NCBI GenBank assembly: GCA_028283625.1
Contig: JAPWKG010000008.1
Coordinates: 124,001 to 188,000 of the forward strand
Direction: 5' to 3'
From: Acidobacteriaceae bacterium
Lineage (GTDB): Bacteria; Acidobacteriota; Terriglobia; Terriglobales; Acidobacteriaceae
DNA: 64,000 nt
This document shows positions 1 to 64,000 of the stretch, piece by piece. The notes under the pieces are model-generated. The model was not told where the DNA came from. It did not search any database and was given only the letters and a program-made list of their open reading frames with translations. The position numbers and the translations under genes are program-made. Positions within the stretch are counted from its first letter, which is position 1. Every line of letters begins with the position of its first letter.

Positions 1-535
1 CGTCGAACCAGTTGCGCTCACGCGCCTGCTGCAGAAGTTGCCCCATGCGGAGCTGAAGCTCCAGCGGCACATTCGCACGAGTCCGCAAATAGGCTAGATC
101 TTCGCCTGGAAGAATACGTTCCAGCTCCTCCCAGGGAGGAAGCTGGCGTAGGTGCTGTCGCAGCGCATGGACGAATGCGATCTGATGATGGACCAGATCG
201 CGTATCAACGCATTTACCTCAGCCTGTTCTTCGGCTTTCGGCGACCGAATGATTGTGATGGCTTCGCGTGCCAGGGAGCGGGAGTTGTTCACGACCGAGC
301 CCCAGAGCTGGCGGCCCTCCCACCAGCGCCCATAGGCCGAGTTGTTACGGAAGCCTACGACGACACCAATGGCTGAGCCGTAAAGCCCGAGGGGAACATG
401 GGGAGAGCCGACCCACTCCCAGTACAGCAGCTTGAACGCCAGCACGATGGCGAAGTCCCACAGCAGAAGCAGAACAACAGGGAAGCCGACGTAGGCCACC
501 ATCCGTTTGAGCTGTGGGGTGCTGGGAACGATCAT
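1..535 (-). CDS. bestrophin-family anion channel (partial, C-terminus off the left edge)
   Basis: Only the first 178 residues are in the window; the gene runs off base 1. A hydrophobic segment at about residues 14-39 is followed by a second one and the motif FRNNSAYGRWWEGRQLWG, which is characteristic of bacterial bestrophin/UPF0187 (YneE-type) proteins. The family forms pentameric inner-membrane ion channels; plant and algal members conduct chloride or bicarbonate. The ATG overlaps the stop of the upstream beta-carbonic anhydrase gene (ATGA at 532-535), so the two are probably translationally coupled. Bicarbonate conductance is inferred from this pairing and not shown by the sequence. Confidence 0.85.
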   Translation of the reverse strand, partial: MIVPSTPQLKRMVAYVGFPVVLLLLWDFAIVLAFKLLYWEWVGSPHVPLGLYGSAIGVVVGFRNNSAYGRWWEGRQLWGSVVNNSRSLAREAITIIRSPKAEEQAEVNALIRDLVHHQIAFVHALRQHLRQLPPWEELERILPGEDLAYLRTRANVPLELQLRMGQLLQQARERNWFD

Positions 536-1167
536 GCAGGGGTGACCGCGGTGAAGGTCTCACCGTCCGTGGTGATGTGTACGACACCGGTGCCAAGTTC
601 ATAGACCCAGCCGGAGACGGTGAGCTCACCCTTGGCCATGGCGCCAGCCACGGAGGGGTGCGTCTTGAGGTGCTGGAGCTGGAGAAGGACGTTGCGCTCC
701 GTCAGGCGGTGGAGGAAGTGGCTGGGCTTCTCGTCCTTAGGGGAGAGCATCTTGGCTACTTCCGAGGCGGCATGCGCGTTGCGCAGCCAGCTCTTAACGG
801 TGGGCAGGCTGTCGAGCGACGAGGGGTTCTGCAGGGCCTTCATCGCACCGCAGTCCGAGTGACCGCAGATGACGATGTGTTGCACCTTCAGGGCGGAGAC
901 CGCGTACTCGATGACAGCGGAGACGCCGCCGAGCATTTCTCCGTAGCCGGGAACAAGATTGCCGACGTTGCGCGTGGTGAAGAGCTCGCCGGGCGCTGAG
1001 CTGGTCAGCGTTTCTACGTCGATACGGGAGTCGGCGCAGGCGATCATCAGCGTGTGGGGCTGCTGAGGGGTTGTAGCGGCCTGCTGGTACTTCTCAGCGT
1101 TTTCAAGGTAAACGCCGGACTGGAAGCGGCGAATGCCGTCCTTCAAACGATCAAGAACACTTTGCAT
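532..1167 (-). CDS. beta-carbonic anhydrase
   Basis: The 211-residue protein has the beta-class zinc site: CADSR at residues 44-48 (C44, D46, R48) and H103-x2-C106 in the stretch CGHSDCGAMK. It interconverts CO2 and bicarbonate in the cytoplasm; no signal peptide is present. Its length is normal for the family. The start codon shares one base with the stop of the upstream 116-aa gene (TGATG), and its own stop overlaps the bestrophin start, making a tightly coupled three-gene unit read leftward. The family call is secure; the physiological role together with the channel is inference. Confidence 0.95.
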   Translation of the reverse strand: MQSVLDRLKDGIRRFQSGVYLENAEKYQQAATTPQQPHTLMIACADSRIDVETLTSSAPGELFTTRNVGNLVPGYGEMLGGVSAVIEYAVSALKVQHIVICGHSDCGAMKALQNPSSLDSLPTVKSWLRNAHAASEVAKMLSPKDEKPSHFLHRLTERNVLLQLQHLKTHPSVAGAMAKGELTVSGWVYELGTGVVHITTDGETFTAVTPA

Positions 1168-1517
1168 CAGAAACCTTCTTTTTGTGAGTCACTTACTGAG
1201 TTGCAGGAGTCGACTGTGGGGATGCCTTCTGCGAGCAAAGTTGCCGCGATCCGCTCCCATTCCTGGTCGAGTGTGTTTCGGGAAGGTGATTTGCCGGCCT
1301 GACGGTACCAGTAACCGGCGTTCCAGTCGTCGCCTTCCTTGCGATGGAGGTAGGCATGGACCCAGGAGCCGCCGGGGGTGGCGATCTCCTGCGCGACGGC
1401 GTGGGATTGCTCCCAGTTGCCCTGGGCGTCGTGCCAGAGGGCGAGCAGAAGGGGAGGAAGCGAGGCGGCCTGAGCGGCGGTCAGGCCACGGAGCTGGCTG
1501 GGGGAGGTGGGGTTCAT
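1167..1517 (-). CDS. conserved hypothetical protein, first gene of the carbonic anhydrase operon
   Basis: A 116-residue soluble protein without signal peptide or membrane segment. I recognise the general type (short bacterial proteins with a central VHAYLHRKEGD and a following YWYRQAGK stretch) but know no function for it. The helical, aromatic-rich pattern is reminiscent of a single TPR/Sel1-like unit, which is a weak suggestion only. Its stop overlaps the carbonic anhydrase start by one base, so the two are likely co-translated. The ribosome binding site ahead of the ATG is poor. Confidence 0.75.
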   Translation of the reverse strand: MNPTSPSQLRGLTAAQAASLPPLLLALWHDAQGNWEQSHAVAQEIATPGGSWVHAYLHRKEGDDWNAGYWYRQAGKSPSRNTLDQEWERIAATLLAEGIPTVDSCNSVSDSQKEGF

Positions 1518-1531
1518 GGGCTCTGTTCAGC

Positions 1532-1921
1532 TTAGAAGATCTTCTTGACACCTTTTCCTATGCCGCGGCCGGCACCCTTGGCCATTTTGCCGGTCCCTTT
1601 CACCGCGCCGACACCGATATCCTTGCCGCCGACGGCAGCGCCTTTGCCGACGGACTCTGCGCCGGAGACGGGGTGAAGCGTAACGACGTCGACGGCTCCT
1701 TTTCCGGTGCCTTCGGCGATTTTTCCTGCTCCTTTTCCGGTGCCTTTGCCGATGTCCCCGGCCCCGGAGCCGACGTCTCCGCCCGGGCTGCGGCCGGTGC
1801 CGGTCTCGGGGGCCTGCCCGGCCTGGGGCGCGGGGGGAGTGCTCTGCTGCTGGGCGTGGAGGGAGGGGATACCGAGCAGGGTGAAGACGGCAAGGGGGAG
1901 AAGGGTGAGGGTGAAGCGCAT
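1532..1921 (-). CDS. secreted glycine/lysine-rich repeat protein
   Basis: A 129-residue protein with a clear signal peptide (about residues 1-23, ending LHAQQQ). The mature part is low-complexity, with repeated units of the form GKGTGKGAGKIAEG and KGTGKMAKGAGRGIGKG, ending in KKVFK-like basic residues (VKKIF). Gly and small residues alternate with Lys and occasional Ile/Met/Val, so segments could form short amphipathic helices. An AGGAGG ribosome binding site lies nine bases before the ATG. No domain is recognised. It lies close to the preceding carbonic anhydrase operon but with a 14-bp gap and its own binding site. Confidence 0.7.
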   Translation of the reverse strand: MRFTLTLLPLAVFTLLGIPSLHAQQQSTPPAPQAGQAPETGTGRSPGGDVGSGAGDIGKGTGKGAGKIAEGTGKGAVDVVTLHPVSGAESVGKGAAVGGKDIGVGAVKGTGKMAKGAGRGIGKGVKKIF

Positions 1922-1942
1922 GGCGGATGGCCTCCTGTGGGG

Positions 1943-2485
1943 TTAGATGCCGGCGGTGGGGAGGAGGTGGGCGGGCTGAGGGGGCGGTGCGGTCTGGTTG
2001 AGGTAGGTGCGGAAGTGGCGGATGTCGGCCTCGTCGAGGTGGTCGGGGTCTACGTCGGGGGCGAGGGTGTGGCCGTCGGGGGTGGTGACGGTGTCGACGA
2101 CGAGCCTGTCGGCGTTGGCGGGTTGGAGATGGGCGGCGTTGGCGCTGGCGACCTGGAGGCCGTAGAGGATGGCGGAGGCGCGGCGCGGGTCGATGCGTTT
2201 GGCGCCGAGGGCGGTGACGAGCATGGAGAGGGCGAGCTGGATGGCTTCGCGGTCCTCGAGCGGAGGGAGTTCGAGGGTGAGTTCCGGCTCGGGCTGGGTG
2301 AGGAGCTGAGGTTCGGAGCCGTTGAGCGGGGTGAGAACGGCTTGCTCGCGGGCGGTTCGGCGAGCGATCTGTCCGTGGCGGCTGTTGAGGTGAGAGTGGA
2401 AGAAGCAGAAGCCTTCGTCGCGCATGGCGAAGGCGCAGCAGCGTTCGCCGTTGGTGCGGACGTGGCGGCAGTAAACGGTTTTCAT
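1943..2485 (-). CDS. hypothetical protein with N-terminal Cys/His (putative zinc-binding) motif
   Basis: A 180-residue protein. The N-terminus holds C6, C16, C17, C27 and H30 (CCAFAMRDEGFCFFH), resembling the short C-x(n)-C-x(n)-C-x2-H metal-binding motifs seen at the start of many phage and bacterial small proteins. The middle (about 76-115) looks helical and the C-terminus is Pro-rich. I associate similar proteins with Acidobacteria, where several paralogues per genome occur, but know no function. Start supported by AAAGGAATCC upstream of the ATG. Confidence 0.7.
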   Translation of the reverse strand: MKTVYCRHVRTNGERCCAFAMRDEGFCFFHSHLNSRHGQIARRTAREQAVLTPLNGSEPQLLTQPEPELTLELPPLEDREAIQLALSMLVTALGAKRIDPRRASAILYGLQVASANAAHLQPANADRLVVDTVTTPDGHTLAPDVDPDHLDEADIRHFRTYLNQTAPPPQPAHLLPTAGI

Positions 2486-2617
2486 GTTGGATTCCTTTCG
2501 GGCAGGGGATCCCCCTCCCCCATTGCCTGGTTGATTGCCTGCCTGGATTTTGTTGATTCGGCGAGGGGTAGGAGGGTGATTGCCTGCTCGACAGACAGTG
2601 TCGGCGGCAAAGAGAAA

Positions 2618-2648
2618 GGGCCGCGAGTTTTGGCTCGCGGCCCTTTTT
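2618..2648. terminator. rho-independent terminator hairpin
   Basis: Ten-bp perfect stem GGGCCGCGAG (2618-2627) / CTCGCGGCCC (2634-2643) with a six-base loop, followed by TTTTT on the plus strand; on the minus strand the stem is followed by TTTCTCTTT. It separates the AT-richer segment on the right from the leftward genes below 2485. Confidence 0.7.
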
Positions 2649-2808
2649 GTGTCCCTATTTCTATTTTATAGAGTGGAGGGTAAAACTGCGCAAAGTTTTT
2701 GGAGCGCTATTTATTTTGTTTTGTGGTGGTTAGGGGGTTTCAAGAGGGTTGGGGCTTGACAGGATTTCTGGTGGTGGAGTTGTGAGATGATGCGCGGTTG
2801 GAAAGTTG

Positions 2809-2843
2809 CCCGAGGGCCGCTAAATGTTAGTTCAGCCCTCGGG
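2809..2843 (-). terminator. hairpin downstream of the 112-aa coiled-coil gene
   Basis: Nine-bp stem CCCGAGGGC (2809-2817) / GCCCTCGGG (2835-2843), located nine bases after the TAG stop at 2852-2854. The trailing sequence on the minus strand (CAACTTTCC) is only weakly T-rich. Confidence 0.5.
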
Positions 2844-2851
2844 TGAGCTGG

Positions 2852-3190
2852 CTAAAGAAGATGAGGAGCCAACGTCGAGAGTTCTCGCCGTAGTTCTGCG
2901 AGTTCCGGTTCAAGCCTGTTCTTTTCCTCAAATGCCTCGGCGAGTTCGGCATAACTGAGAAGATGCGGCAAATCCTGAACCGAACCCTGATTCCCGTAAT
3001 GTCCAGCTGCCTGCGAGTTGAACGTGCCATTGATGTATTTCAGGAAGTTGTTCTGCATAACAAGGCTCGCGTACGAGTATGCGCGTTGCGCCTTCTGCAA
3101 GCGCGCCGTTACATTCGTAAGCCGTCCCTTGACGTCGCTGTACACCTCGACCAACTTACCGATTTTCAGTTGCTTTTCATGTTCACTCAT
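2852..3190 (-). CDS. hypothetical charged, probably coiled-coil protein
   Basis: A 112-residue soluble protein starting MSEHEKQLKIGKLVEV. The ATG at 3190 is preceded by AAAGGGA; a longer reading to 3355 would run through the hairpin at 3214-3242 and lacks a binding site, so the short form is preferred. Residues 1-45 and 80-112 are heptad-like and rich in Leu, Glu, Lys and Arg (EEKNRLEPELAELRRELS). No family recognised. It is the last gene of an AT-richer leftward group with an XRE regulator and an ImmA-type protease. Confidence 0.65.
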   Translation of the reverse strand: MSEHEKQLKIGKLVEVYSDVKGRLTNVTARLQKAQRAYSYASLVMQNNFLKYINGTFNSQAAGHYGNQGSVQDLPHLLSYAELAEAFEEKNRLEPELAELRRELSTLAPHLL

Positions 3191-3213
3191 GAAGATCCCT
3201 TTCTGATTGCTAG

Positions 3214-3242
3214 AAGGCACCGGAGATAATCTCCGGTGCCTT
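3214..3242 (-). terminator. near-perfect hairpin between the two small genes
   Basis: Fourteen-bp arms AAGGCACCGGAGAT / ATCTCCGGTGCCTT separated by one base, starting four bases after the TAA of the 51-aa gene. A long perfect stem in this position suggests termination, attenuation or RNA processing between the 51-aa and 112-aa genes. There is no T run on either strand. Confidence 0.55.
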
Positions 3243-3246
3243 GGAT

Positions 3247-3402
3247 TTAGCGCTTCTTCATGCGGACGAGAAAGAAGAAGCACTGCTTTCCGTGTTCGCT
3301 TGCGCGGATGATCTTCTTTGAGCGCCAGTGCGTGAAGTACGCGGTGGCAACCCACTTGAACCCGGCCGGTGCCGGGAACGGTGGTGCGGCTGCTTGGGAC
3401 AT
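3247..3402 (-). CDS. small basic hypothetical protein, 51 aa
   Basis: An open frame of 52 codons with an ATG at 3402 and a GAGGAAGGGA ribosome binding site six bases upstream, the best such site in this segment. The product starts MSQAAAPPFPAPAGFKW and ends QCFFFLVRMKKR, with a basic central part (HWRSKKIIRASEHGKQ). The aromatic/basic pattern is reminiscent of small DNA- or RNA-associated proteins carried on plasmids and phages, but I cannot name a family. It is followed immediately by a perfect hairpin. Confidence 0.6.
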   Translation of the reverse strand: MSQAAAPPFPAPAGFKWVATAYFTHWRSKKIIRASEHGKQCFFFLVRMKKR

Positions 3403-3585
3403 AAAAGTCCCTTCCTCGACGATGTGGAGTCGATGCCAGCCCTTCCTACTCGTTTAGCGGGGTATTGCCTTTTCCACTTGCTCGAAGTAAGCTTGTGGCG
3501 CAGTCTGCAACACCGCAGTAGCCGAAAGGCGAATTGCTACCTGAGGCCCTGGACCGTGAATCCGGGGCTTCAGCGCGTCAGCACA

Positions 3586-4212
3586 TCAAAGCAGTTCTGA
3601 CCTCCTCTGATTGAAGAGTTGAATGCGGTAGAAGGCGGCTTCTTGCGAAACTTGATACTTCGCAGAGACTTGCGATGGTGAAAGAAATCCGCACTTCGCC
3701 TCTATAGCAGCCAAGCCCTGAGCGGGCATTAATAGCGCACTAGCAAATGCGTTGGCTTGCCATTCAGTGTCCTGATAAACCGGGTGATGCTGTTGAGCAC
3801 GGTGAAACGCCAACTGCTGCTTTGTGGGAAGCTTCGCGATTCTCATCAACTGATCCGTGTGAAGGCAGCAGTGGCCAAGTTCGTGAGCCAGGAAGTAGGT
3901 TCCGCGCGGATGACCAGAGGAAAGCCATTCGTACGTTTCGACCGCCGCGAAAACTTCAATGCGTTTCTGAGTTTTGTCGAACTGCGTGTAACCCTCGCTA
4001 TCCTCTGTCTCGACGACGCTCGACCATAGCGGGATTGCTGAACCGTCACCGGCGGTTACCGAAATCTCCGCGAGATCTTCGAACACTTCAAGGGCGTTGA
4101 GCGGCTGAAGTAAATCGAGCTGCATGAGTTGGCGAAGGTGACGCGCGTTCTTCTCCAGACCTGCATGACTGCACTTGCGATCAGCTTTGACACCGGTGAC
4201 GGGCTTATTCAT
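3586..4212 (-). CDS. ImmA/IrrE-type metallopeptidase
   Basis: A 208-residue protein with HELGH at residues 110-114 and a downstream acidic residue in DTEWQANAFASALLMP (E150), the zinc-peptidase signature of the ImmA/IrrE (COG2856) family. Family members cleave partner XRE-type repressors in mobile elements or act in stress responses. The ATG at 4212 lies inside the last codons of the XRE gene (8-base overlap) and is preceded by GAGGAA, so the two are co-translated. The obvious candidate substrate is that XRE protein; this is inference from the family. Confidence 0.85.
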   Translation of the reverse strand: MNKPVTGVKADRKCSHAGLEKNARHLRQLMQLDLLQPLNALEVFEDLAEISVTAGDGSAIPLWSSVVETEDSEGYTQFDKTQKRIEVFAAVETYEWLSSGHPRGTYFLAHELGHCCLHTDQLMRIAKLPTKQQLAFHRAQQHHPVYQDTEWQANAFASALLMPAQGLAAIEAKCGFLSPSQVSAKYQVSQEAAFYRIQLFNQRRSELL

Positions 4213-4570
4213 TTTTAGGTTCCTCGTCGAGGACTTCCTTGATGCGTTGAAGTTGCTTGTCAGTAACGCCGCCACGCTGAAGACCGGCCACTAGTCCGCT
4301 GACGACATCGGTAGCAAGACCTCTGGCAGCCGGTATGTGGTATTCGATGATTCCTCGCTGCTGGTCGGCTTGTTCAATCAAGGGGACAGGATTTACCTCC
4401 AAGGCTGAAGCGATCTTTAGAATCTTGTCTGTGCTGAGAGGATTCTTGCTACCTCGTTCAACTTCGGACAAGTAAACGATCGACACACCTGCCGCTTCTG
4501 CCATTTCGCTGAGTGTCTTATTTGCTGAACGACGGGTTCTGCGAAGCATTGCCCCAAACGAATCAGCCAT
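4205..4570 (-). CDS. XRE-family HTH transcriptional regulator
   Basis: A 121-residue protein. Residues 1-62 form a Cro/C1-type helix-turn-helix (LSEMAEAAGVSIVYLSEVER). The C-terminal half (GIIEYHIPAARGLATDVV onward) is helical and charged. The ATG at 4570 has AAGGAGA five bases upstream; the frame is open to 4630 but that extension crosses the probable operator. The downstream overlapping gene encodes an ImmA-type protease. Pairing of a small XRE regulator with ImmA is typical of integrative elements and phage-like modules, but no integrase is nearby. Confidence 0.85.
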   Translation of the reverse strand: MADSFGAMLRRTRRSANKTLSEMAEAAGVSIVYLSEVERGSKNPLSTDKILKIASALEVNPVPLIEQADQQRGIIEYHIPAARGLATDVVSGLVAGLQRGGVTDKQLQRIKEVLDEEPKNE

Positions 4571-4598
4571 ATCGTCTCCTTCCGTTTTCCGAGATAGA

Positions 4599-4624
4599 AT
4601 TATTAAGCCATAGGCTAATAAATT
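4599..4624. promoter_or_regulatory. AT-rich palindrome, likely operator of the XRE/ImmA genes
   Basis: TTATTAAGCC-ATA-GGCTAATAA is an almost perfect inverted repeat centred near 4611, about 40 bases upstream of the XRE start codon. Its position and dyad symmetry fit autoregulation by the XRE protein. Confidence 0.5.
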
Positions 4625-4651
4625 ATGCAAATGGATAAATTGATGTCCCTT

Positions 4652-4679
4652 AAAAGCCCCGCCTTTAGGCGGGGCTTTT
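4652..4679. terminator. bidirectional terminator after nrdJ
   Basis: Twelve-bp perfect stem AAAAGCCCCGCC / GGCGGGGCTTTT with a TTTA loop; A/T tails on both sides allow it to work in both directions. It lies 21 bases after the nrdJ stop and ahead of the XRE promoter region. Confidence 0.85.
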
Positions 4680-4700
4680 GTGTTGCGTGGGTGTTTGGGT

Positions 4701-7946
<3,246 letters not shown>

Positions 7947-8072
7947 AGTAGGCAGGACCTCGGTGTTTTGGAAGTCGACCGGGCGGTGCCCGGGTCAATC
8001 AGGGGAAACGGATGCTTGACGGAGCTTTGAGAACAACAGGCCCGGATAAGGCGCGGGAAGTGGTTCAAGCCA

Positions 8073-8096
8073 GCAGAAATATCGTCTGCCGATATT
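8073..8096 (-). promoter_or_regulatory. interleaved complementary segments in the nrdJ leader
   Basis: On the plus strand the order is GCAGA, AATATCG, TCTGC, CGATATT: two stems whose arms interleave. In the nrdJ transcript the 7-bp stem and the 5-bp stem are either mutually exclusive or form a compact pseudoknot. No known riboswitch class is recognised. Confidence 0.35.
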
Positions 8097-8148
8097 CGTC
8101 GACGGTATGGCCTTTAGCGTCTCTTCGCCAATACCTGCGGTGAAGTTG

Positions 8149-8177
8149 AAGGTACGCCGTATGTGGGGGGCGGTCAA
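8149..8177 (-). promoter_or_regulatory. sigma-70-like promoter of nrdJ
   Basis: On the minus strand TTGACC (8177-8172), a 17-base spacer and TACCTT (8154-8149). It predicts a leader of about 195 nt before the nrdJ ATG at 7946. Confidence 0.5.
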
Positions 8178-8185
8178 GCCCTAAA

Positions 8186-8201
8186 CAACTAGATGTAGTG
8201 G
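8186..8201 (-). promoter_or_regulatory. candidate NrdR box upstream of nrdJ
   Basis: CCACTACATCTAGTTG on the minus strand has the CTA-N4-TAG dyad of the NrdR consensus (ACACTATATATAGTGT as I recall it) and sits just upstream of the -35 element. A less similar dyad, CCCCACGTCTGGGG, is centred 33 bases further upstream; NrdR boxes usually occur in pairs about three helical turns apart. Confidence 0.45.
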
Positions 8202-8275
8202 TTCCTGCATGGATACTCCCCCCAGACGTGGGGTTTCGCGCCCTGACGTTTGTATTTCTTAGGGTTTTTCTGTGG

Positions 8276-8310
8276 AAAGCCCGGTAAGCATGCTTGTTTG
8301 CCGGGTTTTT
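8276..8310 (+). terminator. hairpin with T run on the plus strand
   Basis: CCCGG (8280-8284) pairs with CCGGG (8301-8305) around an inner AAGCATGCTT palindrome, followed by TTTTT. The T run is on the plus strand although no plus-strand gene lies upstream, so it is either a back-up terminator for the leftward peptidase gene or ends an unannotated transcript. Confidence 0.4.
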
Positions 8311-8440
8311 CTCGGGGCAGTTGTGCCGGAACTTTTTTAGGGTAGTTGGGGCGAGGGCCGGATGCAAGCCACAAGAATTGTGCAAACGACGGTTTCCGGC
8401 CAGAAAGCCGTGGAAAACGCGGACGCAAGATGTTGGGGCT

Positions 8441-8489
8441 AAACGTAGCGCGGCCCGCACCGGGTGGGGGTGCGGGCCGCGCTACGTTT
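8441..8489 (-). terminator. 20-bp perfect hairpin downstream of the S53 peptidase gene
   Basis: Arms 8441-8460 and 8470-8489 are exact reverse complements (AAACGTAGCGCGGCCCGCAC and its complement) with a nine-base loop. It begins 12 bases after the peptidase stop. The exit side ends in GTTT only, so it may act as a 3' stabiliser as much as a terminator. Confidence 0.6.
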
Positions 8490-8501
8490 GCAGTGGCGCC
8501 G

Positions 8502-11500
8502 TTACTGGATGGCGACGCTCACGGTGGTGGTGGTGGTGTAGCTGCCGTAGCTGGCGGTGACGGTTGCGGTGTAGTTCCCGGCACTGGTGAAGGTGTTTTT
8601 GGGAGCGCTGCCGCCGCAGCCGGTGAGGGTGGTGAGCCCGAGTGCGAGCATGACCACGGCTGTGAGTTGCACGATGCCCTTACGGCGGCGAAGCGCCAGG
8701 CCGCCGAGCAGCGCCAGGCTAAGCGCGCCCAGACGCCATCCGGTGAAGCCTGCAAAGCTCTGCGTCTGTGCCTGGGTGTGGGCGGTGGTGGAGGAGATGC
8801 TGAGCGTTGAGGTCGCGGTTCCTCCGGAGGTGAGCGAGACGCTGGTGGGCGACATCGCGCAGCTGGGGGCGGAGGTTGCGGTGGAGGACGAGAGCGCGCA
8901 ACTCAGGGTGACCGTGCCGGAGACACCGCTTTGTGCGGCGACGGTGATGGTGCTGGTGTTGCCGGTGGTGGCGCCGGAGGTGAACGAGAGTGAGGCGGGA
9001 GAGGCGCTGAGGGTGATCGGCGCGTTGACGGTGATGGCTACGTCCGCGGTCGGAGCCGGGCTGGTGGTGATGCCGCTGGTGGCTCCTGTGCCGGTGAGGT
9101 GCGCGTAGAAGTTGGAGACGCCAGCGTTGGCCGTGACGCTCAGGGTGCTGGTGGCGCTGCTGCCTGCCGCCAGCGTGACGCTAGTGGCCGAGCAGGAGCC
9201 AGCGCTGCTGAGAGCGCTTTGTCCGGTGCCGGAGGCCGATTGCGGCTGGCAGGCGAGGGAGACGGTGCCTGCGTAACCGTTGACGCTGGTGACGGTGAGT
9301 GTGGTGGTGGTGGCTGTGGTGGAGCCACCGATGACAGCGAGCGTGGTGGTCGCGGGCGTGATGGTGAAGCTGGGCGGCGTGAGGGTGAGGCTAACGGAGG
9401 GCGAGGTGACGACCTCTGTGCCGGAGGTGCCGGTCACGATGACCGAGACGGTGCCGCTCTTGCCGGCAACCGTGTTGATGGTGAGCACCGGAGTTGCCGA
9501 GCCGCCGGCGGTGAGCACGCTGCTGGCAGGGCTGACGGAGCAGGTGGCCATGGTGCTGTCGCTGGTGGAGCAGGTGTAGGCCACGGTGCCGGAGAACGAG
9601 GTGCTGGAGGCTACCGTGAGCAGATCGGTGACTGTGGTGCCGGCCAGCAGGGTGGAGCTTCCGGAGGGATAGCTGAGTGTGGCCGGTGTGATGGTGAAGG
9701 TGTTGTTGTTGACCGTGATCGTGAGATCGGCCGAGGTGGCGGTGGCAAAGTCGGAGTCGCCGGCGTAGATGGCGCGGAGCGTGTAAGTGCCCGCGGTGGC
9801 GAAGGTGTAGGAAAGCGTGGCGACGCCGCTGGAGAGGGTGCCGGTGCCGATGGAGGTCAGCGTGGTTCCGGAGACCGTGTAGAAGGTGACGGTGCCGGTA
9901 GCGGCGGTTCCGGAGCTGGTGCTGGGGCTGAGGGTTGCGGTCAGCGTGGTCGCGGAGCCGACGACGGCGACGTCGGAGCTGGCGGTCAGGGCGAGCGTAG
10001 TGGTGGTGGTGGAGTTGTTGGCGGCGGTGAGGAAGTTGCCGACGTCGAGCGAGCCAAGACCTGTGGCCATGTCATAGCCGGTCTGGAGGAGGTAGCCCGC
10101 GAGGCCGCCGCTGAGGCTGGTGGCGCTGGGGGTGGAGTTGTTGCACATGCTCGGCGTGGTGGCCACGCAGGTGGAGACGGCCGAGGTGGCGATGGTGGCG
10201 TCGTGGAAGACGCTGGAGGAAGAGGAGCCGTTGAAGAGGCCGTAGAGCAGCGGGTTGAAGTTGCCCTGACGGGAGCCGGTCTTCTGGGCAAGGAGGGCGG
10301 CGATGCCCGCCATGGAGGGCGAAGAGGCCGAGGTGCCACCGTAGAGCGCCGCGAAGCTGCCGGTGGAGCACTTGTTGCTGATGTCGGCCTGGCAGATCAG
10401 ATAGCCGTCGTAATCCGAGGCCGAGAAGGCGATGTCGGGGGTGTCACGCAGGCTATCGGCCGGAACGCCCGTGCCGGTTTGCCAGGTGGGTTTGGGAAGC
10501 AGGCCGGGGCCACCGCCTGTAGCCGAACCCTGATAAACGACCACGTTATTGCTGTTGGTATAGGTCGGTTCATTCCATGCGCCTTCCGGAATGTAGGAGA
10601 GAGCCGAAGCCTTGGTGGTGGAGTTGTTGGTGCTGCTCCAGTAGGTGCTGGGGCTGGAAGCGTCGGCGAACTCGGTGCCACCGACGCAGGTGACGTAGCC
10701 GCTCATGCAGAGAAGATTGGCAGCCTGAACCTGCGTGGCGGGAATGGTTTTGTAGTTACTGTTGCAGCCTGCGACTCCGTCATCTCCGGAGGAGTTGAAG
10801 ATGCTGATTCCCTGTGCGGTGGCTGTTTTGTAATAGCTTTCGTAGGCCTGAGCGTCGGTGACGGCGGTGGTGTCTGTGTCGCAGCCGCCGAAGCTCATGT
10901 TCACGGCGTTGTCGTTGAGGGTGCTGATCTCATACTGCAGGGCGGTAAAGATGCTGCTGTCGGAGAGGTCGCCGATGACCAGAAGGTTGACGGTGCTTTT
11001 GGGCGCTGTGCCGATGATGCGCTGGACGTCGAGGAGAGCTTCTCCTTCGCTGCCGTTGGTCCCGCTGCTGACGCCGGGGTCGTTCTTGGGGGTGACCAGA
11101 ATCTGGTTCACCGTGTTGGTGGGGAGTCCGAAGAGGGATTCGTAGGAGGAGATGTCCGAGGCGTAGATGCGGGAGTCAATGATGTTGCCGACCGAGGCGC
11201 CGGTGCCGTTGATGCCGCTGTTGATGCTGGCCGCGATGTCGTAAATGATGTTGAAGTCGCCTGGGGCCAACGCGTGGCTGTTGTCACTGAAGGTCGTGCT
11301 GGGCGAGATGGTGGTCGAGCTGGAGAGGGACGAGGCGCTGGAGGATTGTGCGCTCTGGTTGTATTGATAGGCCGTGGGCAGGGCGCGCACGTGCGCGTGC
11401 GAGACGCGGAGGTTCTGGCTGAGGCCGCTGACCGACTGGAGAATGCCGGTGAGTGCGGAGGGAATGCGCGGGGCCGAGGTGATCGAGTAGCGTGTGACGT

Positions 11501-12035
11501 TCTCGACCGAGAAGTTGTGTATGGGGGCGGAGAAGGCGCTCTCGACGGCGGCAGCGGTGCCGGAGAAGGTGATGAAGACGCCGCCGGCGGCGATGCTGTC
11601 GACGGTGAGCCCGCTGGACTGCAGCCAGTTGGTGACGACTGCAAGATCCGAGGCGGCGATGCCGTATTCCGCGGCGTTCTGCGCGGGGGTGAGCCACTGG
11701 TGGTAGCGCGCGGAGGCAGGGTTCTGCTGGTCCGTGAGCAGCTGCTCGAAGGCGGCCTCTACCTCAGGAGCGCGTTGCAGTACCAGGTGCATGTCGGTCA
11801 TGCGGGTGCTGGCGTTGAGAGATCCGAGATCGGTGGACTCGGTGGCCCAGAGCGGTACGTGGTGCTCCAGCGTGGTGCGCTCCGTCAGGGCGGGAACGGT
11901 CTTGAAGCGAGCTGTGGCTTTGACCGTATCAGCGCTTTGGGCCAGGGCGAGGGGGGAGATCACTACACTGGCGAGGCCTAGCACCGCAGAGAGCGCGAGG
12001 CCAAAGGGTCGGCGGACGACTGCAAGAGAACGCAT
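8502..12035 (-). CDS. secreted S53 (sedolisin/kumamolisin-like) peptidase with Ig-like repeats
   Basis: A 1177-residue protein with signal peptide (1-33), pro-kumamolisin activation domain (about 55-205) and S53 catalytic domain (about 255-690). The catalytic residues are visible: E332 and D336 in GEALLD, oxyanion D418 in SSGDDG, and S569 in GGTSASSP. These enzymes are serine-carboxyl peptidases, usually acid-active. About 400 residues of Ser/Thr-rich bacterial Ig-like repeats follow. The end carries LALLGGLALRRRKG, a second hydrophobic run ending LTGCGGS, and a final beta-rich piece. It stands alone, with its own terminator. The family call is firm; the tail's role is unknown. Confidence 0.92.
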   Translation of the reverse strand: MRSLAVVRRPFGLALSAVLGLASVVISPLALAQSADTVKATARFKTVPALTERTTLEHHVPLWATESTDLGSLNASTRMTDMHLVLQRAPEVEAAFEQLLTDQQNPASARYHQWLTPAQNAAEYGIAASDLAVVTNWLQSSGLTVDSIAAGGVFITFSGTAAAVESAFSAPIHNFSVENVTRYSITSAPRIPSALTGILQSVSGLSQNLRVSHAHVRALPTAYQYNQSAQSSSASSLSSSTTISPSTTFSDNSHALAPGDFNIIYDIAASINSGINGTGASVGNIIDSRIYASDISSYESLFGLPTNTVNQILVTPKNDPGVSSGTNGSEGEALLDVQRIIGTAPKSTVNLLVIGDLSDSSIFTALQYEISTLNDNAVNMSFGGCDTDTTAVTDAQAYESYYKTATAQGISIFNSSGDDGVAGCNSNYKTIPATQVQAANLLCMSGYVTCVGGTEFADASSPSTYWSSTNNSTTKASALSYIPEGAWNEPTYTNSNNVVVYQGSATGGGPGLLPKPTWQTGTGVPADSLRDTPDIAFSASDYDGYLICQADISNKCSTGSFAALYGGTSASSPSMAGIAALLAQKTGSRQGNFNPLLYGLFNGSSSSSVFHDATIATSAVSTCVATTPSMCNNSTPSATSLSGGLAGYLLQTGYDMATGLGSLDVGNFLTAANNSTTTTTLALTASSDVAVVGSATTLTATLSPSTSSGTAATGTVTFYTVSGTTLTSIGTGTLSSGVATLSYTFATAGTYTLRAIYAGDSDFATATSADLTITVNNNTFTITPATLSYPSGSSTLLAGTTVTDLLTVASSTSFSGTVAYTCSTSDSTMATCSVSPASSVLTAGGSATPVLTINTVAGKSGTVSVIVTGTSGTEVVTSPSVSLTLTPPSFTITPATTTLAVIGGSTTATTTTLTVTSVNGYAGTVSLACQPQSASGTGQSALSSAGSCSATSVTLAAGSSATSTLSVTANAGVSNFYAHLTGTGATSGITTSPAPTADVAITVNAPITLSASPASLSFTSGATTGNTSTITVAAQSGVSGTVTLSCALSSSTATSAPSCAMSPTSVSLTSGGTATSTLSISSTTAHTQAQTQSFAGFTGWRLGALSLALLGGLALRRRKGIVQLTAVVMLALGLTTLTGCGGSAPKNTFTSAGNYTATVTASYGSYTTTTTVSVAIQ

Positions 12036-12188
12036 AGGGCGAATATGTCCTTTTTAACTGCTGTATGACTAGCTTGAGACTACGACAAATGCTTCGGTTG
12101 AAGAACCCAGGCAAGGGGGACCTTGCGGTCTGGTTCTCGTAGGGAGGCATGGGGCATCGCTATAGTAGACGGGGAAACGAGGTGTTCG

Positions 12189-12794
12189 ATGTCACGAACT
12201 GAGTCAAGAATGGTCGCGCTGGGTACGGAAGCTCCCGCGTTCGAGCTGCTGGATGTGATCTCCGGCAAGGCGATGAGCCGGGATGATGTCTTTGCCCTGG
12301 TGGAGCGCGAGGGCGGCGAACGCGCACGGCACGGGTTGCTGGTGATGTTTCTCTGCGTGCATTGCCCGTATGTGAAGCACCTGGAGCAGGGCATTGCCAC
12401 GCTGGCCAAGGACTACGAGGGCCGGATTGCGTTTTGCGCCATTCAGAGCAACGACATTGTGCAGTATCCGCAGGATGGACCGGAGGGGATGCGGGAGCAG
12501 GCGTCGCGATTGGGATGGGACTTCCCCTATCTGCTGGACGAGCAGCAGGAGGTTGCGCGCAGCTACGGCGCAGAGTGCACGCCGGATTTCTTCTTGTTCG
12601 ATGGAGAGAAGAAGCTGGTGTATCGCGGGCAGATGGATGCGAGCCGCCCGCGTCGCTCCGATGGCTGGGGCAACGATATTGCGGTAAGTGGTGAGGACCT
12701 GCGGGCGGCGATGGAGGCCTTGTTGTCGGGCGCGGCGCCGCTGGAAGAACAGCGTGCCAGCATCGGATGCAATATCAAATGGGTAACCACGTAA
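12189..12794 (+). CDS. thioredoxin-like (AhpC/TSA-fold) family protein
   Basis: A 201-residue cytoplasmic protein of the peroxiredoxin/ResA-like superfamily. FLCVHCPYVKHLEQG (about residues 57-71) carries a CxxC pair at the fold's active site, followed by QSNDI and a conserved CTPDFFLFD element. Close family members are annotated only as thioredoxin family protein. The start at 12189 is chosen for GAGG six bases upstream; an upstream TTG in frame is less likely. TATAGT at 12161-12166 is a possible -10 box. The divergent neighbour is the S53 peptidase gene. A disulfide oxidoreductase or thiol peroxidase role is inferred from fold and motif. Confidence 0.8.
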   Translation: MSRTESRMVALGTEAPAFELLDVISGKAMSRDDVFALVEREGGERARHGLLVMFLCVHCPYVKHLEQGIATLAKDYEGRIAFCAIQSNDIVQYPQDGPEGMREQASRLGWDFPYLLDEQQEVARSYGAECTPDFFLFDGEKKLVYRGQMDASRPRRSDGWGNDIAVSGEDLRAAMEALLSGAAPLEEQRASIGCNIKWVTT

Positions 12795-12895
12795 AAAGCA
12801 AAAAGTTGTGGCGCAACTTTCGCAAACAACGGACGTTTGAGCCGGTGAGCCGCTGGGGAAAGTGAATCCCCGGCGGCAGGCGAAGGAGATGTGCG

Positions 12896-13210
12896 ATGAA
12901 GAAGACTGCGATGAAGAAGACGTGGCTTACTGCGGTTTGCGGTCTGGCACTGACGTTAGGCGCGGCTGCGGCCGAGGCTCAGGTGGTTGTGCGGATTGGC
13001 CCCCCTCCTCCGCGTCCCGTGGAGCGGATTCCTCCTCCTCCGCGTCCGGGCTGGGTGTGGCATGAGGGCTATCACCGCTGGGATGGTGTGCGCTATGTGT
13101 GGGTTCCGGGCTACTACGTGGCTCCTCCGCGTCCGGGTGTGCGCTGGATCCCGGGACACTGGTCGCATCGCGGCGGCGGGTATGTGTGGATTGAAGGGCA
13201 CTGGCGCTAG
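12896..13210 (+). CDS. secreted YXWGXW-repeat protein
   Basis: A 104-residue protein with a signal peptide (about 1-28, ending AEAQ) followed by Pro-rich sequence (GPPPPRPVERIPPPPRPG) and two to three Trp/Tyr/Gly repeats such as GWVWHEGYHRWDG, YVWVPGYYV and YVWIEGHWR. These match the YXWGXW repeat family of small exported proteins of unknown function. AAGGAG lies upstream of the ATG at 12896; a second in-frame ATG at 12911 is possible. A strong terminator follows at 13278-13325. Confidence 0.8.
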   Translation: MKKTAMKKTWLTAVCGLALTLGAAAAEAQVVVRIGPPPPRPVERIPPPPRPGWVWHEGYHRWDGVRYVWVPGYYVAPPRPGVRWIPGHWSHRGGGYVWIEGHWR

Positions 13211-13277
13211 AGTTTTGTGCGGCGACGTGTAAACGTTTTGACCGGTGCCTCGGTCTAACTCAACAGCAAGGACGAAC

Positions 13278-13325
13278 GGCGGCTTCGCTGGGCAGGGGAC
13301 AATGCCCGGAAGCCGCCACTTTTTT
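13278..13325 (+). terminator. rho-independent terminator
   Basis: GGCGGCTTC (13278-13286) pairs with GAAGCCGCC (13309-13317), with an inner GGGCA/TGCCC stem, followed by a run of six T. It ends the YXWGXW gene ahead of kdsC. Confidence 0.85.
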
Positions 13326-13368
13326 CTGCGCGCAGGAAGCGTTGCCGCGCTTCGGTTAGGCTGGAAGC

Positions 13369-13950
13369 ATGACGGCTCAAGAACGCGCAAAGAAGATCAA
13401 GGTGCTGCTGTTTGACGTGGACGGCGTACTAACGGATGGTTCCATCACGTTCATTCCGGATGGCAAGGGTAGCGGAACCGAGGTGAAGAGCTTTTCGGCG
13501 CATGACGGGCTGGGCATTTCGCTGGCGCGGCTGGGCGGGCTGAAGGTTGGCTTTGTGACCAAGCGCAACAGTCAGGTGGTGGCGTTGCGGGCCCGGGATC
13601 TGAAGATTGACCACCTGTACCAGGGACAGTCCAATAAACGCGAAGCCTTTGACAAGGTGCTGCTGGATGAAGGCTGCACGGCCGAAGAGGTCGCTTTTGT
13701 AGGCGATGACATTATCGATCTGCCGGCGCTGCGGGTTGCAGGGCTGGCGATTGCGACGGCGAATGCGCGTCCGCAGATCAAGGCGATGGCGCATTGGGTG
13801 ACGACGCTGCCGGGAGGGCAGGGCGCGGGACGTGATGCGATCGATTTCATTCTGACGGCGAAGGGCGTTCTGGAGAGCACGATTGAGCGCTATCTGGATC
13901 CGCAGGACGCGGAGGCCAAACATGCCGATATCGGCGTGGGCAACATGTAG
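13369..13950 (+). CDS. kdsC: KdsC-type 3-deoxy-D-manno-octulosonate 8-phosphate phosphatase
   Basis: A 193-residue HAD-superfamily (subclass IIIA, no cap domain) phosphatase. Motif I is DVDGVLTDG (D16, D18) and the late motif is VGDDIIDLPAL. The match to KdsC is over the full length, with about 20 extra C-terminal residues. It removes phosphate from KDO-8-P on the way to LPS inner core; the KDO transferase waaA is in this window at 38910-40211. The usual T/S-G-R motif II reads TKRNS here. It is followed by a 16-bp terminator hairpin. Confidence 0.85.
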   Translation: MTAQERAKKIKVLLFDVDGVLTDGSITFIPDGKGSGTEVKSFSAHDGLGISLARLGGLKVGFVTKRNSQVVALRARDLKIDHLYQGQSNKREAFDKVLLDEGCTAEEVAFVGDDIIDLPALRVAGLAIATANARPQIKAMAHWVTTLPGGQGAGRDAIDFILTAKGVLESTIERYLDPQDAEAKHADIGVGNM

Positions 13951-14020
13951 CCTGGAAGGCCCGCGTGGGCAAAGCGTCTGAAGCCGGGGCGACAAGAGCA
14001 ACAGCGCGACGAATTCGGCA

Positions 14021-14066
14021 ACAGCACAAAAGGGCGGCCCACTGCGGGGTCGCCCTTTTGTGCTGT
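14021..14066. terminator. bidirectional terminator between kdsC and the cupin gene
   Basis: Sixteen-bp perfect arms ACAGCACAAAAGGGCG / CGCCCTTTTGTGCTGT flank a 14-base loop. It lies between convergent genes. Confidence 0.8.
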
Positions 14067-14083
14067 TTGAGGCCGGTGCGGGG

Positions 14084-14467
14084 CTACTCGGTGACGGCTT
14101 CGAGCCAGGTGACGACCTCGCCGTTTTCGTCGGCTTCCTGCACGGCGAGATGGGTCATGGGATGGCCGGGTGCGGCGCCGTGCCAGTGCTTTTCGCCGGG
14201 AGCAAACCAGACGGTGTCGCCGGGGACGGCCTGCTGGGTGGGTTCTCCCCAGCGGGCGTAGGCGCAGATGCCGCTGAGGATGTGAATCATTTGACCGCGG
14301 GGATGGGTGTGCCAGACCGTGCGGGCGGCGGAGGCGAAGGAGACCTTGGCCGAGCGCAGGGTAGGGGAGTGAGCGGGACCGAGCAGAGGCTGAAGGTAGA
14401 CCTCTCCGGTGAACCACTCCGCTGGCCCGCGGCTGGTGGCGCTGCCGAGTTCGCGAAACGTTTCCAT
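14084..14467 (-). CDS. small cupin, hydroxynitrile lyase (GtHNL)-like
   Basis: A 127-residue single-cupin protein starting METFRELGSATSRGPAEWFTG. Numbered from this ATG it has H53 and H55 in VWHTHPRGQ, Q59, H94 in GEKHWHG and H106 in MTHLAVQ. These are the positions I recall for metal and active-site residues of the manganese cupin hydroxynitrile lyase of Granulicella tundricola; A40, V42 and Q110 also match the wild-type residues later changed in engineered variants. Length and termini match. The start at 14467 is chosen because the longer frame reads through the divergent lhr start. Physiological substrate is unknown; HNL activity in such cupins may be incidental. Confidence 0.85.
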   Translation of the reverse strand: METFRELGSATSRGPAEWFTGEVYLQPLLGPAHSPTLRSAKVSFASAARTVWHTHPRGQMIHILSGICAYARWGEPTQQAVPGDTVWFAPGEKHWHGAAPGHPMTHLAVQEADENGEVVTWLEAVTE

Positions 14468-14540
14468 GAGATGGATGGTAGCGCGGCGGGGTGTTGGCCG
14501 GAGGCGAAGAGGCGGCGAATCGCAGGCTACAATCGAAGCT

Positions 14541-17500
14541 ATGCACGCAGAGCGCGATAGTTCGGCGTACAGCGCAGCGCTCCCTGAGACGCTGGCATGG
14601 GCGCATCCGGTAGTGCAGGAGTGGTTTGTGCGGCGCTTTGGCACGCCGACGGAGCCGCAGGTGGAAGGCTGGCCGGCGATTCTGCGGGGCGAGCCGGTGC
14701 TGATCTCTGCGCCGACGGGCTCGGGAAAGACGCTCTCGGCGTTTCTGGTCTGTATTGACAAGCTGCTGCGTGCGGCGCTGGACGGCTCGCTGATGCCGCA
14801 TACGCATGTGGTGTATGTGTCGCCGCTGAAGGCGCTGTCCAACGATGTGCAGAAGAATCTGGACGGTCCTCTGCGGGAGATCCGGGAGCTGGCGCTTGAG
14901 CGCGGCTACCTTTGCCCGGAGATTCGCACGGGCGTGCGCACGGGCGATACGTTGCAGAAAGAGCGTGTGGCGATGCTCAAAGCAGCCGCCTCATATTCTG
15001 GTGACGACGCCGGAGAGCCTGTACATTCTGCTGACGGCGGGCAAGTCGCGGGAGAACCTGCGACGGGTTTCGACGGTGATCGTCGATGAGATTCATGCGA
15101 TTGCGGATGACAAGCGCGGGGCGCATCTGGCGTTGAGCCTGGAGCGTCTGGATGCTCTGGTGCGGGGCGACAACCGGCTTTCTCCGGGGGCGATGCTGAC
15201 GGGGCAGGCGCGGGGGCCGCAGAGGATCGGGCTGAGCGCGACGCAGAATCCGATTGCGCTGGTAGCGGAGTTTTTGACCGGCGCGGGCGAGGGCGTACGC
15301 GGCGACGGTGGTGCAGGTGGGGCAGCGCCGGGAGCTGGATCTGGCAATCGAGGTACCGGGTACGGAGCTGGGCTCGATTACCTCGGTGGCGATGCGGGAG
15401 GAGATGTTCGGCAAGCTGGCGGAGCTGGCGATGCAGCATCGCTCGACGCTGGTGTTTGTGAACACGCGCGCGCTGGTGGAGCGGTTGAGCTTTGAGCTGG
15501 CGGAGAGGCTGGGCCCGGATGCTGTGGCCGCGCACCACGGATCGTTGTCGCGTGCGATGCGGCTGGATGCAGAGCAACGGCTGAAGAACGGCGAGATTCG
15601 CATCCTGGTGGCGACGGCGTCGCTGGAGCTGGGCATCGATATTGGGCATGTGGATCTGGTGTGCCAGGTGGCGACGACGCGCAACGTTGCGGTAGCGATG
15701 CAGCGAGTGGGGCGAGCGGGGCATTGGCGCGGTGCGGTGCCGAAGGGACGCTTCTTCGCTTTGACGCGCGACGACCTGATGGAGCAGGCGGCGTTGCTGC
15801 GCAAGATGAAGGCCGGAGAGCTGGATCGTCTGGAAGTTCCGGATGCTCCGCGCGATGTTCTGATGCAGCAGCTGGTGGCTTTGTGCGGGGCGGAGAGCTG
15901 GGACGAAGATGCGTTGTTTGCTCTGGTGCGGCGAGCGTATCCGTACCGAGAGCTGAGGCGGGAGGCGTTCGACGAGTTGTTGGCGCTGCTGCATAACGGC
16001 ATTGAGTGCTCGCGTGGCCGTTATGGCGCGTACCTGCTGCGGGACCGGGTGCAGAAACAGGTGCATGGGCGGCGGGGCTCGCGCATGATTGCCATCGCCA
16101 ACGGGGGCGCGATTCCGGATACGAGCCTGTTCAGCGTGATGCTGCAGCCGGAGAATGTGCAGATTGCCACGCTCGATGAACACTTCGCGGTGGACTCTTC
16201 GCCGGGCGATGTGGTGCAGCTGGGCAATGCGAGCTGGAGGATTCAGCGCATCGATCCGGCGGGCAAGGTGCTGGTGGAGGATGCGCAGGGAGCGCCGCCG
16301 AGTATTCCGTTCTGGGAGGGTGAGGCGCCGCAGCGGACCTCTGTGCTGAGCGACGGGGTGAGCGAGCTGCGTGAGGAGCTTGACCGCCGGACGCGCCGGA
16401 CAAAGCCGAGTGAGTGTGTGGCCTCGCACCCGGAGGTAGCGGAGTGCGTGGCGTGGCTGAAGCAGGAGTGCTTTGTGAACGACTCCGCAGCGCTGCAGAT
16501 GATTGCGTACGTTGTGGGCGGACGCGCGGTGCTGGGAGCGGTGCCGACCAAGCGAAGGATCGTGGCGGAGCGGTTTTTCGATGAAGGCGGAGGCCAACAG
16601 CTGATTCTGCATGCGCCGTTTGGCGGACGGTTGAACAAGGCCTGGGGGCTGGCGCTGCGCAAGCGTTTCTGCCGGGGCTTCAACTTCGAGCTACAGGCCG
16701 CGGCCACCGATAACGGCATCAACATCTCGTTGGCCGAGCAGCATAGCTTTCCTCTGGCCGAGGTGTTTCAGTTTCTGAGCGTGCATACGGTGCGGAATCT
16801 GCTGGAGCAGGCAGCGATTCCTTCGCCGCTGTTCAAGAATCGCTGGCGCTGGGCGGCGGGACGCTCGTTGCAGCTGCTGCGGATGCAGAAGGGCAAGCGC
16901 GTGGCGCCGCAGATTCAGCGCACGCGCTCGGAGGATCTGCTGGCCAGTGTGTTTCCTCATGCGAGTGCGTGCCCGGAGACGATGACGGGCGATATCGAGA
17001 TTCCGGATCATCCTCTGGTGAATGAGGTGATGCGCGACACGCTGAGCGAAGGCATGGACCTTGACGGCCTGGAAGAGCTGCTGCGCGCACTGGAGGCGGG
17101 TGAGATTGAGTGCGTGGCGGTGGATACGCCGGTGCCGTCTTTGTTTGCCCATGAGCTGGTGAACGCGATGCCGTATGCGTTTCTTGACCCGGAGGATGCG
17201 GCGGCACGGCGGACGCGTGCGGTTTCGCTGCGCCGGGCGCTGCCCGATAGCGTGGCCGAAGGTGCGGGCAGGCTGGACCGTGCGGCGATTGAAGCGGTGC
17301 GGGCGCAGCTGTGGCCGGATGTGCGCGATGAGCATGAGCTGCATGATCTGCTGCTGCAGGTGGTGATGCTGCCGGGGAGCTTTGTGCAGCAGGCCGGTGC
17401 TTCGTCGGACAGGAGAGTGCAGCACTGGCCGATTTACTTTGGCCGGCTGGTGCATGCGGGGCGCGCCTTTGAGGCGAAGATCGGCCAGGAGCGGGTGTGG

Positions 17501-19165
17501 ATTGCCGCGGAGCGGATGGCGGAGGCGCGCCTGCTGTGGCCGGAGGCGGGTTTGCCGGATCTGACGCTGGAGAACGATCGTCCGGCTTCGACGATTACGG
17601 GGACGGAGGATCGTCCGGCGCAGACGCTGGGCGCGCGCGATACGGCGACGCTGGCGGCGGCGCAGGGGTGGCTGCAGTTGCTGGGACCGGTGACGGCGCA
17701 GGAGCTGGGCGCGAAGCTGCAGCTGGCGGCGTCGTCCTTGCAGCAGGCGTTTTTGGCAATGGAGCTGCAGGGGCTGGCGATGCGCGGTGTCTTTGAGCGT
17801 CCGCGGCCCGGTGAGGATGAACCGTATGCGATGGAGTGGTGCGAGCGCAGGATTCTGCAGCGCATTCACCGGCTGACGCTGAAGGGTTTGCGCGAGAGCG
17901 TGGAGCCGGTGACAGCGCAGATGTTTTCTCGCTGGCTGCTGGAGTGGCAGCATGTGGCGCCGGGAGCGCAGCTGGAGGGTGAAGAAGGCGTGCTGGCGGT
18001 GCTGGAGCAGATGGAAGGCTTTGAGGCTCCGGCGGTGGAGTGGGAGCGTTCGATTCTTCCGCGTCGCGTGAAGGACTATGAGCCGCGCTTTCTGGACAAT
18101 CTGTGTCTGGCGGGCGTGGTGGGTTGGGGACGCTTGTCGCCGCATCCGGCGTGGACGGAGGGCGAAGGCGCGGCACCGCGCAGGGTTGTGCCGACGAGTG
18201 CGGCTCCCATTACGTTTTACCTGCGCGAGAGCGCGGAGTGGTTGCCGCAGGCGCTGGAGCAAAAGCGCGTGGACGAGGCGGTGCTGGGCGCGAGCCTGAG
18301 CGCGGAGGCGCAGCAGATGCGCCGGTTGTTGCGAGAGCGTGGAGCGTCGTTTACCGCGGAGCTGCAGCGGGAGAGCGGGCTTGCCAAGCAGGCGGTGCTG
18401 AGTGCGCTGTGGGAGCTGGCGACGGCGGGGGTGGCTTCGGCCGATGGCTTTGACCAGTTGCGCGCGATGATGGACCCGCGCCGGAAGTCAGTGGCCCTTG
18501 CGCAGACGCCGGTTGTGAGTGTGCGCAAGCGCGCTGCGGCGAGGACGACGACGGGACGCTGGTCTCTGCTGTATGACGCGGAGCCGGAGAGTGAGCCCGA
18601 GACCCGTCTGGAGCGGGCGAGCGAAGAGCAGAGAGCGAGGATGATTGCCCGGGCGCGGCGCGAGGAGGCGGCGCTGGAGGCGCAGGCGAGGGTGTTGCTG
18701 TGTCGTTATGGCGTGCTGTTTCGTGACCTGCTGGCGCGGGAGTCGAATGCGCCGAAGTGGAGGGATCTGGTGCCGGTGCTGCGGCGGTTGGAGGCTCGCG
18801 GCGAGGTGCGGGGTGGCCGCTTTGTGACCGGAGCGTTTGGTGAACAGTTTGCCGTGCCGGAGGTGGTAGAGGCGTTACGCGCGGCGCGGCGGCAGCATGG
18901 TGCGCGCGAGGGCGAAGAGGGCATTACGATTGCCGCGTGCGATGCGCTGAATCTGGTGGGGATTGTGGTTCCGGGAGAGCGTGAAGCCGCGGTGCCGGGG
19001 CGTGAGGTGGTGCTGGTGAACGGGTTGCCGCCGGAACGGGTGGCCGAGGCGGTCGCGGTGCTGAAGCCGAAGCGGCGTTCGCGCACGATGGCCGAGGTGG
19101 TCCGTGCGGATGTGGCCCGGGTTGTGCGCGCGGAAGCACAGGCGCAGCCGAGGTTGTTTGGATGA
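14541..19165 (+). pseudogene. lhr: lhr: large DEAD/DEAH helicase (Lhr family), interrupted by two frameshifts
   Basis: About 1540 codons, the normal size for Lhr, in three successive frames. Piece 1 (14541 to about 14980) has the Walker A APTGSGKT at residues 57-64. Piece 2 (about 14981-15290) holds [14 protein letters not shown] and the DEIH box ([13 protein letters not shown]). Piece 3 (about 15291-19165) has the rest of the helicase core (GIDIGHVDLV, QRVGRAGH) and the long Lhr C-terminus. Removing one A of the AAA at 14979-14981 restores LKQPPHIL; removing one base near 15279-15293 restores [12 protein letters not shown]. Lhr proteins are 3'-5' DNA/RNA-DNA helicases in repair. Everything else is intact, so recent mutation or sequencing error are both possible. 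Confidence 0.8.
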
Positions 19166-19367
19166 GTGAAGCGAAGAAGCCAGATGAGCACGCAGCGGTG
19201 CCGGAGTCGCGAGCAGCGTTTGACGCCTTCGAGCTGCTGGAGGGCGATCTGTACTGGGAGAACGGGCTGGTGGTGTTTACCGAGCAGTACCACCTGCGGC
19301 GCGGCTTTTGCTGCAACTCCGACTGCAGGCATTGCCCGTACCGGTAGCCCGGGCGGTGGGTGCGCCT
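19155..19367 (+). repeat. 213-bp direct repeat, copy 1
   Basis: Matches 21338-21550 with an offset of 2183 bp and three substitutions over 213 positions. It covers the last bases of lhr, the complete DUF5522 gene and 20 bases after it. Confidence 0.95.
19162..19347 (+). CDS. DUF5522 family small Cys-rich protein, copy 1
   Basis: A 61-residue protein with the C-terminal signature FCCNSDCRHCPYR, typical of DUF5522; four cysteines and a histidine suggest metal binding. The ATG overlaps the lhr stop (ATGA), and GAGG within the lhr 3' end provides the ribosome binding site. An identical protein is encoded at 21345-21530. This copy is the one in the natural-looking context (coupled to lhr). Function of the family is unknown to me. 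Confidence 0.85.
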   Translation: MSEAKKPDEHAAVPESRAAFDAFELLEGDLYWENGLVVFTEQYHLRRGFCCNSDCRHCPYR

Positions 19368-19485
19368 AGAGAAGGCCGAGTGCATGGCGCAAGGGATCTG
19401 ATCAAAGCGTGGATGGCGGCGATGGGGAAATGCCACGCTCCGCAGAGTGGCGTGCTGCCGTAGGAGAGCGTAGCCGTCACTGTAC

Positions 19486-19531
19486 GCTCTTTTCACGCAG
19501 GATCATGCCCTTCATCCCGCGTGAAAAGAGC
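19486..19531. terminator. 13-bp hairpin between DUF5522 copy 1 and the GH30 gene
   Basis: GCTCTTTTCACGC (19486-19498) pairs exactly with GCGTGAAAAGAGC (19519-19531) around a 20-base loop. It lies between convergent genes and probably terminates one or both; no long T run follows. Confidence 0.55.
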
Positions 19532-19574
19532 CTATGCAAGGGGAACCACGATGGTGGCAATGTGTGCTTTTGCT

Positions 19575-21062
19575 CTAAGGCTCATTGGAAGTTTTCACAA
19601 GGGTTGCCGTAGCGTGCGAGGAGAGTGCGAATCGTACAGATTTCGATGAATCCAGTTGAACGGATACGGTTCTCGTGTCGGTATTGGTGTTGTAGAGAAC
19701 GATCGCGATCGATCCCTCTGGATTCCGAAAAGCCTGTGCCCAGATACCATCGCCGTCCGACGTCTTGAGGCGGCGCGCACCCATGTGGACGAACTTGGAA
19801 AAATGGCCAAGCTCGTAATAGTTGAGAGTCATTTCATAGTGGCCAGAGGCCGGGTCTATCGTTACCAATCCCGTACACCTCTCGCACCCTACGCCCATTT
19901 TGGGGCCACCAGACGGATCCAATGCAAGGTTCCAAAGAACCATGCCGGAGGCGCCGTTCTTGAGTGCCACTAATGTCTTTTCGGTGGTATCACCCGCGAT
20001 GTAACCGCCAGGGCCGGTAGAGCATTCGGTGACATACATCGGACGATCAGGAAGAATCGTCCTCAGCTCAGCAAGCCCCGCAGCGAAAGTATCGATATCT
20101 TGATAACAATGCCAAGCCGTTGCACCCACTAATGGAAGCACTCTGGGATCATGAAATAGCGCCTTCGCATAGGCCGGATCTGCACTACTGGTATCCGCTG
20201 CGAGGATCACGGGATTTAGGTTCGCCTTGTGAAGAGCCGGAGCAAGATTCTCTACGAGAAATCGCGCCTCATCCTCAGGCGCAAGGTACATAGCTGAATA
20301 AGTGGCAGGGTCCTGATTCGGTTCGTTCTGAGCTGAAATGCCCCATATGTGCACGCTCTTTTTCTCATACGCCAGAAGAAACTTCACGAAATAATTTGCC
20401 AACGCCCCATACTGATTTTCAAGGAGCGTAGCGCGCTTGCCAGAGCCAAGCATGGATTGGTTGGTCTTCATCCATGCGGGTGGGCTCCATGGGTTAGCAA
20501 ATAATCGCATCTCCGGATTCATCTTCTGAGCTTCGCGTAATACGGGAAGAATATAAGCATTGTCATGACGTATAGAGAACTCAGGTAAAGCCTGGTCCTG
20601 AACGGTGTCTGCATAGGAGTATGTACTGGTCCGAGTAAAGTCAGACGATCCCATGGGAACCCGCATGAGAGAAAGATGTATCCCTTCTCTACGGTCAAAT
20701 AAGCTCTTCATCAGAACGACGCGACGTTGCTGTGGCAATGCATGAAGCAGCCATGCGGAAGTATCCGTAAACGCAGCTCCAAAACCTTCTATCGTCTGCA
20801 ACTCCTGCGACGTGTTTACCTGTACAAGAGACGCGCCTTCACCCTCTACTTGAAAGTTTTGTTCCTCTGCCAGGTGCTTGGTGAGATCCGGAGTCGTGAC
20901 CCAAAGTCGAAAGTCAGGCGGTTCGGGGGAGTTTGCAGCATGCGGTCCGGAAAGCCGGTATCCGGCAGCGGAAAGTCCAGTAGCAAGACCCAGCAGAGTG
21001 ATTGCTCGCGCGCAGGTGGACGCGATTCGGCCCATAGACGATTGCAACTGGGATATTCCCAT
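19575..21062 (-). CDS. GH30-family glycoside hydrolase, exported
   Basis: A 495-residue protein with an N-terminal hydrophobic export segment (about 18-34) and a full GH30 (glucosylceramidase/endo-1,6-beta-glucanase type) domain: EGFGAAFTD at 92-100, acid/base E247 in SAQNEP, nucleophile E346 in VTECST. A beta-rich C-terminal domain follows. Retaining hydrolysis of beta-glucosidic or related bonds outside the cytoplasm is expected; the exact substrate cannot be read. AGGAGATTC precedes the ATG. The sequence is visibly AT-richer than its neighbours and the gene is bracketed by 213-bp direct repeats, which suggests acquisition. Confidence 0.9.
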   Translation of the reverse strand: MGISQLQSSMGRIASTCARAITLLGLATGLSAAGYRLSGPHAANSPEPPDFRLWVTTPDLTKHLAEEQNFQVEGEGASLVQVNTSQELQTIEGFGAAFTDTSAWLLHALPQQRRVVLMKSLFDRREGIHLSLMRVPMGSSDFTRTSTYSYADTVQDQALPEFSIRHDNAYILPVLREAQKMNPEMRLFANPWSPPAWMKTNQSMLGSGKRATLLENQYGALANYFVKFLLAYEKKSVHIWGISAQNEPNQDPATYSAMYLAPEDEARFLVENLAPALHKANLNPVILAADTSSADPAYAKALFHDPRVLPLVGATAWHCYQDIDTFAAGLAELRTILPDRPMYVTECSTGPGGYIAGDTTEKTLVALKNGASGMVLWNLALDPSGGPKMGVGCERCTGLVTIDPASGHYEMTLNYYELGHFSKFVHMGARRLKTSDGDGIWAQAFRNPEGSIAIVLYNTNTDTRTVSVQLDSSKSVRFALSSHATATLVKTSNEP

Positions 21063-21337
21063 GAATCTCCTGTGTATCTGTTCGACTTATCTTCGTGTGA
21101 AGGGAAGCCCGTAAGTTTTTTCTATCCGCAAAATATTTGCATACCGATCCCATCAGTGCCAAGTTTCCAAAACCTCGGCTACAAAGTTTGAGGCCTTGCT
21201 GGGGAGTTTTATAGCGACTCTCCTGATTGGCATGAAAATGCCCTCTATGGGACTTACGCTCATCGTCAAAAAAACGAATAGCGATGCTGGGCAGAACGAA
21301 GAAATGTCCGAAGCACAAAATGTTCCTTCGCATGGTC

Positions 21338-21550
21338 TGTTTGGATGAGTGAAGCGAAGAAGCCAGATGAGCACGCAGCGGTGCCGGAGTCGCGAGCAGC
21401 GTTTGACGCCTTCGAGCTGCTGGAGGGCGATCTGTACTGGGAGAACGGACTGGTGGTGTTTACCGAGCAGTACCACCTGCGGCGCGGCTTTTGCTGCAAC
21501 TCCGACTGCCGGCATTGCCCGTACCGGTAGCGCGGGCGGTGGGTGCGCCT
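21338..21550 (+). repeat. 213-bp direct repeat, copy 2
   Basis: Copy of 19155-19367 with three substitutions. Two fall inside the 61-codon gene and are both synonymous (GGG/GGA, AGG/CGG); the third is just after the stop codon. Sequence homology ends abruptly on both sides. Confidence 0.95.
21345..21530 (+). CDS. DUF5522 family small Cys-rich protein, copy 2
   Basis: Encodes exactly the same 61 residues as the gene at 19162-19347. Unlike copy 1 it is not preceded by lhr: only TGTTTGG is shared upstream, so the GAGG ribosome binding site of copy 1 is lost and replaced by CATGGTC. It may be poorly translated. The two silent differences from copy 1 suggest either selection on both copies or arrival from a related strain. 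Confidence 0.75.
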   Translation: MSEAKKPDEHAAVPESRAAFDAFELLEGDLYWENGLVVFTEQYHLRRGFCCNSDCRHCPYR

Positions 21551-21582
21551 TCAGGGAGACAACGGGTAGGGACGCTGGAGGT

Positions 21583-21620
21583 CTCTGAGCGGAACAGGGA
21601 GCTGTGCATTCCGCTCAGAG
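21583..21620. terminator. 12-bp hairpin downstream of the VWA gene
   Basis: CTCTGAGCGGAA (21583-21594) pairs with TTCCGCTCAGAG (21609-21620). It lies 40 bases after the VWA stop and 53 bases after the DUF5522 copy 2 stop, between convergent genes. Confidence 0.6.
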
Positions 21621-21659
21621 CACCTGAGTTCGTGGTGCGTCTGGTTGCCGTTGGCCGGG

Positions 21660-23849
21660 CTATGGTTTGGACGCTTCAGCCGGCGGTTTGGAAGCTTCTG
21701 CAGGCGCAGCCGCCGTGGCGGCTGGGGTGATGCGGATGGCCATGCGGGGGAAGCTAAAGCTGCCGCCTGCGTCGTCGATGAGGTTGACCTGGCAGATGTA
21801 GGTGCCGGGTTTGAGCTGCGTGGCGGGGACATCGAACTGGAAGGCGACGGCGTTGCGGTCGCCGATGTTGACGCGGTCGGCGGTGACGACGGGGGTTTCA
21901 TAGACCTTGGCCCCGTTGGACAGGAACTCGATGCTGGTGAGCACGTGGGCGGCGTCGCCTTCGCGGCGGCGGAGGCCGGGTGAGGGAGCGAGCGCGGCGG
22001 CGTTCTTGGGATGGGCCGGGTCGTAGAGCTCGTAGAGGAAGTACAGGTGTTGGTCCTGCCGGACGATGTGGGCGACGTTGGGTACCCACTCGACGCCGTC
22101 ACGCACGAGCAGCGAGGGGTTGTTGCGATCGCTGTTCGGGGTGCGCTGTGTGCTGAGCACGACGGAAGAGAGCTTGACGGGGAGCTTCTTGAGATCCGGT
22201 ACGTTGAGGTCGGTTTCAAAGGAACCCATGTTGCCGGTCTGGTTCTCACGGACGACGAACTTGACGTGATAGTGGCCGGGCGAGAGGACGAAGCCGGTGG
22301 AGTACTGGAGGTTACGGTGCGCGGCCTGCTGGGATTGGTTGACGGCGAGCTTGAGGGTATCGCGGACGTTGCCGAAGTCGACGCCCTTGGCGGAGCCTTC
22401 GCTGGCGGTGACCTGTCCCATGATGTCGAGGGTGGCTTTGTCGGTGTCGCGGGACTGGGTGAAGGGGATGGCTGAGCCGGGGACGATGAGCGAAACCGGG
22501 ATGTAGTAGCGGTTGTCGGCGGTGCGGAAGTAGAGCGCCTGCAGGTACAGCGGGACGTCGGTGGCGGGCAGGTCGGAGCGCATCTGCTCTTTGAGCGCGA
22601 GCTCGCGGTCCTCGGTGCGTTGGTGCTGGAAGTCGGAGGGAGCGTAGTAGCCGGGACGGTACTCGATCCTGAGATCTTTGCGGTTGACGGAGATGGAGAG
22701 GTGGCGGAAGGAGCCGTCTTTGCGCTGGTTGGTGGAGCGGAAGCCGAGGATGTAGTAGGCCTCGGTGTCGTGCTGGACCTGCTGGAAGGCGGGGGAGAAG
22801 TCGTTGGAGTCGAAGAAGGGCTTGCCGCCGGTGTCGATGGAGAGCGTGGAGAGGGTCTCCTGCGACTCGGCTTCGGAGTTGAGCTGCGATTGCATGGACG
22901 AGCCGGTGTAGGCGGCGGTTCCGCGCAGCGATCCGCTGCTGGCGGCTCCTACGGGAGGCAGCGCGCTGAGGCCGCGGGAGTCTACTGCGTAAATGGCGAG
23001 GTTGGCGCGGGCCGCGGCGTTGGTGGCTGCGCGGAGGCTGGCCTGATTTTCGATGCCGTTGCGGGAGAGTCCGCCGGAGAAGTAGAGCATGGACTTGCGT
23101 TGATCGACGCGCTCAAGGCTTTTGGCGATGGTGCGAATGGCGAGCAGCTCGCGGTCGGTGTTGAGGGAGTTGAACTCGGAGTCGTCTGCGGTGAAGGAGC
23201 TTGCGTCGTCTGCGGTGCCGTCGGAGGAGCCGTCGCCGCCGGGGGTGAAGCCTGAGCTGTCGTCGCCGTTGTAGCGGGCAAGAACGCGGAGGATGGCGGC
23301 TTTGTTGTTGGTGAAGTCCAGATCCATGGAGAGGGAGGTGGAGAGGGAGACCATGGCGACGAGGTCGGCGGGCTGCATCTGCTGGTTGACGTAGTGGGTG
23401 GCGGCGTCGACGGCGCGGTCGATGTCGTCGTCCTGCATGGAACTCATGTCAAAGAAGAGGACGATGAGGCGATGGTCTTTGAGCTGCTGGGGCGAGGCGG
23501 CGAAGTCGTTGTTGAGGATGTCCTGGACGGAGCGGCCGGAGGCGGTGCCTTTCTCGTTGAGCTGGGCGGCCTGGTCGACGTTCTGGTAGTCGAAGCTGCT
23601 GATGTGCTGCGGCTTCTTGTCTTCGGTGATGGTGAAGTCGGAGGCGTGGAGGCCTTTGACGACCTCGCCGGTTTTTTTGTCGCGCACGACGACGTTGGTC
23701 AGCACCATGTTGGTGGAGACCTTGAGGGTGTAGCCGGCAGTGGCCTGGGGCGCGGAGGGGGGCGCATCGGGCTGCTGGGCGGGCGCGGAGAGGCAGAGCA
23801 GGCCGGAGAGCGCTGCGGCGGTGAGTCGGGAGTAGAAACGATGCGTCAT
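21660..23849 (-). CDS. VWFA-related acidobacterial domain protein
   Basis: A 729-residue exported protein (signal peptide about 1-24). A Thr/Val-rich segment with VVRDKKTGEVVKGLHASDFTI precedes a von Willebrand A-type domain (about 115-300) beginning RLIVLFFDMSSM, where the metal-site motif DxSxS is degenerate (last Ser is Met). This architecture matches the VWFA-related domain described from Acidobacteria (TIGR03436). A C-terminal half of beta-rich sequence and an Ala/Pro-rich tail follow. It is the last gene of an operon behind a TonB-dependent receptor, 14 bases away, so a cell-surface adhesion or assembly role alongside that receptor is a reasonable inference. Confidence 0.85.
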   Translation of the reverse strand: MTHRFYSRLTAAALSGLLCLSAPAQQPDAPPSAPQATAGYTLKVSTNMVLTNVVVRDKKTGEVVKGLHASDFTITEDKKPQHISSFDYQNVDQAAQLNEKGTASGRSVQDILNNDFAASPQQLKDHRLIVLFFDMSSMQDDDIDRAVDAATHYVNQQMQPADLVAMVSLSTSLSMDLDFTNNKAAILRVLARYNGDDSSGFTPGGDGSSDGTADDASSFTADDSEFNSLNTDRELLAIRTIAKSLERVDQRKSMLYFSGGLSRNGIENQASLRAATNAAARANLAIYAVDSRGLSALPPVGAASSGSLRGTAAYTGSSMQSQLNSEAESQETLSTLSIDTGGKPFFDSNDFSPAFQQVQHDTEAYYILGFRSTNQRKDGSFRHLSISVNRKDLRIEYRPGYYAPSDFQHQRTEDRELALKEQMRSDLPATDVPLYLQALYFRTADNRYYIPVSLIVPGSAIPFTQSRDTDKATLDIMGQVTASEGSAKGVDFGNVRDTLKLAVNQSQQAAHRNLQYSTGFVLSPGHYHVKFVVRENQTGNMGSFETDLNVPDLKKLPVKLSSVVLSTQRTPNSDRNNPSLLVRDGVEWVPNVAHIVRQDQHLYFLYELYDPAHPKNAAALAPSPGLRRREGDAAHVLTSIEFLSNGAKVYETPVVTADRVNIGDRNAVAFQFDVPATQLKPGTYICQVNLIDDAGGSFSFPRMAIRITPAATAAAPAEASKPPAEASKP

Positions 23850-23863
23850 GGGCTCTTCTCGCG

Positions 23864-26800
23864 CTAGAAGCGGTAACGGGCTGTGAAGACGATCTTGCGC
23901 ATGGTGGCGGCGCCGGTGACCTGTCCGAAGGTGGCCGAGTTCACGGTGGTGTTGATTCCGCTGTACTGGACGGTGTTGAAGACGTTGGAGGCGGTCATGC
24001 GGGCTTCGAAGGTGCGGGTGTCGCCCATTTTGACGATGCGCGAGAGGGAGGCGTTGGCGACGAGCTGGCCGGGGCCTTCGATGGAGTAACGCGAGGCCGA
24101 GCCATAGTGTGCCGGGGTGCAGGAGGTGAGGCTTCCGGTGACGGTGCCGGGGCAGGCAAAGGCTGCGGTGTTGAAGAACTCGTTGATGCTTCCGGAGCCG
24201 TTGATGGCCTCAGCGAAGTTGCGGTCGGCGCGCAGGGTGTAGGCACCGCCGCCGGCGATCTGCGAGGCGTTGGCGGTGAAGCTGGGCGTGTAGTACGAAC
24301 CGCTGGTGGCGGTGAGCGAGCCGGAGAAGACGATGCCGTCAAGCGCGGCGGAGAGCAGGCCACCTTTGTTCAGGAAAGCGCGGTTGGGGCCGAAGGGCGG
24401 CTCCCAGACCCAGCCGGCGGTGAGGCTGTGGCGGACGTCGAAGCTGGAGTTGGAGCGCTCGGCGTGGAGGTCGCCGTCGTCCTGAATGGAGGAGGTGGAG
24501 GAGGCGCCGCCGAAGGTGGAGGCGTTGTCGATGGAGTGGGCGTACTGGTAGGTAGCGTTGAGGCCGATGCCGTGGTCGAGCCGCTTGCGGAGATTGACGG
24601 TAAGGGCGTTGAAGGTGGATTCGCCGAGTGAGTCTTCGTAGGTGAAGGCGACGGCGTTGGTGGTGGTGACGGTGTTGAAGTGCTGGTTAGGCGCGCGGAC
24701 GACGTCGAGGTTGTTGCCGTGCGAGCCGTTGTAGCCGAGGTCAAGAAGGATGCCGAGCGGAAGGGTGCGCTGAAGGTCGAAGTTGTAGACCTGTACCATG
24801 CCGAGCCGGTAGTTCGGGTTTACGCCGAAGCTGTTCTGGTAGAGCTTGTTCGAGCAGCCGAAGCCGTCGGCCAGGGTGAGGTTGGCGTTGGAGCATCCGG
24901 TGGCGTTGGAGGCGGTGGCAAGCACGTTGTTCTGCACGGTGGCGTACGGGGGCTGGTAGCTGAGCAGCTTGGCGAAGGTGGCAAACTGCGAGGTGTTGAA
25001 GTTGATGCCGTAGCCGGTGCGGAGCACGGTGTCCTTCATCCAGCCGGGCTTCCAGGCGAGGCCGAAGCGCGGCGAAACCATGGTGCGGTCCGGATGGATG
25101 AGGGTGCTGTTGGGTCCGGCGGCGCAGTTGAGCGTGCCGTTGGCGGTGGTCACCGAGAAGGCGTCCGGAGCAACGCAGCCGATGCTGGTGGTGTAGGTGG
25201 AGACGCCGGTAAGGTTCACGAGCCGGTTGTTCTTTTCGCTGAAGGGCGCGAAGTACTCGTAGCGCACACCGTAGTTGAGGGTGAGGTTGCCGGTTACTCG
25301 GAAGTCGTCCTGCGCGTAGAGGTCGTAGATGTTTTCGCGCAGGTAGATTTTTGCGAGCCCGGCCTGGATCTTGGACTGTTGCGGGAGCCCGAGCAGGAAG
25401 TCGGCAAAGGAGTTGCCGGAGTTGCTGGAGCAGTCGGTGGTGGTGCCCGCGGTGCAGGCCTGATCGGCGGGGCTCTGGGTGTTGTAGCCGGTGAAGACGA
25501 GGGAGCCGAGGGGGTTGGAGCCGCCGAGAGAGTCCTGGTGCTGGCGACGGTAGTCGAAGCCGAAGCGGAAGCTGTGGTGCCGGGGGCGCCAGTTGACGTT
25601 GTCGGAGAAGGAGATGGTCTGCCCGATGGTCTCGCTGGGAGCGGTGTTGCTGAGCGAGGTGAACTGGTTGAGGGTGATGGAGGGCAGGCCGTTGTAGAAG
25701 CCGGGGCGGAAGCCGATGGCGCCGTCGCTGGGGGTAGCGATGCCGGCGGCCGAGGCGGGGTCGGAGGCTGAGTCGGTGAAGTAGTTGCGGGTCTGCGCGT
25801 GGGAGCGGTTCCAGTTCACGTTGGCCGATTCGTTGATGCGCCCGCGGGAGATGTTGTAGCCGAGCCCGACATTGTAGCCGTCGGAGACGGTGGCGCCGCC
25901 GAGCAGCAGAAAGATGTTGCGCTGGTCGGAGGCGGAGTGAGAGTAGGAGCCGTTGGCGTTGATGTTCTGGCGCAGGGATGCGGGCGCGTTGCCGTGCTGG
26001 TGCATCATGGCCCAGGGATCACCGGCGTCCTGGCCGATGTTGCGGACGTAGCGCGCGGAGGCGTTGGCGGAGTTCTGCCCGGCGGTGGTGACGGTCTGAT
26101 AGTTGTAGCGGTTGGTGCCGGTGCCGTCGCAGTTGACGTTGCAGGTGGGGTAGAAGTGGTTGAGCAGATAGAGCGCCTGCGAGGAGAGGCGCGTGGGGTT
26201 GATGGCGTTGGCGCCGTTGTAGTCGAACGGCTGGCCGGTGAGGGGATCGTAGATGGTCTGGTCGCCGGTGAAGTTTCCGGCGCGCTCCGCGGCGGTGGGC
26301 ACGGTGCCGGTGAGGATCTGCGGCGTGGTGTCGCGCTGGCCGGAGAAGTTGCCGAAGACGAATTGCCGGGTGGAGGGCTTGGTGAGGCCGGGCAGGTAGG
26401 GCGAGGTCATGAAGGACGCGCCGAAGCTATTTTTGGTGTAGCCGGGGTTGGTGACCGGGGTGAGGGTGGGGGACCACGGCGCCGAGTCCAGTGCGGCCCA
26501 CTCGCCGGTGTAGTACAGCGAGCCGTGCGGTTGGGCAGGATTGAAGTTGCGGAATCCGCCGGAGCCTCGTCCGCCGAAGCCACCGCGACCGCCACCGAAG
26601 CCACCGGGTCCACCGCCCGGTCCGCCGAAGCCTCCGGGGCCACCCGGACCGCCGCCGATCATGATCATGGGGCCGAGGGTGCCGGCGACGGCAAGGCTAT
26701 CCGGGCTGCGGCCTTCGGCGCGCGCGCGGTCGAGCGATTGTTGGACGCGGTCGTGGATCTCGTCTTCGCTGAAGTTGGAGAGGCCGTTCATTTGCCCGGA

Positions 26801-27463
26801 CTGGCCGGAGACGGCGATGGAGTCAGACGCTGCGCCTGTGGTGCTGTCGAGGCCGGAGAGGGTGGGGAGGCTGACGCCGGAGTTGCCGATGGCCGCGCTG
26901 GAGGCGATGGTGTTGGCGGCATCGCTGCCGCCGGAGAGAGACAGCCCCTGGAGGCCGCGGCTCAGGGCGGTGGTGCCGGAGGTGGCGGCCTGCTGCTGGG
27001 CTTCCGCCTCTGCGGCGCGGCTGGCGAGCTCGAGCCCGAAGTCGTGGGTGGCGCTCTGGTCGCCGTTGAGCACAACCTCGACGGTATTCAGGGCAAAGCC
27101 GGTGAGCTCGGCTTTGAGGACGTAGCGGCCGTTTTTGGGGATGCTGAGGGCGTAGTGCCCTTCGATGTCGGTAGCCGCGGTGTACCGGCGACCGGTAAGG
27201 GTGTTGGTCGCGGTCACGGCGACGCCGGGCAGGGGTGTGGCTCCGGCTTTGCCCGGAGTGCCGGCGACGATGGTGCCGCGGATGTTGCCTCCGCCCACGG
27301 GTGCAGGGGAGACGCTGGCCGCGCTTTGCGCCGGTGTGCCGGAGGGCGGTGGTGCGGTCTGGGCGTTGAGCGCAAGCGTGCTCAGAGTCGTCAGGGCGAG
27401 TCCCAGGGCCGTCGCTGTGGAGCGAACGGCCCGGGCCGGGGCGCGGAACGGGACAGAGGTCAT
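23864..27463 (-). CDS. TonB-dependent receptor with carboxypeptidase-regulatory-like domain
   Basis: A 1199-residue outer-membrane protein of the oar/CarboxypepD_reg type. Signal peptide about 1-34; Ig-like regulatory domain about 58-150 (GTIVAGTPGKAGATPLPGV to FGLELA); a linker with a Gly/Pro/Phe low-complexity block at about 275-305 (GGPGGFGGPGGG); then a long beta-barrel ending in Phe (FTARYRF), as outer-membrane proteins do. No classical plug motif or TonB box is obvious. The substrate is unknown. The start lies two bases after the DUF5666 gene stop and the VWA gene follows closely, so the three form an operon. Confidence 0.9.
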   Translation of the reverse strand: MTSVPFRAPARAVRSTATALGLALTTLSTLALNAQTAPPPSGTPAQSAASVSPAPVGGGNIRGTIVAGTPGKAGATPLPGVAVTATNTLTGRRYTAATDIEGHYALSIPKNGRYVLKAELTGFALNTVEVVLNGDQSATHDFGLELASRAAEAEAQQQAATSGTTALSRGLQGLSLSGGSDAANTIASSAAIGNSGVSLPTLSGLDSTTGAASDSIAVSGQSGQMNGLSNFSEDEIHDRVQQSLDRARAEGRSPDSLAVAGTLGPMIMIGGGPGGPGGFGGPGGGPGGFGGGRGGFGGRGSGGFRNFNPAQPHGSLYYTGEWAALDSAPWSPTLTPVTNPGYTKNSFGASFMTSPYLPGLTKPSTRQFVFGNFSGQRDTTPQILTGTVPTAAERAGNFTGDQTIYDPLTGQPFDYNGANAINPTRLSSQALYLLNHFYPTCNVNCDGTGTNRYNYQTVTTAGQNSANASARYVRNIGQDAGDPWAMMHQHGNAPASLRQNINANGSYSHSASDQRNIFLLLGGATVSDGYNVGLGYNISRGRINESANVNWNRSHAQTRNYFTDSASDPASAAGIATPSDGAIGFRPGFYNGLPSITLNQFTSLSNTAPSETIGQTISFSDNVNWRPRHHSFRFGFDYRRQHQDSLGGSNPLGSLVFTGYNTQSPADQACTAGTTTDCSSNSGNSFADFLLGLPQQSKIQAGLAKIYLRENIYDLYAQDDFRVTGNLTLNYGVRYEYFAPFSEKNNRLVNLTGVSTYTTSIGCVAPDAFSVTTANGTLNCAAGPNSTLIHPDRTMVSPRFGLAWKPGWMKDTVLRTGYGINFNTSQFATFAKLLSYQPPYATVQNNVLATASNATGCSNANLTLADGFGCSNKLYQNSFGVNPNYRLGMVQVYNFDLQRTLPLGILLDLGYNGSHGNNLDVVRAPNQHFNTVTTTNAVAFTYEDSLGESTFNALTVNLRKRLDHGIGLNATYQYAHSIDNASTFGGASSTSSIQDDGDLHAERSNSSFDVRHSLTAGWVWEPPFGPNRAFLNKGGLLSAALDGIVFSGSLTATSGSYYTPSFTANASQIAGGGAYTLRADRNFAEAINGSGSINEFFNTAAFACPGTVTGSLTSCTPAHYGSASRYSIEGPGQLVANASLSRIVKMGDTRTFEARMTASNVFNTVQYSGINTTVNSATFGQVTGAATMRKIVFTARYRF

Positions 27464-27465
27464 GC

Positions 27466-28299
27466 TTATTTGGAGTCCGTGGCAGGAGGCTGCTGGTTCG
27501 GGGGCAGCGGGTGCGGAGGCGCTACGACAAGCTCAGAGGGAACGAAGACGCCGTTCTTGAGCGAGCCCTTGCCGTTGACGTTGTCGCCGGGCTTGATGTC
27601 GGCGAGGGTGATGCTTTCGCTGGAGGGCTCGGGCTGCGCGGAGGCGCTTGACGGTGAGCCGCTGTTGAACTGGTGCATGTGGGCGCGGCGGAAGCTGGTG
27701 GTTTCGTCAAAGCCGATGGTCTGCGAGACGCCGTCGGGACGCTTGACGGTGAGGCTGGCGTTGTCGAGGTCCACGGCGGTGACGTGGCCGGTGATGTAGG
27801 TCTTGCCGAGGTTTTCGCGCAGGGTCTTGAGGGTGGCGGCGTCGGTGACGACGAGGACGCGGGCGCTGAGGGCGTGGGTGGAGTCGTCGAGCTGGCCCAG
27901 GGCCAGGACGCCGTCGCCGGATTGGATGTCGGTGAAGGCGAGTGTCTGCAGGTTGCCCATGGAGTGGTGGTCCTGCTCTGCGCCGCTGCCGCCGGGGCGA
28001 GGGCCGCTGGGGCCCATGCCCATGCCGCGGACGATGCGGGTGTCGGCGGTGGTGAGCACGAGCGAGGTGGTGCCGTCCTGTGCCTTGAGGCTGAGGGTCT
28101 TGCCGTCGATTGCGGTGACTTCCCCTTCGGCGCGCTGCATGTGGGGGAAGTTGGTGCGGCTGGGGCGGTCGGCGGGAGACTGGTCCTGCTGCGGTGTGGG
28201 GCGGGCGTGAGCGGGCACGGTGACGACGAGGGGGGCGAGGAAAAGCGCGCTGGCCAGAAGGGCCGGGGTAGCCGTGCGTGTATGCCGGGTGTGCTGCAT
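27466..28299 (-). CDS. exported protein with two DUF5666 domains
   Basis: A 277-residue protein with a signal peptide (about 1-32) and two similar beta-rich units, GEVTAIDGKTLSLKAQDG and GHVTAVDLDNASLTVKRPDG, that match DUF5666. A Pro-rich tail ends the protein. GGAGG five bases before the ATG at 28299 fixes the start; a longer frame to 28404 lacks one. It heads the operon with the TonB-dependent receptor and the VWA protein. Function unknown; an envelope accessory role is inferred. Confidence 0.8.
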   Translation of the reverse strand: MQHTRHTRTATPALLASALFLAPLVVTVPAHARPTPQQDQSPADRPSRTNFPHMQRAEGEVTAIDGKTLSLKAQDGTTSLVLTTADTRIVRGMGMGPSGPRPGGSGAEQDHHSMGNLQTLAFTDIQSGDGVLALGQLDDSTHALSARVLVVTDAATLKTLRENLGKTYITGHVTAVDLDNASLTVKRPDGVSQTIGFDETTSFRRAHMHQFNSGSPSSASAQPEPSSESITLADIKPGDNVNGKGSLKNGVFVPSELVVAPPHPLPPNQQPPATDSK

Positions 28300-28485
28300 G
28301 GTGCCTCCAACGGAAGTTGCGGTCGGGATACGGATCTCTTCCTGTAGAGACGTGGATGACGCGCTGAAGACGCGTTCCGGAAGAAGGAATTTTGTGAATT
28401 GCACAGAACGGCACTAGGCTCTGTTAACCGGACATGGTGTTGCGGTTGTCGAAGACGCCAGAGAGCGCGGAAGGAGAAACGAGAG

Positions 28486-29793
28486 ATGCTGGTAGAGACC
28501 GGAAGTGCGATGACGGTGCTGGCGCGGTTTCGACAGGTGCGTGCGGAGACGATGGTGTTTGCCGGGCGTCTGACGCCGGAGGACATGATGGTGCAGTCCT
28601 GCGCGGAGGCCTCGCCGGTGAAGTGGCATCTGGCCCATACCTCGTGGTTCTTTGAGACGTTTGTGCTGGCGGAGTTTCTGGCCGGCTATCAGGCGTTTCA
28701 TCCGGAGTTCCATTGGCTGTTCAACAGCTACTACAAGGCGCTGGGGGAGATGCCGGAGAAGAAGCTGCGGGCGAGCTTCTCGCGCCCGGCGCTGGAGGAG
28801 ATTCTGGCCTACCGGCGGCATGTGGATGCGGGCATTGTGCGGCTGCTGGAAAACGGCGCGGAGAACGAAGCGGTGCGGCGCGTGGTGCTGGGGCTGGAGC
28901 ATGAGTACCAGCATCTGGAGCTGGCGGCCACTGACATCAAGCACGCGTTCTTTACCAATCCGCTGCATCCGGCCTATCTGCACGGAGCGCCGGGGGAGCC
29001 AGCGTCTGCGCCGGAGCCGGTGTGGGTGCGCTTTGCTCCGGAGGCGCCGGGGCTGATCGCCTGCGGGGTGACGCCGGAGGCTGCGGCGGTGGAGAGCTTT
29101 GCGTTCGACAATGAGACGCCGCGGCATCAGCGCTTTCAACTGCCGTATGAGCTGGCCTCGCGGCTGGTGAGCTGCGCGGAGTACCTGGCGTTTCTGGAAG
29201 ACGATGGCTACGCCCGGCCGGAGCTCTGGCTGAGCGAGGGCTGGGACAGGATGCGCGAAGAGGGCTGGCAGGCGCCGCTCTACTGGCAGCGGGATGCGGC
29301 GAGCGCGGCAGGGTGGCGGGTGTTTACGCTGCGCGGCTGGCAGAGCCTGGAGTCGCTGCTGGCGACGCCGGTGTGCCATCTGAGCTTTTTTGAGGCCGAG
29401 GCGTATGCGCGCTGGGCGGGTTGTCGGCTGCCGACCGAGTTTGAGTGGGAGTATGCGGTGGCGGCGAGCGCGGTGGAGGGCAATCTGCTGGAGAGCGGGA
29501 GGCTGCATCCTGCGGTGGCGGCTGCTGCAGAGCCGGGCCGGGTGGCGCAGCTTTGGGGCGATGTGTGGGAGTGGACGCAGTCGCCGTATACGGGCTATCC
29601 GGGGTACAGGACGCTGCCGGGCGCGTTGGGCGAGTACAACGGCAAGTTTATGAGCTCGCAGATGGTGCTGCGCGGCGGCTCGTGCGTGACGCCGCGAGCG
29701 AGCGTGCGGGAGACGTACAGAAACTTTTTTGCGCCGGGAACGCGCTGGCAGTTCAGCGGCTTACGCCTGGCGCGCGATGTGGCCGAGGGGTAG
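28486..29793 (+). CDS. egtB: ergothioneine biosynthesis protein EgtB (iron-dependent sulfoxide synthase)
   Basis: A 435-residue protein with an N-terminal DinB-like domain and a C-terminal FGE-sulfatase-type domain (about 190-433). The three iron-binding histidines are visible: H51 (HLAHTSWFFE), H139 and H143 (EHEYQH). The C-terminal GGSCVTPRASVRETYRNFF is the EgtB signature. The enzyme joins hercynine to a thiol substrate (gamma-glutamylcysteine or cysteine) with oxygen. The start is placed at 28486 for AAGGAG upstream; ATG at 28510 is the alternative. egtD follows 158 bases later. Which thiol is used cannot be read reliably. Confidence 0.93.
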   Translation: MLVETGSAMTVLARFRQVRAETMVFAGRLTPEDMMVQSCAEASPVKWHLAHTSWFFETFVLAEFLAGYQAFHPEFHWLFNSYYKALGEMPEKKLRASFSRPALEEILAYRRHVDAGIVRLLENGAENEAVRRVVLGLEHEYQHLELAATDIKHAFFTNPLHPAYLHGAPGEPASAPEPVWVRFAPEAPGLIACGVTPEAAAVESFAFDNETPRHQRFQLPYELASRLVSCAEYLAFLEDDGYARPELWLSEGWDRMREEGWQAPLYWQRDAASAAGWRVFTLRGWQSLESLLATPVCHLSFFEAEAYARWAGCRLPTEFEWEYAVAASAVEGNLLESGRLHPAVAAAAEPGRVAQLWGDVWEWTQSPYTGYPGYRTLPGALGEYNGKFMSSQMVLRGGSCVTPRASVRETYRNFFAPGTRWQFSGLRLARDVAEG

Positions 29794-29951
29794 GACGGAG
29801 GCAGGGCGCCGAGGGGGAAAGGGTGGGGTTACTCGAAAGAGGGGCGCAACCTGTGCGGCTGGCTGGCATCCTACCGAGGAGCCCGGAGATGTGGGCCAGC
29901 TTATGAGAGTCGGGCTCCAGCGGTGAGCCGCCCGAAGAGACGAGGCGTTGC

Positions 29952-30959
29952 GTGGCGGGAGTGTGGGCAGGAGAGAACGTTGGTGCTGCGTGTTCGCCGT
30001 CCCCGGCGGGACCGGAGCTGCGGCAGGCGGTTCTGGCCGAGGCGTTGACCGGGCTGCGGGCCGAGCCCAAGACGCTGGAACCGTGGCTGTTTTACGACGC
30101 CGAGGGCTCGCGTCTGTTTGAACGCATTACGGCGTTGCCGGAGTACTACCTGACGCGCACCGAGCGGGCGCTGTTTGAACGACTGGCGCCGGAGCTGGCC
30201 AGCCGCGTGGGACGCGCGACGCTGGTGGAGCTGGGAGCCGGAACGGCGGCCAAGACCGGCGTGCTGTTGCGGGAGTTTGCGCGCCGTCAGCGCGGGGTGC
30301 TGTATCAGCCGGTGGATGTAAGCGCGTCTGCGCTGGAAGAAGCTGCCGAGGCGCTGACACGCGAGATTGCGTGGCTGCAGGTGCAGCCGCAGGTGTCCAA
30401 CTATGTGACCGAGCCGTATGAGGTGGAGCGCCCTGCGGGAATGCAGGTGTTGGCGCTGTATATCGGCTCGTCGATCGGAAACTTTTCCCCGGAGCTTCAG
30501 GTGGGGATTCTGCGCAACCTGCGGCGGCAGCTGCGTGCAGGGGAGAAGTTGCTGCTGGGGCTGGATATGGCTCCGGATGCGAGGAAGACGGTGGCGCAGC
30601 TGGTGGCGGCTTATGACGATGCGGCCGGTGTGACGGCGGAGTTCAACCGGAATGTGCTGGTGCGCCTGAATCGCGAGCTGGGCGCGGAGTTTGCGGTGGA
30701 GCGGTTCCGGCATGTGGCGCGGTGGAACGCCGCGGCCTCGCGCATGGAGATGCATCTGGAGAGCGCGGTGCCGCAGACGGTGACGATCGCGGGCGAGTGC
30801 TTTTCCTTCGCGGCCGGAGAAACGATTCATACCGAGAACAGCTACAAGTTCACGCAGGCACAGGTGGACGAGCTGCTGCTGGCCGCAGGCTTTGCGCTTG
30901 AAGAGCGTTGGGCCGATGAGGCACACGCCTACAGTGTGGTGCTGGCGCAGGCGGTCTAA
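29952..30959 (+). CDS. egtD: L-histidine N(alpha)-methyltransferase EgtD
   Basis: A 335-residue SAM-dependent methyltransferase that converts histidine to hercynine, the first step of ergothioneine synthesis. EgtD features seen: EYYLTRTE at 64-71, the SAM loop LVELGAGTAAKT at about 91-102, IGSSIGNF near 170, and a C-terminal IHTENSYKF. The start is a GTG; a downstream in-frame GTG is possible. It forms a pair with egtB. No egtC, egtA or egtE is in the window. Confidence 0.93.
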   Translation: MAGVWAGENVGAACSPSPAGPELRQAVLAEALTGLRAEPKTLEPWLFYDAEGSRLFERITALPEYYLTRTERALFERLAPELASRVGRATLVELGAGTAAKTGVLLREFARRQRGVLYQPVDVSASALEEAAEALTREIAWLQVQPQVSNYVTEPYEVERPAGMQVLALYIGSSIGNFSPELQVGILRNLRRQLRAGEKLLLGLDMAPDARKTVAQLVAAYDDAAGVTAEFNRNVLVRLNRELGAEFAVERFRHVARWNAAASRMEMHLESAVPQTVTIAGECFSFAAGETIHTENSYKFTQAQVDELLLAAGFALEERWADEAHAYSVVLAQAV

Positions 30960-31009
30960 CCCCTGCGGTGTAGGCGGGCCCGGCTGGTTTGGCACGGTAG
31001 GCTGGAAGC

Positions 31010-31798
31010 ATGTGTGGGCGTTATGTGCGGCGGGCGGACAAGCAGGCGATGGTGGAGTTCTTTGGGCTGCAGAGCGTGCCGGGCTTTCCGGTGGCGCCGG
31101 AGTTCAACATTGCTCCGACAACGCACCAGGTGGTGGTGCGGCAGAGCCGGGAGACGGGTGGCCGCGAGGCGGTGCTGATGCGCTGGGGGCTGGTGCCGTT
31201 TCAGGCGCGGTCAATTGAAGAGTTCAAGGGCATTTCCACGATCAATGCGCGGGCCGAGAGCCTGGGCGGAGGCATGTGGAAGCGGCTCTTTGAGCGCCAG
31301 CGCTGCCTGGTGCCGGCAGAGGCCTTTTACGAGTGGGAGACGCTGCGGGTGGCCGCGCAGGGCCGCGCGCGCAAAGATCGCGTGGTGAAGAAGCCGTGGG
31401 CGTTCGGCATGAAGCAGGAGCCTCTGTTCGCCTTTGCCGGGCTGTGGGATGCGTGGAAGGACCCGCTGAGCGGAGAGTGGCTGCAGAGCTTTGCGATTGT
31501 GACGACGGAGGCCAACGAGCTGCTGGCGCGGATTCATACGCGGATGCCCGTGATTCTGGAGCCGGAGCAGTATGAGCGGTGGCTGGACAGGGGCGCGGGA
31601 GCGGAGCTGCCGAAGGATCTGTTGCAGTCGTTTGCCGCGGAGCGGATGCAGGCGTGGGCGGCGAACCCGAAGGTGAACAACGCACGCAACCAGGGCGAGG
31701 AGCTGCTGGTGGGCGAAGAGCGGCTCGACCCGGAAGAAGACGCTGAGGCGCCGTGGAGCGATGCGGGCGCCCCGGGAGAGAGCGGCTTGTTGTTCTAG
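31010..31798 (+). CDS. SOS response-associated peptidase (YedK/HMCES family)
   Basis: A 262-residue SRAP-domain protein. The catalytic Cys2 (exposed after Met removal) is followed by GRYV; N79 is in STINARAES, E108 in FYEWE, and H176 in RIHTRMP. The family forms a covalent cross-link to abasic sites in single-stranded DNA, protecting them. A C-terminal acidic tail (about 235-262) is longer than in minimal members. It begins 50 bases after egtD on the same strand. Confidence 0.93.
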   Translation: MCGRYVRRADKQAMVEFFGLQSVPGFPVAPEFNIAPTTHQVVVRQSRETGGREAVLMRWGLVPFQARSIEEFKGISTINARAESLGGGMWKRLFERQRCLVPAEAFYEWETLRVAAQGRARKDRVVKKPWAFGMKQEPLFAFAGLWDAWKDPLSGEWLQSFAIVTTEANELLARIHTRMPVILEPEQYERWLDRGAGAELPKDLLQSFAAERMQAWAANPKVNNARNQGEELLVGEERLDPEEDAEAPWSDAGAPGESGLLF

Positions 31799-31820
31799 CT
31801 GGGAGCCTGTGGTGAGGGGC

Positions 31821-32291
31821 TTAGAGCGCGCGTTTGTAGTCGCCGCTTTTGCCGCCGCGCTTTTCCAGCAGCACAACCTCGCGGATGCGGATGCCTTTGT
31901 CGAGGGCTTTGGTCATGTCGTAGACGGTGAGGGCGGCGACCGAGGCTGCGGTCATGGCCTCCATCTCCACGCCGGTTCCGGCGACGGTAGCGGCGGTGGC
32001 GCGGATGCTGACGCCGCCGGTGGTGAGGGTGCAGGCGACATCGACGAAGGAAAGCGCGAGCGGGTGGCACATGGGGATGAGCTCACTGGTGCGCTTGGCG
32101 GCCTGGATGCCGGCAAAACGGGCGACCTCAAGGGGGTTGCCCTTGGGGTTCTGCGGCAGGGCGGCGAGCACGGTGTCGTTGAGCTCGACGAAGGCCGCGG
32201 CGATGGCTTCCCGCCTGGTGGCGGCTTTGGCGGAGACGTCGACCATGTGGGCTTCGCCTGCGGCGTCGTAGTGGGAGAGTTGCTGGCTCAT
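31821..32291 (-). CDS. moaC: cyclic pyranopterin monophosphate synthase MoaC
   Basis: A 156-residue protein with full MoaC signatures: MVDVSAKAATRREA near the N-terminus, KRTSELIPMCHPL at about 67-79 and GVEMEAMTAAS. It makes cPMP in molybdenum cofactor synthesis. The ATG overlaps the stop of the upstream 70-aa gene (ATGA at 32288-32291). moeA lies just upstream of that, so Moco genes are clustered. Confidence 0.95.
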   Translation of the reverse strand: MSQQLSHYDAAGEAHMVDVSAKAATRREAIAAAFVELNDTVLAALPQNPKGNPLEVARFAGIQAAKRTSELIPMCHPLALSFVDVACTLTTGGVSIRATAATVAGTGVEMEAMTAASVAALTVYDMTKALDKGIRIREVVLLEKRGGKSGDYKRAL

Positions 32292-32500
32292 GCGAGTGCC
32301 TTTTTCTGTGCGCGACGGCGACGGTAGTCGACGCTGGAGGTAAGGATCATGACGGGGCAGAGGACGAAGAGAGCGACCTTGTGGTTGGACGAGAGCTGCC
32401 AGTGCGCCTTGAAGGCGCGGTAGAACTCAAGGCAGAGCGCCCCGATCCAGAGCAGCAGCATGGCCAGAGCGTATCCCGATGATTTTCTGAAGGACAGCAT
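32288..32500 (-). CDS. small two-span membrane protein between moeA and moaC
   Basis: A 70-residue protein with hydrophobic segments at about 9-29 and 42-57 and a basic C-terminus (DYRRRRAQKKALA). It starts 16 bases after moeA and overlaps moaC by four bases. No family recognised; its position suggests co-expression with the Moco genes without implying a catalytic role. Confidence 0.65.
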   Translation of the reverse strand: MLSFRKSSGYALAMLLLWIGALCLEFYRAFKAHWQLSSNHKVALFVLCPVMILTSSVDYRRRRAQKKALA

Positions 32501-32516
32501 AGAGCCATGGTATCGC

Positions 32517-33728
32517 TTAGCGCAGCAGGATTTGCGCAGTTTGGCCGGGAGCCAGGCCGCCGGGTTCTACCACCGCGAAGCAGTTGGAACGGGCGTTGGC
32601 GGCGAGGTCTCCTGAGCCCTGCCAGGCGACGGGGCGCACGGTGGTGTCTTCAAGGTATGCGGGAAGGAAGCGCGTGAGGGCTGGGCGGCCCTGAAAGGCC
32701 TCCGACACGGTGGCCAGGACGAAGCGCGGAGCGAGCGGCGGGCGCTGGCCGCTGAGCGCGCGCAGCAGAGGAGCGACGAAGAGGTGGAAGCAGACCTCGG
32801 TGGACACAGGGTTGCCGGGAAGCCCGAAGAAGTAGGTGCCGGTGGGAAAGCGCCCGAAGACGATGGGCTTGCCGGGCTGGATGCGGGCGCCGGTGAAAAA
32901 GAACTCAGCACCGGCCTCGGCGAGAGCCTGCTCGACGAGATCGTACTTGCCCATGGAGACGCCGCCGGTAAAGAGCACGAGGTCGGAGCCGCGGGCTTCG
33001 TCGAGCCGGGCGCGGAGGTCTTCGAGGGTGTCGCGCGCGATGGGCAGGGGCCGAGGGTCTCCGCCGGCGGCGAGAGTGAGGGCGGTGAGGCCGTGGGTGT
33101 TGGAGTTGTAGATCTGCCAGGGCTCGGGGTTGCGGGGCGATCCGGCCTCGAGCAGCTCGTCGCCTGTCGCGATGAGCGCGACGGTGGGCTGGCGGTAGAC
33201 GGCGAGTGCGGAGCGTCCGCAGTTGGCGGCGAGTGCGAGCGCGGCAGCGTCGAGCCGGTGGCCGGGGGAAAGCAGCTCGTCGGCGGCGAGTGCTTCGGCT
33301 CCGCGTGGGACGACGTTATCGCCGGGCTGGAGGGTGCGGCCGGGCTCGACGTGCACGGTGGCGCCTTCGAGGCGGGTGTGCTCGATCATGACGACGGCGT
33401 CTGCGCCTGCGGGAAGCGGGGCGCCGGTCATGATCTCGAGGCATTGGCCGGGCTGGAGCGGCTCGCCGCTCCAGTGCTCGCCGGCGCGGAGCAGCCCGAG
33501 GAGGTGAAGAGGCTGGTGCAGCTCGGCGGCGCGCAGAGCGTAGCCGTCCCGGGTGGAGCGGTCAAAGGGCGGCTGGTCGCGCGGCGTGCGGATGGGGGCG
33601 GCGAGGACGCGGCCGAGCGAGGTGGCCAGAGAGAGGGGGTCGTGGGCCGAGGCCGGTGGGGTGATGCGGGCGGCGTGCTGCAGCACGACGGCGAGCGCGT
33701 CGGGGAAGTCCAGAACCTGGTTCGGCAC
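32517..33728 (-). CDS. moeA: molybdopterin molybdenumtransferase MoeA
   Basis: A 403-residue protein with the MoeA order of motifs: PPFDRSTRDGYALRA, MTGAPLPAGADAVVMIE, LIATGDEL, FTGGVSMGKYD and FGLPGNPVS. It inserts molybdate into adenylylated molybdopterin. The start is the GTG at 33728 (VPNQVLDFPDAL), with AAGGAGA nine bases upstream; the frame stays open far upstream because of GC-rich sequence, but that part is antisense-like filler. First gene of moeA / 70-aa / moaC. Confidence 0.92.
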   Translation of the reverse strand: MPNQVLDFPDALAVVLQHAARITPPASAHDPLSLATSLGRVLAAPIRTPRDQPPFDRSTRDGYALRAAELHQPLHLLGLLRAGEHWSGEPLQPGQCLEIMTGAPLPAGADAVVMIEHTRLEGATVHVEPGRTLQPGDNVVPRGAEALAADELLSPGHRLDAAALALAANCGRSALAVYRQPTVALIATGDELLEAGSPRNPEPWQIYNSNTHGLTALTLAAGGDPRPLPIARDTLEDLRARLDEARGSDLVLFTGGVSMGKYDLVEQALAEAGAEFFFTGARIQPGKPIVFGRFPTGTYFFGLPGNPVSTEVCFHLFVAPLLRALSGQRPPLAPRFVLATVSEAFQGRPALTRFLPAYLEDTTVRPVAWQGSGDLAANARSNCFAVVEPGGLAPGQTAQILLR

Positions 33729-33767
33729 AGCAGAGTCTCTCCTTGGGCGTTTGCGGAATGGGGATGC

Positions 33768-33797
33768 GCAAAGCCCCGGCGGTTGCCGGGGCTTTGC
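33768..33797. terminator. bidirectional-looking terminator after the TPR gene
   Basis: Thirteen-bp stem GCAAAGCCCCGGC (33768-33780) / GCCGGGGCTTTGC (33785-33797) with a GGTT loop. It lies 19 bases after the TPR gene stop and upstream of moeA, separating the two units. Confidence 0.75.
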
Positions 33798-33816
33798 GGG
33801 GAAGCCTGAAGACAGC

Positions 33817-35007
33817 TTACTTCTTGCTGCCAGCCTTGTAGTGGGTCTGGATCTTCTCGCCGAGGGTGCCGAGAACTTCCTTGACGGCAGGAGCCTGGGG
33901 GCCGTCAGGAGCCAGCTCCAGGTACTTCTGGTAGGCATCGACGCAGCCCGGAGGCGCGATGATCTTCTGGGTCTTGGGATCGAGCGTTGCCTTCTGGAGC
34001 AGCACCTGACCCTTGATGAAGTACGGTGCGGGGCGGTTCGGGTCAGCGGCGATGGCCTTTTCAGCAGCGGCCAGTGCACCGTCGCTGAGCGAAGCGTCAA
34101 CCTGCGAAGCGTTGTACATGATGGCGGCTTCGTTGCCGTAGTACATGCCTGCGTTCGCGGGTACGAGCTTGGCGGCGGCTTCATACGCTGCTTCCGACTC
34201 GCTTACCTTGCCGGCATGCGCCAGAACGTTGCCCATCTGGTTGTAGCCAACGGCCTGATCGTTGGGCGAAGGCTTCTTGGAAGCGGCGTTCAGGTCGATA
34301 CCCTTTTTGTAAGCATCGGCAGAGTCCGCGTAGGCCTTGAGCAGATCGGCGTCCGAGCTGGCAGGCTTGCCGGCCTTGCGATCGGCCGCGGCCAGGGAGT
34401 CGCCCTTGGCTGCGAGCACGTCACCGAGCTGGAGCCAGAGGACGCTTTCATCGGGCTTGGCGGCGGTGGCGGCCTTCATGTCGGCCTCATCCTTGTCGAA
34501 GTTCGGGGTCGGGGACTTGAGGTCGGCGCGTACGGCCTGGAGCGTCGAGTTGAGGTTGGCAACGACCTTATTGGCCGCAGTCGTCTCTGCGCTGCTCTTT
34601 TTGTACTCTTCGATCTTCTTGCGGTCTTCTTCCGACAGGCTCTTGATGTACTCTTCGCGGGTCATGTCGAAGTTGAGCGTGTCGTTGTCGCCTGCCTTGA
34701 CGGTGAGCTCCTGGCGGTCGACGAAGTTGGCATCCTGCACGACGTAGACGACGTAGCTTCCGGGCTTGATGTCTTTACCGGAGTAGGTGCCGTCCTGGCC
34801 GATGGGGAAGGTGTAGGCGAACTTCGCGTCTTTAGGCTGGGTGCGGTCGGTGGTGAACTCGACGTTACCGGAGGCGAGCAGCTGTCCGGCAGCGTTGTTC
34901 ACGGTTCCGTGCACGGTACCGTTGGCGTCCTGTGCGAGGGCGAGGTGGGGCACCGCGAGTACGGCGGCTGCGGCCGTGGTCATCCAAATCTTCATCGGGG
35001 TCTTCAT
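33817..35007 (-). CDS. exported TPR protein with N-terminal Ig-like (carboxypeptidase-regulatory-like) domain
   Basis: A 396-residue protein with a signal peptide (1-25, ALAQD), a beta-sandwich region (about 28-115: NGTVHGTVNNAAGQLLASG to LNFDM), a charged helical linker (SLSEEDRKKIEEYKKSS) and TPR-like helices to the C-terminus (e.g. VGYNQMGNVLAHAGKVSE). Such combined proteins are frequent in Acidobacteria and are assumed to scaffold envelope complexes. GAGGAAAG precedes the ATG at 35007. Last gene of the leftward cluster that starts with waaA; terminator follows. Confidence 0.8.
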   Translation of the reverse strand: MKTPMKIWMTTAAAAVLAVPHLALAQDANGTVHGTVNNAAGQLLASGNVEFTTDRTQPKDAKFAYTFPIGQDGTYSGKDIKPGSYVVYVVQDANFVDRQELTVKAGDNDTLNFDMTREEYIKSLSEEDRKKIEEYKKSSAETTAANKVVANLNSTLQAVRADLKSPTPNFDKDEADMKAATAAKPDESVLWLQLGDVLAAKGDSLAAADRKAGKPASSDADLLKAYADSADAYKKGIDLNAASKKPSPNDQAVGYNQMGNVLAHAGKVSESEAAYEAAAKLVPANAGMYYGNEAAIMYNASQVDASLSDGALAAAEKAIAADPNRPAPYFIKGQVLLQKATLDPKTQKIIAPPGCVDAYQKYLELAPDGPQAPAVKEVLGTLGEKIQTHYKAGSKK

Positions 35008-35070
35008 GATTCGTTCTTTCCTCGGGATGAAGCCGGGTTTTGGGAGGAGCACCCGGCGGCAAGGTTCAAG

Positions 35071-35358
35071 TTACTCCACGGAGCCGTTTGCGGCAATCTC
35101 AGCTGCGGTGACTTCGTCGAGCGAAAGAGGGGCGAGGTCGGAGGATGCGAGGACGCAGCGAGCTGTGTCGGCATCCCGGAAGCGCACCTGGAGGGCTGCG
35201 CTAAAGGCGACGGGAAGGAGGCTGTTGGCGTTGGCGCCCTGCAGAAATGCGGGAATGCCTGCGGCGTCCAGCGTGCTCAGCGCGACGTTGGCGGAGGCGG
35301 GTTCCGGGAAGGTGGCGATGGTGACGAGAGTGTCACTGCTGGGCGTAGTGGTGTTCAT
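35071..35358 (-). CDS. DUF2007-type putative signal-transducing protein
   Basis: A 95-residue protein with the DUF2007 pattern: TIATFPEPASANVALSTLDA followed by GIPAFLQGANANSLLPV and a VRFRDADTARCVL strand-helix. The family has a ferredoxin-like fold and is thought to bind ligands or regulate; no function is established. GGAGTGATCCATC precedes the ATG. It sits 25 bases after the DUF3108 gene. Confidence 0.75.
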   Translation of the reverse strand: MNTTTPSSDTLVTIATFPEPASANVALSTLDAAGIPAFLQGANANSLLPVAFSAALQVRFRDADTARCVLASSDLAPLSLDEVTAAEIAANGSVE

Positions 35359-35383
35359 GATGGATCACTCCGTGCGCCGGAAA

Positions 35384-36193
35384 TTATTTGAACTCGACTG
35401 ACTGGAGGTGGAAGGTGATTGTCCCCCAGAAGAGCCGTGCCTGGAACTGGACAGGAAGATGGCGGGCATCGTCGGTGTACCAGATCCAGATGGAGCCGCG
35501 GTTTTTAACCACGCCTTCATCAGCGGTCGCTTGCACTTTGACGGTCTGAAAGGTGCCAGCGGGTGTCTTGATTTCTTCTCGTCCCTCAACTTTCATGCCG
35601 ACGGTGACGGTACGCATGGAATCGGCGAGCGGAAAGTAGACGGTCTGGCCGGTGACCAGAGGCTGGGACTGGGTGTAAAAGATGGCTGAAAGAGAGTCGG
35701 TGACGCAGGCCGGGATGTTGGCTTCCTTGTGGGTCGCGGTGCCTTTGACCAGGTTGCGTTCGTTCTGGGTCTGCTTGCCGTGCTGGTAGTCGAAGGCGAG
35801 ATCGGAGGCGATCTTGCGGCGGCCTTCCTGGATCTGCTTGTTGAAGCCGGTGGAGCAGCCGGTACGGGTGTCGAGCCCGGCCTGGAAGCCGTCGACGACG
35901 GGGAAGAGCATGTTGACCGCACCGATGGAGTCGGCGGTGGCGGTGATTCTGAGCGGGCCGTTGGGCTGCTGGTCCAGATGGAAGACGGCCGTGCCGGCGG
36001 TGAAGACGCGCCAGTCGACGGTGAAGGTCAGGGTCTGGTGTTGGGGCCAGGTAAATCCGGCCTGCGGCGGCTGCAGCGAGGGGATGGGGCGCTGGGGTGC
36101 GGGTGCCGGCCTGGTTCCGTTGGCCTGCGCGCGCGCCGTGGCGCCGGACAGGCTGAAAAGAGCCAGAGTGGCTGCGAGAATCCGAGCCTTCAA
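35384..36193 (-). CDS. exported DUF3108 protein
   Basis: A 269-residue protein with signal peptide (1-22) and a beta-rich DUF3108 domain (about 50-265): LTFTVDWRVFTAGTAVFHLD, YQHGKQTQNERN, TFQTVKVQATADEG, WYTDDARHLPVQFQAR. Periplasmic or outer-membrane-associated, function unknown. The start is TTG, supported by GGGAG nine bases upstream and by the signal peptide beginning there. Thirty bases downstream of the methyltransferase-family gene. Confidence 0.85.
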   Translation of the reverse strand: MKARILAATLALFSLSGATARAQANGTRPAPAPQRPIPSLQPPQAGFTWPQHQTLTFTVDWRVFTAGTAVFHLDQQPNGPLRITATADSIGAVNMLFPVVDGFQAGLDTRTGCSTGFNKQIQEGRRKIASDLAFDYQHGKQTQNERNLVKGTATHKEANIPACVTDSLSAIFYTQSQPLVTGQTVYFPLADSMRTVTVGMKVEGREEIKTPAGTFQTVKVQATADEGVVKNRGSIWIWYTDDARHLPVQFQARLFWGTITFHLQSVEFK

Positions 36194-36223
36194 ACGAAAA
36201 TCACTCCCGTCCGGGGATTGGGA

Positions 36224-36808
36224 TCAGGCGTGGGTGCGCAAGAGGTACATGCGCACGGCCAGCAGCCCGTAGATGGCAACTGCGCCCATGAGGGCATTGT
36301 ACTCGCGGTGGTGGCGGTAGCGCTCGGAGGAGAAGCGTCCGAGCCCGGCCTGCTCGCCGGGGAACCGGGCGGGGGTGAGGCGGGGCAGGAGGCGGGGAAC
36401 CTGGCGGGCGTAGTCGTCGAAACCGGCGAAGGTGGCGCGGAGGAAGGCCTCCTCGCTGAGGATGGTGGGGAGGTAGATAAGGGCGAAGAGCCCGGCGAGC
36501 AGCACAGCCAGCCACCAGCGTCCGGAGGCGAGCGCGAAACCGAAGGCGATGAGCACGGAGCCGAGATACAGCGGGTTGCGGGTGTGGGCGTAGGGGCCGG
36601 TCCGGGTAAGCTCCGCGTTCTTTTTGACGTAGCCCGCGGCGTAGCCACGCAGCCAGAGACCGGGAAGGACGAGCAGAAGGCTCAGGCCCAGTAGCGCCGG
36701 GGTGGGATGGGCGAAGAAGAGGAACAAAAGTGCAGTGACGAAGCCGAGCGGGACGCGGATGCGTCGCGCGATCTTCTGCCAGGGGGTACGCTCGGGCGGT
36801 GCAGCCAT
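36224..36808 (-). CDS. isoprenylcysteine carboxyl methyltransferase-like membrane protein
   Basis: About 194 residues with four to five hydrophobic segments and the motif TGPYAHTRNPLYLGSVLI, typical of the ICMT/PEMT-type methyltransferase family; EEAFLRATFAGFDDYARQV is the conserved C-terminal acidic/Tyr element. It would methylate a lipid or small molecule in the membrane; substrate unknown. Start uncertain: ATG at 36808 or GTG at 36847, neither with a good binding site. Its place after the LPS genes suggests an envelope lipid substrate, by context only. Confidence 0.75.
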   Translation of the reverse strand: MAAPPERTPWQKIARRIRVPLGFVTALLFLFFAHPTPALLGLSLLLVLPGLWLRGYAAGYVKKNAELTRTGPYAHTRNPLYLGSVLIAFGFALASGRWWLAVLLAGLFALIYLPTILSEEAFLRATFAGFDDYARQVPRLLPRLTPARFPGEQAGLGRFSSERYRHHREYNALMGAVAIYGLLAVRMYLLRTHA

Positions 36809-36874
36809 CTGGGTATTGTCGCAGAGGCGGGGGCGGTGTTCGGACACGCTGGGCGAATTCCGTGCTTTTTCACG

Positions 36875-37903
36875 CTAAGCGGGGCTGCTGCCGCCGTTGC
36901 GGAGGGTTTCCACCGCTTCCAGGACCTCTTCGGGGAGGATGCGGCTGAGCCCGGGGTCGGGCTCGGCGCTGCGCTTGTAGGTGGTGGGCGAGCCGGGGTG
37001 GCGGAGAACGATCTTCGGGCCGGGTCCCCAGGGACCATTGCGCTCGGGCGAGGTGGGGCCGAAGAGCGCGACGGTGGGCACGGCGAGCATGGCGGCGAGG
37101 TGGGTGGGGCCGGAGTCCGGGCCGATCATGAGGTCGACCCGGCGCATGAGGGCGACCATGCCGGCGATGTCGCAGACGACGAGACGCGCGGTTGCGTGGC
37201 TGTGGGCGAGTACGGCGTTGGCGTCGGCGTCCTGAGCGTGGGCGGCGTTCACGACGACGTCGTACCCGCGCTGGTGAAGCAGGCGGGCCAGCGCGCCGAA
37301 GCTGGCGGCGGGCCAGCGCTTGGAGCCCCAGCCGGCGGAGGGCGCAAGGAGAGCGAGCGGGCGCCGAAGGACCGCATCGTGCTCGGCCCAGCGCTCGGCC
37401 TGCTCCAGGCGGGGCAGGCGAATGGGGGCCGGGAGGAGGTTGAGCCCGAGTGAGTCGGCGAGCAGGTTTGTCGTCATGTCGACGATGTGGGTGCCGCGCC
37501 GGGGGATGCTGTGGGCGTAAAGGCGCGCGGCGAAGCTCTCGCGCGGATCGGCGTAGCCGGAGAGCTGTCCGGGGGCGGCGGCGAGGCGGCCGAGGGCGGC
37601 GGAGCGCAGGGTGCCCTGGAGGTCGACGACGTGGTCATAGTGCCCGCGCAGCGAGCGGAACGCGGTAAACGAGGCAAGGGTGGCGCGGGAAAAGGGCGCG
37701 GCCTTCCACTGGCGGGTGGGTACGGGGAAGGAGCGCGTGACGAGCGGGCCGGGCTCGTCTGCCGCGGTGACGAGCGGGCGCCAACGCTCGTCGATGACCC
37801 AGTCGATGCGGGTTGCGGGCTGGAGACGCTTGAGCGCGGCGGCGGCGGGAAGGGCGTGCAGGACGTCGCCGAGAGCGCCGACGCGGACGAGGAGCAGCTT
37901 CAT
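36875..37903 (-). CDS. waaC: glycosyltransferase family 9, heptosyltransferase I-like
   Basis: A 342-residue GT9 protein starting KLLLVRVGALGDVLHALPA, with the donor-domain motif IGPDSGPTHLAAMLAVPTVALFG. It fits WaaC (ADP-heptose:LPS heptosyltransferase) in size and motifs, and in its position after lpxK and the KDO transferase gene, where it would extend the KDO-lipid A core. The precise sugar is inferred. The ATG overlaps the lpxK stop by four bases. Confidence 0.82.
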   Translation of the reverse strand: MKLLLVRVGALGDVLHALPAAAALKRLQPATRIDWVIDERWRPLVTAADEPGPLVTRSFPVPTRQWKAAPFSRATLASFTAFRSLRGHYDHVVDLQGTLRSAALGRLAAAPGQLSGYADPRESFAARLYAHSIPRRGTHIVDMTTNLLADSLGLNLLPAPIRLPRLEQAERWAEHDAVLRRPLALLAPSAGWGSKRWPAASFGALARLLHQRGYDVVVNAAHAQDADANAVLAHSHATARLVVCDIAGMVALMRRVDLMIGPDSGPTHLAAMLAVPTVALFGPTSPERNGPWGPGPKIVLRHPGSPTTYKRSAEPDPGLSRILPEEVLEAVETLRNGGSSPA

Positions 37904-38913
37904 GCGTGGGACTCCTGCAGCAGGGCGCGGAGGGTGTCGAGCACCTGCTGGGGGTCGCCGAAGCCGACGCGGAGCGCGGGGACGAGCAGGGGGCCGAAGG
38001 CTTCGAGAGGCTCGCGGAGCGCGGGCGGAAGCTTGACGGCATCTTTCTCGGTGGTGACGAAGCCGGAGGCGTTGAGCCTGCGCGCGGTGTCAAGGATGGT
38101 CTGGATGTCGGCCGGGGTGTAGGTGTGGTGGTCGGGGAAGTACAGGGTGTCGACGAGACCGCAGCCGGCGGCCTGGACGCTGGCGGAGAAGTCTGTCGGG
38201 CGGGCGATGGCGCAGAAGGCGAGGGGGCGGAGCCCGGCGCCGAGGATGGAGAGTTGCGTGTCGAAGTGAAGCTGGCGGCGGAGGATCCAGAGCGGCGGTG
38301 GAGCGGGTAACAGCTCTTTGAGGCACGGGATGACTTCGTCGCGTTCGTCCTGCCGAAGGAGGAGGGCGCTGGCGCGGCGGAGCGCGGTGAGAGGTTCGCG
38401 ACGGTTGCCGGCGGGAAGAAGGGCGTCGTCGAGGTCCTCGCGGGTGAGGAGCACGAGGTCGAGCGCGCGGGCGAGCCGGCGGTGCTGGAAGCCGTCGTCG
38501 AGCAGGTGGAGCGCGGGCAGGCCATATTGGGCGGCGGCCTGCTCGGCGGCTTGTCCGGCGGCGAAGCGGCTGGCACCGACCCAGACGGGAGCCTGGGTGA
38601 GCCGGGCGAGCAGGGTGGGTTCATCGCCGAAGCGCCGGGCCGCGCCGGGGGCCTCGGGCTCGACGCGCAGGACCGCTTTGCTCTGACGGCCGTAACCGCG
38701 GGAGAGGATGTCGAAGGAGAGGTGGTGCTGGGTGAGTAGCTCAGCGAGCGCAAGCACGACGGGTGTTTTGCCTGCGCCGCCGGCCGAGATGGAGCCAACA
38801 CTGACAACGGGGCGCTGCAGGATCTGGGGGCGCGGGCGCAGCGCGTTTTGCAGCGCCTGAGCGGCGGCGTAGACCGGCACGAGGGGCCAGACCCAGGGCC
38901 GCTGCGCGCTCAT
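37900..38913 (-). CDS. lpxK: tetraacyldisaccharide 4'-kinase LpxK
   Basis: A 337-residue inner-membrane-associated kinase with P-loop GSISAGGAGKTP at 40-51, DILSRGYGR, FGDEPTLLA and HLLDDGFQHRRLARALDLVL. It phosphorylates the lipid A disaccharide at the 4' position. ATGA overlaps connect it to waaA upstream and the GT9 gene downstream. Confidence 0.95.
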   Translation of the reverse strand: MSAQRPWVWPLVPVYAAAQALQNALRPRPQILQRPVVSVGSISAGGAGKTPVVLALAELLTQHHLSFDILSRGYGRQSKAVLRVEPEAPGAARRFGDEPTLLARLTQAPVWVGASRFAAGQAAEQAAAQYGLPALHLLDDGFQHRRLARALDLVLLTREDLDDALLPAGNRREPLTALRRASALLLRQDERDEVIPCLKELLPAPPPLWILRRQLHFDTQLSILGAGLRPLAFCAIARPTDFSASVQAAGCGLVDTLYFPDHHTYTPADIQTILDTARRLNASGFVTTEKDAVKLPPALREPLEAFGPLLVPALRVGFGDPQQVLDTLRALLQESHA

Positions 38914-40211
38914 GGGCGCACCTGCGCGGGAAGCTGGGCGAGGATCTGCTGGACGGCTCGCTGGGTCGCGCCGGCCTGAGCCTCGAAGACGGCCTGGGCA
39001 CGTTCTCCGAGGGCTTGCGCCTGGGCGGGGTGGTCGAGCAGATCGACGACGGCCTGAGCAAGCTCGTTTTCTTCGTCGACGATCCGGATGGCTTCGGCGG
39101 CCTGGAGCTGCGCAACGATCTCACGGAAGTTTTCAAACGACGGCCCGATGAGTGTGGGGACGGCGAAGCGCGCGGGCTCAAGCGGGTTATGGCCGCCGCG
39201 GGGAACGAGGCTGCCGCCGACGAAGGCGAGCGTGGCGATGGCGTAGACGGAGGCGAGATCGCCGATGGTGTCGAGCAGGACGATCTCAAGCGGCTCGGCG
39301 GTGGGGTCCGGAGTGTCCCAGCGGCTGGCGCGGCGGAAGCGGAAGGGCTTGATGAGCTGGGCGGCGCGATCGAAGGTTTCAGGATGGCGCGGGGCGAGGA
39401 CGAGCAGGGTGTCGTGGTGGGGGAGGATGCCGCCGGCCCAGGCGTTGAGCACGAGATCGTCTTCGAGGCGGTACTGTTGGCGCTCGTCGACGAGGCTGCC
39501 GGCGACGAGGATGGGACGGCCTGCGGCGGCCTGGCGGATGTTCTCGGCGAGCTGGGAGTGGCGCGGTGCGCGTACGTCGTACTTGAGGTTGCCGAGGGTG
39601 CGTGCGTGCGGTGCGCCGAGAGCCTGGAGGCGCTCGGTGTCCGCGTCACTCTGCGCGAGGAAGAGGGTGACTTTGGCGAGAACGTGTTTCCAGATCCAGC
39701 GCAGACGGTGGGCGCGGCGGAAGCTGCGGTCGCTGACGCGGGCGTTGACGACGAGGGTGGGAAGGCTGCGGCGCCGGGCTTCATGCAGTAGCCGTGGCCA
39801 GAGCTCACTTTCCAGCAGCACGATGGCTTGCGGACGAAGCGCGCGGAGGTAGGCGGTGACCGCGAAGCGGAAGTCCAGCGGCATGTAAAAGACGCGCTCC
39901 GCGCCGAAGCGCTGCTGAGCGAGGGCCTGGCCGGTGCGGGTGGTGGTGGAGAGGACGAGGCGCAGGCGGTTGCCGAGCGCCTCGTCGAGCGACTCAATGA
40001 GCTGGGAGGCGGCGAGCACTTCCCCGACGGAGACGGCGTGTAGCCAGAGGGTCGGCTCGCCGTTGACGTAGCGGCGCAGCGCGGCGGGCACGAAGCCGAG
40101 CCGTTGCAGCAGGCCTTCGCGATACCGCGCGGTGGTGAGCATGCGCAGCAGCCACCAGGGGGAAGCGAGGACGAGTCCGAGCGCCAGCACGAGGCTGTAG
40201 AAGGGCATCAT
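38910..40211 (-). CDS. waaA: 3-deoxy-D-manno-octulosonic acid (KDO) transferase WaaA
   Basis: A 433-residue GT30 enzyme. An N-terminal membrane anchor (about 4-23) is followed by HAVSVGE at 58-64 with the catalytic Glu E64, then STTTRTGQALA, FYMPLDF and ESELWPRL, and the C-terminal FVGGSLVPRGGHNPLEPA. It attaches KDO to lipid A precursor. Two adjacent ATG codons (40211, 40208) are possible starts. First gene of the LPS operon; divergent from the exported protein gene at 40269. Confidence 0.95.
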   Translation of the reverse strand: MMPFYSLVLALGLVLASPWWLLRMLTTARYREGLLQRLGFVPAALRRYVNGEPTLWLHAVSVGEVLAASQLIESLDEALGNRLRLVLSTTTRTGQALAQQRFGAERVFYMPLDFRFAVTAYLRALRPQAIVLLESELWPRLLHEARRRSLPTLVVNARVSDRSFRRAHRLRWIWKHVLAKVTLFLAQSDADTERLQALGAPHARTLGNLKYDVRAPRHSQLAENIRQAAAGRPILVAGSLVDERQQYRLEDDLVLNAWAGGILPHHDTLLVLAPRHPETFDRAAQLIKPFRFRRASRWDTPDPTAEPLEIVLLDTIGDLASVYAIATLAFVGGSLVPRGGHNPLEPARFAVPTLIGPSFENFREIVAQLQAAEAIRIVDEENELAQAVVDLLDHPAQAQALGERAQAVFEAQAGATQRAVQQILAQLPAQVRP

Positions 40212-40268
40212 GCGGTGTTGGGCCCTGAAATGAACTTTGCCTCGTCTGTCACTCTGCGAGGATAATCA

Positions 40269-40943
40269 ATGATGATGACGCGGCGCTTGGTTTCGCTGGT
40301 TTTGCTGGGATCTGTGGCCGTTTCGGCCGCGAGTGCGGAGAAGGCGCGCAAGCCGAAGCCTCCGCGGCAGGCCGATGCGTACGAGATGAAGGACACGCAT
40401 GAGCAGGAGCGTGTGACCATTGCGGCGGAGCCGGGTGATGAGAAGCAAACGGCACCCGACACAAGACTGAATTACTTCGAGCACGGCATGATGCCGATTC
40501 GCGTGATTGTGACCAATCACTCCGATCGGACGTTGACGCTGGAGGATGCGCGGATCGATTTCATTGCGGCGGACAATACAAAGGTGCAGGCGGCCACGCC
40601 GGAGGACCTGGACCGGCGGATGTTCGAGCTGAAGCAGGTCAAGCCGAAGACGATTCCGTTGCCAGCGCCGCTGCCGTCGATCCACTACCACTCGAAGCCG
40701 GTGAATACGAAGATCCTGGCAGATGAAGAGGACTTCAGCTTCAAGACCACGACGGTGAAACCGCAGCAGACGGTGGCGGGATACTTGTTCTACGACATGG
40801 AAGGGCTGGAGCAGCCGCCGTTGAAGGGGGCGACCCTGGAGCTGCGTCGCGTGCGCTGGAAGGAAGAGGGCGCAGAGGGAGCGGTGCTGCAGAGCTTCGA
40901 GATTGGGTTGCGTCCGAGTGCCAAGAACAAGGACACAAAGTAG
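40269..40943 (+). CDS. exported hypothetical protein
   Basis: A 224-residue protein with a signal peptide (about 1-23). The mature part has a beta-strand pattern (YFEHGMMPIRVIVTNHSDRT, TVAGYLFYDMEG) resembling periplasmic DUF4352-like or Ig-like folds, without a confident family. GAGGATAATCA precedes the first of three ATGs. It is divergent from waaA and followed 37 bases later by the GNAT gene. Confidence 0.7.
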   Translation: MMMTRRLVSLVLLGSVAVSAASAEKARKPKPPRQADAYEMKDTHEQERVTIAAEPGDEKQTAPDTRLNYFEHGMMPIRVIVTNHSDRTLTLEDARIDFIAADNTKVQAATPEDLDRRMFELKQVKPKTIPLPAPLPSIHYHSKPVNTKILADEEDFSFKTTTVKPQQTVAGYLFYDMEGLEQPPLKGATLELRRVRWKEEGAEGAVLQSFEIGLRPSAKNKDTK

Positions 40944-40980
40944 GCCCGAGGAACAGAGGCCGGAGTGGGAACTGAGAAGC

Positions 40981-41481
40981 ATGGCAGAGATGAAGGTGCG
41001 TTGGGCTGCGCCGCAGGATGTGGCGTCGATACTGGGGTTGATTCGGGAGCTGGCGGAGTACGAGCGCGAGCCGGATGCGGTGCTGGCAACGGAGGCCGAT
41101 CTGCTGCGCGATGGCTTTACCGAGCCCAGGCGCTTTCGCTGCTTCATGGCCGAGTATGACGGCGCGGTGGCGGGCTTCGCGTTGTTTTTTACCAGCTACT
41201 CGACCTGGCGCGGACATCATGGAATTCGTCTGGAAGACCTGTATGTGACGCCGTCGCTGCGCGGACGGGGGATTGGCAAGGCGCTGCTGGCGCAGGTAGC
41301 CCGGGTGGCGGTGGAGGAGGGATGCCCGCGCCTGGAGTGGGATGTGCTGGAGTGGAATGAGCCCGCAATCGCGGTGTATCAGCGTCTTGGAGCGCATATT
41401 CAGACGGAGTGGCGCATTATGCGGATTGCCGATGAGAAGCTGGCGGCGTTGGCTTCGCTCTCAGAACCGTTACCCTTGTAA
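40981..41481 (+). CDS. GNAT-family N-acetyltransferase
   Basis: A 166-residue GNAT protein: VRWAAPQDVASILGLIRELA at the N-terminus, the acetyl-CoA loop LYVTPSLRGRGIGKALL (motif A R/Q-x-x-G-x-G/A), and a late EWNEPAIAVYQRLGA. It resembles spermidine/diamine acetyltransferase-like GNATs (the FYTSYSTW-type aromatic stretch reads FFTSYSTWRG), so a polyamine or amino-acid substrate is plausible. It ends three bases before the trmFO ATG, so the two are probably co-transcribed. Confidence 0.85.
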   Translation: MAEMKVRWAAPQDVASILGLIRELAEYEREPDAVLATEADLLRDGFTEPRRFRCFMAEYDGAVAGFALFFTSYSTWRGHHGIRLEDLYVTPSLRGRGIGKALLAQVARVAVEEGCPRLEWDVLEWNEPAIAVYQRLGAHIQTEWRIMRIADEKLAALASLSEPLPL

Positions 41482-41484
41482 GTG

Positions 41485-42861
41485 ATGAAGAAGATTCACG
41501 TAATTGGCGGCGGACTGGCTGGGCCGGAAGCTGCGTTGCAGGCGGCCCGGATGGGCTGCGAGGTGGTATTGAGCGAGATGCGCCCGGTGCGTTCGACCGA
41601 GGCGCACCTGACGAGCGACTTTGCGGAGCTGGTGTGCTCGAACTCGCTGAAGAGCGAGTCGGAGAATACGGCGCCGTGGCTGCTGAAGCAGGAGATGCGG
41701 CGGGCAGGCTCGTTCCTGCTGCAGGCGGCCGATGAGGCGAGTGTGCCGGCGGGTCATGCGCTGGCGGTGGACCGTGAGGTGTTCTCGGCAAAGGTGGCGG
41801 CGATGATCGCGGCGGAGCCGAAGATCGAGGTGCGTCGCGAAGAGGTGACTCGGCTGGAGGAGGACGACGCGGAGACCATTACGGTGCTGGCGAGCGGTCC
41901 GCTGACCTCCGGCGCGCTGGCCGGAGAGCTGCAGCGGCTTACGGGCGCAGAGCATCTGGCGTTCTATGACTCGATCTCTCCGATTGTGGATGCGAGCTCG
42001 ATCGACATGGAGAAGTGCTACTTTGCCGCGCGCTGGGACAAGGGCACTGCCGATTACATCAACTGCCCGTTCACCAAGGAAGAGTACGAGGCCTTTATCG
42101 AGGCGCTGGCCACGGCAGAGAGGATTGAGCACAAGCCGTGGGAGCAGATCCCTTCCGGCGGCGATGTCGCAGCGCAGGCCGCGGCGGAGAAGCTGAACTA
42201 CTTTGAAGGCTGCCTGCCGATTGAAGAGATTGCGCGCCGAGGCAAGGACACCCTGCGCTTCGGGCCGATGAAGCCGGCCGGGCTGACCAACCCGAAGACA
42301 GGGCGCTGGCCGTATGCCGCAGTGCAGCTGCGGCAGGAGAATCTGCGCGCGGACAGCTACAACCTGGTGGGCTTTCAGAACTCGCTGAAGTACGGCGAGC
42401 AGGCGCGGATTCTGCGCATGATTCCCGGGCTGGAGAACGCGAAGTTTCTGCGCTACGGGCAGATTCACCGCAACACGTATATCCATGCGCCGTCGTTGCT
42501 GACGGAAACGCTGCAGCTGCGCTCGCACCCGAATGTGATGATCGCCGGTCAGTTGTCCGGGGTGGAAGGCTATACGGAGTCGATGGCTTCAGGCCTGCTG
42601 GCGGGCCGCTATGCCGCGGCGCTGGCGCAGGGCAGGCAGCCCGTGGCTGCGCCGCGGCTTACGGCGAACGGTTCGCTCTCGCACTACATCACCCATGCAG
42701 AGACGAAGCGCTTTCAACCGGCAAATATCACCTTCGACCTGCTGGTGCCGCTTGAAGAAGAGCTGCGCAAGAAGATTCGCGACAAGAAGGAACGGCACAG
42801 GATCCAGTGTGAACGAGCGCTGGAGGCCTGGGATGGGTGGATGGCGGCAACCGCACTCTGA
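41485..42861 (+). CDS. trmFO: methylenetetrahydrofolate-tRNA (uracil-5-)-methyltransferase TrmFO
   Basis: A 458-residue FAD protein with the dinucleotide motif IGGGLAGPEAALQAAR at the N-terminus and the TrmFO signature CSNSLKSESENTAPWLLKQE, plus FGPMKPAGLTNPKTG and GQLSGVEGYTES. It makes ribothymidine at tRNA position 54 using methylene-THF. ATG at 41485 is preferred to the GTG at 41482. Terminator follows at 42910. Confidence 0.96.
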   Translation: MKKIHVIGGGLAGPEAALQAARMGCEVVLSEMRPVRSTEAHLTSDFAELVCSNSLKSESENTAPWLLKQEMRRAGSFLLQAADEASVPAGHALAVDREVFSAKVAAMIAAEPKIEVRREEVTRLEEDDAETITVLASGPLTSGALAGELQRLTGAEHLAFYDSISPIVDASSIDMEKCYFAARWDKGTADYINCPFTKEEYEAFIEALATAERIEHKPWEQIPSGGDVAAQAAAEKLNYFEGCLPIEEIARRGKDTLRFGPMKPAGLTNPKTGRWPYAAVQLRQENLRADSYNLVGFQNSLKYGEQARILRMIPGLENAKFLRYGQIHRNTYIHAPSLLTETLQLRSHPNVMIAGQLSGVEGYTESMASGLLAGRYAAALAQGRQPVAAPRLTANGSLSHYITHAETKRFQPANITFDLLVPLEEELRKKIRDKKERHRIQCERALEAWDGWMAATAL

Positions 42862-42909
42862 CCGGGCGCTGGCAGGGCTGAGCGCGCACTGGACGAGAGG
42901 AAACAAACG

Positions 42910-42945
42910 CAACGCCCCTCGGGCTGGAGAGCCGGAGGGGCGTTG
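42910..42945. terminator. bidirectional terminator between trmFO and der
   Basis: CAACGCCCCTC (42910-42920) pairs with GAGGGGCGTTG (42935-42945), with an inner GGCT/AGCC stem; TGTTT follows on the plus strand. It lies between convergent genes. Confidence 0.8.
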
Positions 42946-42976
42946 TGTTTGCCGGGCCGCCGTGGGGCCGAAGCGG

Positions 42977-44848
42977 CTACTCTGACTTCTTCTTGTTGCG
43001 GGCCTTGATCTTGAACCAGATGGGGGAGCCGATGAACTTGAAGGCTCGCCGGACCTCGTTGGCAAGAAATCGCTCGTAGCTGAAGTGCAGCTTGACGTCG
43101 CGATCGGTAAAGAGCACGAAGGTGGGCGGAGCGACTGCGGCCTGCGTCATGTAATAAATTTTGACGCGCTTATTCATGGGCACGCTGGCGCGCTGGAAGT
43201 CGATGGCGTCGAGGAAGCGGTTCATGTTGCCGGTGGAGATGCGCTTGCGGCGCTCGCGGGCAACGAGCTCGACCTTCTTGAAGACCTGATCGATGTTGAG
43301 CTCCTCCATGGCGGAGATGAAGAGCAGGGGCGCGTACTCGAGGTACTTGAGCGAGTCACGGACCTGCTGTTCGTAGACCTTTTTGTCTGCAGGCGGCTTG
43401 CCGTCGTGGATGCGCATGCCGTCGGGACCGGTTTTGGTCATGGCATCCCACTTGTTGACGAGGATGATGACGGAGCGGCCGCTCTCATGCGCATAGCCGC
43501 CGATATTGGCGTCCAGCGCGGTGATGCCTTCGGTGGCGTCGATGACGAGCAGAGCGACGTCGGCGTCTTCCAGATGCTTGCGGCTCATGATGACCGAAAG
43601 CTTTTCGGCCATGAGCTTGGTTTTGCCCTTGCGGCGGATGCCTGCGGTGTCGATGAAGCGGAAGCTGTGGTTGTCGCGCTCGACGACCTCGTCGACGGCG
43701 TCGCGGGTGGTGCCGGCGATGGGGCTGACGATGGCGCGTTCGGTGCCGGTGAGGGCGTTGAGCAGGGTGCTCTTGCCGACGTTGGGGCGCCCGATGATGG
43801 CGATCTTGGTTTCGCGCTGGACGTGCTCGCCGTGGGACTTCAGCTTGCGTTCGCGCGGGGCGGATTCGGTGTCGTCCTCCTCGTCGCTGTCGTCGAGCAG
43901 CGGGCCCATGTCTTCGTCAAACTCCTGATCGAAGCCTTCTTCGTTTTCGCTGGGTTCTTCGGCGACGAACTCGGGTGGTAGGGCGGCCCAGACCTCGTCG
44001 AGCAGGTCACCGATACCGGAGTTGTGCTCGGCGGAGATGGGCTGCACGTTTTTGAAGCCGAGGGTGCGGAAGTTTTCCGCCGAGCTTTCCAGCTCAGCGG
44101 TATCCATCTTGTTGACGGCGAGGAAGAGCGGCTTTCCTCCGCGGAGCAGCAGGCGGGAGAGCTCGATGTCGGGCGCGGTAATCTCGGTGCGTCCGTCGAT
44201 GACCATGACGATGGCGTCGGCTTCTTCGAGGCCGACTTTGGCCTGGCGGAAGATTTCGGCGGGGATGAGAGCTTCGTCGTCGGGGATGACGCCGCCGGTG
44301 TCGACGAGGCGGACGGTGCGTCCGGCCCACTCGACCTCGCCGTAGATGCGGTCGCGGGTGATGCCGGGCTCGTCGCCGACGATGGAGCGGCGGGTGCCGG
44401 TGAGGCGGTTGAAGAGTGTGCTCTTGCCGACGTTGGGGCGGCCGCAGATGGCCACGAGCGGCATGCGGTCGGGGGTGTGGTGCCCGGTGTTGCTGGTGGC
44501 GAGCATCAGCTCGCTGGCGAGGTGCTCCAGCTCTCGGTCCTCGCGCTGGGCGTGAGAGGAGCCGGCGCCGCCGAGGGAGAACTTCTTCGGGCGGCCGACG
44601 ATGTACTTGTCTTCGTCCGACTGCGCGAGGCTGACCTTGCGTTCGAGCTCGGGCGAGCGCTTGGGAATGTGTGCGGCGGCCTGCTTGGCCGCGGTCTTGG
44701 CGGCGATGGTTTTGCGCTGCTTGGGGGCCGCACCGGCGATCTGCGCCCCGGTCTTGGCGCCTGCGCGCGGGGCCTTGCCCTGCTTGGGCCGCGTGGTGGC
44801 CTTGCGGTGCTTTTTGCCCAGTCGTTTCTGTTCGCGCTTCGGTGCCAT
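42977..44848 (-). CDS. der: ribosome biogenesis GTPase Der (EngA) with long N-terminal extension
   Basis: A 623-residue protein with two consecutive GTPase domains, P-loops GRPNVGKS at 136-143 and near 352, and a KH-like C-terminal domain ending KIKARNKKKSE. Der is needed for 50S assembly. Typical Der begins about eight residues before the first P-loop; here about 128 extra residues precede it, starting MAPKREQKRLGKKHRKATTR, Lys/Ala-rich and likely disordered. The linker between the G domains is strongly acidic (about 295-335). GAGGATTTCC before the ATG supports the long start. Basic arm and acidic linker could interact; that is speculation. Confidence 0.93.
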   Translation of the reverse strand: MAPKREQKRLGKKHRKATTRPKQGKAPRAGAKTGAQIAGAAPKQRKTIAAKTAAKQAAAHIPKRSPELERKVSLAQSDEDKYIVGRPKKFSLGGAGSSHAQREDRELEHLASELMLATSNTGHHTPDRMPLVAICGRPNVGKSTLFNRLTGTRRSIVGDEPGITRDRIYGEVEWAGRTVRLVDTGGVIPDDEALIPAEIFRQAKVGLEEADAIVMVIDGRTEITAPDIELSRLLLRGGKPLFLAVNKMDTAELESSAENFRTLGFKNVQPISAEHNSGIGDLLDEVWAALPPEFVAEEPSENEEGFDQEFDEDMGPLLDDSDEEDDTESAPRERKLKSHGEHVQRETKIAIIGRPNVGKSTLLNALTGTERAIVSPIAGTTRDAVDEVVERDNHSFRFIDTAGIRRKGKTKLMAEKLSVIMSRKHLEDADVALLVIDATEGITALDANIGGYAHESGRSVIILVNKWDAMTKTGPDGMRIHDGKPPADKKVYEQQVRDSLKYLEYAPLLFISAMEELNIDQVFKKVELVARERRKRISTGNMNRFLDAIDFQRASVPMNKRVKIYYMTQAAVAPPTFVLFTDRDVKLHFSYERFLANEVRRAFKFIGSPIWFKIKARNKKKSE

Positions 44849-44932
44849 TTGGAAATCCTCTTCTGTGTTCTCTCTATGGTCGCATGAGGCTTACGTGAGG
44901 GCGAAGAAACAGCGAGGATATCATCTAGAGAG

Positions 44933-47092
44933 ATGAGCCTGGTGCAACAGATCGAGAAGCTGCATGAGCAGCGTTCGGCCGATGGCCGGCTGCCGTCGCT
45001 GTATGACTTTTTTCATCGCGGCGGACTGCTGGCCAACAGCTCATTGAACTTTGAACACCGGCCGGGGCAGTATGCGATGGCTCAGACGATTGAGCAGGTG
45101 CTGGCCGATCAACGGCATCTGGTGGTGGAGGCGGGCACGGGTACGGGCAAGACGCTGGCGTATCTGCTGCCGGCGTTGCGGTTTGCGCGGGAACGCAAGC
45201 AGCGCATCATCGTCTCGACGGGAACGAAGAACCTGCAGGAGCAGCTCTTCTTCAAGGACATTCCGTTTCTGGAGTCGCTGCTGGGGCCGCTGCGCGTCTG
45301 CTACATGAAGGGCCGGGCCAACTATGTGTGCAAGCACAAGCTGTATGCGCTGCGCGATAACCCGCTGCTGAGCGGCCTGGAGGAGATCGACCAGTTTCAC
45401 GCCATCGCGAAGTGGGAGAAGACGACGGAGACCGGCGATCGCGCGGAGATTGACCAGTTGCCGGAGCACTCCGCGCTGTGGCACAAGCTGGACGCGCGCA
45501 GCGAAGTGTGCCTGGGGCAGACGTGTCCGGACTGGGAGCAGTGCTTTATTACGCAGATGCGGCGTAAGGCGCTGGAGAGCGAACTGGTGATTGTGAACCA
45601 TCACCTTTTCTTCGCGGATCTGAACATCAAGCAGCAGGCGGGCGATGCTCCGGAGGCGGGGATTCTGCCGGAAGCCGCGGCGGTGATCTTTGACGAGGCG
45701 CATGAGCTGGAGGATGTCGCGTCGCAGTACTTTGGCGTGGCGCTGACGAATGCGCGCTTTGAGGAGCTGGCCAGGGATACGGAGTCGCTGCTGCGGTCCA
45801 AGGGGGTGAGTACCTCTGCGCTGGAGAATGCGACGGCGTCGCTGCGGGATCGCTCGAAGCTGTTCTTCAACTCGTTGCCGTCGCCGCCCTCGCATCTTGG
45901 CCGGCTGGAGTTTCTGGATCGCTCGGACTTTCTGGAGGCGCGTGGCGATGCGTATATCGGCGCCACCAATGCGTTGGTGCGGCTGGAAGGCGAGCTGAGT
46001 TCGCTGCGCGAGGTGGACGAGGCGGCGGGGTTGAAGCGCCGGGCCACGGATGTGCGCCATCACCTGAAGTTCCTCATGGAGTCCGAGGACAGGAACAACG
46101 TCTTCTGGATTGAGCGGCGGGCGAGTTCGAACCTGCGGAGCACGCTGCGCAATCAGCGCGCGGGCGCGGTGAGTGCGCAGGATCCGATGCTGGCCAACGG
46201 GATGGTGGGTGCGGTGGCTTCGGCCGCGATGGCGCAACGGGCCGCCGCGGAGGCACAGCTCTTTACCAGCTTCACGACGCATCTGCAGGCTACGCCGATC
46301 AACGTGGCAGAGCTGCTGCGGGACACGTTATTTGCGCGCTTTCCGAGCGTCGTGCTGACCTCCGCAACGCTGACGGTGGCTGACGCGGAGGGCAAGCCGG
46401 GCTTTGAGCATGTGAAGAAGCGTCTGGGGGTGCCGATGCCCAAGGAGCTGGTGGTGCCCTCGCACTTTGACTACGGCAAGCAGGCGCTGTTGTATCTGCC
46501 GCCGACGATGCCGGAGCCGCGTCATCCGGAGTTTGTACGGCAGGCGGTGGAGAAGATTCGCCGTGTGCTGGAGATTACGCGCGGCCGCGCGTTCTGTCTG
46601 TTCACCAGCTATGCGCAGATGCGCGAGATGCATGACAGGCTGTTGAGCGAGGTACCGTTTCCTCTGATGATGCAGGGCTCGGCACCGCGCCATGCGCTGC
46701 TGCAGCAGTTTCGCGAGACGCCGAATGCGGTGCTCTTCGGGACGTCGAGCTTTTGGCAGGGCATTGATGTGCAGGGCGAGCAGCTGAGCTGCGTGATTAT
46801 CGACAAGCTGCCGTTCGCGGTGCCGACGGACCCGGTGCTGAAGGCGCGTACGGATGCCATTACGGCAGCCGGAGGCAATGCCTTTGCCGAGCTGCAGATA
46901 CCGCAGGCCGTCATTGCGCTGAAGCAGGGCTTTGGGCGGTTGATCCGCTCGATGAACGATCGCGGCGTGTTGATGCTGCTGGACCCGAGGATCCGGACGA
47001 CGCGCTATGGCGCGACGTTTCTGGACTCGCTGCCGGCCTACAGGAGAACGGAAGAGATCGGTGAGGTCGAGCGCTTCTTTGAAGCGAAGTAG
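44933..47092 (+). CDS. DinG/XPD-family ATP-dependent DNA helicase
   Basis: A 719-residue superfamily 2 helicase. Walker A EAGTGTGKT at 66-74, DEAH in FDEAHELEDVAS, and four cysteines C133, C193, C198 and C204 (KCH-type YVCK plus CLGQTCPDWEQC) in the position of the XPD/DinG iron-sulfur cluster. The C-terminal motifs FGTSSFWQGIDVQGEQL and QGFGRLIRS complete the core. Expected role is 5'-3' unwinding in repair and R-loop removal. Divergent from der. Confidence 0.92.
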   Translation: MSLVQQIEKLHEQRSADGRLPSLYDFFHRGGLLANSSLNFEHRPGQYAMAQTIEQVLADQRHLVVEAGTGTGKTLAYLLPALRFARERKQRIIVSTGTKNLQEQLFFKDIPFLESLLGPLRVCYMKGRANYVCKHKLYALRDNPLLSGLEEIDQFHAIAKWEKTTETGDRAEIDQLPEHSALWHKLDARSEVCLGQTCPDWEQCFITQMRRKALESELVIVNHHLFFADLNIKQQAGDAPEAGILPEAAAVIFDEAHELEDVASQYFGVALTNARFEELARDTESLLRSKGVSTSALENATASLRDRSKLFFNSLPSPPSHLGRLEFLDRSDFLEARGDAYIGATNALVRLEGELSSLREVDEAAGLKRRATDVRHHLKFLMESEDRNNVFWIERRASSNLRSTLRNQRAGAVSAQDPMLANGMVGAVASAAMAQRAAAEAQLFTSFTTHLQATPINVAELLRDTLFARFPSVVLTSATLTVADAEGKPGFEHVKKRLGVPMPKELVVPSHFDYGKQALLYLPPTMPEPRHPEFVRQAVEKIRRVLEITRGRAFCLFTSYAQMREMHDRLLSEVPFPLMMQGSAPRHALLQQFRETPNAVLFGTSSFWQGIDVQGEQLSCVIIDKLPFAVPTDPVLKARTDAITAAGGNAFAELQIPQAVIALKQGFGRLIRSMNDRGVLMLLDPRIRTTRYGATFLDSLPAYRRTEEIGEVERFFEAK

Positions 47093-47102
47093 ACTAGAAG
47101 AG

Positions 47103-47345
47103 ATGGGCCGCACTTTGTACATCCTGGCGGCTGTATTGGGCGCACTGGCGGTTGTGAGCGGTGTGCTGTCCGCAACAGGGGTTGCAGGCTCGCCGGGAGA
47201 TGCTGCGCTGTGGCGCACGATGGCGATCTGGCTTCTGCTGGCGGGGTTGGTTGTGGCTCTGCTGGCGACGATGACGAGGCTGTGGGAGCAGGCGGAACAC
47301 CGCTCTGAAGAACAGCGTCGCGAGGCTCGACGCCGGAAGGAATAG
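47103..47345 (+). CDS. small two-span membrane protein
   Basis: An 80-residue protein starting GRTLYILAAVLGALAVVSG, with hydrophobic segments at about 4-24 and 41-60 and a strongly charged C-terminal tail (EEQRREARRRKE). It starts ten bases after the helicase gene and ends 13 bases before queD, so it is probably in their operon. No family recognised. Confidence 0.65.
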   Translation: MGRTLYILAAVLGALAVVSGVLSATGVAGSPGDAALWRTMAIWLLLAGLVVALLATMTRLWEQAEHRSEEQRREARRRKE

Positions 47346-47358
47346 GGATTAGAACACG

Positions 47359-47736
47359 ATGTTTGAAGTTACCGTCGAAGCGCATTTCTCCTCCGGCCAC
47401 TACCTGCGGAACTACTACGGCAAGTGCGAGAACCCGCATGGGCACAACTATCGCGTGCTGGTGACGCTGGCAGGCAAGGAGCTGGATGAGAGCGGGTTGC
47501 TGCTGGACTTCAAGCTGCTCAAGCAGGTGCTGCGCCCGACGGTGGAGTATCTGGACCACCAGATGATCAACGACCTGGAGCCGTTCACGACGGTGAACCC
47601 TTCGGCAGAGAACCTCGCCAAGTACTTCTTCGACAAGACGGAGGAGCAGGTGCGGACGCTGAGCCAGGGCCGGGTGCAGTTGAAGGACTGTACGGTGTTC
47701 GAGACGAACACGAGCTACGCGAAGTACTCGGCGTAG
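47359..47736 (+). CDS. queD: 6-carboxytetrahydropterin synthase QueD
   Basis: A 125-residue protein. H14 (FSSGHYL), H27 and H29 (CENPHGHNY) bind zinc and C23 is the catalytic cysteine; the central LDFKLLKQVLRPTVEYLDH is the family signature. It makes 6-carboxytetrahydropterin for queuosine from GTP-derived precursor. The other que genes are not in the window. Confidence 0.92.
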   Translation: MFEVTVEAHFSSGHYLRNYYGKCENPHGHNYRVLVTLAGKELDESGLLLDFKLLKQVLRPTVEYLDHQMINDLEPFTTVNPSAENLAKYFFDKTEEQVRTLSQGRVQLKDCTVFETNTSYAKYSA

Positions 47737-47785
47737 AGCGGGCCGTGGCGTAGAGAGCGGAGCGCCTCTGCCCGTGGCTGCGCGG

Positions 47786-48961
47786 CTACTCCGGTGCAGA
47801 GGTTCGAACGCGGATCTCGAAGGGGTTGCGCAGCATGCTGGAAAGCAGAGCGTACCAGCCGAGCGCGAGGAAGAGCGCGATGCCGAGCGGATGCAGAAGC
47901 GCCGAGCCGAGCGGCTCGCGGAAGCGGCGCACGGCGATGAACCGCGGCAGATAGCTGCAGAGCAGGGCAAGGCCAAGCAACAGCAGACAGAGCAGGTAGA
48001 GCCCGAGGTCTGTGCCGTCGTTGGCGAACGCCGCTGTTTTGAGTAACGGAAATGCGAGCAGGACGGCCAGGGAGCCGAGCGCAGGCAGGATCTGGCCGAG
48101 CGTGAGCCAGAGCGTCCAGGGCAGCACGCGGGAGGCGGTGGTGAGCTGCGCGGCCTGTTGCTGCGCGAAGCTCTCCCGCTCACGGCCCGGCAGGGGCCGC
48201 ACACGAACAAGGCGGGAGAGATCGACGAGGCCGGAGGTTTGTCCGTGCTTGCGGAAGAGCGCGGGCAGGGCAAAGCCGTTGTCTGTGGCGGTGGGGAGCT
48301 CGGCGTGGCCTCCGCTGGCAAAGTAGGCGCGGCGGTCGCAGAGAAGGAACTTGTCCGAGCCGATGGCGTTGCGGGGGCTCTGCGCGCGCTGCAGCGGCAT
48401 GAGCCCGAGCAGAAGAAAGTGAATGGCTGGGAGCACGAGGCGGTCCAGACGGCTGCGCGAGGCGAAGCGGGGAAAACCGGAGAGCAGTCCAAGCTCCTGC
48501 TTGCGCAGCGAGGTGACGGCACGGGCGATGGCCCAGGGGTGCAGACGGACGTCCGCATCGAGAAAGAGCAGGAGGGGCTCGTTGGCGGCGGCGCGGGCGA
48601 GCTTCCAGCGCGCCTGCTGCAAGGGGTTCCAGCCGGTCTGGATCGGGCCGGTGTGCAGGAGGTCGATGCGGCGGTCGTTCCGGGAGAGCTTGTCGGCGAG
48701 CGGCAGGGTGCCGTCGGTGGAGCCGGTGTCGCACAGGGCGATGACGACGTTGACCTCTTCGCTGCGCAGGATGCTCTCAACACAGGCACGCAGGTTGTGC
48801 TCGTTGTTGCAGAGGGGGATGAGGACTGCGACGCGCTCAAGGCTGGGCGGCCCAAAGCTGGGCGGACGGTAGCGCTGCAGGTTGAGCAGGTAGAGCAGCA
48901 AGGGAATGGCCGCGCAGGCGAAGACGGCCAGGAGAAGGCAGGAGGATGCAGCCAGGATCAT
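47786..48961 (-). CDS. membrane-anchored glycosyltransferase family 2
   Basis: A 391-residue GT2 enzyme with an N-terminal span (about 4-27), nucleotide-sugar motifs CDTGSTDGT (77-85) and FLDADVR (DAD at 135-137), the acceptor loop TDNGFALP and three to four C-terminal spans (about 275-375). The layout resembles HpnB and the staphyloxanthin/carotenoid glycosyltransferases (CrtQ/CruC type). It follows an acyltransferase gene with a three-base gap, suggesting a glycosyl-then-acyl lipid modification. Acceptor and sugar cannot be read. Confidence 0.8.
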   Translation of the reverse strand: MILAASSCLLLAVFACAAIPLLLYLLNLQRYRPPSFGPPSLERVAVLIPLCNNEHNLRACVESILRSEEVNVVIALCDTGSTDGTLPLADKLSRNDRRIDLLHTGPIQTGWNPLQQARWKLARAAANEPLLLFLDADVRLHPWAIARAVTSLRKQELGLLSGFPRFASRSRLDRLVLPAIHFLLLGLMPLQRAQSPRNAIGSDKFLLCDRRAYFASGGHAELPTATDNGFALPALFRKHGQTSGLVDLSRLVRVRPLPGRERESFAQQQAAQLTTASRVLPWTLWLTLGQILPALGSLAVLLAFPLLKTAAFANDGTDLGLYLLCLLLLGLALLCSYLPRFIAVRRFREPLGSALLHPLGIALFLALGWYALLSSMLRNPFEIRVRTSAPE

Positions 48962-48964
48962 GCG

Positions 48965-49729
48965 TTAGCGCCTCGCGGTGTGGTCGAGCGAGCGCTGGCC
49001 GAGCCGCAGGCGTTGCAGGGCACCGTACGCACCGCCGGTACCGCGTGTTCCGGTGAGCAGAGTGTGGAACTGCGAGGCGTCACGCAGGGTGGAGGCGTGC
49101 TGCAGCTCGAGCATGGTGGTGGCGAGGGCTCGTTCGAGCTCGTGGGTGACGGCGTCGGGTGCGTGGTTGTCGCCGATCATGACCGGGTCTCCGAAGCGTA
49201 CCAGCGCTTCGGGCAGCCGCTCGTCCCAGTAGGTGAATTCGGTGGCGAAGGGGAGCAGGGTGAGGCCGGGCATGCGCTGGGCAAGCAGAGCCAGCAGCGG
49301 GGTGAAGCGGAGAGGATGCTCCCGAGTATCCGCGAAGCGGCCCTGCGGGCGTATCCAGAGCACGGAGCCCTGCTTGAGGATGGCCTCAGAGGTGCGCAGG
49401 AAGTGGGCGATGCCGGCGGCGGAGTGGCTTTCGGTCGGGAAGAGGCCGATCTTGCCGAGAATCGGATAGCGCCGCAGCGTGGCCGCGGAGGTGGGGGTGT
49501 AGTGCTGGCGGTGCGGCAGGAAGTGGCGCGCAAGGAAGACGGCCAGCATGGGGTCCCACCAGGAGGAGTGGTTGCCGTAAACCACGAGTGGCAACGGGGT
49601 CTTTTCCAGCAGCGTGGTGCGCTGTGCCATGACGCTGCGAAAGTGTTTTCGCAGGTATCGTTTTCCGGCGCGAGCGAAGAGTCGGTAGGTCAACCCGGCG
49701 ATGGGGGGAACGTCTGCTTCCAGAGGCAT
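48965..49729 (-). CDS. lysophospholipid acyltransferase-family (PlsC-like) protein
   Basis: A 254-residue acyltransferase with the NHSSWWDP block (H54-x4-D59, the HX4D catalytic motif) and a LWIRPQGRFAD block where PlsC-type enzymes have the acceptor-binding EGTR motif. It has no strong membrane span. CruD/CrtO-type carotenoid acyltransferases have similar size and neighbours; the immediate partner here is a GT2. Acyl acceptor unknown. Confidence 0.8.
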   Translation of the reverse strand: MPLEADVPPIAGLTYRLFARAGKRYLRKHFRSVMAQRTTLLEKTPLPLVVYGNHSSWWDPMLAVFLARHFLPHRQHYTPTSAATLRRYPILGKIGLFPTESHSAAGIAHFLRTSEAILKQGSVLWIRPQGRFADTREHPLRFTPLLALLAQRMPGLTLLPFATEFTYWDERLPEALVRFGDPVMIGDNHAPDAVTHELERALATTMLELQHASTLRDASQFHTLLTGTRGTGGAYGALQRLRLGQRSLDHTARR

Positions 49730-49828
49730 AGAGCGATCGCAGCGTCCCTTCGGGGCAGTTGAAGTGTGTGCCTGTTGGATAAGATGGCGCGAATGCGGGG
49801 TTCGGGTTGTCTGGATGCGGCGCGGGAG

Positions 49829-50491
49829 CTATGAGGCCTGCTCGCGCGCGAGTAGCAGCTCCCAGGCGGCGTTGACCTGGAGGGCGAGCTCCTGCATGCT
49901 GCCACGATTCTGCAGGACGAGGCACTCGTGCTCATGCTCGGCGTTGGCCGATTGCCGCGCGAGCCGGGCGCGGGCGTCGGCTTCGAGCATGCTGCGCTCT
50001 TCGAGCGAGATCTGACGGCCTTCGGTGACGCGCTCGATGTAGCGGGTAATCTTATCGTGCTCGGGTGCGGTGACCATGAGGATCACGTCGAAACGGTTGT
50101 CCCAGTGCTCGCCGAGGTGGGATTTCGCGGAAAAGATCAGGGCGGATTCTACGACGGCGATGGCGTGCTCGCGCTCGGCCCGCAGGCGGGTGAGCTGGCG
50201 CTGCTGCTCGGCGATGACGGCAGGGTGGATGAGTGCGTTCAGCTCATCGATGCGCGGATGGTCGGGCGCGAAGGCTGCTGCGGCCAGCTTGCGGCGGTCG
50301 AGCCGGCCGTCGGGCGCAAGGATGTCGGGCCCGAAGGCAGCGACGATCTGATCAAAAACAGTGTGGCCGGGCTCCATGAGAGCCCGGCCCATTTCGTCGG
50401 AGGAGAAGAGCACGGCACCGCGCTCGGCAAGCATACGGGCTACGGTAGATTTGCCGCTGCCAAGATCGCCTGTGAGCCCAACGCGAAGCAT
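49829..50491 (-). CDS. coaE: dephospho-CoA kinase
   Basis: A 220-residue P-loop kinase: LTGDLGSGKST (residues 6-16), then SSDEMGRALMEPG and a lid-like region. It catalyses the last step of CoA synthesis. It is 15 bases downstream of folD and probably co-transcribed, with the acyltransferase and GT2 genes following after a 99-base gap. Confidence 0.94.
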   Translation of the reverse strand: MLRVGLTGDLGSGKSTVARMLAERGAVLFSSDEMGRALMEPGHTVFDQIVAAFGPDILAPDGRLDRRKLAAAAFAPDHPRIDELNALIHPAVIAEQQRQLTRLRAEREHAIAVVESALIFSAKSHLGEHWDNRFDVILMVTAPEHDKITRYIERVTEGRQISLEERSMLEADARARLARQSANAEHEHECLVLQNRGSMQELALQVNAAWELLLAREQAS

Positions 50492-50506
50492 CGTGTGCGC
50501 TCCTCT

Positions 50507-51460
50507 TTACTTTCCGCGCCGCATTTTTGCTGCTTTGAGCGTATTGCTCATGAGCATGGCGATGGTGAGGGCACCGACGCCGCCCGGGACGGGGGTGTAG
50601 GCGCTGGACACAGCAAAGGCGGAGGGATCGACGTCGCCAATGACGGTGGAGCCACGGCGTGCGAAGGTTTCGTGCCGCTTGGTGTGCTCGGGGTGCTCGG
50701 GCGGGAAGAACTGCGCGAGCTCGGCTTCGCCGGTGACGCGGTTGATGCCGACGTCGATGATGACGGCGCCGGGCTTGACCATGTCGCGGTGTACGAAGCC
50801 AGCGCGACCGATGGCGGCGACAAGGATGTCTGCTTCGCGGGTGATCTCCGGCAGGTTGCGGGTGCGCGAGTGGCAGACCGTGACCGTTGCCGAAGCATTG
50901 ATGAGCATGGCCGCGACAGGCTTGCCGACGATGTTCGAGCGTCCGAGCACGACGGCGTTGGCTCCCGCGGTGGGGATGCCGGAGCGCTTGAGCACTTCAA
51001 GGATGCCGGCCGGGGTGCAGGGGGCGAGCAGCTGATCGTCCGGGGCGCCGGAGAGCAGGCGGCCTGCGTTGATGGGGTGGAAGCCGTCCACGTCCTTGCG
51101 CGGGTCGACGGCTTCGAGCAGAAGCTCGGTATCGACGTGCTTGGGCAAAGGAAGCTGGATGAGGATGCCGTCGATTTCGTCGCGTGCGTTGAGCTGCTGG
51201 ACGAGCTTGAGCAGCTCTTCCGTGGAGACGGACTCGGGCGGGGTGTGGAGCTCGGAGTGGATGCCCAGTTCGGCGCAGGTCTTCACCTTGCTGCGAACGT
51301 AGATCTCCGAGGCGGCGACGTTGCCGACCAGGATGACGGCAAGGCCGGGCGTGTAGCCGGCGGCTTTGGCCTGCTGAACACCGGCGGCAACTTCATTCTT
51401 GATCTCGGCGGCGATCTGGACTCCGTCGAGGACGCGTGCGGCAACTGCTGTCGAACTCAT
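50507..51460 (-). CDS. folD: bifunctional methylenetetrahydrofolate dehydrogenase/cyclohydrolase FolD
   Basis: A 317-residue protein with the FolD signatures EIYVRSKVKTC (catalytic Lys), DGILIQLPLPKHVD, VLGRSNIVGKPVA and the C-terminal TPVPGGVGALTIAML. Start at ATG 51460 (SSTAVAARVLDGVQIAAEI); the longer frame is not needed by the family. It supplies one-carbon units, among others for TrmFO and purine synthesis. Confidence 0.95.
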   Translation of the reverse strand: MSSTAVAARVLDGVQIAAEIKNEVAAGVQQAKAAGYTPGLAVILVGNVAASEIYVRSKVKTCAELGIHSELHTPPESVSTEELLKLVQQLNARDEIDGILIQLPLPKHVDTELLLEAVDPRKDVDGFHPINAGRLLSGAPDDQLLAPCTPAGILEVLKRSGIPTAGANAVVLGRSNIVGKPVAAMLINASATVTVCHSRTRNLPEITREADILVAAIGRAGFVHRDMVKPGAVIIDVGINRVTGEAELAQFFPPEHPEHTKRHETFARRGSTVIGDVDPSAFAVSSAYTPVPGGVGALTIAMLMSNTLKAAKMRRGK

Positions 51461-51639
51461 GTACTCAGGATAGCGCGCGGAGCGCAGCCGTGCGCACAGT
51501 GCGAGGACGCGTGCGACAGGGCTTTTGCGCCGCAGCAAAGAAGTCGTGAAGAAAGCGCACAACCTATGGTGCGCTGCCTTCTTCTAACTCTGGACGCGGC
51601 AGCCCTTGCGCTGGAGGAAAGCTGGACCAGGAGGCGGGA

Positions 51640-51897
51640 ATGGACGAGAGGGACCAGAAGCGGGATGGTGTGGTGGAGAAGTTCACCCCGGGCGATCTGC
51701 TGCTGCTGCGCCATGAGCTCTTGCAGTCCGGCGTGGACAGCTTTCAGGCAGCGGAGATTGTCGCCAATTTTCTGACGGGTAGAGGCTATGGGGTCGGTTC
51801 GCAGGAGGCGCGCGGGGCGGCTGCCGTCATTGAAGCCGCAGGCGCAACGCCGGAACGTATCCAGCAGGAGCTGGAGCGTGTGGCGCGGGTGATGTAG
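51640..51897 (+). CDS. small hypothetical protein
   Basis: An 85-residue acidic, helical protein (FTPGDLLLLRHELLQSGVDS, FQAAEIVANFLTGRGYGV). AGGAGGCGGGA directly before the ATG gives a strong start. No family recognised; the helix-loop pattern suggests a small protein-interaction or DNA-associated fold at most. Divergent from folD, convergent with the DUF5076 gene six bases away. Confidence 0.65.
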   Translation: MDERDQKRDGVVEKFTPGDLLLLRHELLQSGVDSFQAAEIVANFLTGRGYGVGSQEARGAAAVIEAAGATPERIQQELERVARVM

Positions 51898-51903
51898 GGC
51901 GGG

Positions 51904-52197
51904 CTAGGTGAGCTCGCCTTCGGCCTCGTCGGTGGGCGACTCGATCTCGGCTTCGAAGCCTTCGAGGATGCGTTCGAGGAACGCCTCGCGGTCGAGCTTG
52001 GGGTTGGAGATGGCCTCGGCGTTGACGATGTGGCGGGCGAGATCCGCAAGCACGATGCCCCAGGCGAAGGGGTCTTCCCAGGTGCCGGAGCGGAGGCTGA
52101 CGTGCTGACCGGCTTCCGCAACCCAGACGCGCAGCAGCTCAAAGGAGGCTTTGTCGCGCGTGGCGGCAGGCGGTGGATCAAGATGTTTATTGGACAT
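51904..52197 (-). CDS. DUF5076-family protein
   Basis: A 97-residue protein with the family pattern ELLRVWVAEAGQHVSLRSG followed by DPFAWGIVLADLARHIVNA, matching DUF5076 as I remember it. GGAGGGCACCACT precedes the ATG. It lies 36 bases downstream of plsX on the same strand, in place of the fabH gene common there. Function unknown. Confidence 0.75.
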   Translation of the reverse strand: MSNKHLDPPPAATRDKASFELLRVWVAEAGQHVSLRSGTWEDPFAWGIVLADLARHIVNAEAISNPKLDREAFLERILEGFEAEIESPTDEAEGELT

Positions 52198-52233
52198 AGT
52201 GGTGCCCTCCCCGGGGGAATACGCGCGGCGGCG

Positions 52234-53301
52234 TTAGACCGGCTGTTGCTCGGTGACCGTGCTGAGCGTGTTCTCGATGGCGGTGTTGACGTCGGCTGAG
52301 GCGTACTCGGCCGCCACGCGGATCCCGTTCATAATGGCGCGCTCGTTGGAGGAGCCGTGGCCGACGATAGCGACGCCGCGGACGCCCAGCAACGGTGCGC
52401 CGCCATACTCAGAGTAGTCAAGGCGCTTGCGGAAGGCTTTGAAGGCGCGCTGGGCAAGCAGAGCACCGACCTGAGCGGTGACCGTGGACTTCAGGCTTTC
52501 GCGCAGAGAGGCGTTGACCAGACGGGCGATGCCTTCAGAGGTCTTGAGCGCGACGTTGCCCACGAAGCCGTCGCAGACGACGACGTCGGCGGCCCCGTTG
52601 TACAGGTCGCGGCCTTCGACGTTGCCGAGAAAGTTCAGGATGCCGCGCTCGCCAAGATCCCGCAGCAGGGGCAGGGTGTCGCGGGTGAGCGTGTTGCCCT
52701 TGGAGTCTTCTTCCCCGATGGAGAGCAGGCCGACGCGCGGACGAGCTACGCGGAGCACGTTCTTGGCGTACATGTGGCCCATGACGGCGAATTGCAGCAG
52801 ATTGTCCGGATCGGTGTCGACGTTGGCCCCGACGTCCAGCAGGACGCAGGGCGTGCCCGCCGTGGTGGGCAGCACCGTGGCCAGTGCGGGTCGATCGACG
52901 CCGCGCAGCGAGCCGAGCACCATCTTGGCCGTGGCCATGGCGGCACCGGTGTTTCCTGCCGTGACAAAGCCGGCGGCTTTGCCCTCGCGCACCATCTTGA
53001 GCCCGACCCGCATAGACGAGTCGCGCTTGTTGCGCACGGCCTGAGCCGCCTTGTCCTCCATGGAGATCCATTCGGAGGCCTGAGCGATATAGACAGGGAG
53101 CCGCTCCTTTTTGGAGCCAACGACAAAACCCCCACCAGCCGAAGCGGCGAGGGCTTCCCTTAATTTGGGGCGCAGGAGGTCTTCCGGACCTGCGAGGTGG
53201 ACGCGAACGTCCAACTGACGGCAGGCCAGAATAGCTCCCCGAATCTCGGGATCAGGAGCTTTGTCGCTTCCCATGGCATCGAGGACGATGTCTACTGGCA
53301 T
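52234..53301 (-). CDS. plsX: phosphate acyltransferase PlsX
   Basis: A 355-residue protein starting VDIVLDAMGSDKAP, with AGNTGAAMATAKMVLG, LLDVGANVDTDPDNLLQFA, VEGRDLYNGAADVVVCDGFVGN and LLGVRGVAIVGHGSS. It makes acyl-phosphate from acyl-ACP for phospholipid synthesis. ATG at 53301 is chosen; an upstream TTG is in frame. Classical yceD-rpmF-plsX order. Confidence 0.96.
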   Translation of the reverse strand: MPVDIVLDAMGSDKAPDPEIRGAILACRQLDVRVHLAGPEDLLRPKLREALAASAGGGFVVGSKKERLPVYIAQASEWISMEDKAAQAVRNKRDSSMRVGLKMVREGKAAGFVTAGNTGAAMATAKMVLGSLRGVDRPALATVLPTTAGTPCVLLDVGANVDTDPDNLLQFAVMGHMYAKNVLRVARPRVGLLSIGEEDSKGNTLTRDTLPLLRDLGERGILNFLGNVEGRDLYNGAADVVVCDGFVGNVALKTSEGIARLVNASLRESLKSTVTAQVGALLAQRAFKAFRKRLDYSEYGGAPLLGVRGVAIVGHGSSNERAIMNGIRVAAEYASADVNTAIENTLSTVTEQQPV

Positions 53302-53333
53302 GAAACCCAAAGGGTAGGTACAGCGGAGAAAGC

Positions 53334-53528
53334 TTAGGCTGTAGCTACGGTCTTGTCTGCGGAGTACTGACGGCCCTTGTACTGTCCGCAGTTCTGGCAG
53401 ATGGTGTGCGGGGCACGCTTTGCACCACAGTTGGTGCAGTTGCCTACGCCGGTGTTGGGCGTAAGGAAGTCGTGCGAGCGGCGCTTGGCGGTGCGCTGCT
53501 TGGAGTGGCGGCGCTTAGGATTCGGCAT
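53334..53528 (-). CDS. rpmF: 50S ribosomal protein L32
   Basis: A 64-residue protein starting PNPKRRHSKQRTAKRR, with four zinc-binding cysteines C31, C34, C44 and C47 (the C+ form of L32). Located between yceD and plsX as in most bacteria. Confidence 0.97.
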   Translation of the reverse strand: MPNPKRRHSKQRTAKRRSHDFLTPNTGVGNCTNCGAKRAPHTICQNCGQYKGRQYSADKTVATA

Positions 53529-53617
53529 TGGTGTTCCTCTCAGGCGTTCACGCCTGAGCCCCGGGAAAAGTCCCGGTGCATTCGGGTGAACTCAGAAGTC
53601 AAAAATTCTTGCGGTGC

Positions 53618-54169
53618 TTAGGCTTTGCGATCGGTTCCCAACCCAGCCAGTGCATTCCAGCGCTGGTCGGAGGGCTTCTCACTGCAGTTGCAGGCCGTTG
53701 TGTTGCGATTGACGCCGCACTGCGGGCACAAGCCTTTGCAATCCTCGCGGCAGAGGGTTCGTCCGGGCAGGCCAAGAAGCACCTGTTCGCGCACAGCGTC
53801 CTCGAGCCGCAGGCCGCTTTGTTCATAATACCCGATTTCTGTCTCGTCTTCCGAAATTGCGTGTTCGCCAGTGGCAGCATCGGCACTGGCGGGGCGGAAG
53901 ATGAGGTCAAAGGAGCCGTGAAGATGCTGTTGGACGGGTTCCAGGCAGCGGGCGCAGAGAAGCTCGAAGTTTCCTTCGAAGCGGGCGCGAAGGCGAATGT
54001 CTTCAACGATTTCGCGGGGGCCGCGGTGTTCGAGAATCAGGTCGGCCTGGCCTTTGACGGCGAGCGGGCCGCTCTGGCGCGTATCGGGAGCATACTCCAG
54101 CTCGCCTTCCGGGATGGAGAGGTCGAAGTGGAGAGATTCCTCGGCGATCAGTTCCGGTGTAATCAGCAT
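53618..54169 (-). CDS. YceD/DUF177-family protein
   Basis: A 183-residue protein with LLCARCLEPVQQHLHGSFDLIF and a C-terminal cysteine cluster CREDCKGLCPQCGVN...CNC, as in YceD proteins (implicated in 23S rRNA/large-subunit accumulation). GGGAGGTGGGC precedes the ATG. Immediately upstream of rpmF. Confidence 0.92.
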   Translation of the reverse strand: MLITPELIAEESLHFDLSIPEGELEYAPDTRQSGPLAVKGQADLILEHRGPREIVEDIRLRARFEGNFELLCARCLEPVQQHLHGSFDLIFRPASADAATGEHAISEDETEIGYYEQSGLRLEDAVREQVLLGLPGRTLCREDCKGLCPQCGVNRNTTACNCSEKPSDQRWNALAGLGTDRKA

Positions 54170-54334
54170 GGTTTGCCCACCTCCCGAGGGGTCCTGGAAC
54201 TATTTTAGTCCCTGACGCGTAAGCAGATGCATTGACCGGGCAAGGGCGCTGTGCAGGATGGCAGAGCCGTGTACTGTAGTAACGCGAGCGTCCGGCCTGT
54301 TTGCCTGGCCGCGTTTTTTCCGGAGGAGTTTCTT

Positions 54335-56173
54335 TTGCCTATTCAACCTGTTCACACACTCGCCTGCTGTCTTCTGCTCGTGCCGGGTGCTTCTGCCCAA
54401 ACCGGGGCCAAGCCTGCCGCAGCAGCTTCGGCACCTTCGACGGCTTCGACTGCTGCGCCGGTGGCCGCGGCCAAGCCCGCCTGGATTGTGAAGTCAGACA
54501 GCTACACCGAGCAGCTGCTGAAGGTGAGTCTGAAGTACTCGCCGGAGTCTGCGAGCTATGAAGGGCTGAGCTGGGGCGACCATGAAGTGGGCGTGCCGAC
54601 GCTGGCCAATGAGAAGAAGCAGCGCGCTGAGGAAGAAGCTGTGGTGGCGGAGCTGCAGCGGGAGATCAAGTCTGAGCCGGATGAACGGGTACGGCAGGAT
54701 ATGCAGATCCTGATCAGCGCCGAGACGCTGAGTTTCCGGCAGCAGGATTATGGCTGGGCGCACAAGGTGCCGTTCAGCAACGCGACGATGGGCGTGTACA
54801 GCGGATTGCAGACGCTGCTCGACGATCAGGTTCCGGCGGAGCGGCGCGCGGCCGCGGTGGACCGGTTGAAGGATTATGCGGGGTTGCGCGGGGCGTACCG
54901 CCCGATTGCCACGATTGCAATAGAACGTACGCGCGAACAGATGGCCAAGCCGGACATGGTGTATCCGGCGCGGCAGGAGATGGAGACGCAGCTGGCGCGC
55001 AATGCGGCGGTGCTCGACGGAATTGCGGCGCTGTTTACCAAGTACAAGCTGACGGGCTGGGAGGAGCCGTTTGCGACGCTGAAGGCGCAGCTGACCGCCT
55101 ATGACGAGTTCGAACGCAAGGAGGTTCTGCCGAAGGCGCGCACGGACTTCCGTCTTCCTCCGGAGGAGTACAAGCTCGCGTTTGAGAGCTACGGCATTGA
55201 TCTGCCGCCGGATCAGATCGCCACGATGGCGCATAAGGCGTTCAGCGAATACCAGGCGCAGATGAAGCCGCTGGCGGCGGAGATTGCGCAGGAGCACGGC
55301 TGGAAGTCGAGCGACTATCGCGATGTGATCCGCGAGCTGAAGAAGCAGCAGCTGGAAGGCGATGAGATTCTGCCGTTCTACGAGAATCGTCTGCACGAGA
55401 TTGAAAAGATTATCGTGGCCGAGCAGCTGGTGACGCTGCCGGAGCGTCCGGCGCTGATCCGCCTGGGCACGGAGGCCGAGAGCGCGCAGCAGCCGGCGCC
55501 GCATATGGTGCCTCCGCCGTTTCTGAACAATACGGGGCAGCGCGGGGTCTTTGTGCTGCCGCTGAATATGCCCGCGGGGCCGGGACAGACCAAGGCGACG
55601 AAGGTGGACGATTACACCTTTGACGCGGCGAGCTGGACGTTGATTGCGCACGAGGCGCGGCCGGGCCATGAGCTGCAGTTTGACTCGATGGTGGAGCATG
55701 GCGTGTCCAAGGCGCGCGCAATGTATGCCTTCAACTCAACCAATGCCGAGGGCTGGGGGCTGTACTCGGAGTACATCATGATGCCGTTCATGCCGAAGGA
55801 AGGGCAGCTGATTTCACTGCAGTTCCGTCTGCTGCGTGCGGCGCGCGCGTTCCTGGACCCGGAGCTGCAGGCAGGCAAGATTACGCCGCAGCAGGCGATG
55901 AAGGTGTTGACCGACGATGGCTGCTTCTCGGTGCCCTTTGCCAACCAGGAGGTGGAACGCTACACCTTCCGGATGCCGGGACAGGCCAACAGCTACTTCT
56001 ACGGCTACACGCGTCTGCTGGCGCTGCGGAAGGAAACCGAGGCCGCGCTGGGGCCGAAGTTCAACGCGCTGCGCTTCCACGACTTTCTGCTGGCGCAGGG
56101 GCTGCTGCCGCCGAACCTGATGCAGAAGGCGGTGGAGGAAGACTTTATCCCGGCGGAGAAGGCAAGGCCCTAG
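54335..56173 (+). CDS. exported DUF885-family protein (putative metallopeptidase-like)
   Basis: A 612-residue DUF885 protein with a signal peptide (PIQPVHTLACCLLLVPGASAQ). The zinc-like motif is HEARPGHELQ near residue 435, followed by EGWGLYSEYIM, both typical of the family. The start is the TTG at 54335, eight bases after GGAGG; a GTG at 54251 is in frame but would spoil the signal peptide and has no binding site. Function is assumed peptidase-like from distant similarity; substrate unknown. Confidence 0.88.
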   Translation: MPIQPVHTLACCLLLVPGASAQTGAKPAAAASAPSTASTAAPVAAAKPAWIVKSDSYTEQLLKVSLKYSPESASYEGLSWGDHEVGVPTLANEKKQRAEEEAVVAELQREIKSEPDERVRQDMQILISAETLSFRQQDYGWAHKVPFSNATMGVYSGLQTLLDDQVPAERRAAAVDRLKDYAGLRGAYRPIATIAIERTREQMAKPDMVYPARQEMETQLARNAAVLDGIAALFTKYKLTGWEEPFATLKAQLTAYDEFERKEVLPKARTDFRLPPEEYKLAFESYGIDLPPDQIATMAHKAFSEYQAQMKPLAAEIAQEHGWKSSDYRDVIRELKKQQLEGDEILPFYENRLHEIEKIIVAEQLVTLPERPALIRLGTEAESAQQPAPHMVPPPFLNNTGQRGVFVLPLNMPAGPGQTKATKVDDYTFDAASWTLIAHEARPGHELQFDSMVEHGVSKARAMYAFNSTNAEGWGLYSEYIMMPFMPKEGQLISLQFRLLRAARAFLDPELQAGKITPQQAMKVLTDDGCFSVPFANQEVERYTFRMPGQANSYFYGYTRLLALRKETEAALGPKFNALRFHDFLLAQGLLPPNLMQKAVEEDFIPAEKARP

Positions 56174-56189
56174 CTGGCGGGAGAGTGGG

Positions 56190-56217
56190 AACGAGGCAGG
56201 CCTCAGGCCTGTCTCGT
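56190..56217. terminator. terminator between the DUF885 and thiE-like genes
   Basis: AACGAG-G-CAGGCCT pairs with AGGCCTG-T-CTCGTT (one internal mismatch), followed by TTCATTTT on the plus strand. It lies between convergent genes and abuts the stop of the leftward gene. Confidence 0.7.
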
Positions 56218-56218
56218 T

Positions 56219-56800
56219 TCATTTTGCGGGGAGATCTTTTGCTGGGAGATCCTGAAAGAGGCGGATGGCGGCGATGCCGGCGGCTCCCGCGGCGAGGCAC
56301 TCCGGCGTATTGGCGTGGGTGACGCCGCCGAGCGCGAGGACGGGCGTGCGGCCGGCGAGGGTGCAGGCCTGGCGCAGCAAGGCGAGCCCGCTGCCGGGAG
56401 TGAGGAGCTCTCCGGCGACGCGTTTTTCATAGACCGGGCCGAAGAGCAGGAGGTCGCAGCCTTCGGTGAGCGAACGGCTGACGTCGGCGAGGCTGTGGCA
56501 GCTGCGGCTGACAAAGGCTCCGGGGAAGATGGAGCGGACCTGGAGGGCGGAAAGCTCAGTGTCGGCCGAGGTAAGGTGCACGCCGTGGGCTCCCGCAGCG
56601 AGGGCGACGTCGAGCCGGCCGTTGACGAGCAGGCGGGTGGAGGAGCCTTGCAGCAGATGCGCCCAGTTTTCTGCAAGGCGGAGGAGATCGCCGGCGGGTA
56701 GCCGTTTATCGCGCAGCTGAATGAGGTCAAGGCCTGAGCCTGCCCAGCGCTTGAAAACCTGCGTGGGCGTGGTGTGATCGGCGATGGCCATGCGTACCAT
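56219..56800 (-). CDS. thiamine phosphate synthase-like protein (ThiE/TenI superfamily), divergent
   Basis: A 193-residue TIM-barrel protein with LDLIQLRDKRLPAGDLL, LDVALAAGAHGVHL, GCDLLLFGPVYEKR and LALGGVTHANTPECLAAGA. The order is that of ThiE, but several ThiE catalytic elements differ: NDR reads NGR, the GQED-like segment reads TSAD, and the loop GPxxxTxTK reads GPVYEKRVAG without TK. This is closer to the TenI branch or to a non-catalytic ThiE-like protein. No other thi gene is adjacent. Divergent from the transhydrogenase gene. Confidence 0.75.
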   Translation of the reverse strand: MVRMAIADHTTPTQVFKRWAGSGLDLIQLRDKRLPAGDLLRLAENWAHLLQGSSTRLLVNGRLDVALAAGAHGVHLTSADTELSALQVRSIFPGAFVSRSCHSLADVSRSLTEGCDLLLFGPVYEKRVAGELLTPGSGLALLRQACTLAGRTPVLALGGVTHANTPECLAAGAAGIAAIRLFQDLPAKDLPAK

Positions 56801-56948
56801 GCGAGCTCAGTGTAAGCGGGTTCGGGGTGGCGGGGCGACTCGCGGTTGCCTACTAAGAGGCATAGAATAAGGACGGCTTACACTGCTTCGTCTGAACGTC
56901 TTCGCGAAGCCGGTGGTTCTTCAATCTCCTGGGAGTGCAACTCGACGC

Positions 56949-58343
56949 ATGGCTACTGTGTACGATCTCATCGTGATCGGTTCCGGCCCGGCTGGGCAAC
57001 GTGCCGCGATTTATGGCGCCAAGATGGGCAAGAAGGTTGCCCTGGTGGAAAGCCGGGAGGTGGTTGGCGGTGCCTGCATCAATACCGGCACGATTCCCTC
57101 CAAGACAATGCGCGAGGCTGTGCTGCATCTGAGCGGCTACAACTACAAGTCCATCTACGGGATGAACTACCGCGTGAAGGAACGCATCACGATGGCGGAT
57201 CTGGCCTTCCGTGTGCAGCATGTGATCAAGACTGAGGTCGACGTGACGGATGCGCAGCTCTCGCGCAACAACGTTGAGATGCTGACCGGTGTGGCGAGCT
57301 TTGAAGATCCGACCCATGTGAAGGTCACCAACTCCAAGGGCTCGCAGATTTACGAGGCCCGGAATGTTCTGATTGCGACGGGAACGAAGCCTGCGATCAG
57401 CCCGAAGGTGCCGATCAACGGCACGAACATCATCAACAGCGACCTGATTCTGAACCTGACGACGCTGCCTCAGACCATGATTGTGGTGGGTGGCGGCGTG
57501 ATCGGCGTGGAGTACTGCTGCATGTTCGCGGCGCTGGGTGTGCGGGTGACGCTGATTGAACGCCGTCCGCGCCTGCTGGAGTTTGCCGATACCGAGATTG
57601 TGGAAGCGCTGAGCTATCACCTGCGCGATGCGCGCGTGACGATGCGTTTGAACGAAGAAGTCGAGTCGGTGGAAGAGATTGACGGCAAGGTCGTTGCGAC
57701 GCTGGAGTCCAAGAAGAAGCTGCAGGGCGATGCGCTGCTGTATGCCGTGGGACGCCAGGGCAATGTGGACGAGCTGAACCTGGCCAACGCTGGCATTGAA
57801 TCTGATAACCGCGGCCGTATTCCGGTGGACAAGGACTTCCGCACCAAGTGTCCAACGGTGTTTGCAGCCGGCGACGTGATCGGCTTTCCGTCTTTGGCCT
57901 CCGTGTCGATGGAGCAGGGCCGGATTGCGGCGGCGCGAGCGTTTGGCGACGATACGATCGTTTCCAACCCGAGCTTCTATCCGTACGGCATTTATACGAT
58001 TCCGGAGATCAGCTTCATCGGTAAGACCGAAGAGCAGCTGACCGAGGAGGACGTTCCGTATGAAGTGGGCTTGGCCTACTACCGCGAGATTGCGCGCGGC
58101 CAGATTCGCGGCGATACGACGGGCCGCCTGAAGTTGATCTTCCACCGCGAAACGCACGCGATTCTGGGTGTGCACATCATTGGCGAAGGCGCCAGCGAGC
58201 TGCTGCACATTGGGCAGGCGGTGATGGCGCTGGGCGGAAAGATCGACTACTTCGTCGAGACGGTTTTCAACTACCCGACGCTGGCCGAGTGTTACAAGGT
58301 GGCTGCGTTCAACGGTTTGAACCGCGTTTCCAAACTGGACTAA
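56949..58343 (+). CDS. sthA: soluble pyridine nucleotide transhydrogenase (Si-specific NAD(P)+ transhydrogenase)
   Basis: A 464-residue flavoprotein of the disulfide-reductase fold: FAD motif GSGPAGQRAA at 11-20, NAD motif VVGGGVIGVEYCCMF, and GDVIGFPSLASVSMEQGR. The region that holds a redox disulfide in relatives reads GACINTGTIPSK, with a single cysteine (C43), as in Sth. It balances NADPH and NADH in the cytoplasm. Start at 56949 fits the family N-terminus. A strong terminator follows. Confidence 0.93.
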   Translation: MATVYDLIVIGSGPAGQRAAIYGAKMGKKVALVESREVVGGACINTGTIPSKTMREAVLHLSGYNYKSIYGMNYRVKERITMADLAFRVQHVIKTEVDVTDAQLSRNNVEMLTGVASFEDPTHVKVTNSKGSQIYEARNVLIATGTKPAISPKVPINGTNIINSDLILNLTTLPQTMIVVGGGVIGVEYCCMFAALGVRVTLIERRPRLLEFADTEIVEALSYHLRDARVTMRLNEEVESVEEIDGKVVATLESKKKLQGDALLYAVGRQGNVDELNLANAGIESDNRGRIPVDKDFRTKCPTVFAAGDVIGFPSLASVSMEQGRIAAARAFGDDTIVSNPSFYPYGIYTIPEISFIGKTEEQLTEEDVPYEVGLAYYREIARGQIRGDTTGRLKLIFHRETHAILGVHIIGEGASELLHIGQAVMALGGKIDYFVETVFNYPTLAECYKVAAFNGLNRVSKLD

Positions 58344-58374
58344 CGCCTGTTTCGCATGGCCTGTTGTTTGCCGG

Positions 58375-58402
58375 AAAAGCCACGCTGGCCAGCGTGGCTT
58401 TT
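58375..58402 (+). terminator. perfect palindromic terminator after sthA
   Basis: AAAAGCCACGCTGG is immediately followed by its exact complement CCAGCGTGGCTTTT; the A and T tails make it functional in both directions. Confidence 0.85.
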
Positions 58403-58469
58403 CTGCATTTGCGGCAAAGCCCCGGCGCGAGGCGGCGTTGCAGGGTGCGGCGCGGTGAGCGATCGGGTG

Positions 58470-58499
58470 TTGACGGTGTACGCTTGTGCCAGATAAGGT
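58470..58499 (+). promoter_or_regulatory. candidate promoter of the ROK gene
   Basis: TTGACG at 58470-58475 and ATAAGG/TAAGGT at 58493-58499, spacing 17-18, about 75 bases before the GTG start. The intervening leader contains a short TTGCC/GGCAA hairpin. Confidence 0.4.
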
Positions 58500-58573
58500 C
58501 TCAAAACCTCATGGGGAATTTGCCCGCGAGGCAAGAGCCGACAATGCCGCGGCAATCCTATGGAGGTTCCCCC

Positions 58574-59548
58574 GTGCCTACGACGCCTGATCTAGTGGAA
58601 GAGCAACCGACAACCGGACAGGAGCGCCGCACCTCGATCGGCGTGATTCTCGCCGAGCGCGTGTACGCGGTGGTGGCCCATGACGGCAAGGCCGCAGGCG
58701 CGATGGTGCGGTATCCGGATGGGCCTGCGCCTGCGGATGCCGATGAGGACGACTCGCTGGTCGAGCTGCCGACCGAGGCCCTGGTGAAGGCCATTGCCGA
58801 TACGGTGGAGCAGTTGTCCGCGGGACACCGGGACGATCTGGGCGGTATTGGTCTGGCGCTGCCCGGGCTGGTGAACCACGGTGTGGTGGACGAGGCGCCG
58901 AATCTGCCGCAGCTGAAGGGCGCGCATGTGGAGGCGCTGCTGGCTGCGGAGCTGGCTTCGCGCGGTATCAAGGTACCGGTCTGTGCGCTGAACGATGCGG
59001 ATGCGATGGCCGCTGGGCTGGCCTCGACGCACGGCAAGCTGGATCACAAGATCAGGGTGTGGACGCTGGGTACGGGCATCGGCTACGGCGTGTATCCGTT
59101 TACGCCGGGCGTATGGGAGGGCGGCCACACGGTGGTGACGCTCGACGAGAAGGAAAACTACTGCGGCTGCGGCGGCAAGGGCCATCTGGAAGGCATTATG
59201 GGGCACCGCGCGATGCGGCTGCGCTTCCTCGACATGGAGCCGGAGGAGGTCTTTGAGGCTGCCAACCGCAAGCCGAATCCGGATGCGCGCTGCCTGGAGT
59301 TCAAGCGCCTGTGGCACAGGGCGATGGCTGCGGCGACGGCAAGTTCGATCCACGTCTCCGGTGGAGGGAAGTTCTACTTTACGGGCTACAACGTACGCTT
59401 TCTCGATCTGTCGATGCTGAAGGAGTACCTGAGCGAGATGGTGAAGATGAGCTGCCTGCAGAACTATTCGCTGGAGATCGTCGAGGATGCGCAGTCGGTG
59501 CGCGCGCTGGGCGCGGCGGTGGCCGGTTTGCAGCAGGCTCGCTGCTAA
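58574..59548 (+). CDS. ROK-family protein (sugar kinase/regulator fold)
   Basis: A 324-residue protein of the ROK (ASKHA-fold) family. The phosphate loop LGTGIGYGVYPFTPGVWEGG and the zinc signature region YCGCGGKGHLEGIMG are visible, together with IGLALPGLVNHGVV. No helix-turn-helix is present, so a sugar kinase role is likelier than repressor; the zinc motif is shorter in cysteines than the classical form (C-G-C-G-G-K-G-H). The GTG start follows GGAGG by seven bases; the frame upstream is open but unsupported. Confidence 0.82.
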   Translation: MPTTPDLVEEQPTTGQERRTSIGVILAERVYAVVAHDGKAAGAMVRYPDGPAPADADEDDSLVELPTEALVKAIADTVEQLSAGHRDDLGGIGLALPGLVNHGVVDEAPNLPQLKGAHVEALLAAELASRGIKVPVCALNDADAMAAGLASTHGKLDHKIRVWTLGTGIGYGVYPFTPGVWEGGHTVVTLDEKENYCGCGGKGHLEGIMGHRAMRLRFLDMEPEEVFEAANRKPNPDARCLEFKRLWHRAMAAATASSIHVSGGGKFYFTGYNVRFLDLSMLKEYLSEMVKMSCLQNYSLEIVEDAQSVRALGAAVAGLQQARC

Positions 59549-59575
59549 CGAACGAAGGTGTGCGGGACGCGAAGC

Positions 59576-59602
59576 AAAGGGCACGCCGCTGGCGTGCCCT
59601 TT
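59576..59602. terminator. bidirectional terminator between the ROK gene and mutM
   Basis: AAAGGGCACGCC pairs exactly with GGCGTGCCCTTT around a GCT loop; convergent genes on both sides. Confidence 0.85.
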
Positions 59603-59626
59603 CTGCGTGCAGTGGCGCGCCTGGGC

Positions 59627-60433
59627 CTAGCGCTGGCAGTGCGGGCAGTAGACGGTGGTACGTCCGCCGACGGTGAGCTTTTTGAGTGTTGTGGCGCAGC
59701 TCAGGCATGGCTGTCCGGCGCGGCTGTAGACCTTGTGTTCAAGCTGGAAGAAGCCGCGGACGCCGTCGGCATCGACGTAGTCAGAGACGGAGGAGCCGCC
59801 GAGCTGGATGGCGTGCCGGAGCACGGATTGCAGGGCGCTGTGCAGAGCGAGGAGCTCGGCGCGGGTGAGCTTGCCGGCCTGGCGGGTGGGGCGGATGGAG
59901 GCGCGAAAGAGGCTTTCGTCGGCGTAGATGTTGCCGATGCCGTGCAGCAGGGACTGGTTGAGCAGAGCGGCTTTGATGGCGAGCTTGCGGCCTTTGAAGA
60001 GAACGGCGAAGTCTTCCGGAGAGATGGTGGTGGGCTCGCGTCCGGGGCCCTGGTAGTCGGTGGCCAGCGAGAGGCGGCCGAAGCGGCGTGCGTCGACGAA
60101 GCGCAGCTCGCGCCCGTCGGCGAGCGCGAGCACGGCGTGGGTGTGGGGCGGTAGCGGGACTTCGGCCGCGGAGACGAGCAGGCGTCCGGTCATGCCGAGG
60201 TGCACGAGGAACTGCGCGGTGTGCTTGCCGCGCCGGGTGAGGTCGAGCGCGATGGTTTTGCCGATGCGGCGGACGCGGGCGATGGTGGCGCCGGTGAGTG
60301 CCTCGACGAGGTCAGGCTCGGGGGTTTTGAAGGTCTGGGGCTTGCCGCTGGTCCAGACGCTGCGGATGCGTTGGCCGTGGACGCGCTCGTGCACGCCGTT
60401 GGCTACGGTTTCGACTTCGGGTAACTCAGGCAC
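59627..60433 (-). CDS. mutM: formamidopyrimidine-DNA glycosylase MutM (Fpg)
   Basis: A 268-residue base-excision repair enzyme. The catalytic N-terminus PELPEVETV (Pro1 and Glu2 after Met removal), FLVHLGMTGRL, IGNIYADESLF and the C-terminal zinc finger with four cysteines (CLSC and CPHC) are all present. It removes oxidised purines such as 8-oxoG. The start codon is GTG. Confidence 0.96.
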   Translation of the reverse strand: MPELPEVETVANGVHERVHGQRIRSVWTSGKPQTFKTPEPDLVEALTGATIARVRRIGKTIALDLTRRGKHTAQFLVHLGMTGRLLVSAAEVPLPPHTHAVLALADGRELRFVDARRFGRLSLATDYQGPGREPTTISPEDFAVLFKGRKLAIKAALLNQSLLHGIGNIYADESLFRASIRPTRQAGKLTRAELLALHSALQSVLRHAIQLGGSSVSDYVDADGVRGFFQLEHKVYSRAGQPCLSCATTLKKLTVGGRTTVYCPHCQR

Positions 60434-60544
60434 GAGTCCAGTTTACCGGCCGCGGAGACGGGCGGGCGTCCCGGCGGAAACAACGGTATTTCTGCCAAAA
60501 CAGCAGGATGCGCTATAGTGACTGCACTGCTCTATCCCCTACTT

Positions 60545-61165
60545 ATGCTGAGTTTTCGAGCACTTTGCCCCCTTCTTACTCTGGCCTCCATCGGCCTTCC
60601 TCTTTCCTTGCGCGCACAGGGTGCGCTTCCGGAGGCGCCGCCTCCGAGCTCGCTGCGAACGCTGGATCTTGAACCCGCGCCGATGCCGGCCGCGAGCAAA
60701 GCTCCGATTGCCGATGTGCCAGTAAAACCGAAAGAGGTTTGCGGCGGCGCGGCGGAGGGTGTCTATGGCGATTCCTTCGCCGCGCCGCCGGCTCTGACCG
60801 GCCAGCTGACGGCGTATGTGCGGAATGTGAATTCGAGGATTTTGGGGGAGTGGAATCAGCGGTCGCGCCACGACTTTTCCAGTCATGTCGGCAAGCCGCA
60901 TGTGACGCTGGTGCGGTTCGTGATTTACCCGGACGGCACCTATGTGGACCCCGAGGTGACGCAGCGCAGCGGCTATGCGCTGGACGACACACGCGCGCTG
61001 GCCGCTATACGGCACAACACGTCGTTCCCGGCGCTGCCTGCGGGGATGAGCCATCCGGTGCTGATGTGTATGCGTTTTGGCTACAACACGGATCTCGACG
61101 GAATGACCTCAGCCAAGGACCAGCAGTGGCTGAACAAGGCCGTGGACAAAAAGGCGTCCGAGTAG
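60545..61165 (+). CDS. exported TonB C-terminal-domain-like protein
   Basis: A 206-residue protein with signal peptide (about 1-24, LSLRAQG) and a TonB-C-like module near the end: KPHVTLVRFVIYPDGTYVDP, then VTQRSGYALDDTRALAAIRH. There is no membrane anchor or Pro/Glu-Lys spacer of true TonB apart from a short Pro-rich stretch, so it is likely a periplasmic TonB-C family protein. ATG at 60545 is preferred over GTG at 60518, since TATAGT at 60514-60519 looks like the -10 box of its promoter. Divergent from mutM. Confidence 0.78.
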   Translation: MLSFRALCPLLTLASIGLPLSLRAQGALPEAPPPSSLRTLDLEPAPMPAASKAPIADVPVKPKEVCGGAAEGVYGDSFAAPPALTGQLTAYVRNVNSRILGEWNQRSRHDFSSHVGKPHVTLVRFVIYPDGTYVDPEVTQRSGYALDDTRALAAIRHNTSFPALPAGMSHPVLMCMRFGYNTDLDGMTSAKDQQWLNKAVDKKASE

Positions 61166-61192
61166 CGGGTGCGCGCGCCGGGTGTGAGCCGG

Positions 61193-61198
61193 TATAAT
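61193..61198 (+). promoter_or_regulatory. -10 box of the purA promoter
   Basis: A perfect TATAAT, with a poor -35 region (TGCGCG at 17 bases). Transcription would start near 61205, leaving either an about 8-base leader to the GTG at 61213 or an about 53-base leader to the GTG at 61258. Confidence 0.5.
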
Positions 61199-61257
61199 GA
61201 CACAAAGGCGCGGTGATTTCTTCCCGCGTACTTTGTCCCCCGGAGCTCATCCCGCTC

Positions 61258-62586
61258 GTGAACAATAAGCCTCAGCCGAAGTCCGCCGTCATTCTTGGTG
61301 CCCAGTGGGGCGATGAGGGTAAGGGCAAGATCGTCGACGTCCTTAGCGAGAAGTTTGACATTGTCGCTCGTTACGCAGGCGGTCATAACGCTGGCCATAC
61401 GGTCATCATCGAGGGCAAGAAGATTGTCCTCCAGCTGATTCCGTGCGGCGTGCTGCGCCCGAGCTGCGTGGGCGTGATCGGCAATGGCGTTGTGCTGGAC
61501 CCGGCTGCGTTTCTGGCCGAGGTAAAGAAGCTGAAAGATGCTGGTCTGCCGGCGCATGATCCTGCAGCCAAGCAGCTGTTTATCTCCAACCGTGCCCAGG
61601 TGATTCTGCCGTACCACCGCATGATTGAGCTGGCGGCGGAGACCGCTCCCGGCCGTACGACGATTGGAACGACGCGCCGCGGGATTGGACCGGCGTATGA
61701 AGACAAGATTCACCGCAACGGCCTGCGCGTGGCCGACCTGCTGAACACCTCGCTGCTGCGCACGCACATCAACAACGCGTGCCATGAGAAGAACACGATC
61801 GCGCATGCTCTGTTCGGCACCGAGCCGTTGGATCCGAAGCAGATGTATGAAGAATATGTGCGCTACGCCGAGCTGATCGCCCCGTACGTGACCGATACGG
61901 CGGAGCTGCTGAATAAAGCGCTGGATAACGGCAAGAGCGTGATGTTTGAAGGCGCGCAGGGCGCGCTGCTGGATATCGACCACGGAACGTATCCGTTTGT
62001 GACCAGCTCTAACTGCACCTCGGGCGGCGCTGTGACTGGAACCGGCGTGGGACCGACGAAGATCGGCACGGTGATTGGCGTGACCAAGGCGTATGTGACG
62101 CGCGTAGGCGAAGGCCCGTTCCCGACCGAAGACTTCGGTGCGGAAGGCGAGCTGCTGGCGCGTCGCGGCAACGAGTTTGGCGCTGTGACAGGACGTCCGC
62201 GCCGCTGCGGCTGGCTGGATCTGCCGCTGCTGCGCTACTCCAACATGATCAACTCCACCGAGTGGTTGGTTGTGACCAAGATGGATGTGATGGACGAGCT
62301 GGAAGAGATCAAGGTCTGCACGCACTACAAGGTGGACGGCAAGCTGACCGATACGATTCCGGCCGACATCCGGGGCTTCAAGACCATTGAGCCCGTATAC
62401 ACGACGCTGAAGGGCTGGAACGCTTCGACCGAAGGCGTGGTGGAGTACGACAAGCTGCCGAAGCTGGCACAGGAGTACCTGGAGTTCATCGCGAAGGAGT
62501 CGGGTGCAAAGCTGGGCATGATTTCAACGGGCCCGGACCGCATTCAGACGATGTCGCAGCCTGAGTTTGCCGAGATTCTTGGCTAA
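61258..62586 (+). CDS. purA: adenylosuccinate synthetase
   Basis: A 442-residue enzyme of AMP synthesis with WGDEGKGKIVD, GGHNAGHTVI, TTRRGIGPAYEDK, FEGAQGALLDIDHGTYPFVT and GRPRRCGWLDL. The GTG at 61258 gives the usual short N-terminus before VILGAQWGDEGKGK; a GTG at 61213, with AAAGG four bases upstream, would add 15 residues and cannot be excluded. Confidence 0.96.
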   Translation: MNNKPQPKSAVILGAQWGDEGKGKIVDVLSEKFDIVARYAGGHNAGHTVIIEGKKIVLQLIPCGVLRPSCVGVIGNGVVLDPAAFLAEVKKLKDAGLPAHDPAAKQLFISNRAQVILPYHRMIELAAETAPGRTTIGTTRRGIGPAYEDKIHRNGLRVADLLNTSLLRTHINNACHEKNTIAHALFGTEPLDPKQMYEEYVRYAELIAPYVTDTAELLNKALDNGKSVMFEGAQGALLDIDHGTYPFVTSSNCTSGGAVTGTGVGPTKIGTVIGVTKAYVTRVGEGPFPTEDFGAEGELLARRGNEFGAVTGRPRRCGWLDLPLLRYSNMINSTEWLVVTKMDVMDELEEIKVCTHYKVDGKLTDTIPADIRGFKTIEPVYTTLKGWNASTEGVVEYDKLPKLAQEYLEFIAKESGAKLGMISTGPDRIQTMSQPEFAEILG

Positions 62587-62634
62587 GCGCACGGGCGAAG
62601 GCTCGTGAATGGAAAAAGAAGGCGGGTTCGCTGC

Positions 62635-62922
62635 ATGATTACGTTCTTTGTCCGTATGAAGTTTCGTGAGGAAGACCGCAAGGGGATTGAGGAAGTGCTG
62701 ATCCCGCTTGCGGAGGCCTCGCGGCAGGAGCCCGGATGCCTGGCTTACACGCCGCACTGGATGGAGAGCGAGCCGGATACACTGTTGTTATACGAGCAGT
62801 ATCGGGACGAAGCGGCGCTGGAGCATCATCGCGCTTCGGAGCACTTCAAGCAGTATGCGGTGGGCGGGCTGTACCAGAAGATGCTCGACCGGCAGCTGGA
62901 AAATCTGCACGCACTGCTTTAG
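62635..62922 (+). CDS. antibiotic biosynthesis monooxygenase (ABM/YgiN-like) domain protein
   Basis: A 95-residue dimeric ferredoxin-like fold protein: ITFFVRMKFREEDRKGIEEV, EPGCLAYTPHWMES, LLLYEQYRDEAALEHHRASEHF. The size and the order of motifs match YgiN-type quinol or putative monooxygenases. Substrate unknown. It begins 48 bases after purA. Confidence 0.85.
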   Translation: MITFFVRMKFREEDRKGIEEVLIPLAEASRQEPGCLAYTPHWMESEPDTLLLYEQYRDEAALEHHRASEHFKQYAVGGLYQKMLDRQLENLHALL

Positions 62923-63008
62923 CCGATTTGGCCCGGCTCAGGCTGCTTTTTGACGTGAGACGGCATCTGGTTTTACTACAGTATCTGGGAGCAGATCCCG
63001 GAGAGACC

Positions 63009-63518
63009 ATGCTGAAGCCAATGCCATCCCGCCGAGCCCTATACGCCCTTGTGGCGCTGTTCGTTCTTTTCTGCTCCGCCTCTGCGCAGGCGAAGAGAAA
63101 CAAACCGCCGCAGAAGCGTGACATTCGCACGATTGTTCTGGCCATTGATGAGCAGTGGCGCAAGGCGGAAGCCTCGAACGATCTTGCGGCGATGGATAAG
63201 CTCCTCTCAGACGACTATCTGGGCATTAACGGCAACGGACAGGTGCTGACCAAGAACCAGCAGCTGGACCGGATACGCGATCACACAATGGTGCTCAACA
63301 GCCTGCAGATTGACGATGTGAAGGTGAAGGTACTGGGCCGCCACGCGGCCATTGTGACCTCAACCGCAGAGCTGGACGGCACCATGGATGGTCATCCGTT
63401 GCATGGCATCTTCCGCTCGACACGGGTGTACCAGCGCTCGCTGCAGACGGGGCAATGGCGCATTACGAACTTTGAGGCGACGCCGATGCGCTCGGGTGCG
63501 TTGCAAAAGCTGGATTAG
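63009..63518 (+). CDS. exported SnoaL/DUF4440-like protein
   Basis: A 169-residue protein with signal peptide (about 1-28, SASAQAK) and an NTF2-like fold pattern (VLAIDEQWRKAEASNDLAAM, LLSDDYLGINGNG, VYQRSLQTGQWRITNFEATP) typical of DUF4440. GGAGAGACC precedes the ATG at 63009. No active-site residue can be assigned. Terminator follows. Confidence 0.8.
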   Translation: MLKPMPSRRALYALVALFVLFCSASAQAKRNKPPQKRDIRTIVLAIDEQWRKAEASNDLAAMDKLLSDDYLGINGNGQVLTKNQQLDRIRDHTMVLNSLQIDDVKVKVLGRHAAIVTSTAELDGTMDGHPLHGIFRSTRVYQRSLQTGQWRITNFEATPMRSGALQKLD

Positions 63519-63555
63519 CCAACACGGGATTTCGCCCTCGGGGCAAAGCAGAAAG

Positions 63556-63583
63556 AACGGCCTCTCCCAAAGGAGAGGCCGTT
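63556..63583 (+). terminator. rho-independent terminator
   Basis: AACGGCCTCTCC pairs with GGAGAGGCCGTT around CAAA, followed by TTCGTTT. It lies between the DUF4440 gene and the leftward gene at the right edge. Confidence 0.85.
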
Positions 63584-63637
63584 TTCGTTTGCCGTCGGGT
63601 GTGAGTGTGGGGGAGGGGAGAGTGTTTAGGCGATCCG

Positions 63638-63997
63638 CTATGCGATCCGCGCGTTGGTGGCGTCGCCGGGGGCGGGCTGCTGCGGCTTGCGGCGGGTCAC
63701 GTCCGCGGCGTCCGGGATGCGTACGTTAAGCCCCATGGCGCGACGGAAAAGGGAGCGCGTGGAGCCGGTGAGCTGCGCGTCTTCCGGTTCTCCTGCCAGC
63801 GGGGTATTGGCGTAGCTGCTGGAGAGCGGGAAGCGCTGCTTTTGCGTGTCCTCAGAGACCGGAGCGGCGGAGCCGTCCTGCGGTTGTCGAGGATGCGGGG
63901 GGATGGTGAAAGCCATCCCTCCATGGCTTACGCGGCGGGCCTCGGTGGAGGCGGTGGAGATACGGGCGCGGAACGGAGGCACGTGGTTCGTGAGCAT
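63638..63997 (-). CDS. hypothetical protein near the right edge (may be incomplete)
   Basis: An open leftward frame of 119 codons from an ATG at 63997; only three bases of upstream sequence remain, so the true start may lie outside. The product is hydrophilic, Arg/Pro/Ala-rich, without signal peptide or recognisable domain (ends DATNARIA). The frame is plausible because it is convergent with the upstream gene behind a terminator, but it could be chance. Confidence 0.4.
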   Translation of the reverse strand: MLTNHVPPFRARISTASTEARRVSHGGMAFTIPPHPRQPQDGSAAPVSEDTQKQRFPLSSSYANTPLAGEPEDAQLTGSTRSLFRRAMGLNVRIPDAADVTRRKPQQPAPGDATNARIA

Positions 63998-64000
63998 CGC

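Follow-up and report, generated by a model that had tools for sequence, protein, structure and literature searches.

Introduction

Insertions of plasmid or other foreign DNA flanked by a duplication of their target are a known kind of event. In the account of non-homologous end joining in mouse embryonic stem cells that bears on our case (PMC5730883), the fill-in of protruding ends doubles the segment between two nicks and leaves a tandem duplication. The locus described here, from an Acidobacteriaceae bacterium, also has a duplicated host segment, comprising a whole small gene, with a glycoside hydrolase gene and remnants that look plasmid-derived lying between the two copies. We lean towards the reading that a plasmid-derived segment was captured there once, with duplication of a 213-bp target, perhaps by illegitimate repair.

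Results

The window, i.e. the whole 64-kb stretch of DNA analyzed, belongs to contig JAPWKG010000008.1 (C17; 192,240 bp) of a genome assembly that is 84.8% complete in 31 contigs. A search of this contig for direct repeats (at least 85% identity, at least 50 bp, less than 15 kb apart; all but 4,001 bp covered) yielded a single pair within these limits, two 213-bp copies at 19155..19367 and 21338..21550 on the forward strand, and a genome-wide search found these two copies only. Repeat search and alignment agree with the preliminary description, which had reported two such copies, 2183 bp apart from start to start, with three substitutions; these lie at 19266 (G/A), 19327 (A/C) and 19349 (C/G), leaving the copies 98.6% identical. 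Each copy harbors a gene for a 61-aa DUF5522 protein, with copy 1 (19162..19347, forward strand; PF17653, E 3.9e-18) in the native position 3' of lhr as judged by synteny and copy 2 at 21345..21530 on the same strand. The differences at 19266 and 19327 are coding and, as had been claimed and as the translations confirm, synonymous, with identical products; since two synonymous changes out of two have a probability of about 0.05 without selection, they are weak evidence of constraint on DUF5522. The lhr gene (15308..19165, forward strand; Pfam DEAD_assoc, WH_Lhr and WH3/WH4_Lhr) is a 1285-codon open frame for an Lhr helicase, its N-terminus probably missing, with its TGA overlapping the ATG that starts DUF5522 copy 1. 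That copy 2 keeps only the tail of lhr was correct, but this tail amounts to the final 11 nt, stop codon included, rather than about 7 bases. Similarly, the proposal that the neighboring gene was kept intact holds for the reading frame and fails for the upstream context, as copy 1 has a GAGG 8 nt before its ATG whereas copy 2 has lost both the GAGG and the overlap with full-length lhr. As for the age of the copies, the closest relatives have the copy-1 codon at 19327, and at 19349 one of them has the copy-2 base.

The native right-hand neighbor is a gene for an acidobacterial VWA-domain protein (21660..23849, reverse strand; TIGR03436, E 8.2e-72), present in 19 of 20 fetched loci. lhr adjoins DUF5522 in 19 of these loci, and 18 share the order lhr–DUF5522–VWA. 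Where the interval between DUF5522 and VWA was measured (19 loci), it was at most 226 bp in five, including G024 and G006, which have the lhr genes most similar over their full length (79.5% and 80.0%); in the two loci with the highest lhr identity, the gap between the DUF5522 and VWA matches is 32 and 60 bp. Relatives hence hold the empty sites with a single DUF5522 gene that the preliminary description had anticipated, and its view of an insertion beside a duplicated 3' neighbor gene is upheld by foreign-looking DNA here and by relatives devoid of the insert; the insertion between DUF5522 and VWA is lineage-specific. The gap spans 1.0-3.2 kb in 14 of the 19 intervals, of which 11, judged by eye, contain a small VWA-like gene and/or a secreted protein of ~300 aa, and the other three differ. 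A cargo hotspot with genes swapping at this position was considered and rejected, as the long gaps mostly hold native-looking genes. DUF5522 matches were found in 227 of the 398 family genomes searched, with two matches only in the source genome (G000); given one such genome in 227, no family of DUF5522 islands was seen, and DUF5522 as a general integration site was likewise set aside, the other DUF5522-bearing genomes having no second copy. A scan of C17 and 28 other loci (497,293 bp in total, N included) for cargo between direct repeats returned no case like this one, the only results being pairs of 58-61 bp (L072, L081) and repeats of a tandem-like kind (L078). With no further double-DUF5522 genome among the 227, no reuse of the site and no comparable repeat in the scanned loci, the earlier ideas of DUF5522-flanked cargo in other genomes and of an att-type island family with cassette swapping found no support.

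The GC content is 0.52 between the repeats vs. 0.64 in the window, and GC3 is 0.53 in the GH30 gene vs. 0.79-0.88 in lhr, DUF5522 and the VWA gene. The GH30 gene had been called AT-richer, which is accurate for it and for the insert overall but not for the 115 bp that adjoin copy 1 (19368..19482), a GC-rich segment (GC 0.626, rounding to 0.63) for which a genome search gave no second match in its own genome. Apart from GH30, no frame in the cargo exceeds 154 aa, hence none is integrase- or transposase-sized, and the only inverted repeat of at least 20 nt is an internal palindrome. GH30 had also been credited with its own promoter, but a sigma-70 scan detected two sites in the region vs. 1.6 expected, neither of them upstream of GH30.

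The GH30 glycoside hydrolase gene (19575..21062, reverse strand) is an intact frame of 495 aa (PF02055, E 3.8e-56), with NEP at 246 and TEC at 345, and its product matches glycoside hydrolase families only in a Pfam search. The top NCBIfam match, over nearly the whole protein, is a BT3312-type model (E 6e-71), scoring 239.5 bits vs. a cut-off of 700, so that the substrate is a guess; the first structure match is PDB 5ngk, filed as glucosylceramidase, which we take to be BT3312. Judged from these models, the enzyme is perhaps beta-1,6-glucanase-like. Four Streptomyces loci encode relatives at 46-47% identity vs. at most 40% in samples of the genus and phylum, and in a tree of 58 rows, a small and biased sample, GH30 groups with Streptomyces (support 100/99). 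Among plasmids, PLSDB gave 27 records, all below 60% identity, the best of the 15 rows listed being 36.6%, and a Granulicella tundricola plasmid is among the matches listed at 30.5%. No GH30 relative was found in viral contigs, on the contigs bearing the plasmid gene discussed below, or on any of the 10 loci tested (six plasmid-gene contigs, two pieces of the G762 contig and two chromosomal loci).

To the left of GH30 is the imperfect palindrome (19483..19534), whose core at 19495-19522 has an Xer-like 11-6-11 layout and is a probable relic. The hairpin reported earlier is real as an inverted repeat but is not a typical intrinsic terminator, as no T run lies 3' of it on either strand; the terminator scan, which allows loops of 3-8, is uninformative for this loop of 10. 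The palindrome matches plasmid contigs (BLAST E 0.002) and differs from the plasmid form at 6 of 28 positions vs. at least 9 in all 206 equal-length control stretches, a test that is not fully independent, the site having been noticed through the contig match and the controls being GC-richer than the cargo. On plasmids of two phyla such sites share a conserved core, TGATAA-TGTCCT-TTATCA, which lies upstream of a recombinase gene in all five plasmid records selected out of 969; across the 28 bases, the sites of five named plasmids show 3 to 9 mismatches, with the inner 18 exact in four and one off in the fifth, and the site in the window deviates from this near-constant core at several positions. 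A census of sites showed a recombinase within the available stretch at 8 of 25 loci; the match of the window itself in the pattern search is by construction, the pattern having been drawn from it. Pattern matches with 7-9 mismatches (L177, L178, L180, L189) were taken as chance. No second matching site was found across GH30 in the cargo, where a strongly degenerate one would escape, and the source genome (85% complete) yielded nothing closer to the plasmid recombinase than two 25-28% matches, which lie on a different contig. We consider the palindrome likely to be the relic of a site used by a plasmid tyrosine recombinase.

On the other side of GH30, at 21151..21297 (forward strand), we recognized the decayed, frameshifted 3' end (~49 codons, ~147 bp) of a plasmid gene by its similarity, about 50% identity at the protein level, to intact versions on small contigs; the insert therefore contains what looks like plasmid backbone sequence in the form of a mobilization-region gene remnant. 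The gene is present in 8 of 300 family genomes, including the source genome (E 2e-7). Intact versions elsewhere are divergent from a MobA/MobL relaxase gene on small acidobacterial contigs, with copies on contigs of 9.4, 14.0, 15.0, 15.1 and 17.2 kb; in L163 the gene is split over two frames. Pfam confirmed the MobA/MobL relaxases on L160, L161 and the G762 contig, and L164 has a RepA_C and a ParA-type gene by the same evidence. A 95-bp overlap between the two ends of L165 is what a circle would show, unlike in L161, where a direct repeat (1-119 / 14371-14489) stops short of the contig end and is no proof of a circle. The intact product of 121 aa has no Pfam or NCBIfam match and is presumably a mobilization accessory. 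PLSDB has no match to it either, and GH30 is absent from all 10 loci, so that the small contigs carry the plasmid reading; at the DNA level, the right flank of the cargo gave one 26-bp chance match in PLSDB. The chromosomal loci with a remnant of this gene (L166, L167) contain no direct repeat of at least 40 bp. The decay of the remnant vs. the 1.4% divergence of the repeats suggests that the segment decayed before insertion or that gene conversion homogenizes the repeats.

Discussion

What is new here is that the cargo looks plasmid-derived. The anatomy of the locus, the empty sites, the odd composition of GH30 and the relaxase-linked gene remnant are observations; a plasmid origin of the cargo we consider likely. 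Starting from the ancestral order lhr–DUF5522–VWA, a plasmid-derived segment, comprising the recombination-site relic, the Streptomyces-like GH30 gene and the broken end of the mobilization-region gene, would have been inserted between DUF5522 and VWA in the source lineage, with 213 bp of target duplicated on both flanks. We infer a single event by illegitimate repair because no integrase- or transposase-sized frame besides GH30 is present and no tested contig carries DUF5522. The repair may have proceeded by fill-in of a long staggered break with Ku/LigD end joining, or by a backward template switch. The source genome has a Ku match over the cut-off, and adjacent to it is a 904-aa ORF that we assume to be LigD-like. 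Copy 1 would remain the expressed gene, with copy 2 a passenger that is probably weakly translated, and the insert could in principle be excised cleanly if the two repeats recombined.

The chief rival to this single capture is a Campbell-type single crossover, whereby a plasmid or circle bearing the DUF5522 of a close strain would have recombined with the gene on the chromosome to yield plasmid sequence between repeats, most of the backbone being lost later. Fill-in, template switch and single crossover lead to indistinguishable products. Plasmid-like remnants do flank GH30 on both sides, and the 98.6% identity of the repeats fits a donor from this or a closely related species; however, DUF5522 was absent from all 10 loci tested and gave a single weak match in the 72,556 plasmid records of PLSDB, and the replicons observed exceed 2183 bp by far, calling for a later deletion that spared both repeats, so we regard this course of events as unlikely. 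We are more doubtful still of homology-facilitated illegitimate recombination, where a linear donor with the cargo to the left of DUF5522-VWA would have used homology on the right and been joined illegitimately on the left, behind the resident DUF5522. The product fits, and the process has been documented in naturally competent species and, at low frequency, in E. coli conjugation (PMC3240628); the donor, however, must have had the cargo directly upstream of DUF5522, a place occupied by lhr in 19 of the 20 fetched loci and by such cargo in none.

That the whole arrangement is an artefact of assembly or strain mixture, with a circle of repeat plus cargo merged into an empty chromosome, strikes us as improbable: the assembly is indeed incomplete (84.8%) and in 31 contigs, but three sites distinguish the copies and both cargo–repeat junctions are unique within the contig of 192 kb, so neither junction can stem from a collapsed repeat alone. 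Least credible is an integrase-made island with DUF5522 as attachment site and a replacement copy carried along. The insert does directly follow the 3' end of a gene, an intact copy of which is found beyond it, and the genus holds recombinase genes, but there is no integrase-sized frame, those other than GH30 reaching at most 154 aa, no other double-DUF5522 genome exists among the 227 with a match, and the sole recombination-like site is inside the cargo rather than at its ends. A 213-bp repeat is also far longer than the overlap used by tyrosine recombinases.

Returning to a single capture of a plasmid-derived segment, the locus offers a readable single case of a possible route by which a glycoside hydrolase gene entered an acidobacterial chromosome; it also brings a small group of mobilizable plasmids of acidobacteria into view, and the core of the recombinase site could serve to trace other captured genes. 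A far bolder generalization, which we hold to be very doubtful, is that Acidobacteria capture fragments of mobilizable plasmids when long staggered breaks are mended by Ku/LigD, and that this leaves cargo between repeats with a duplicated neighbor gene as a signature that recombination could reverse without a scar. If true, Ku/LigD capture would be a transposase-free and integrase-free way to try out genes.

Among known systems, transposons and insertion sequences differ from this locus in its 213-bp duplication and in the lack of a transposase-sized frame besides GH30. As in att-site islands, the insertion abuts the 3' end of a gene whose intact copy lies on the other side, but the repeat here is long, no frame is integrase-sized and relatives do not reuse the site. 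Xer/dif modules of plasmids likewise place a gene beside a palindromic recombination site of 11-6-11 layout, on DNA of plasmid type, whereas here there is one degenerate site, none across GH30, and no close recombinase relative in the genome. With the endo-beta-1,6-glucanase BT3312 of family GH30, the cargo enzyme shares its best NCBIfam model but scores far below the cut-off. The tandem duplication described in mouse cells differs from ours, which is in a bacterium and has an insert between the copies. Compared with insertions of plasmid or foreign DNA with target duplication, the 213-bp duplication with a whole small gene and the absence of a transposase-sized frame set this locus apart, while the foreign segment between host copies, the empty sites and the plasmid remnants inside are alike, and the locus is a one-off fossil of gene capture in a soil bacterium, not a novel type of mobile island.

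Direct repeats and insertion of the GH30 cargo

Two 213-bp direct repeats occupy 19155-19367 (copy 1) and 21338-21550 (copy 2), differing by three substitutions and each containing an intact DUF5522 gene with identical 61-aa products, as the preliminary description had stated. Copy 1 stands at the native overlap with the Lhr helicase gene lhr; copy 2 indeed lacks lhr except for its end, but the retained part is 11 nt rather than the seven or so bases given earlier. The repeats diverge by 1.4%, with two synonymous changes over ~41 synonymous sites, and their apparent age could be too young owing to gene conversion between copies. A GAGG motif, just outside the repeat, precedes the ATG of copy 1 with 8 nt between and is absent before copy 2, so that copy 2 is probably translated poorly. 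A genome-wide search found no repeat copies beyond these two, nor did the fetched stretch of contig C17, which carries the window, contain a further repeat pair of this kind. Another direct repeat in the window (43603-43801 and 44254-44452) has 199-nt copies of 71% identity, 651 nt apart. The literature searched yielded no mention of DUF5522.

Among 20 relatives' loci fetched, lhr and the VWA-domain protein gene (VWA) were each present in 19; 18 loci showed the complete order lhr–DUF5522–VWA. The gap between DUF5522 and VWA matches, measured in 19, was 32 to 226 bp in five, including G024 and G006, the genomes with the highest full-length lhr identity to the window (79.5% and 80.0%). These short, cargo-free sites bear out the earlier reading of the GH30 locus as an insertion, and, given that the two relatives with the most similar lhr are among them, the cargo most likely arose on the window's lineage. 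DUF5522 was matched in 227 of 398 family genomes, and since the window's own genome alone has two among the matches listed, the duplication is a one-off among the species sampled.

Of the 19 intervals (L062-L081 without L078), the other 14 span 1.0-3.2 kb and, by eye, 11 of them hold a small VWA-like gene, a gene for a ~300-aa secreted protein, or both; these genes are missing from the window's closest relatives. DUF5522-like genes are also carried by six IMG/VR viral contigs (L211-L216), none with lhr or VWA matches; in three (L214-L216) the next genes resemble, by eye, phage baseplate wedge proteins.

The GH30 gene and its plasmid-like flanks

The GH30 gene (19575..21062, minus strand) has a GC3 of 0.53 vs. 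0.79-0.88 in neighboring genes. Within the genus, a GH30 match is present in 20 of 28 genomes (own included), a weak one in G003, and none other than its own exceeds 39% identity; in a phylum sample of 396 genomes, no other GH30 match exceeded 40% among those listed. A GTDB genome scan with six exact peptides recovered four Streptomyces loci at 46-47%, in a sample biased to relatives from the named collection that share an exact peptide, and a 58-row tree placed the window's GH30, on a long branch, with these loci (support 100/99). The top PDB match, 5ngk, presumably corresponds to BT3312 of Bacteroides; against the NCBIfam model of this enzyme, the protein scores well below the cut-off. NEP at 246 and TEC at 345 are presumably the acid/base and nucleophile motifs.

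To the right of GH30, a family-wide DNA search matched 21153-21286 at 70% to a contig of another genome, G762, where a MobA/MobL-family relaxase gene lies next to the stretch. As a 48-aa protein query, this remnant (21151..21297) was present in 8 of 300 family genomes, own included. Where intact, it makes up the C-terminal part of a gene of 121-147 aa, carried on contigs of 9.4, 14.0, 15.0, 15.1 and 17.2 kb; in another contig, of 9.2 kb, the gene is split in two frames. Pfam identified relaxases on two such contigs and RepA_C with a ParA-type gene on one, and one contig shares 95 bp between its two ends, as a circular molecule would. The gene had no match among PLSDB plasmid records, and GH30 was on none of these contigs. 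The window's fragment starts at codons for HQCQ and ends 40 bp before copy 2; because its frame changes twice, it is dead. Chromosomal remnants of the gene also occur in two other family genomes (L166 ~8912-9064, L167 ~9201-9314), one with a stop codon, with no direct repeats of at least 40 bp within the surrounding 18 kb.

To the left of GH30, an imperfect palindrome (19483-19534) matches a site on two of the contigs with the plasmid gene (BLAST, best E 0.002 and 0.001 in two runs). There, the 11-bp arms pair perfectly across a 6-bp spacer, an arrangement characteristic of Xer-type sites. The conserved form (core TGATAA-TGTCCT-TTATCA) lies upstream of a plasmid-borne tyrosine recombinase at L164:2324-2351, L165:9049-9076 and L206-L210. 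A loosened pattern gave 25 matches, spread over 23 of the 250 family genomes, with none for the reversed control among the matches listed, and eight of the 25 loci also have the plasmid recombinase. Homologues of this enzyme are in 969 PLSDB records, most <60% identical; in all five named records picked from these (Granulicella, Polaromonas, Ancylobacter, Sphingobium, Lichenicola) the recombinase gene is preceded by the site, whose inner 18 bases match exactly in four records and with a single mismatch in the fifth. The cargo's site differs from the plasmid form at 6 of 28 positions vs. at least 9 in 206 control stretches of equal length, a comparison somewhat overstated in that the site was noticed through its match and the controls are GC-richer. 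Because the cargo's site deviates at core positions that are near-constant elsewhere, we read it as a putative relic of a recombination site. A second, better conserved site is present in the same genome (G000:C4:33104-33133), with no recombinase within 1.5 kb, and no close relative of the plasmid recombinase was found in this genome.

Origin of the duplication

The repeat–cargo–repeat product is compatible with three routes, which the data do not separate. A single crossover of a circle bearing a DUF5522 copy fits the product, but DUF5522 and the plasmid gene were together on no contig examined, and DUF5522 had one weak match in PLSDB. Homology-facilitated illegitimate recombination fits it as well. 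Alternatively, the cargo may have entered a long staggered break that was then filled in, or have come in through a backward template switch, either of which would duplicate the target. We infer that this last route is preferable to the other two, because no contig examined pairs DUF5522 with the plasmid gene, because the genome encodes Ku with an adjoining LigD-like ORF, and because protruding-end fill-in is a source of direct duplications demonstrated in mouse cells (PMC5730883). Acidobacteria are reported to be enriched in conventional NHEJ (P = 0.05; PMC7719229).

If the two copies recombined, the cargo would be excised and the ancestral order re-established scarlessly; no sign of such excision was seen. 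The cassette swap proposed earlier found no evidence of swapping in its favor, and the locus does not behave as the att-type island to which it had been likened. We regard it as a well-preserved fossil of gene capture that was probably plasmid-borne and left a target duplication of unusual length.
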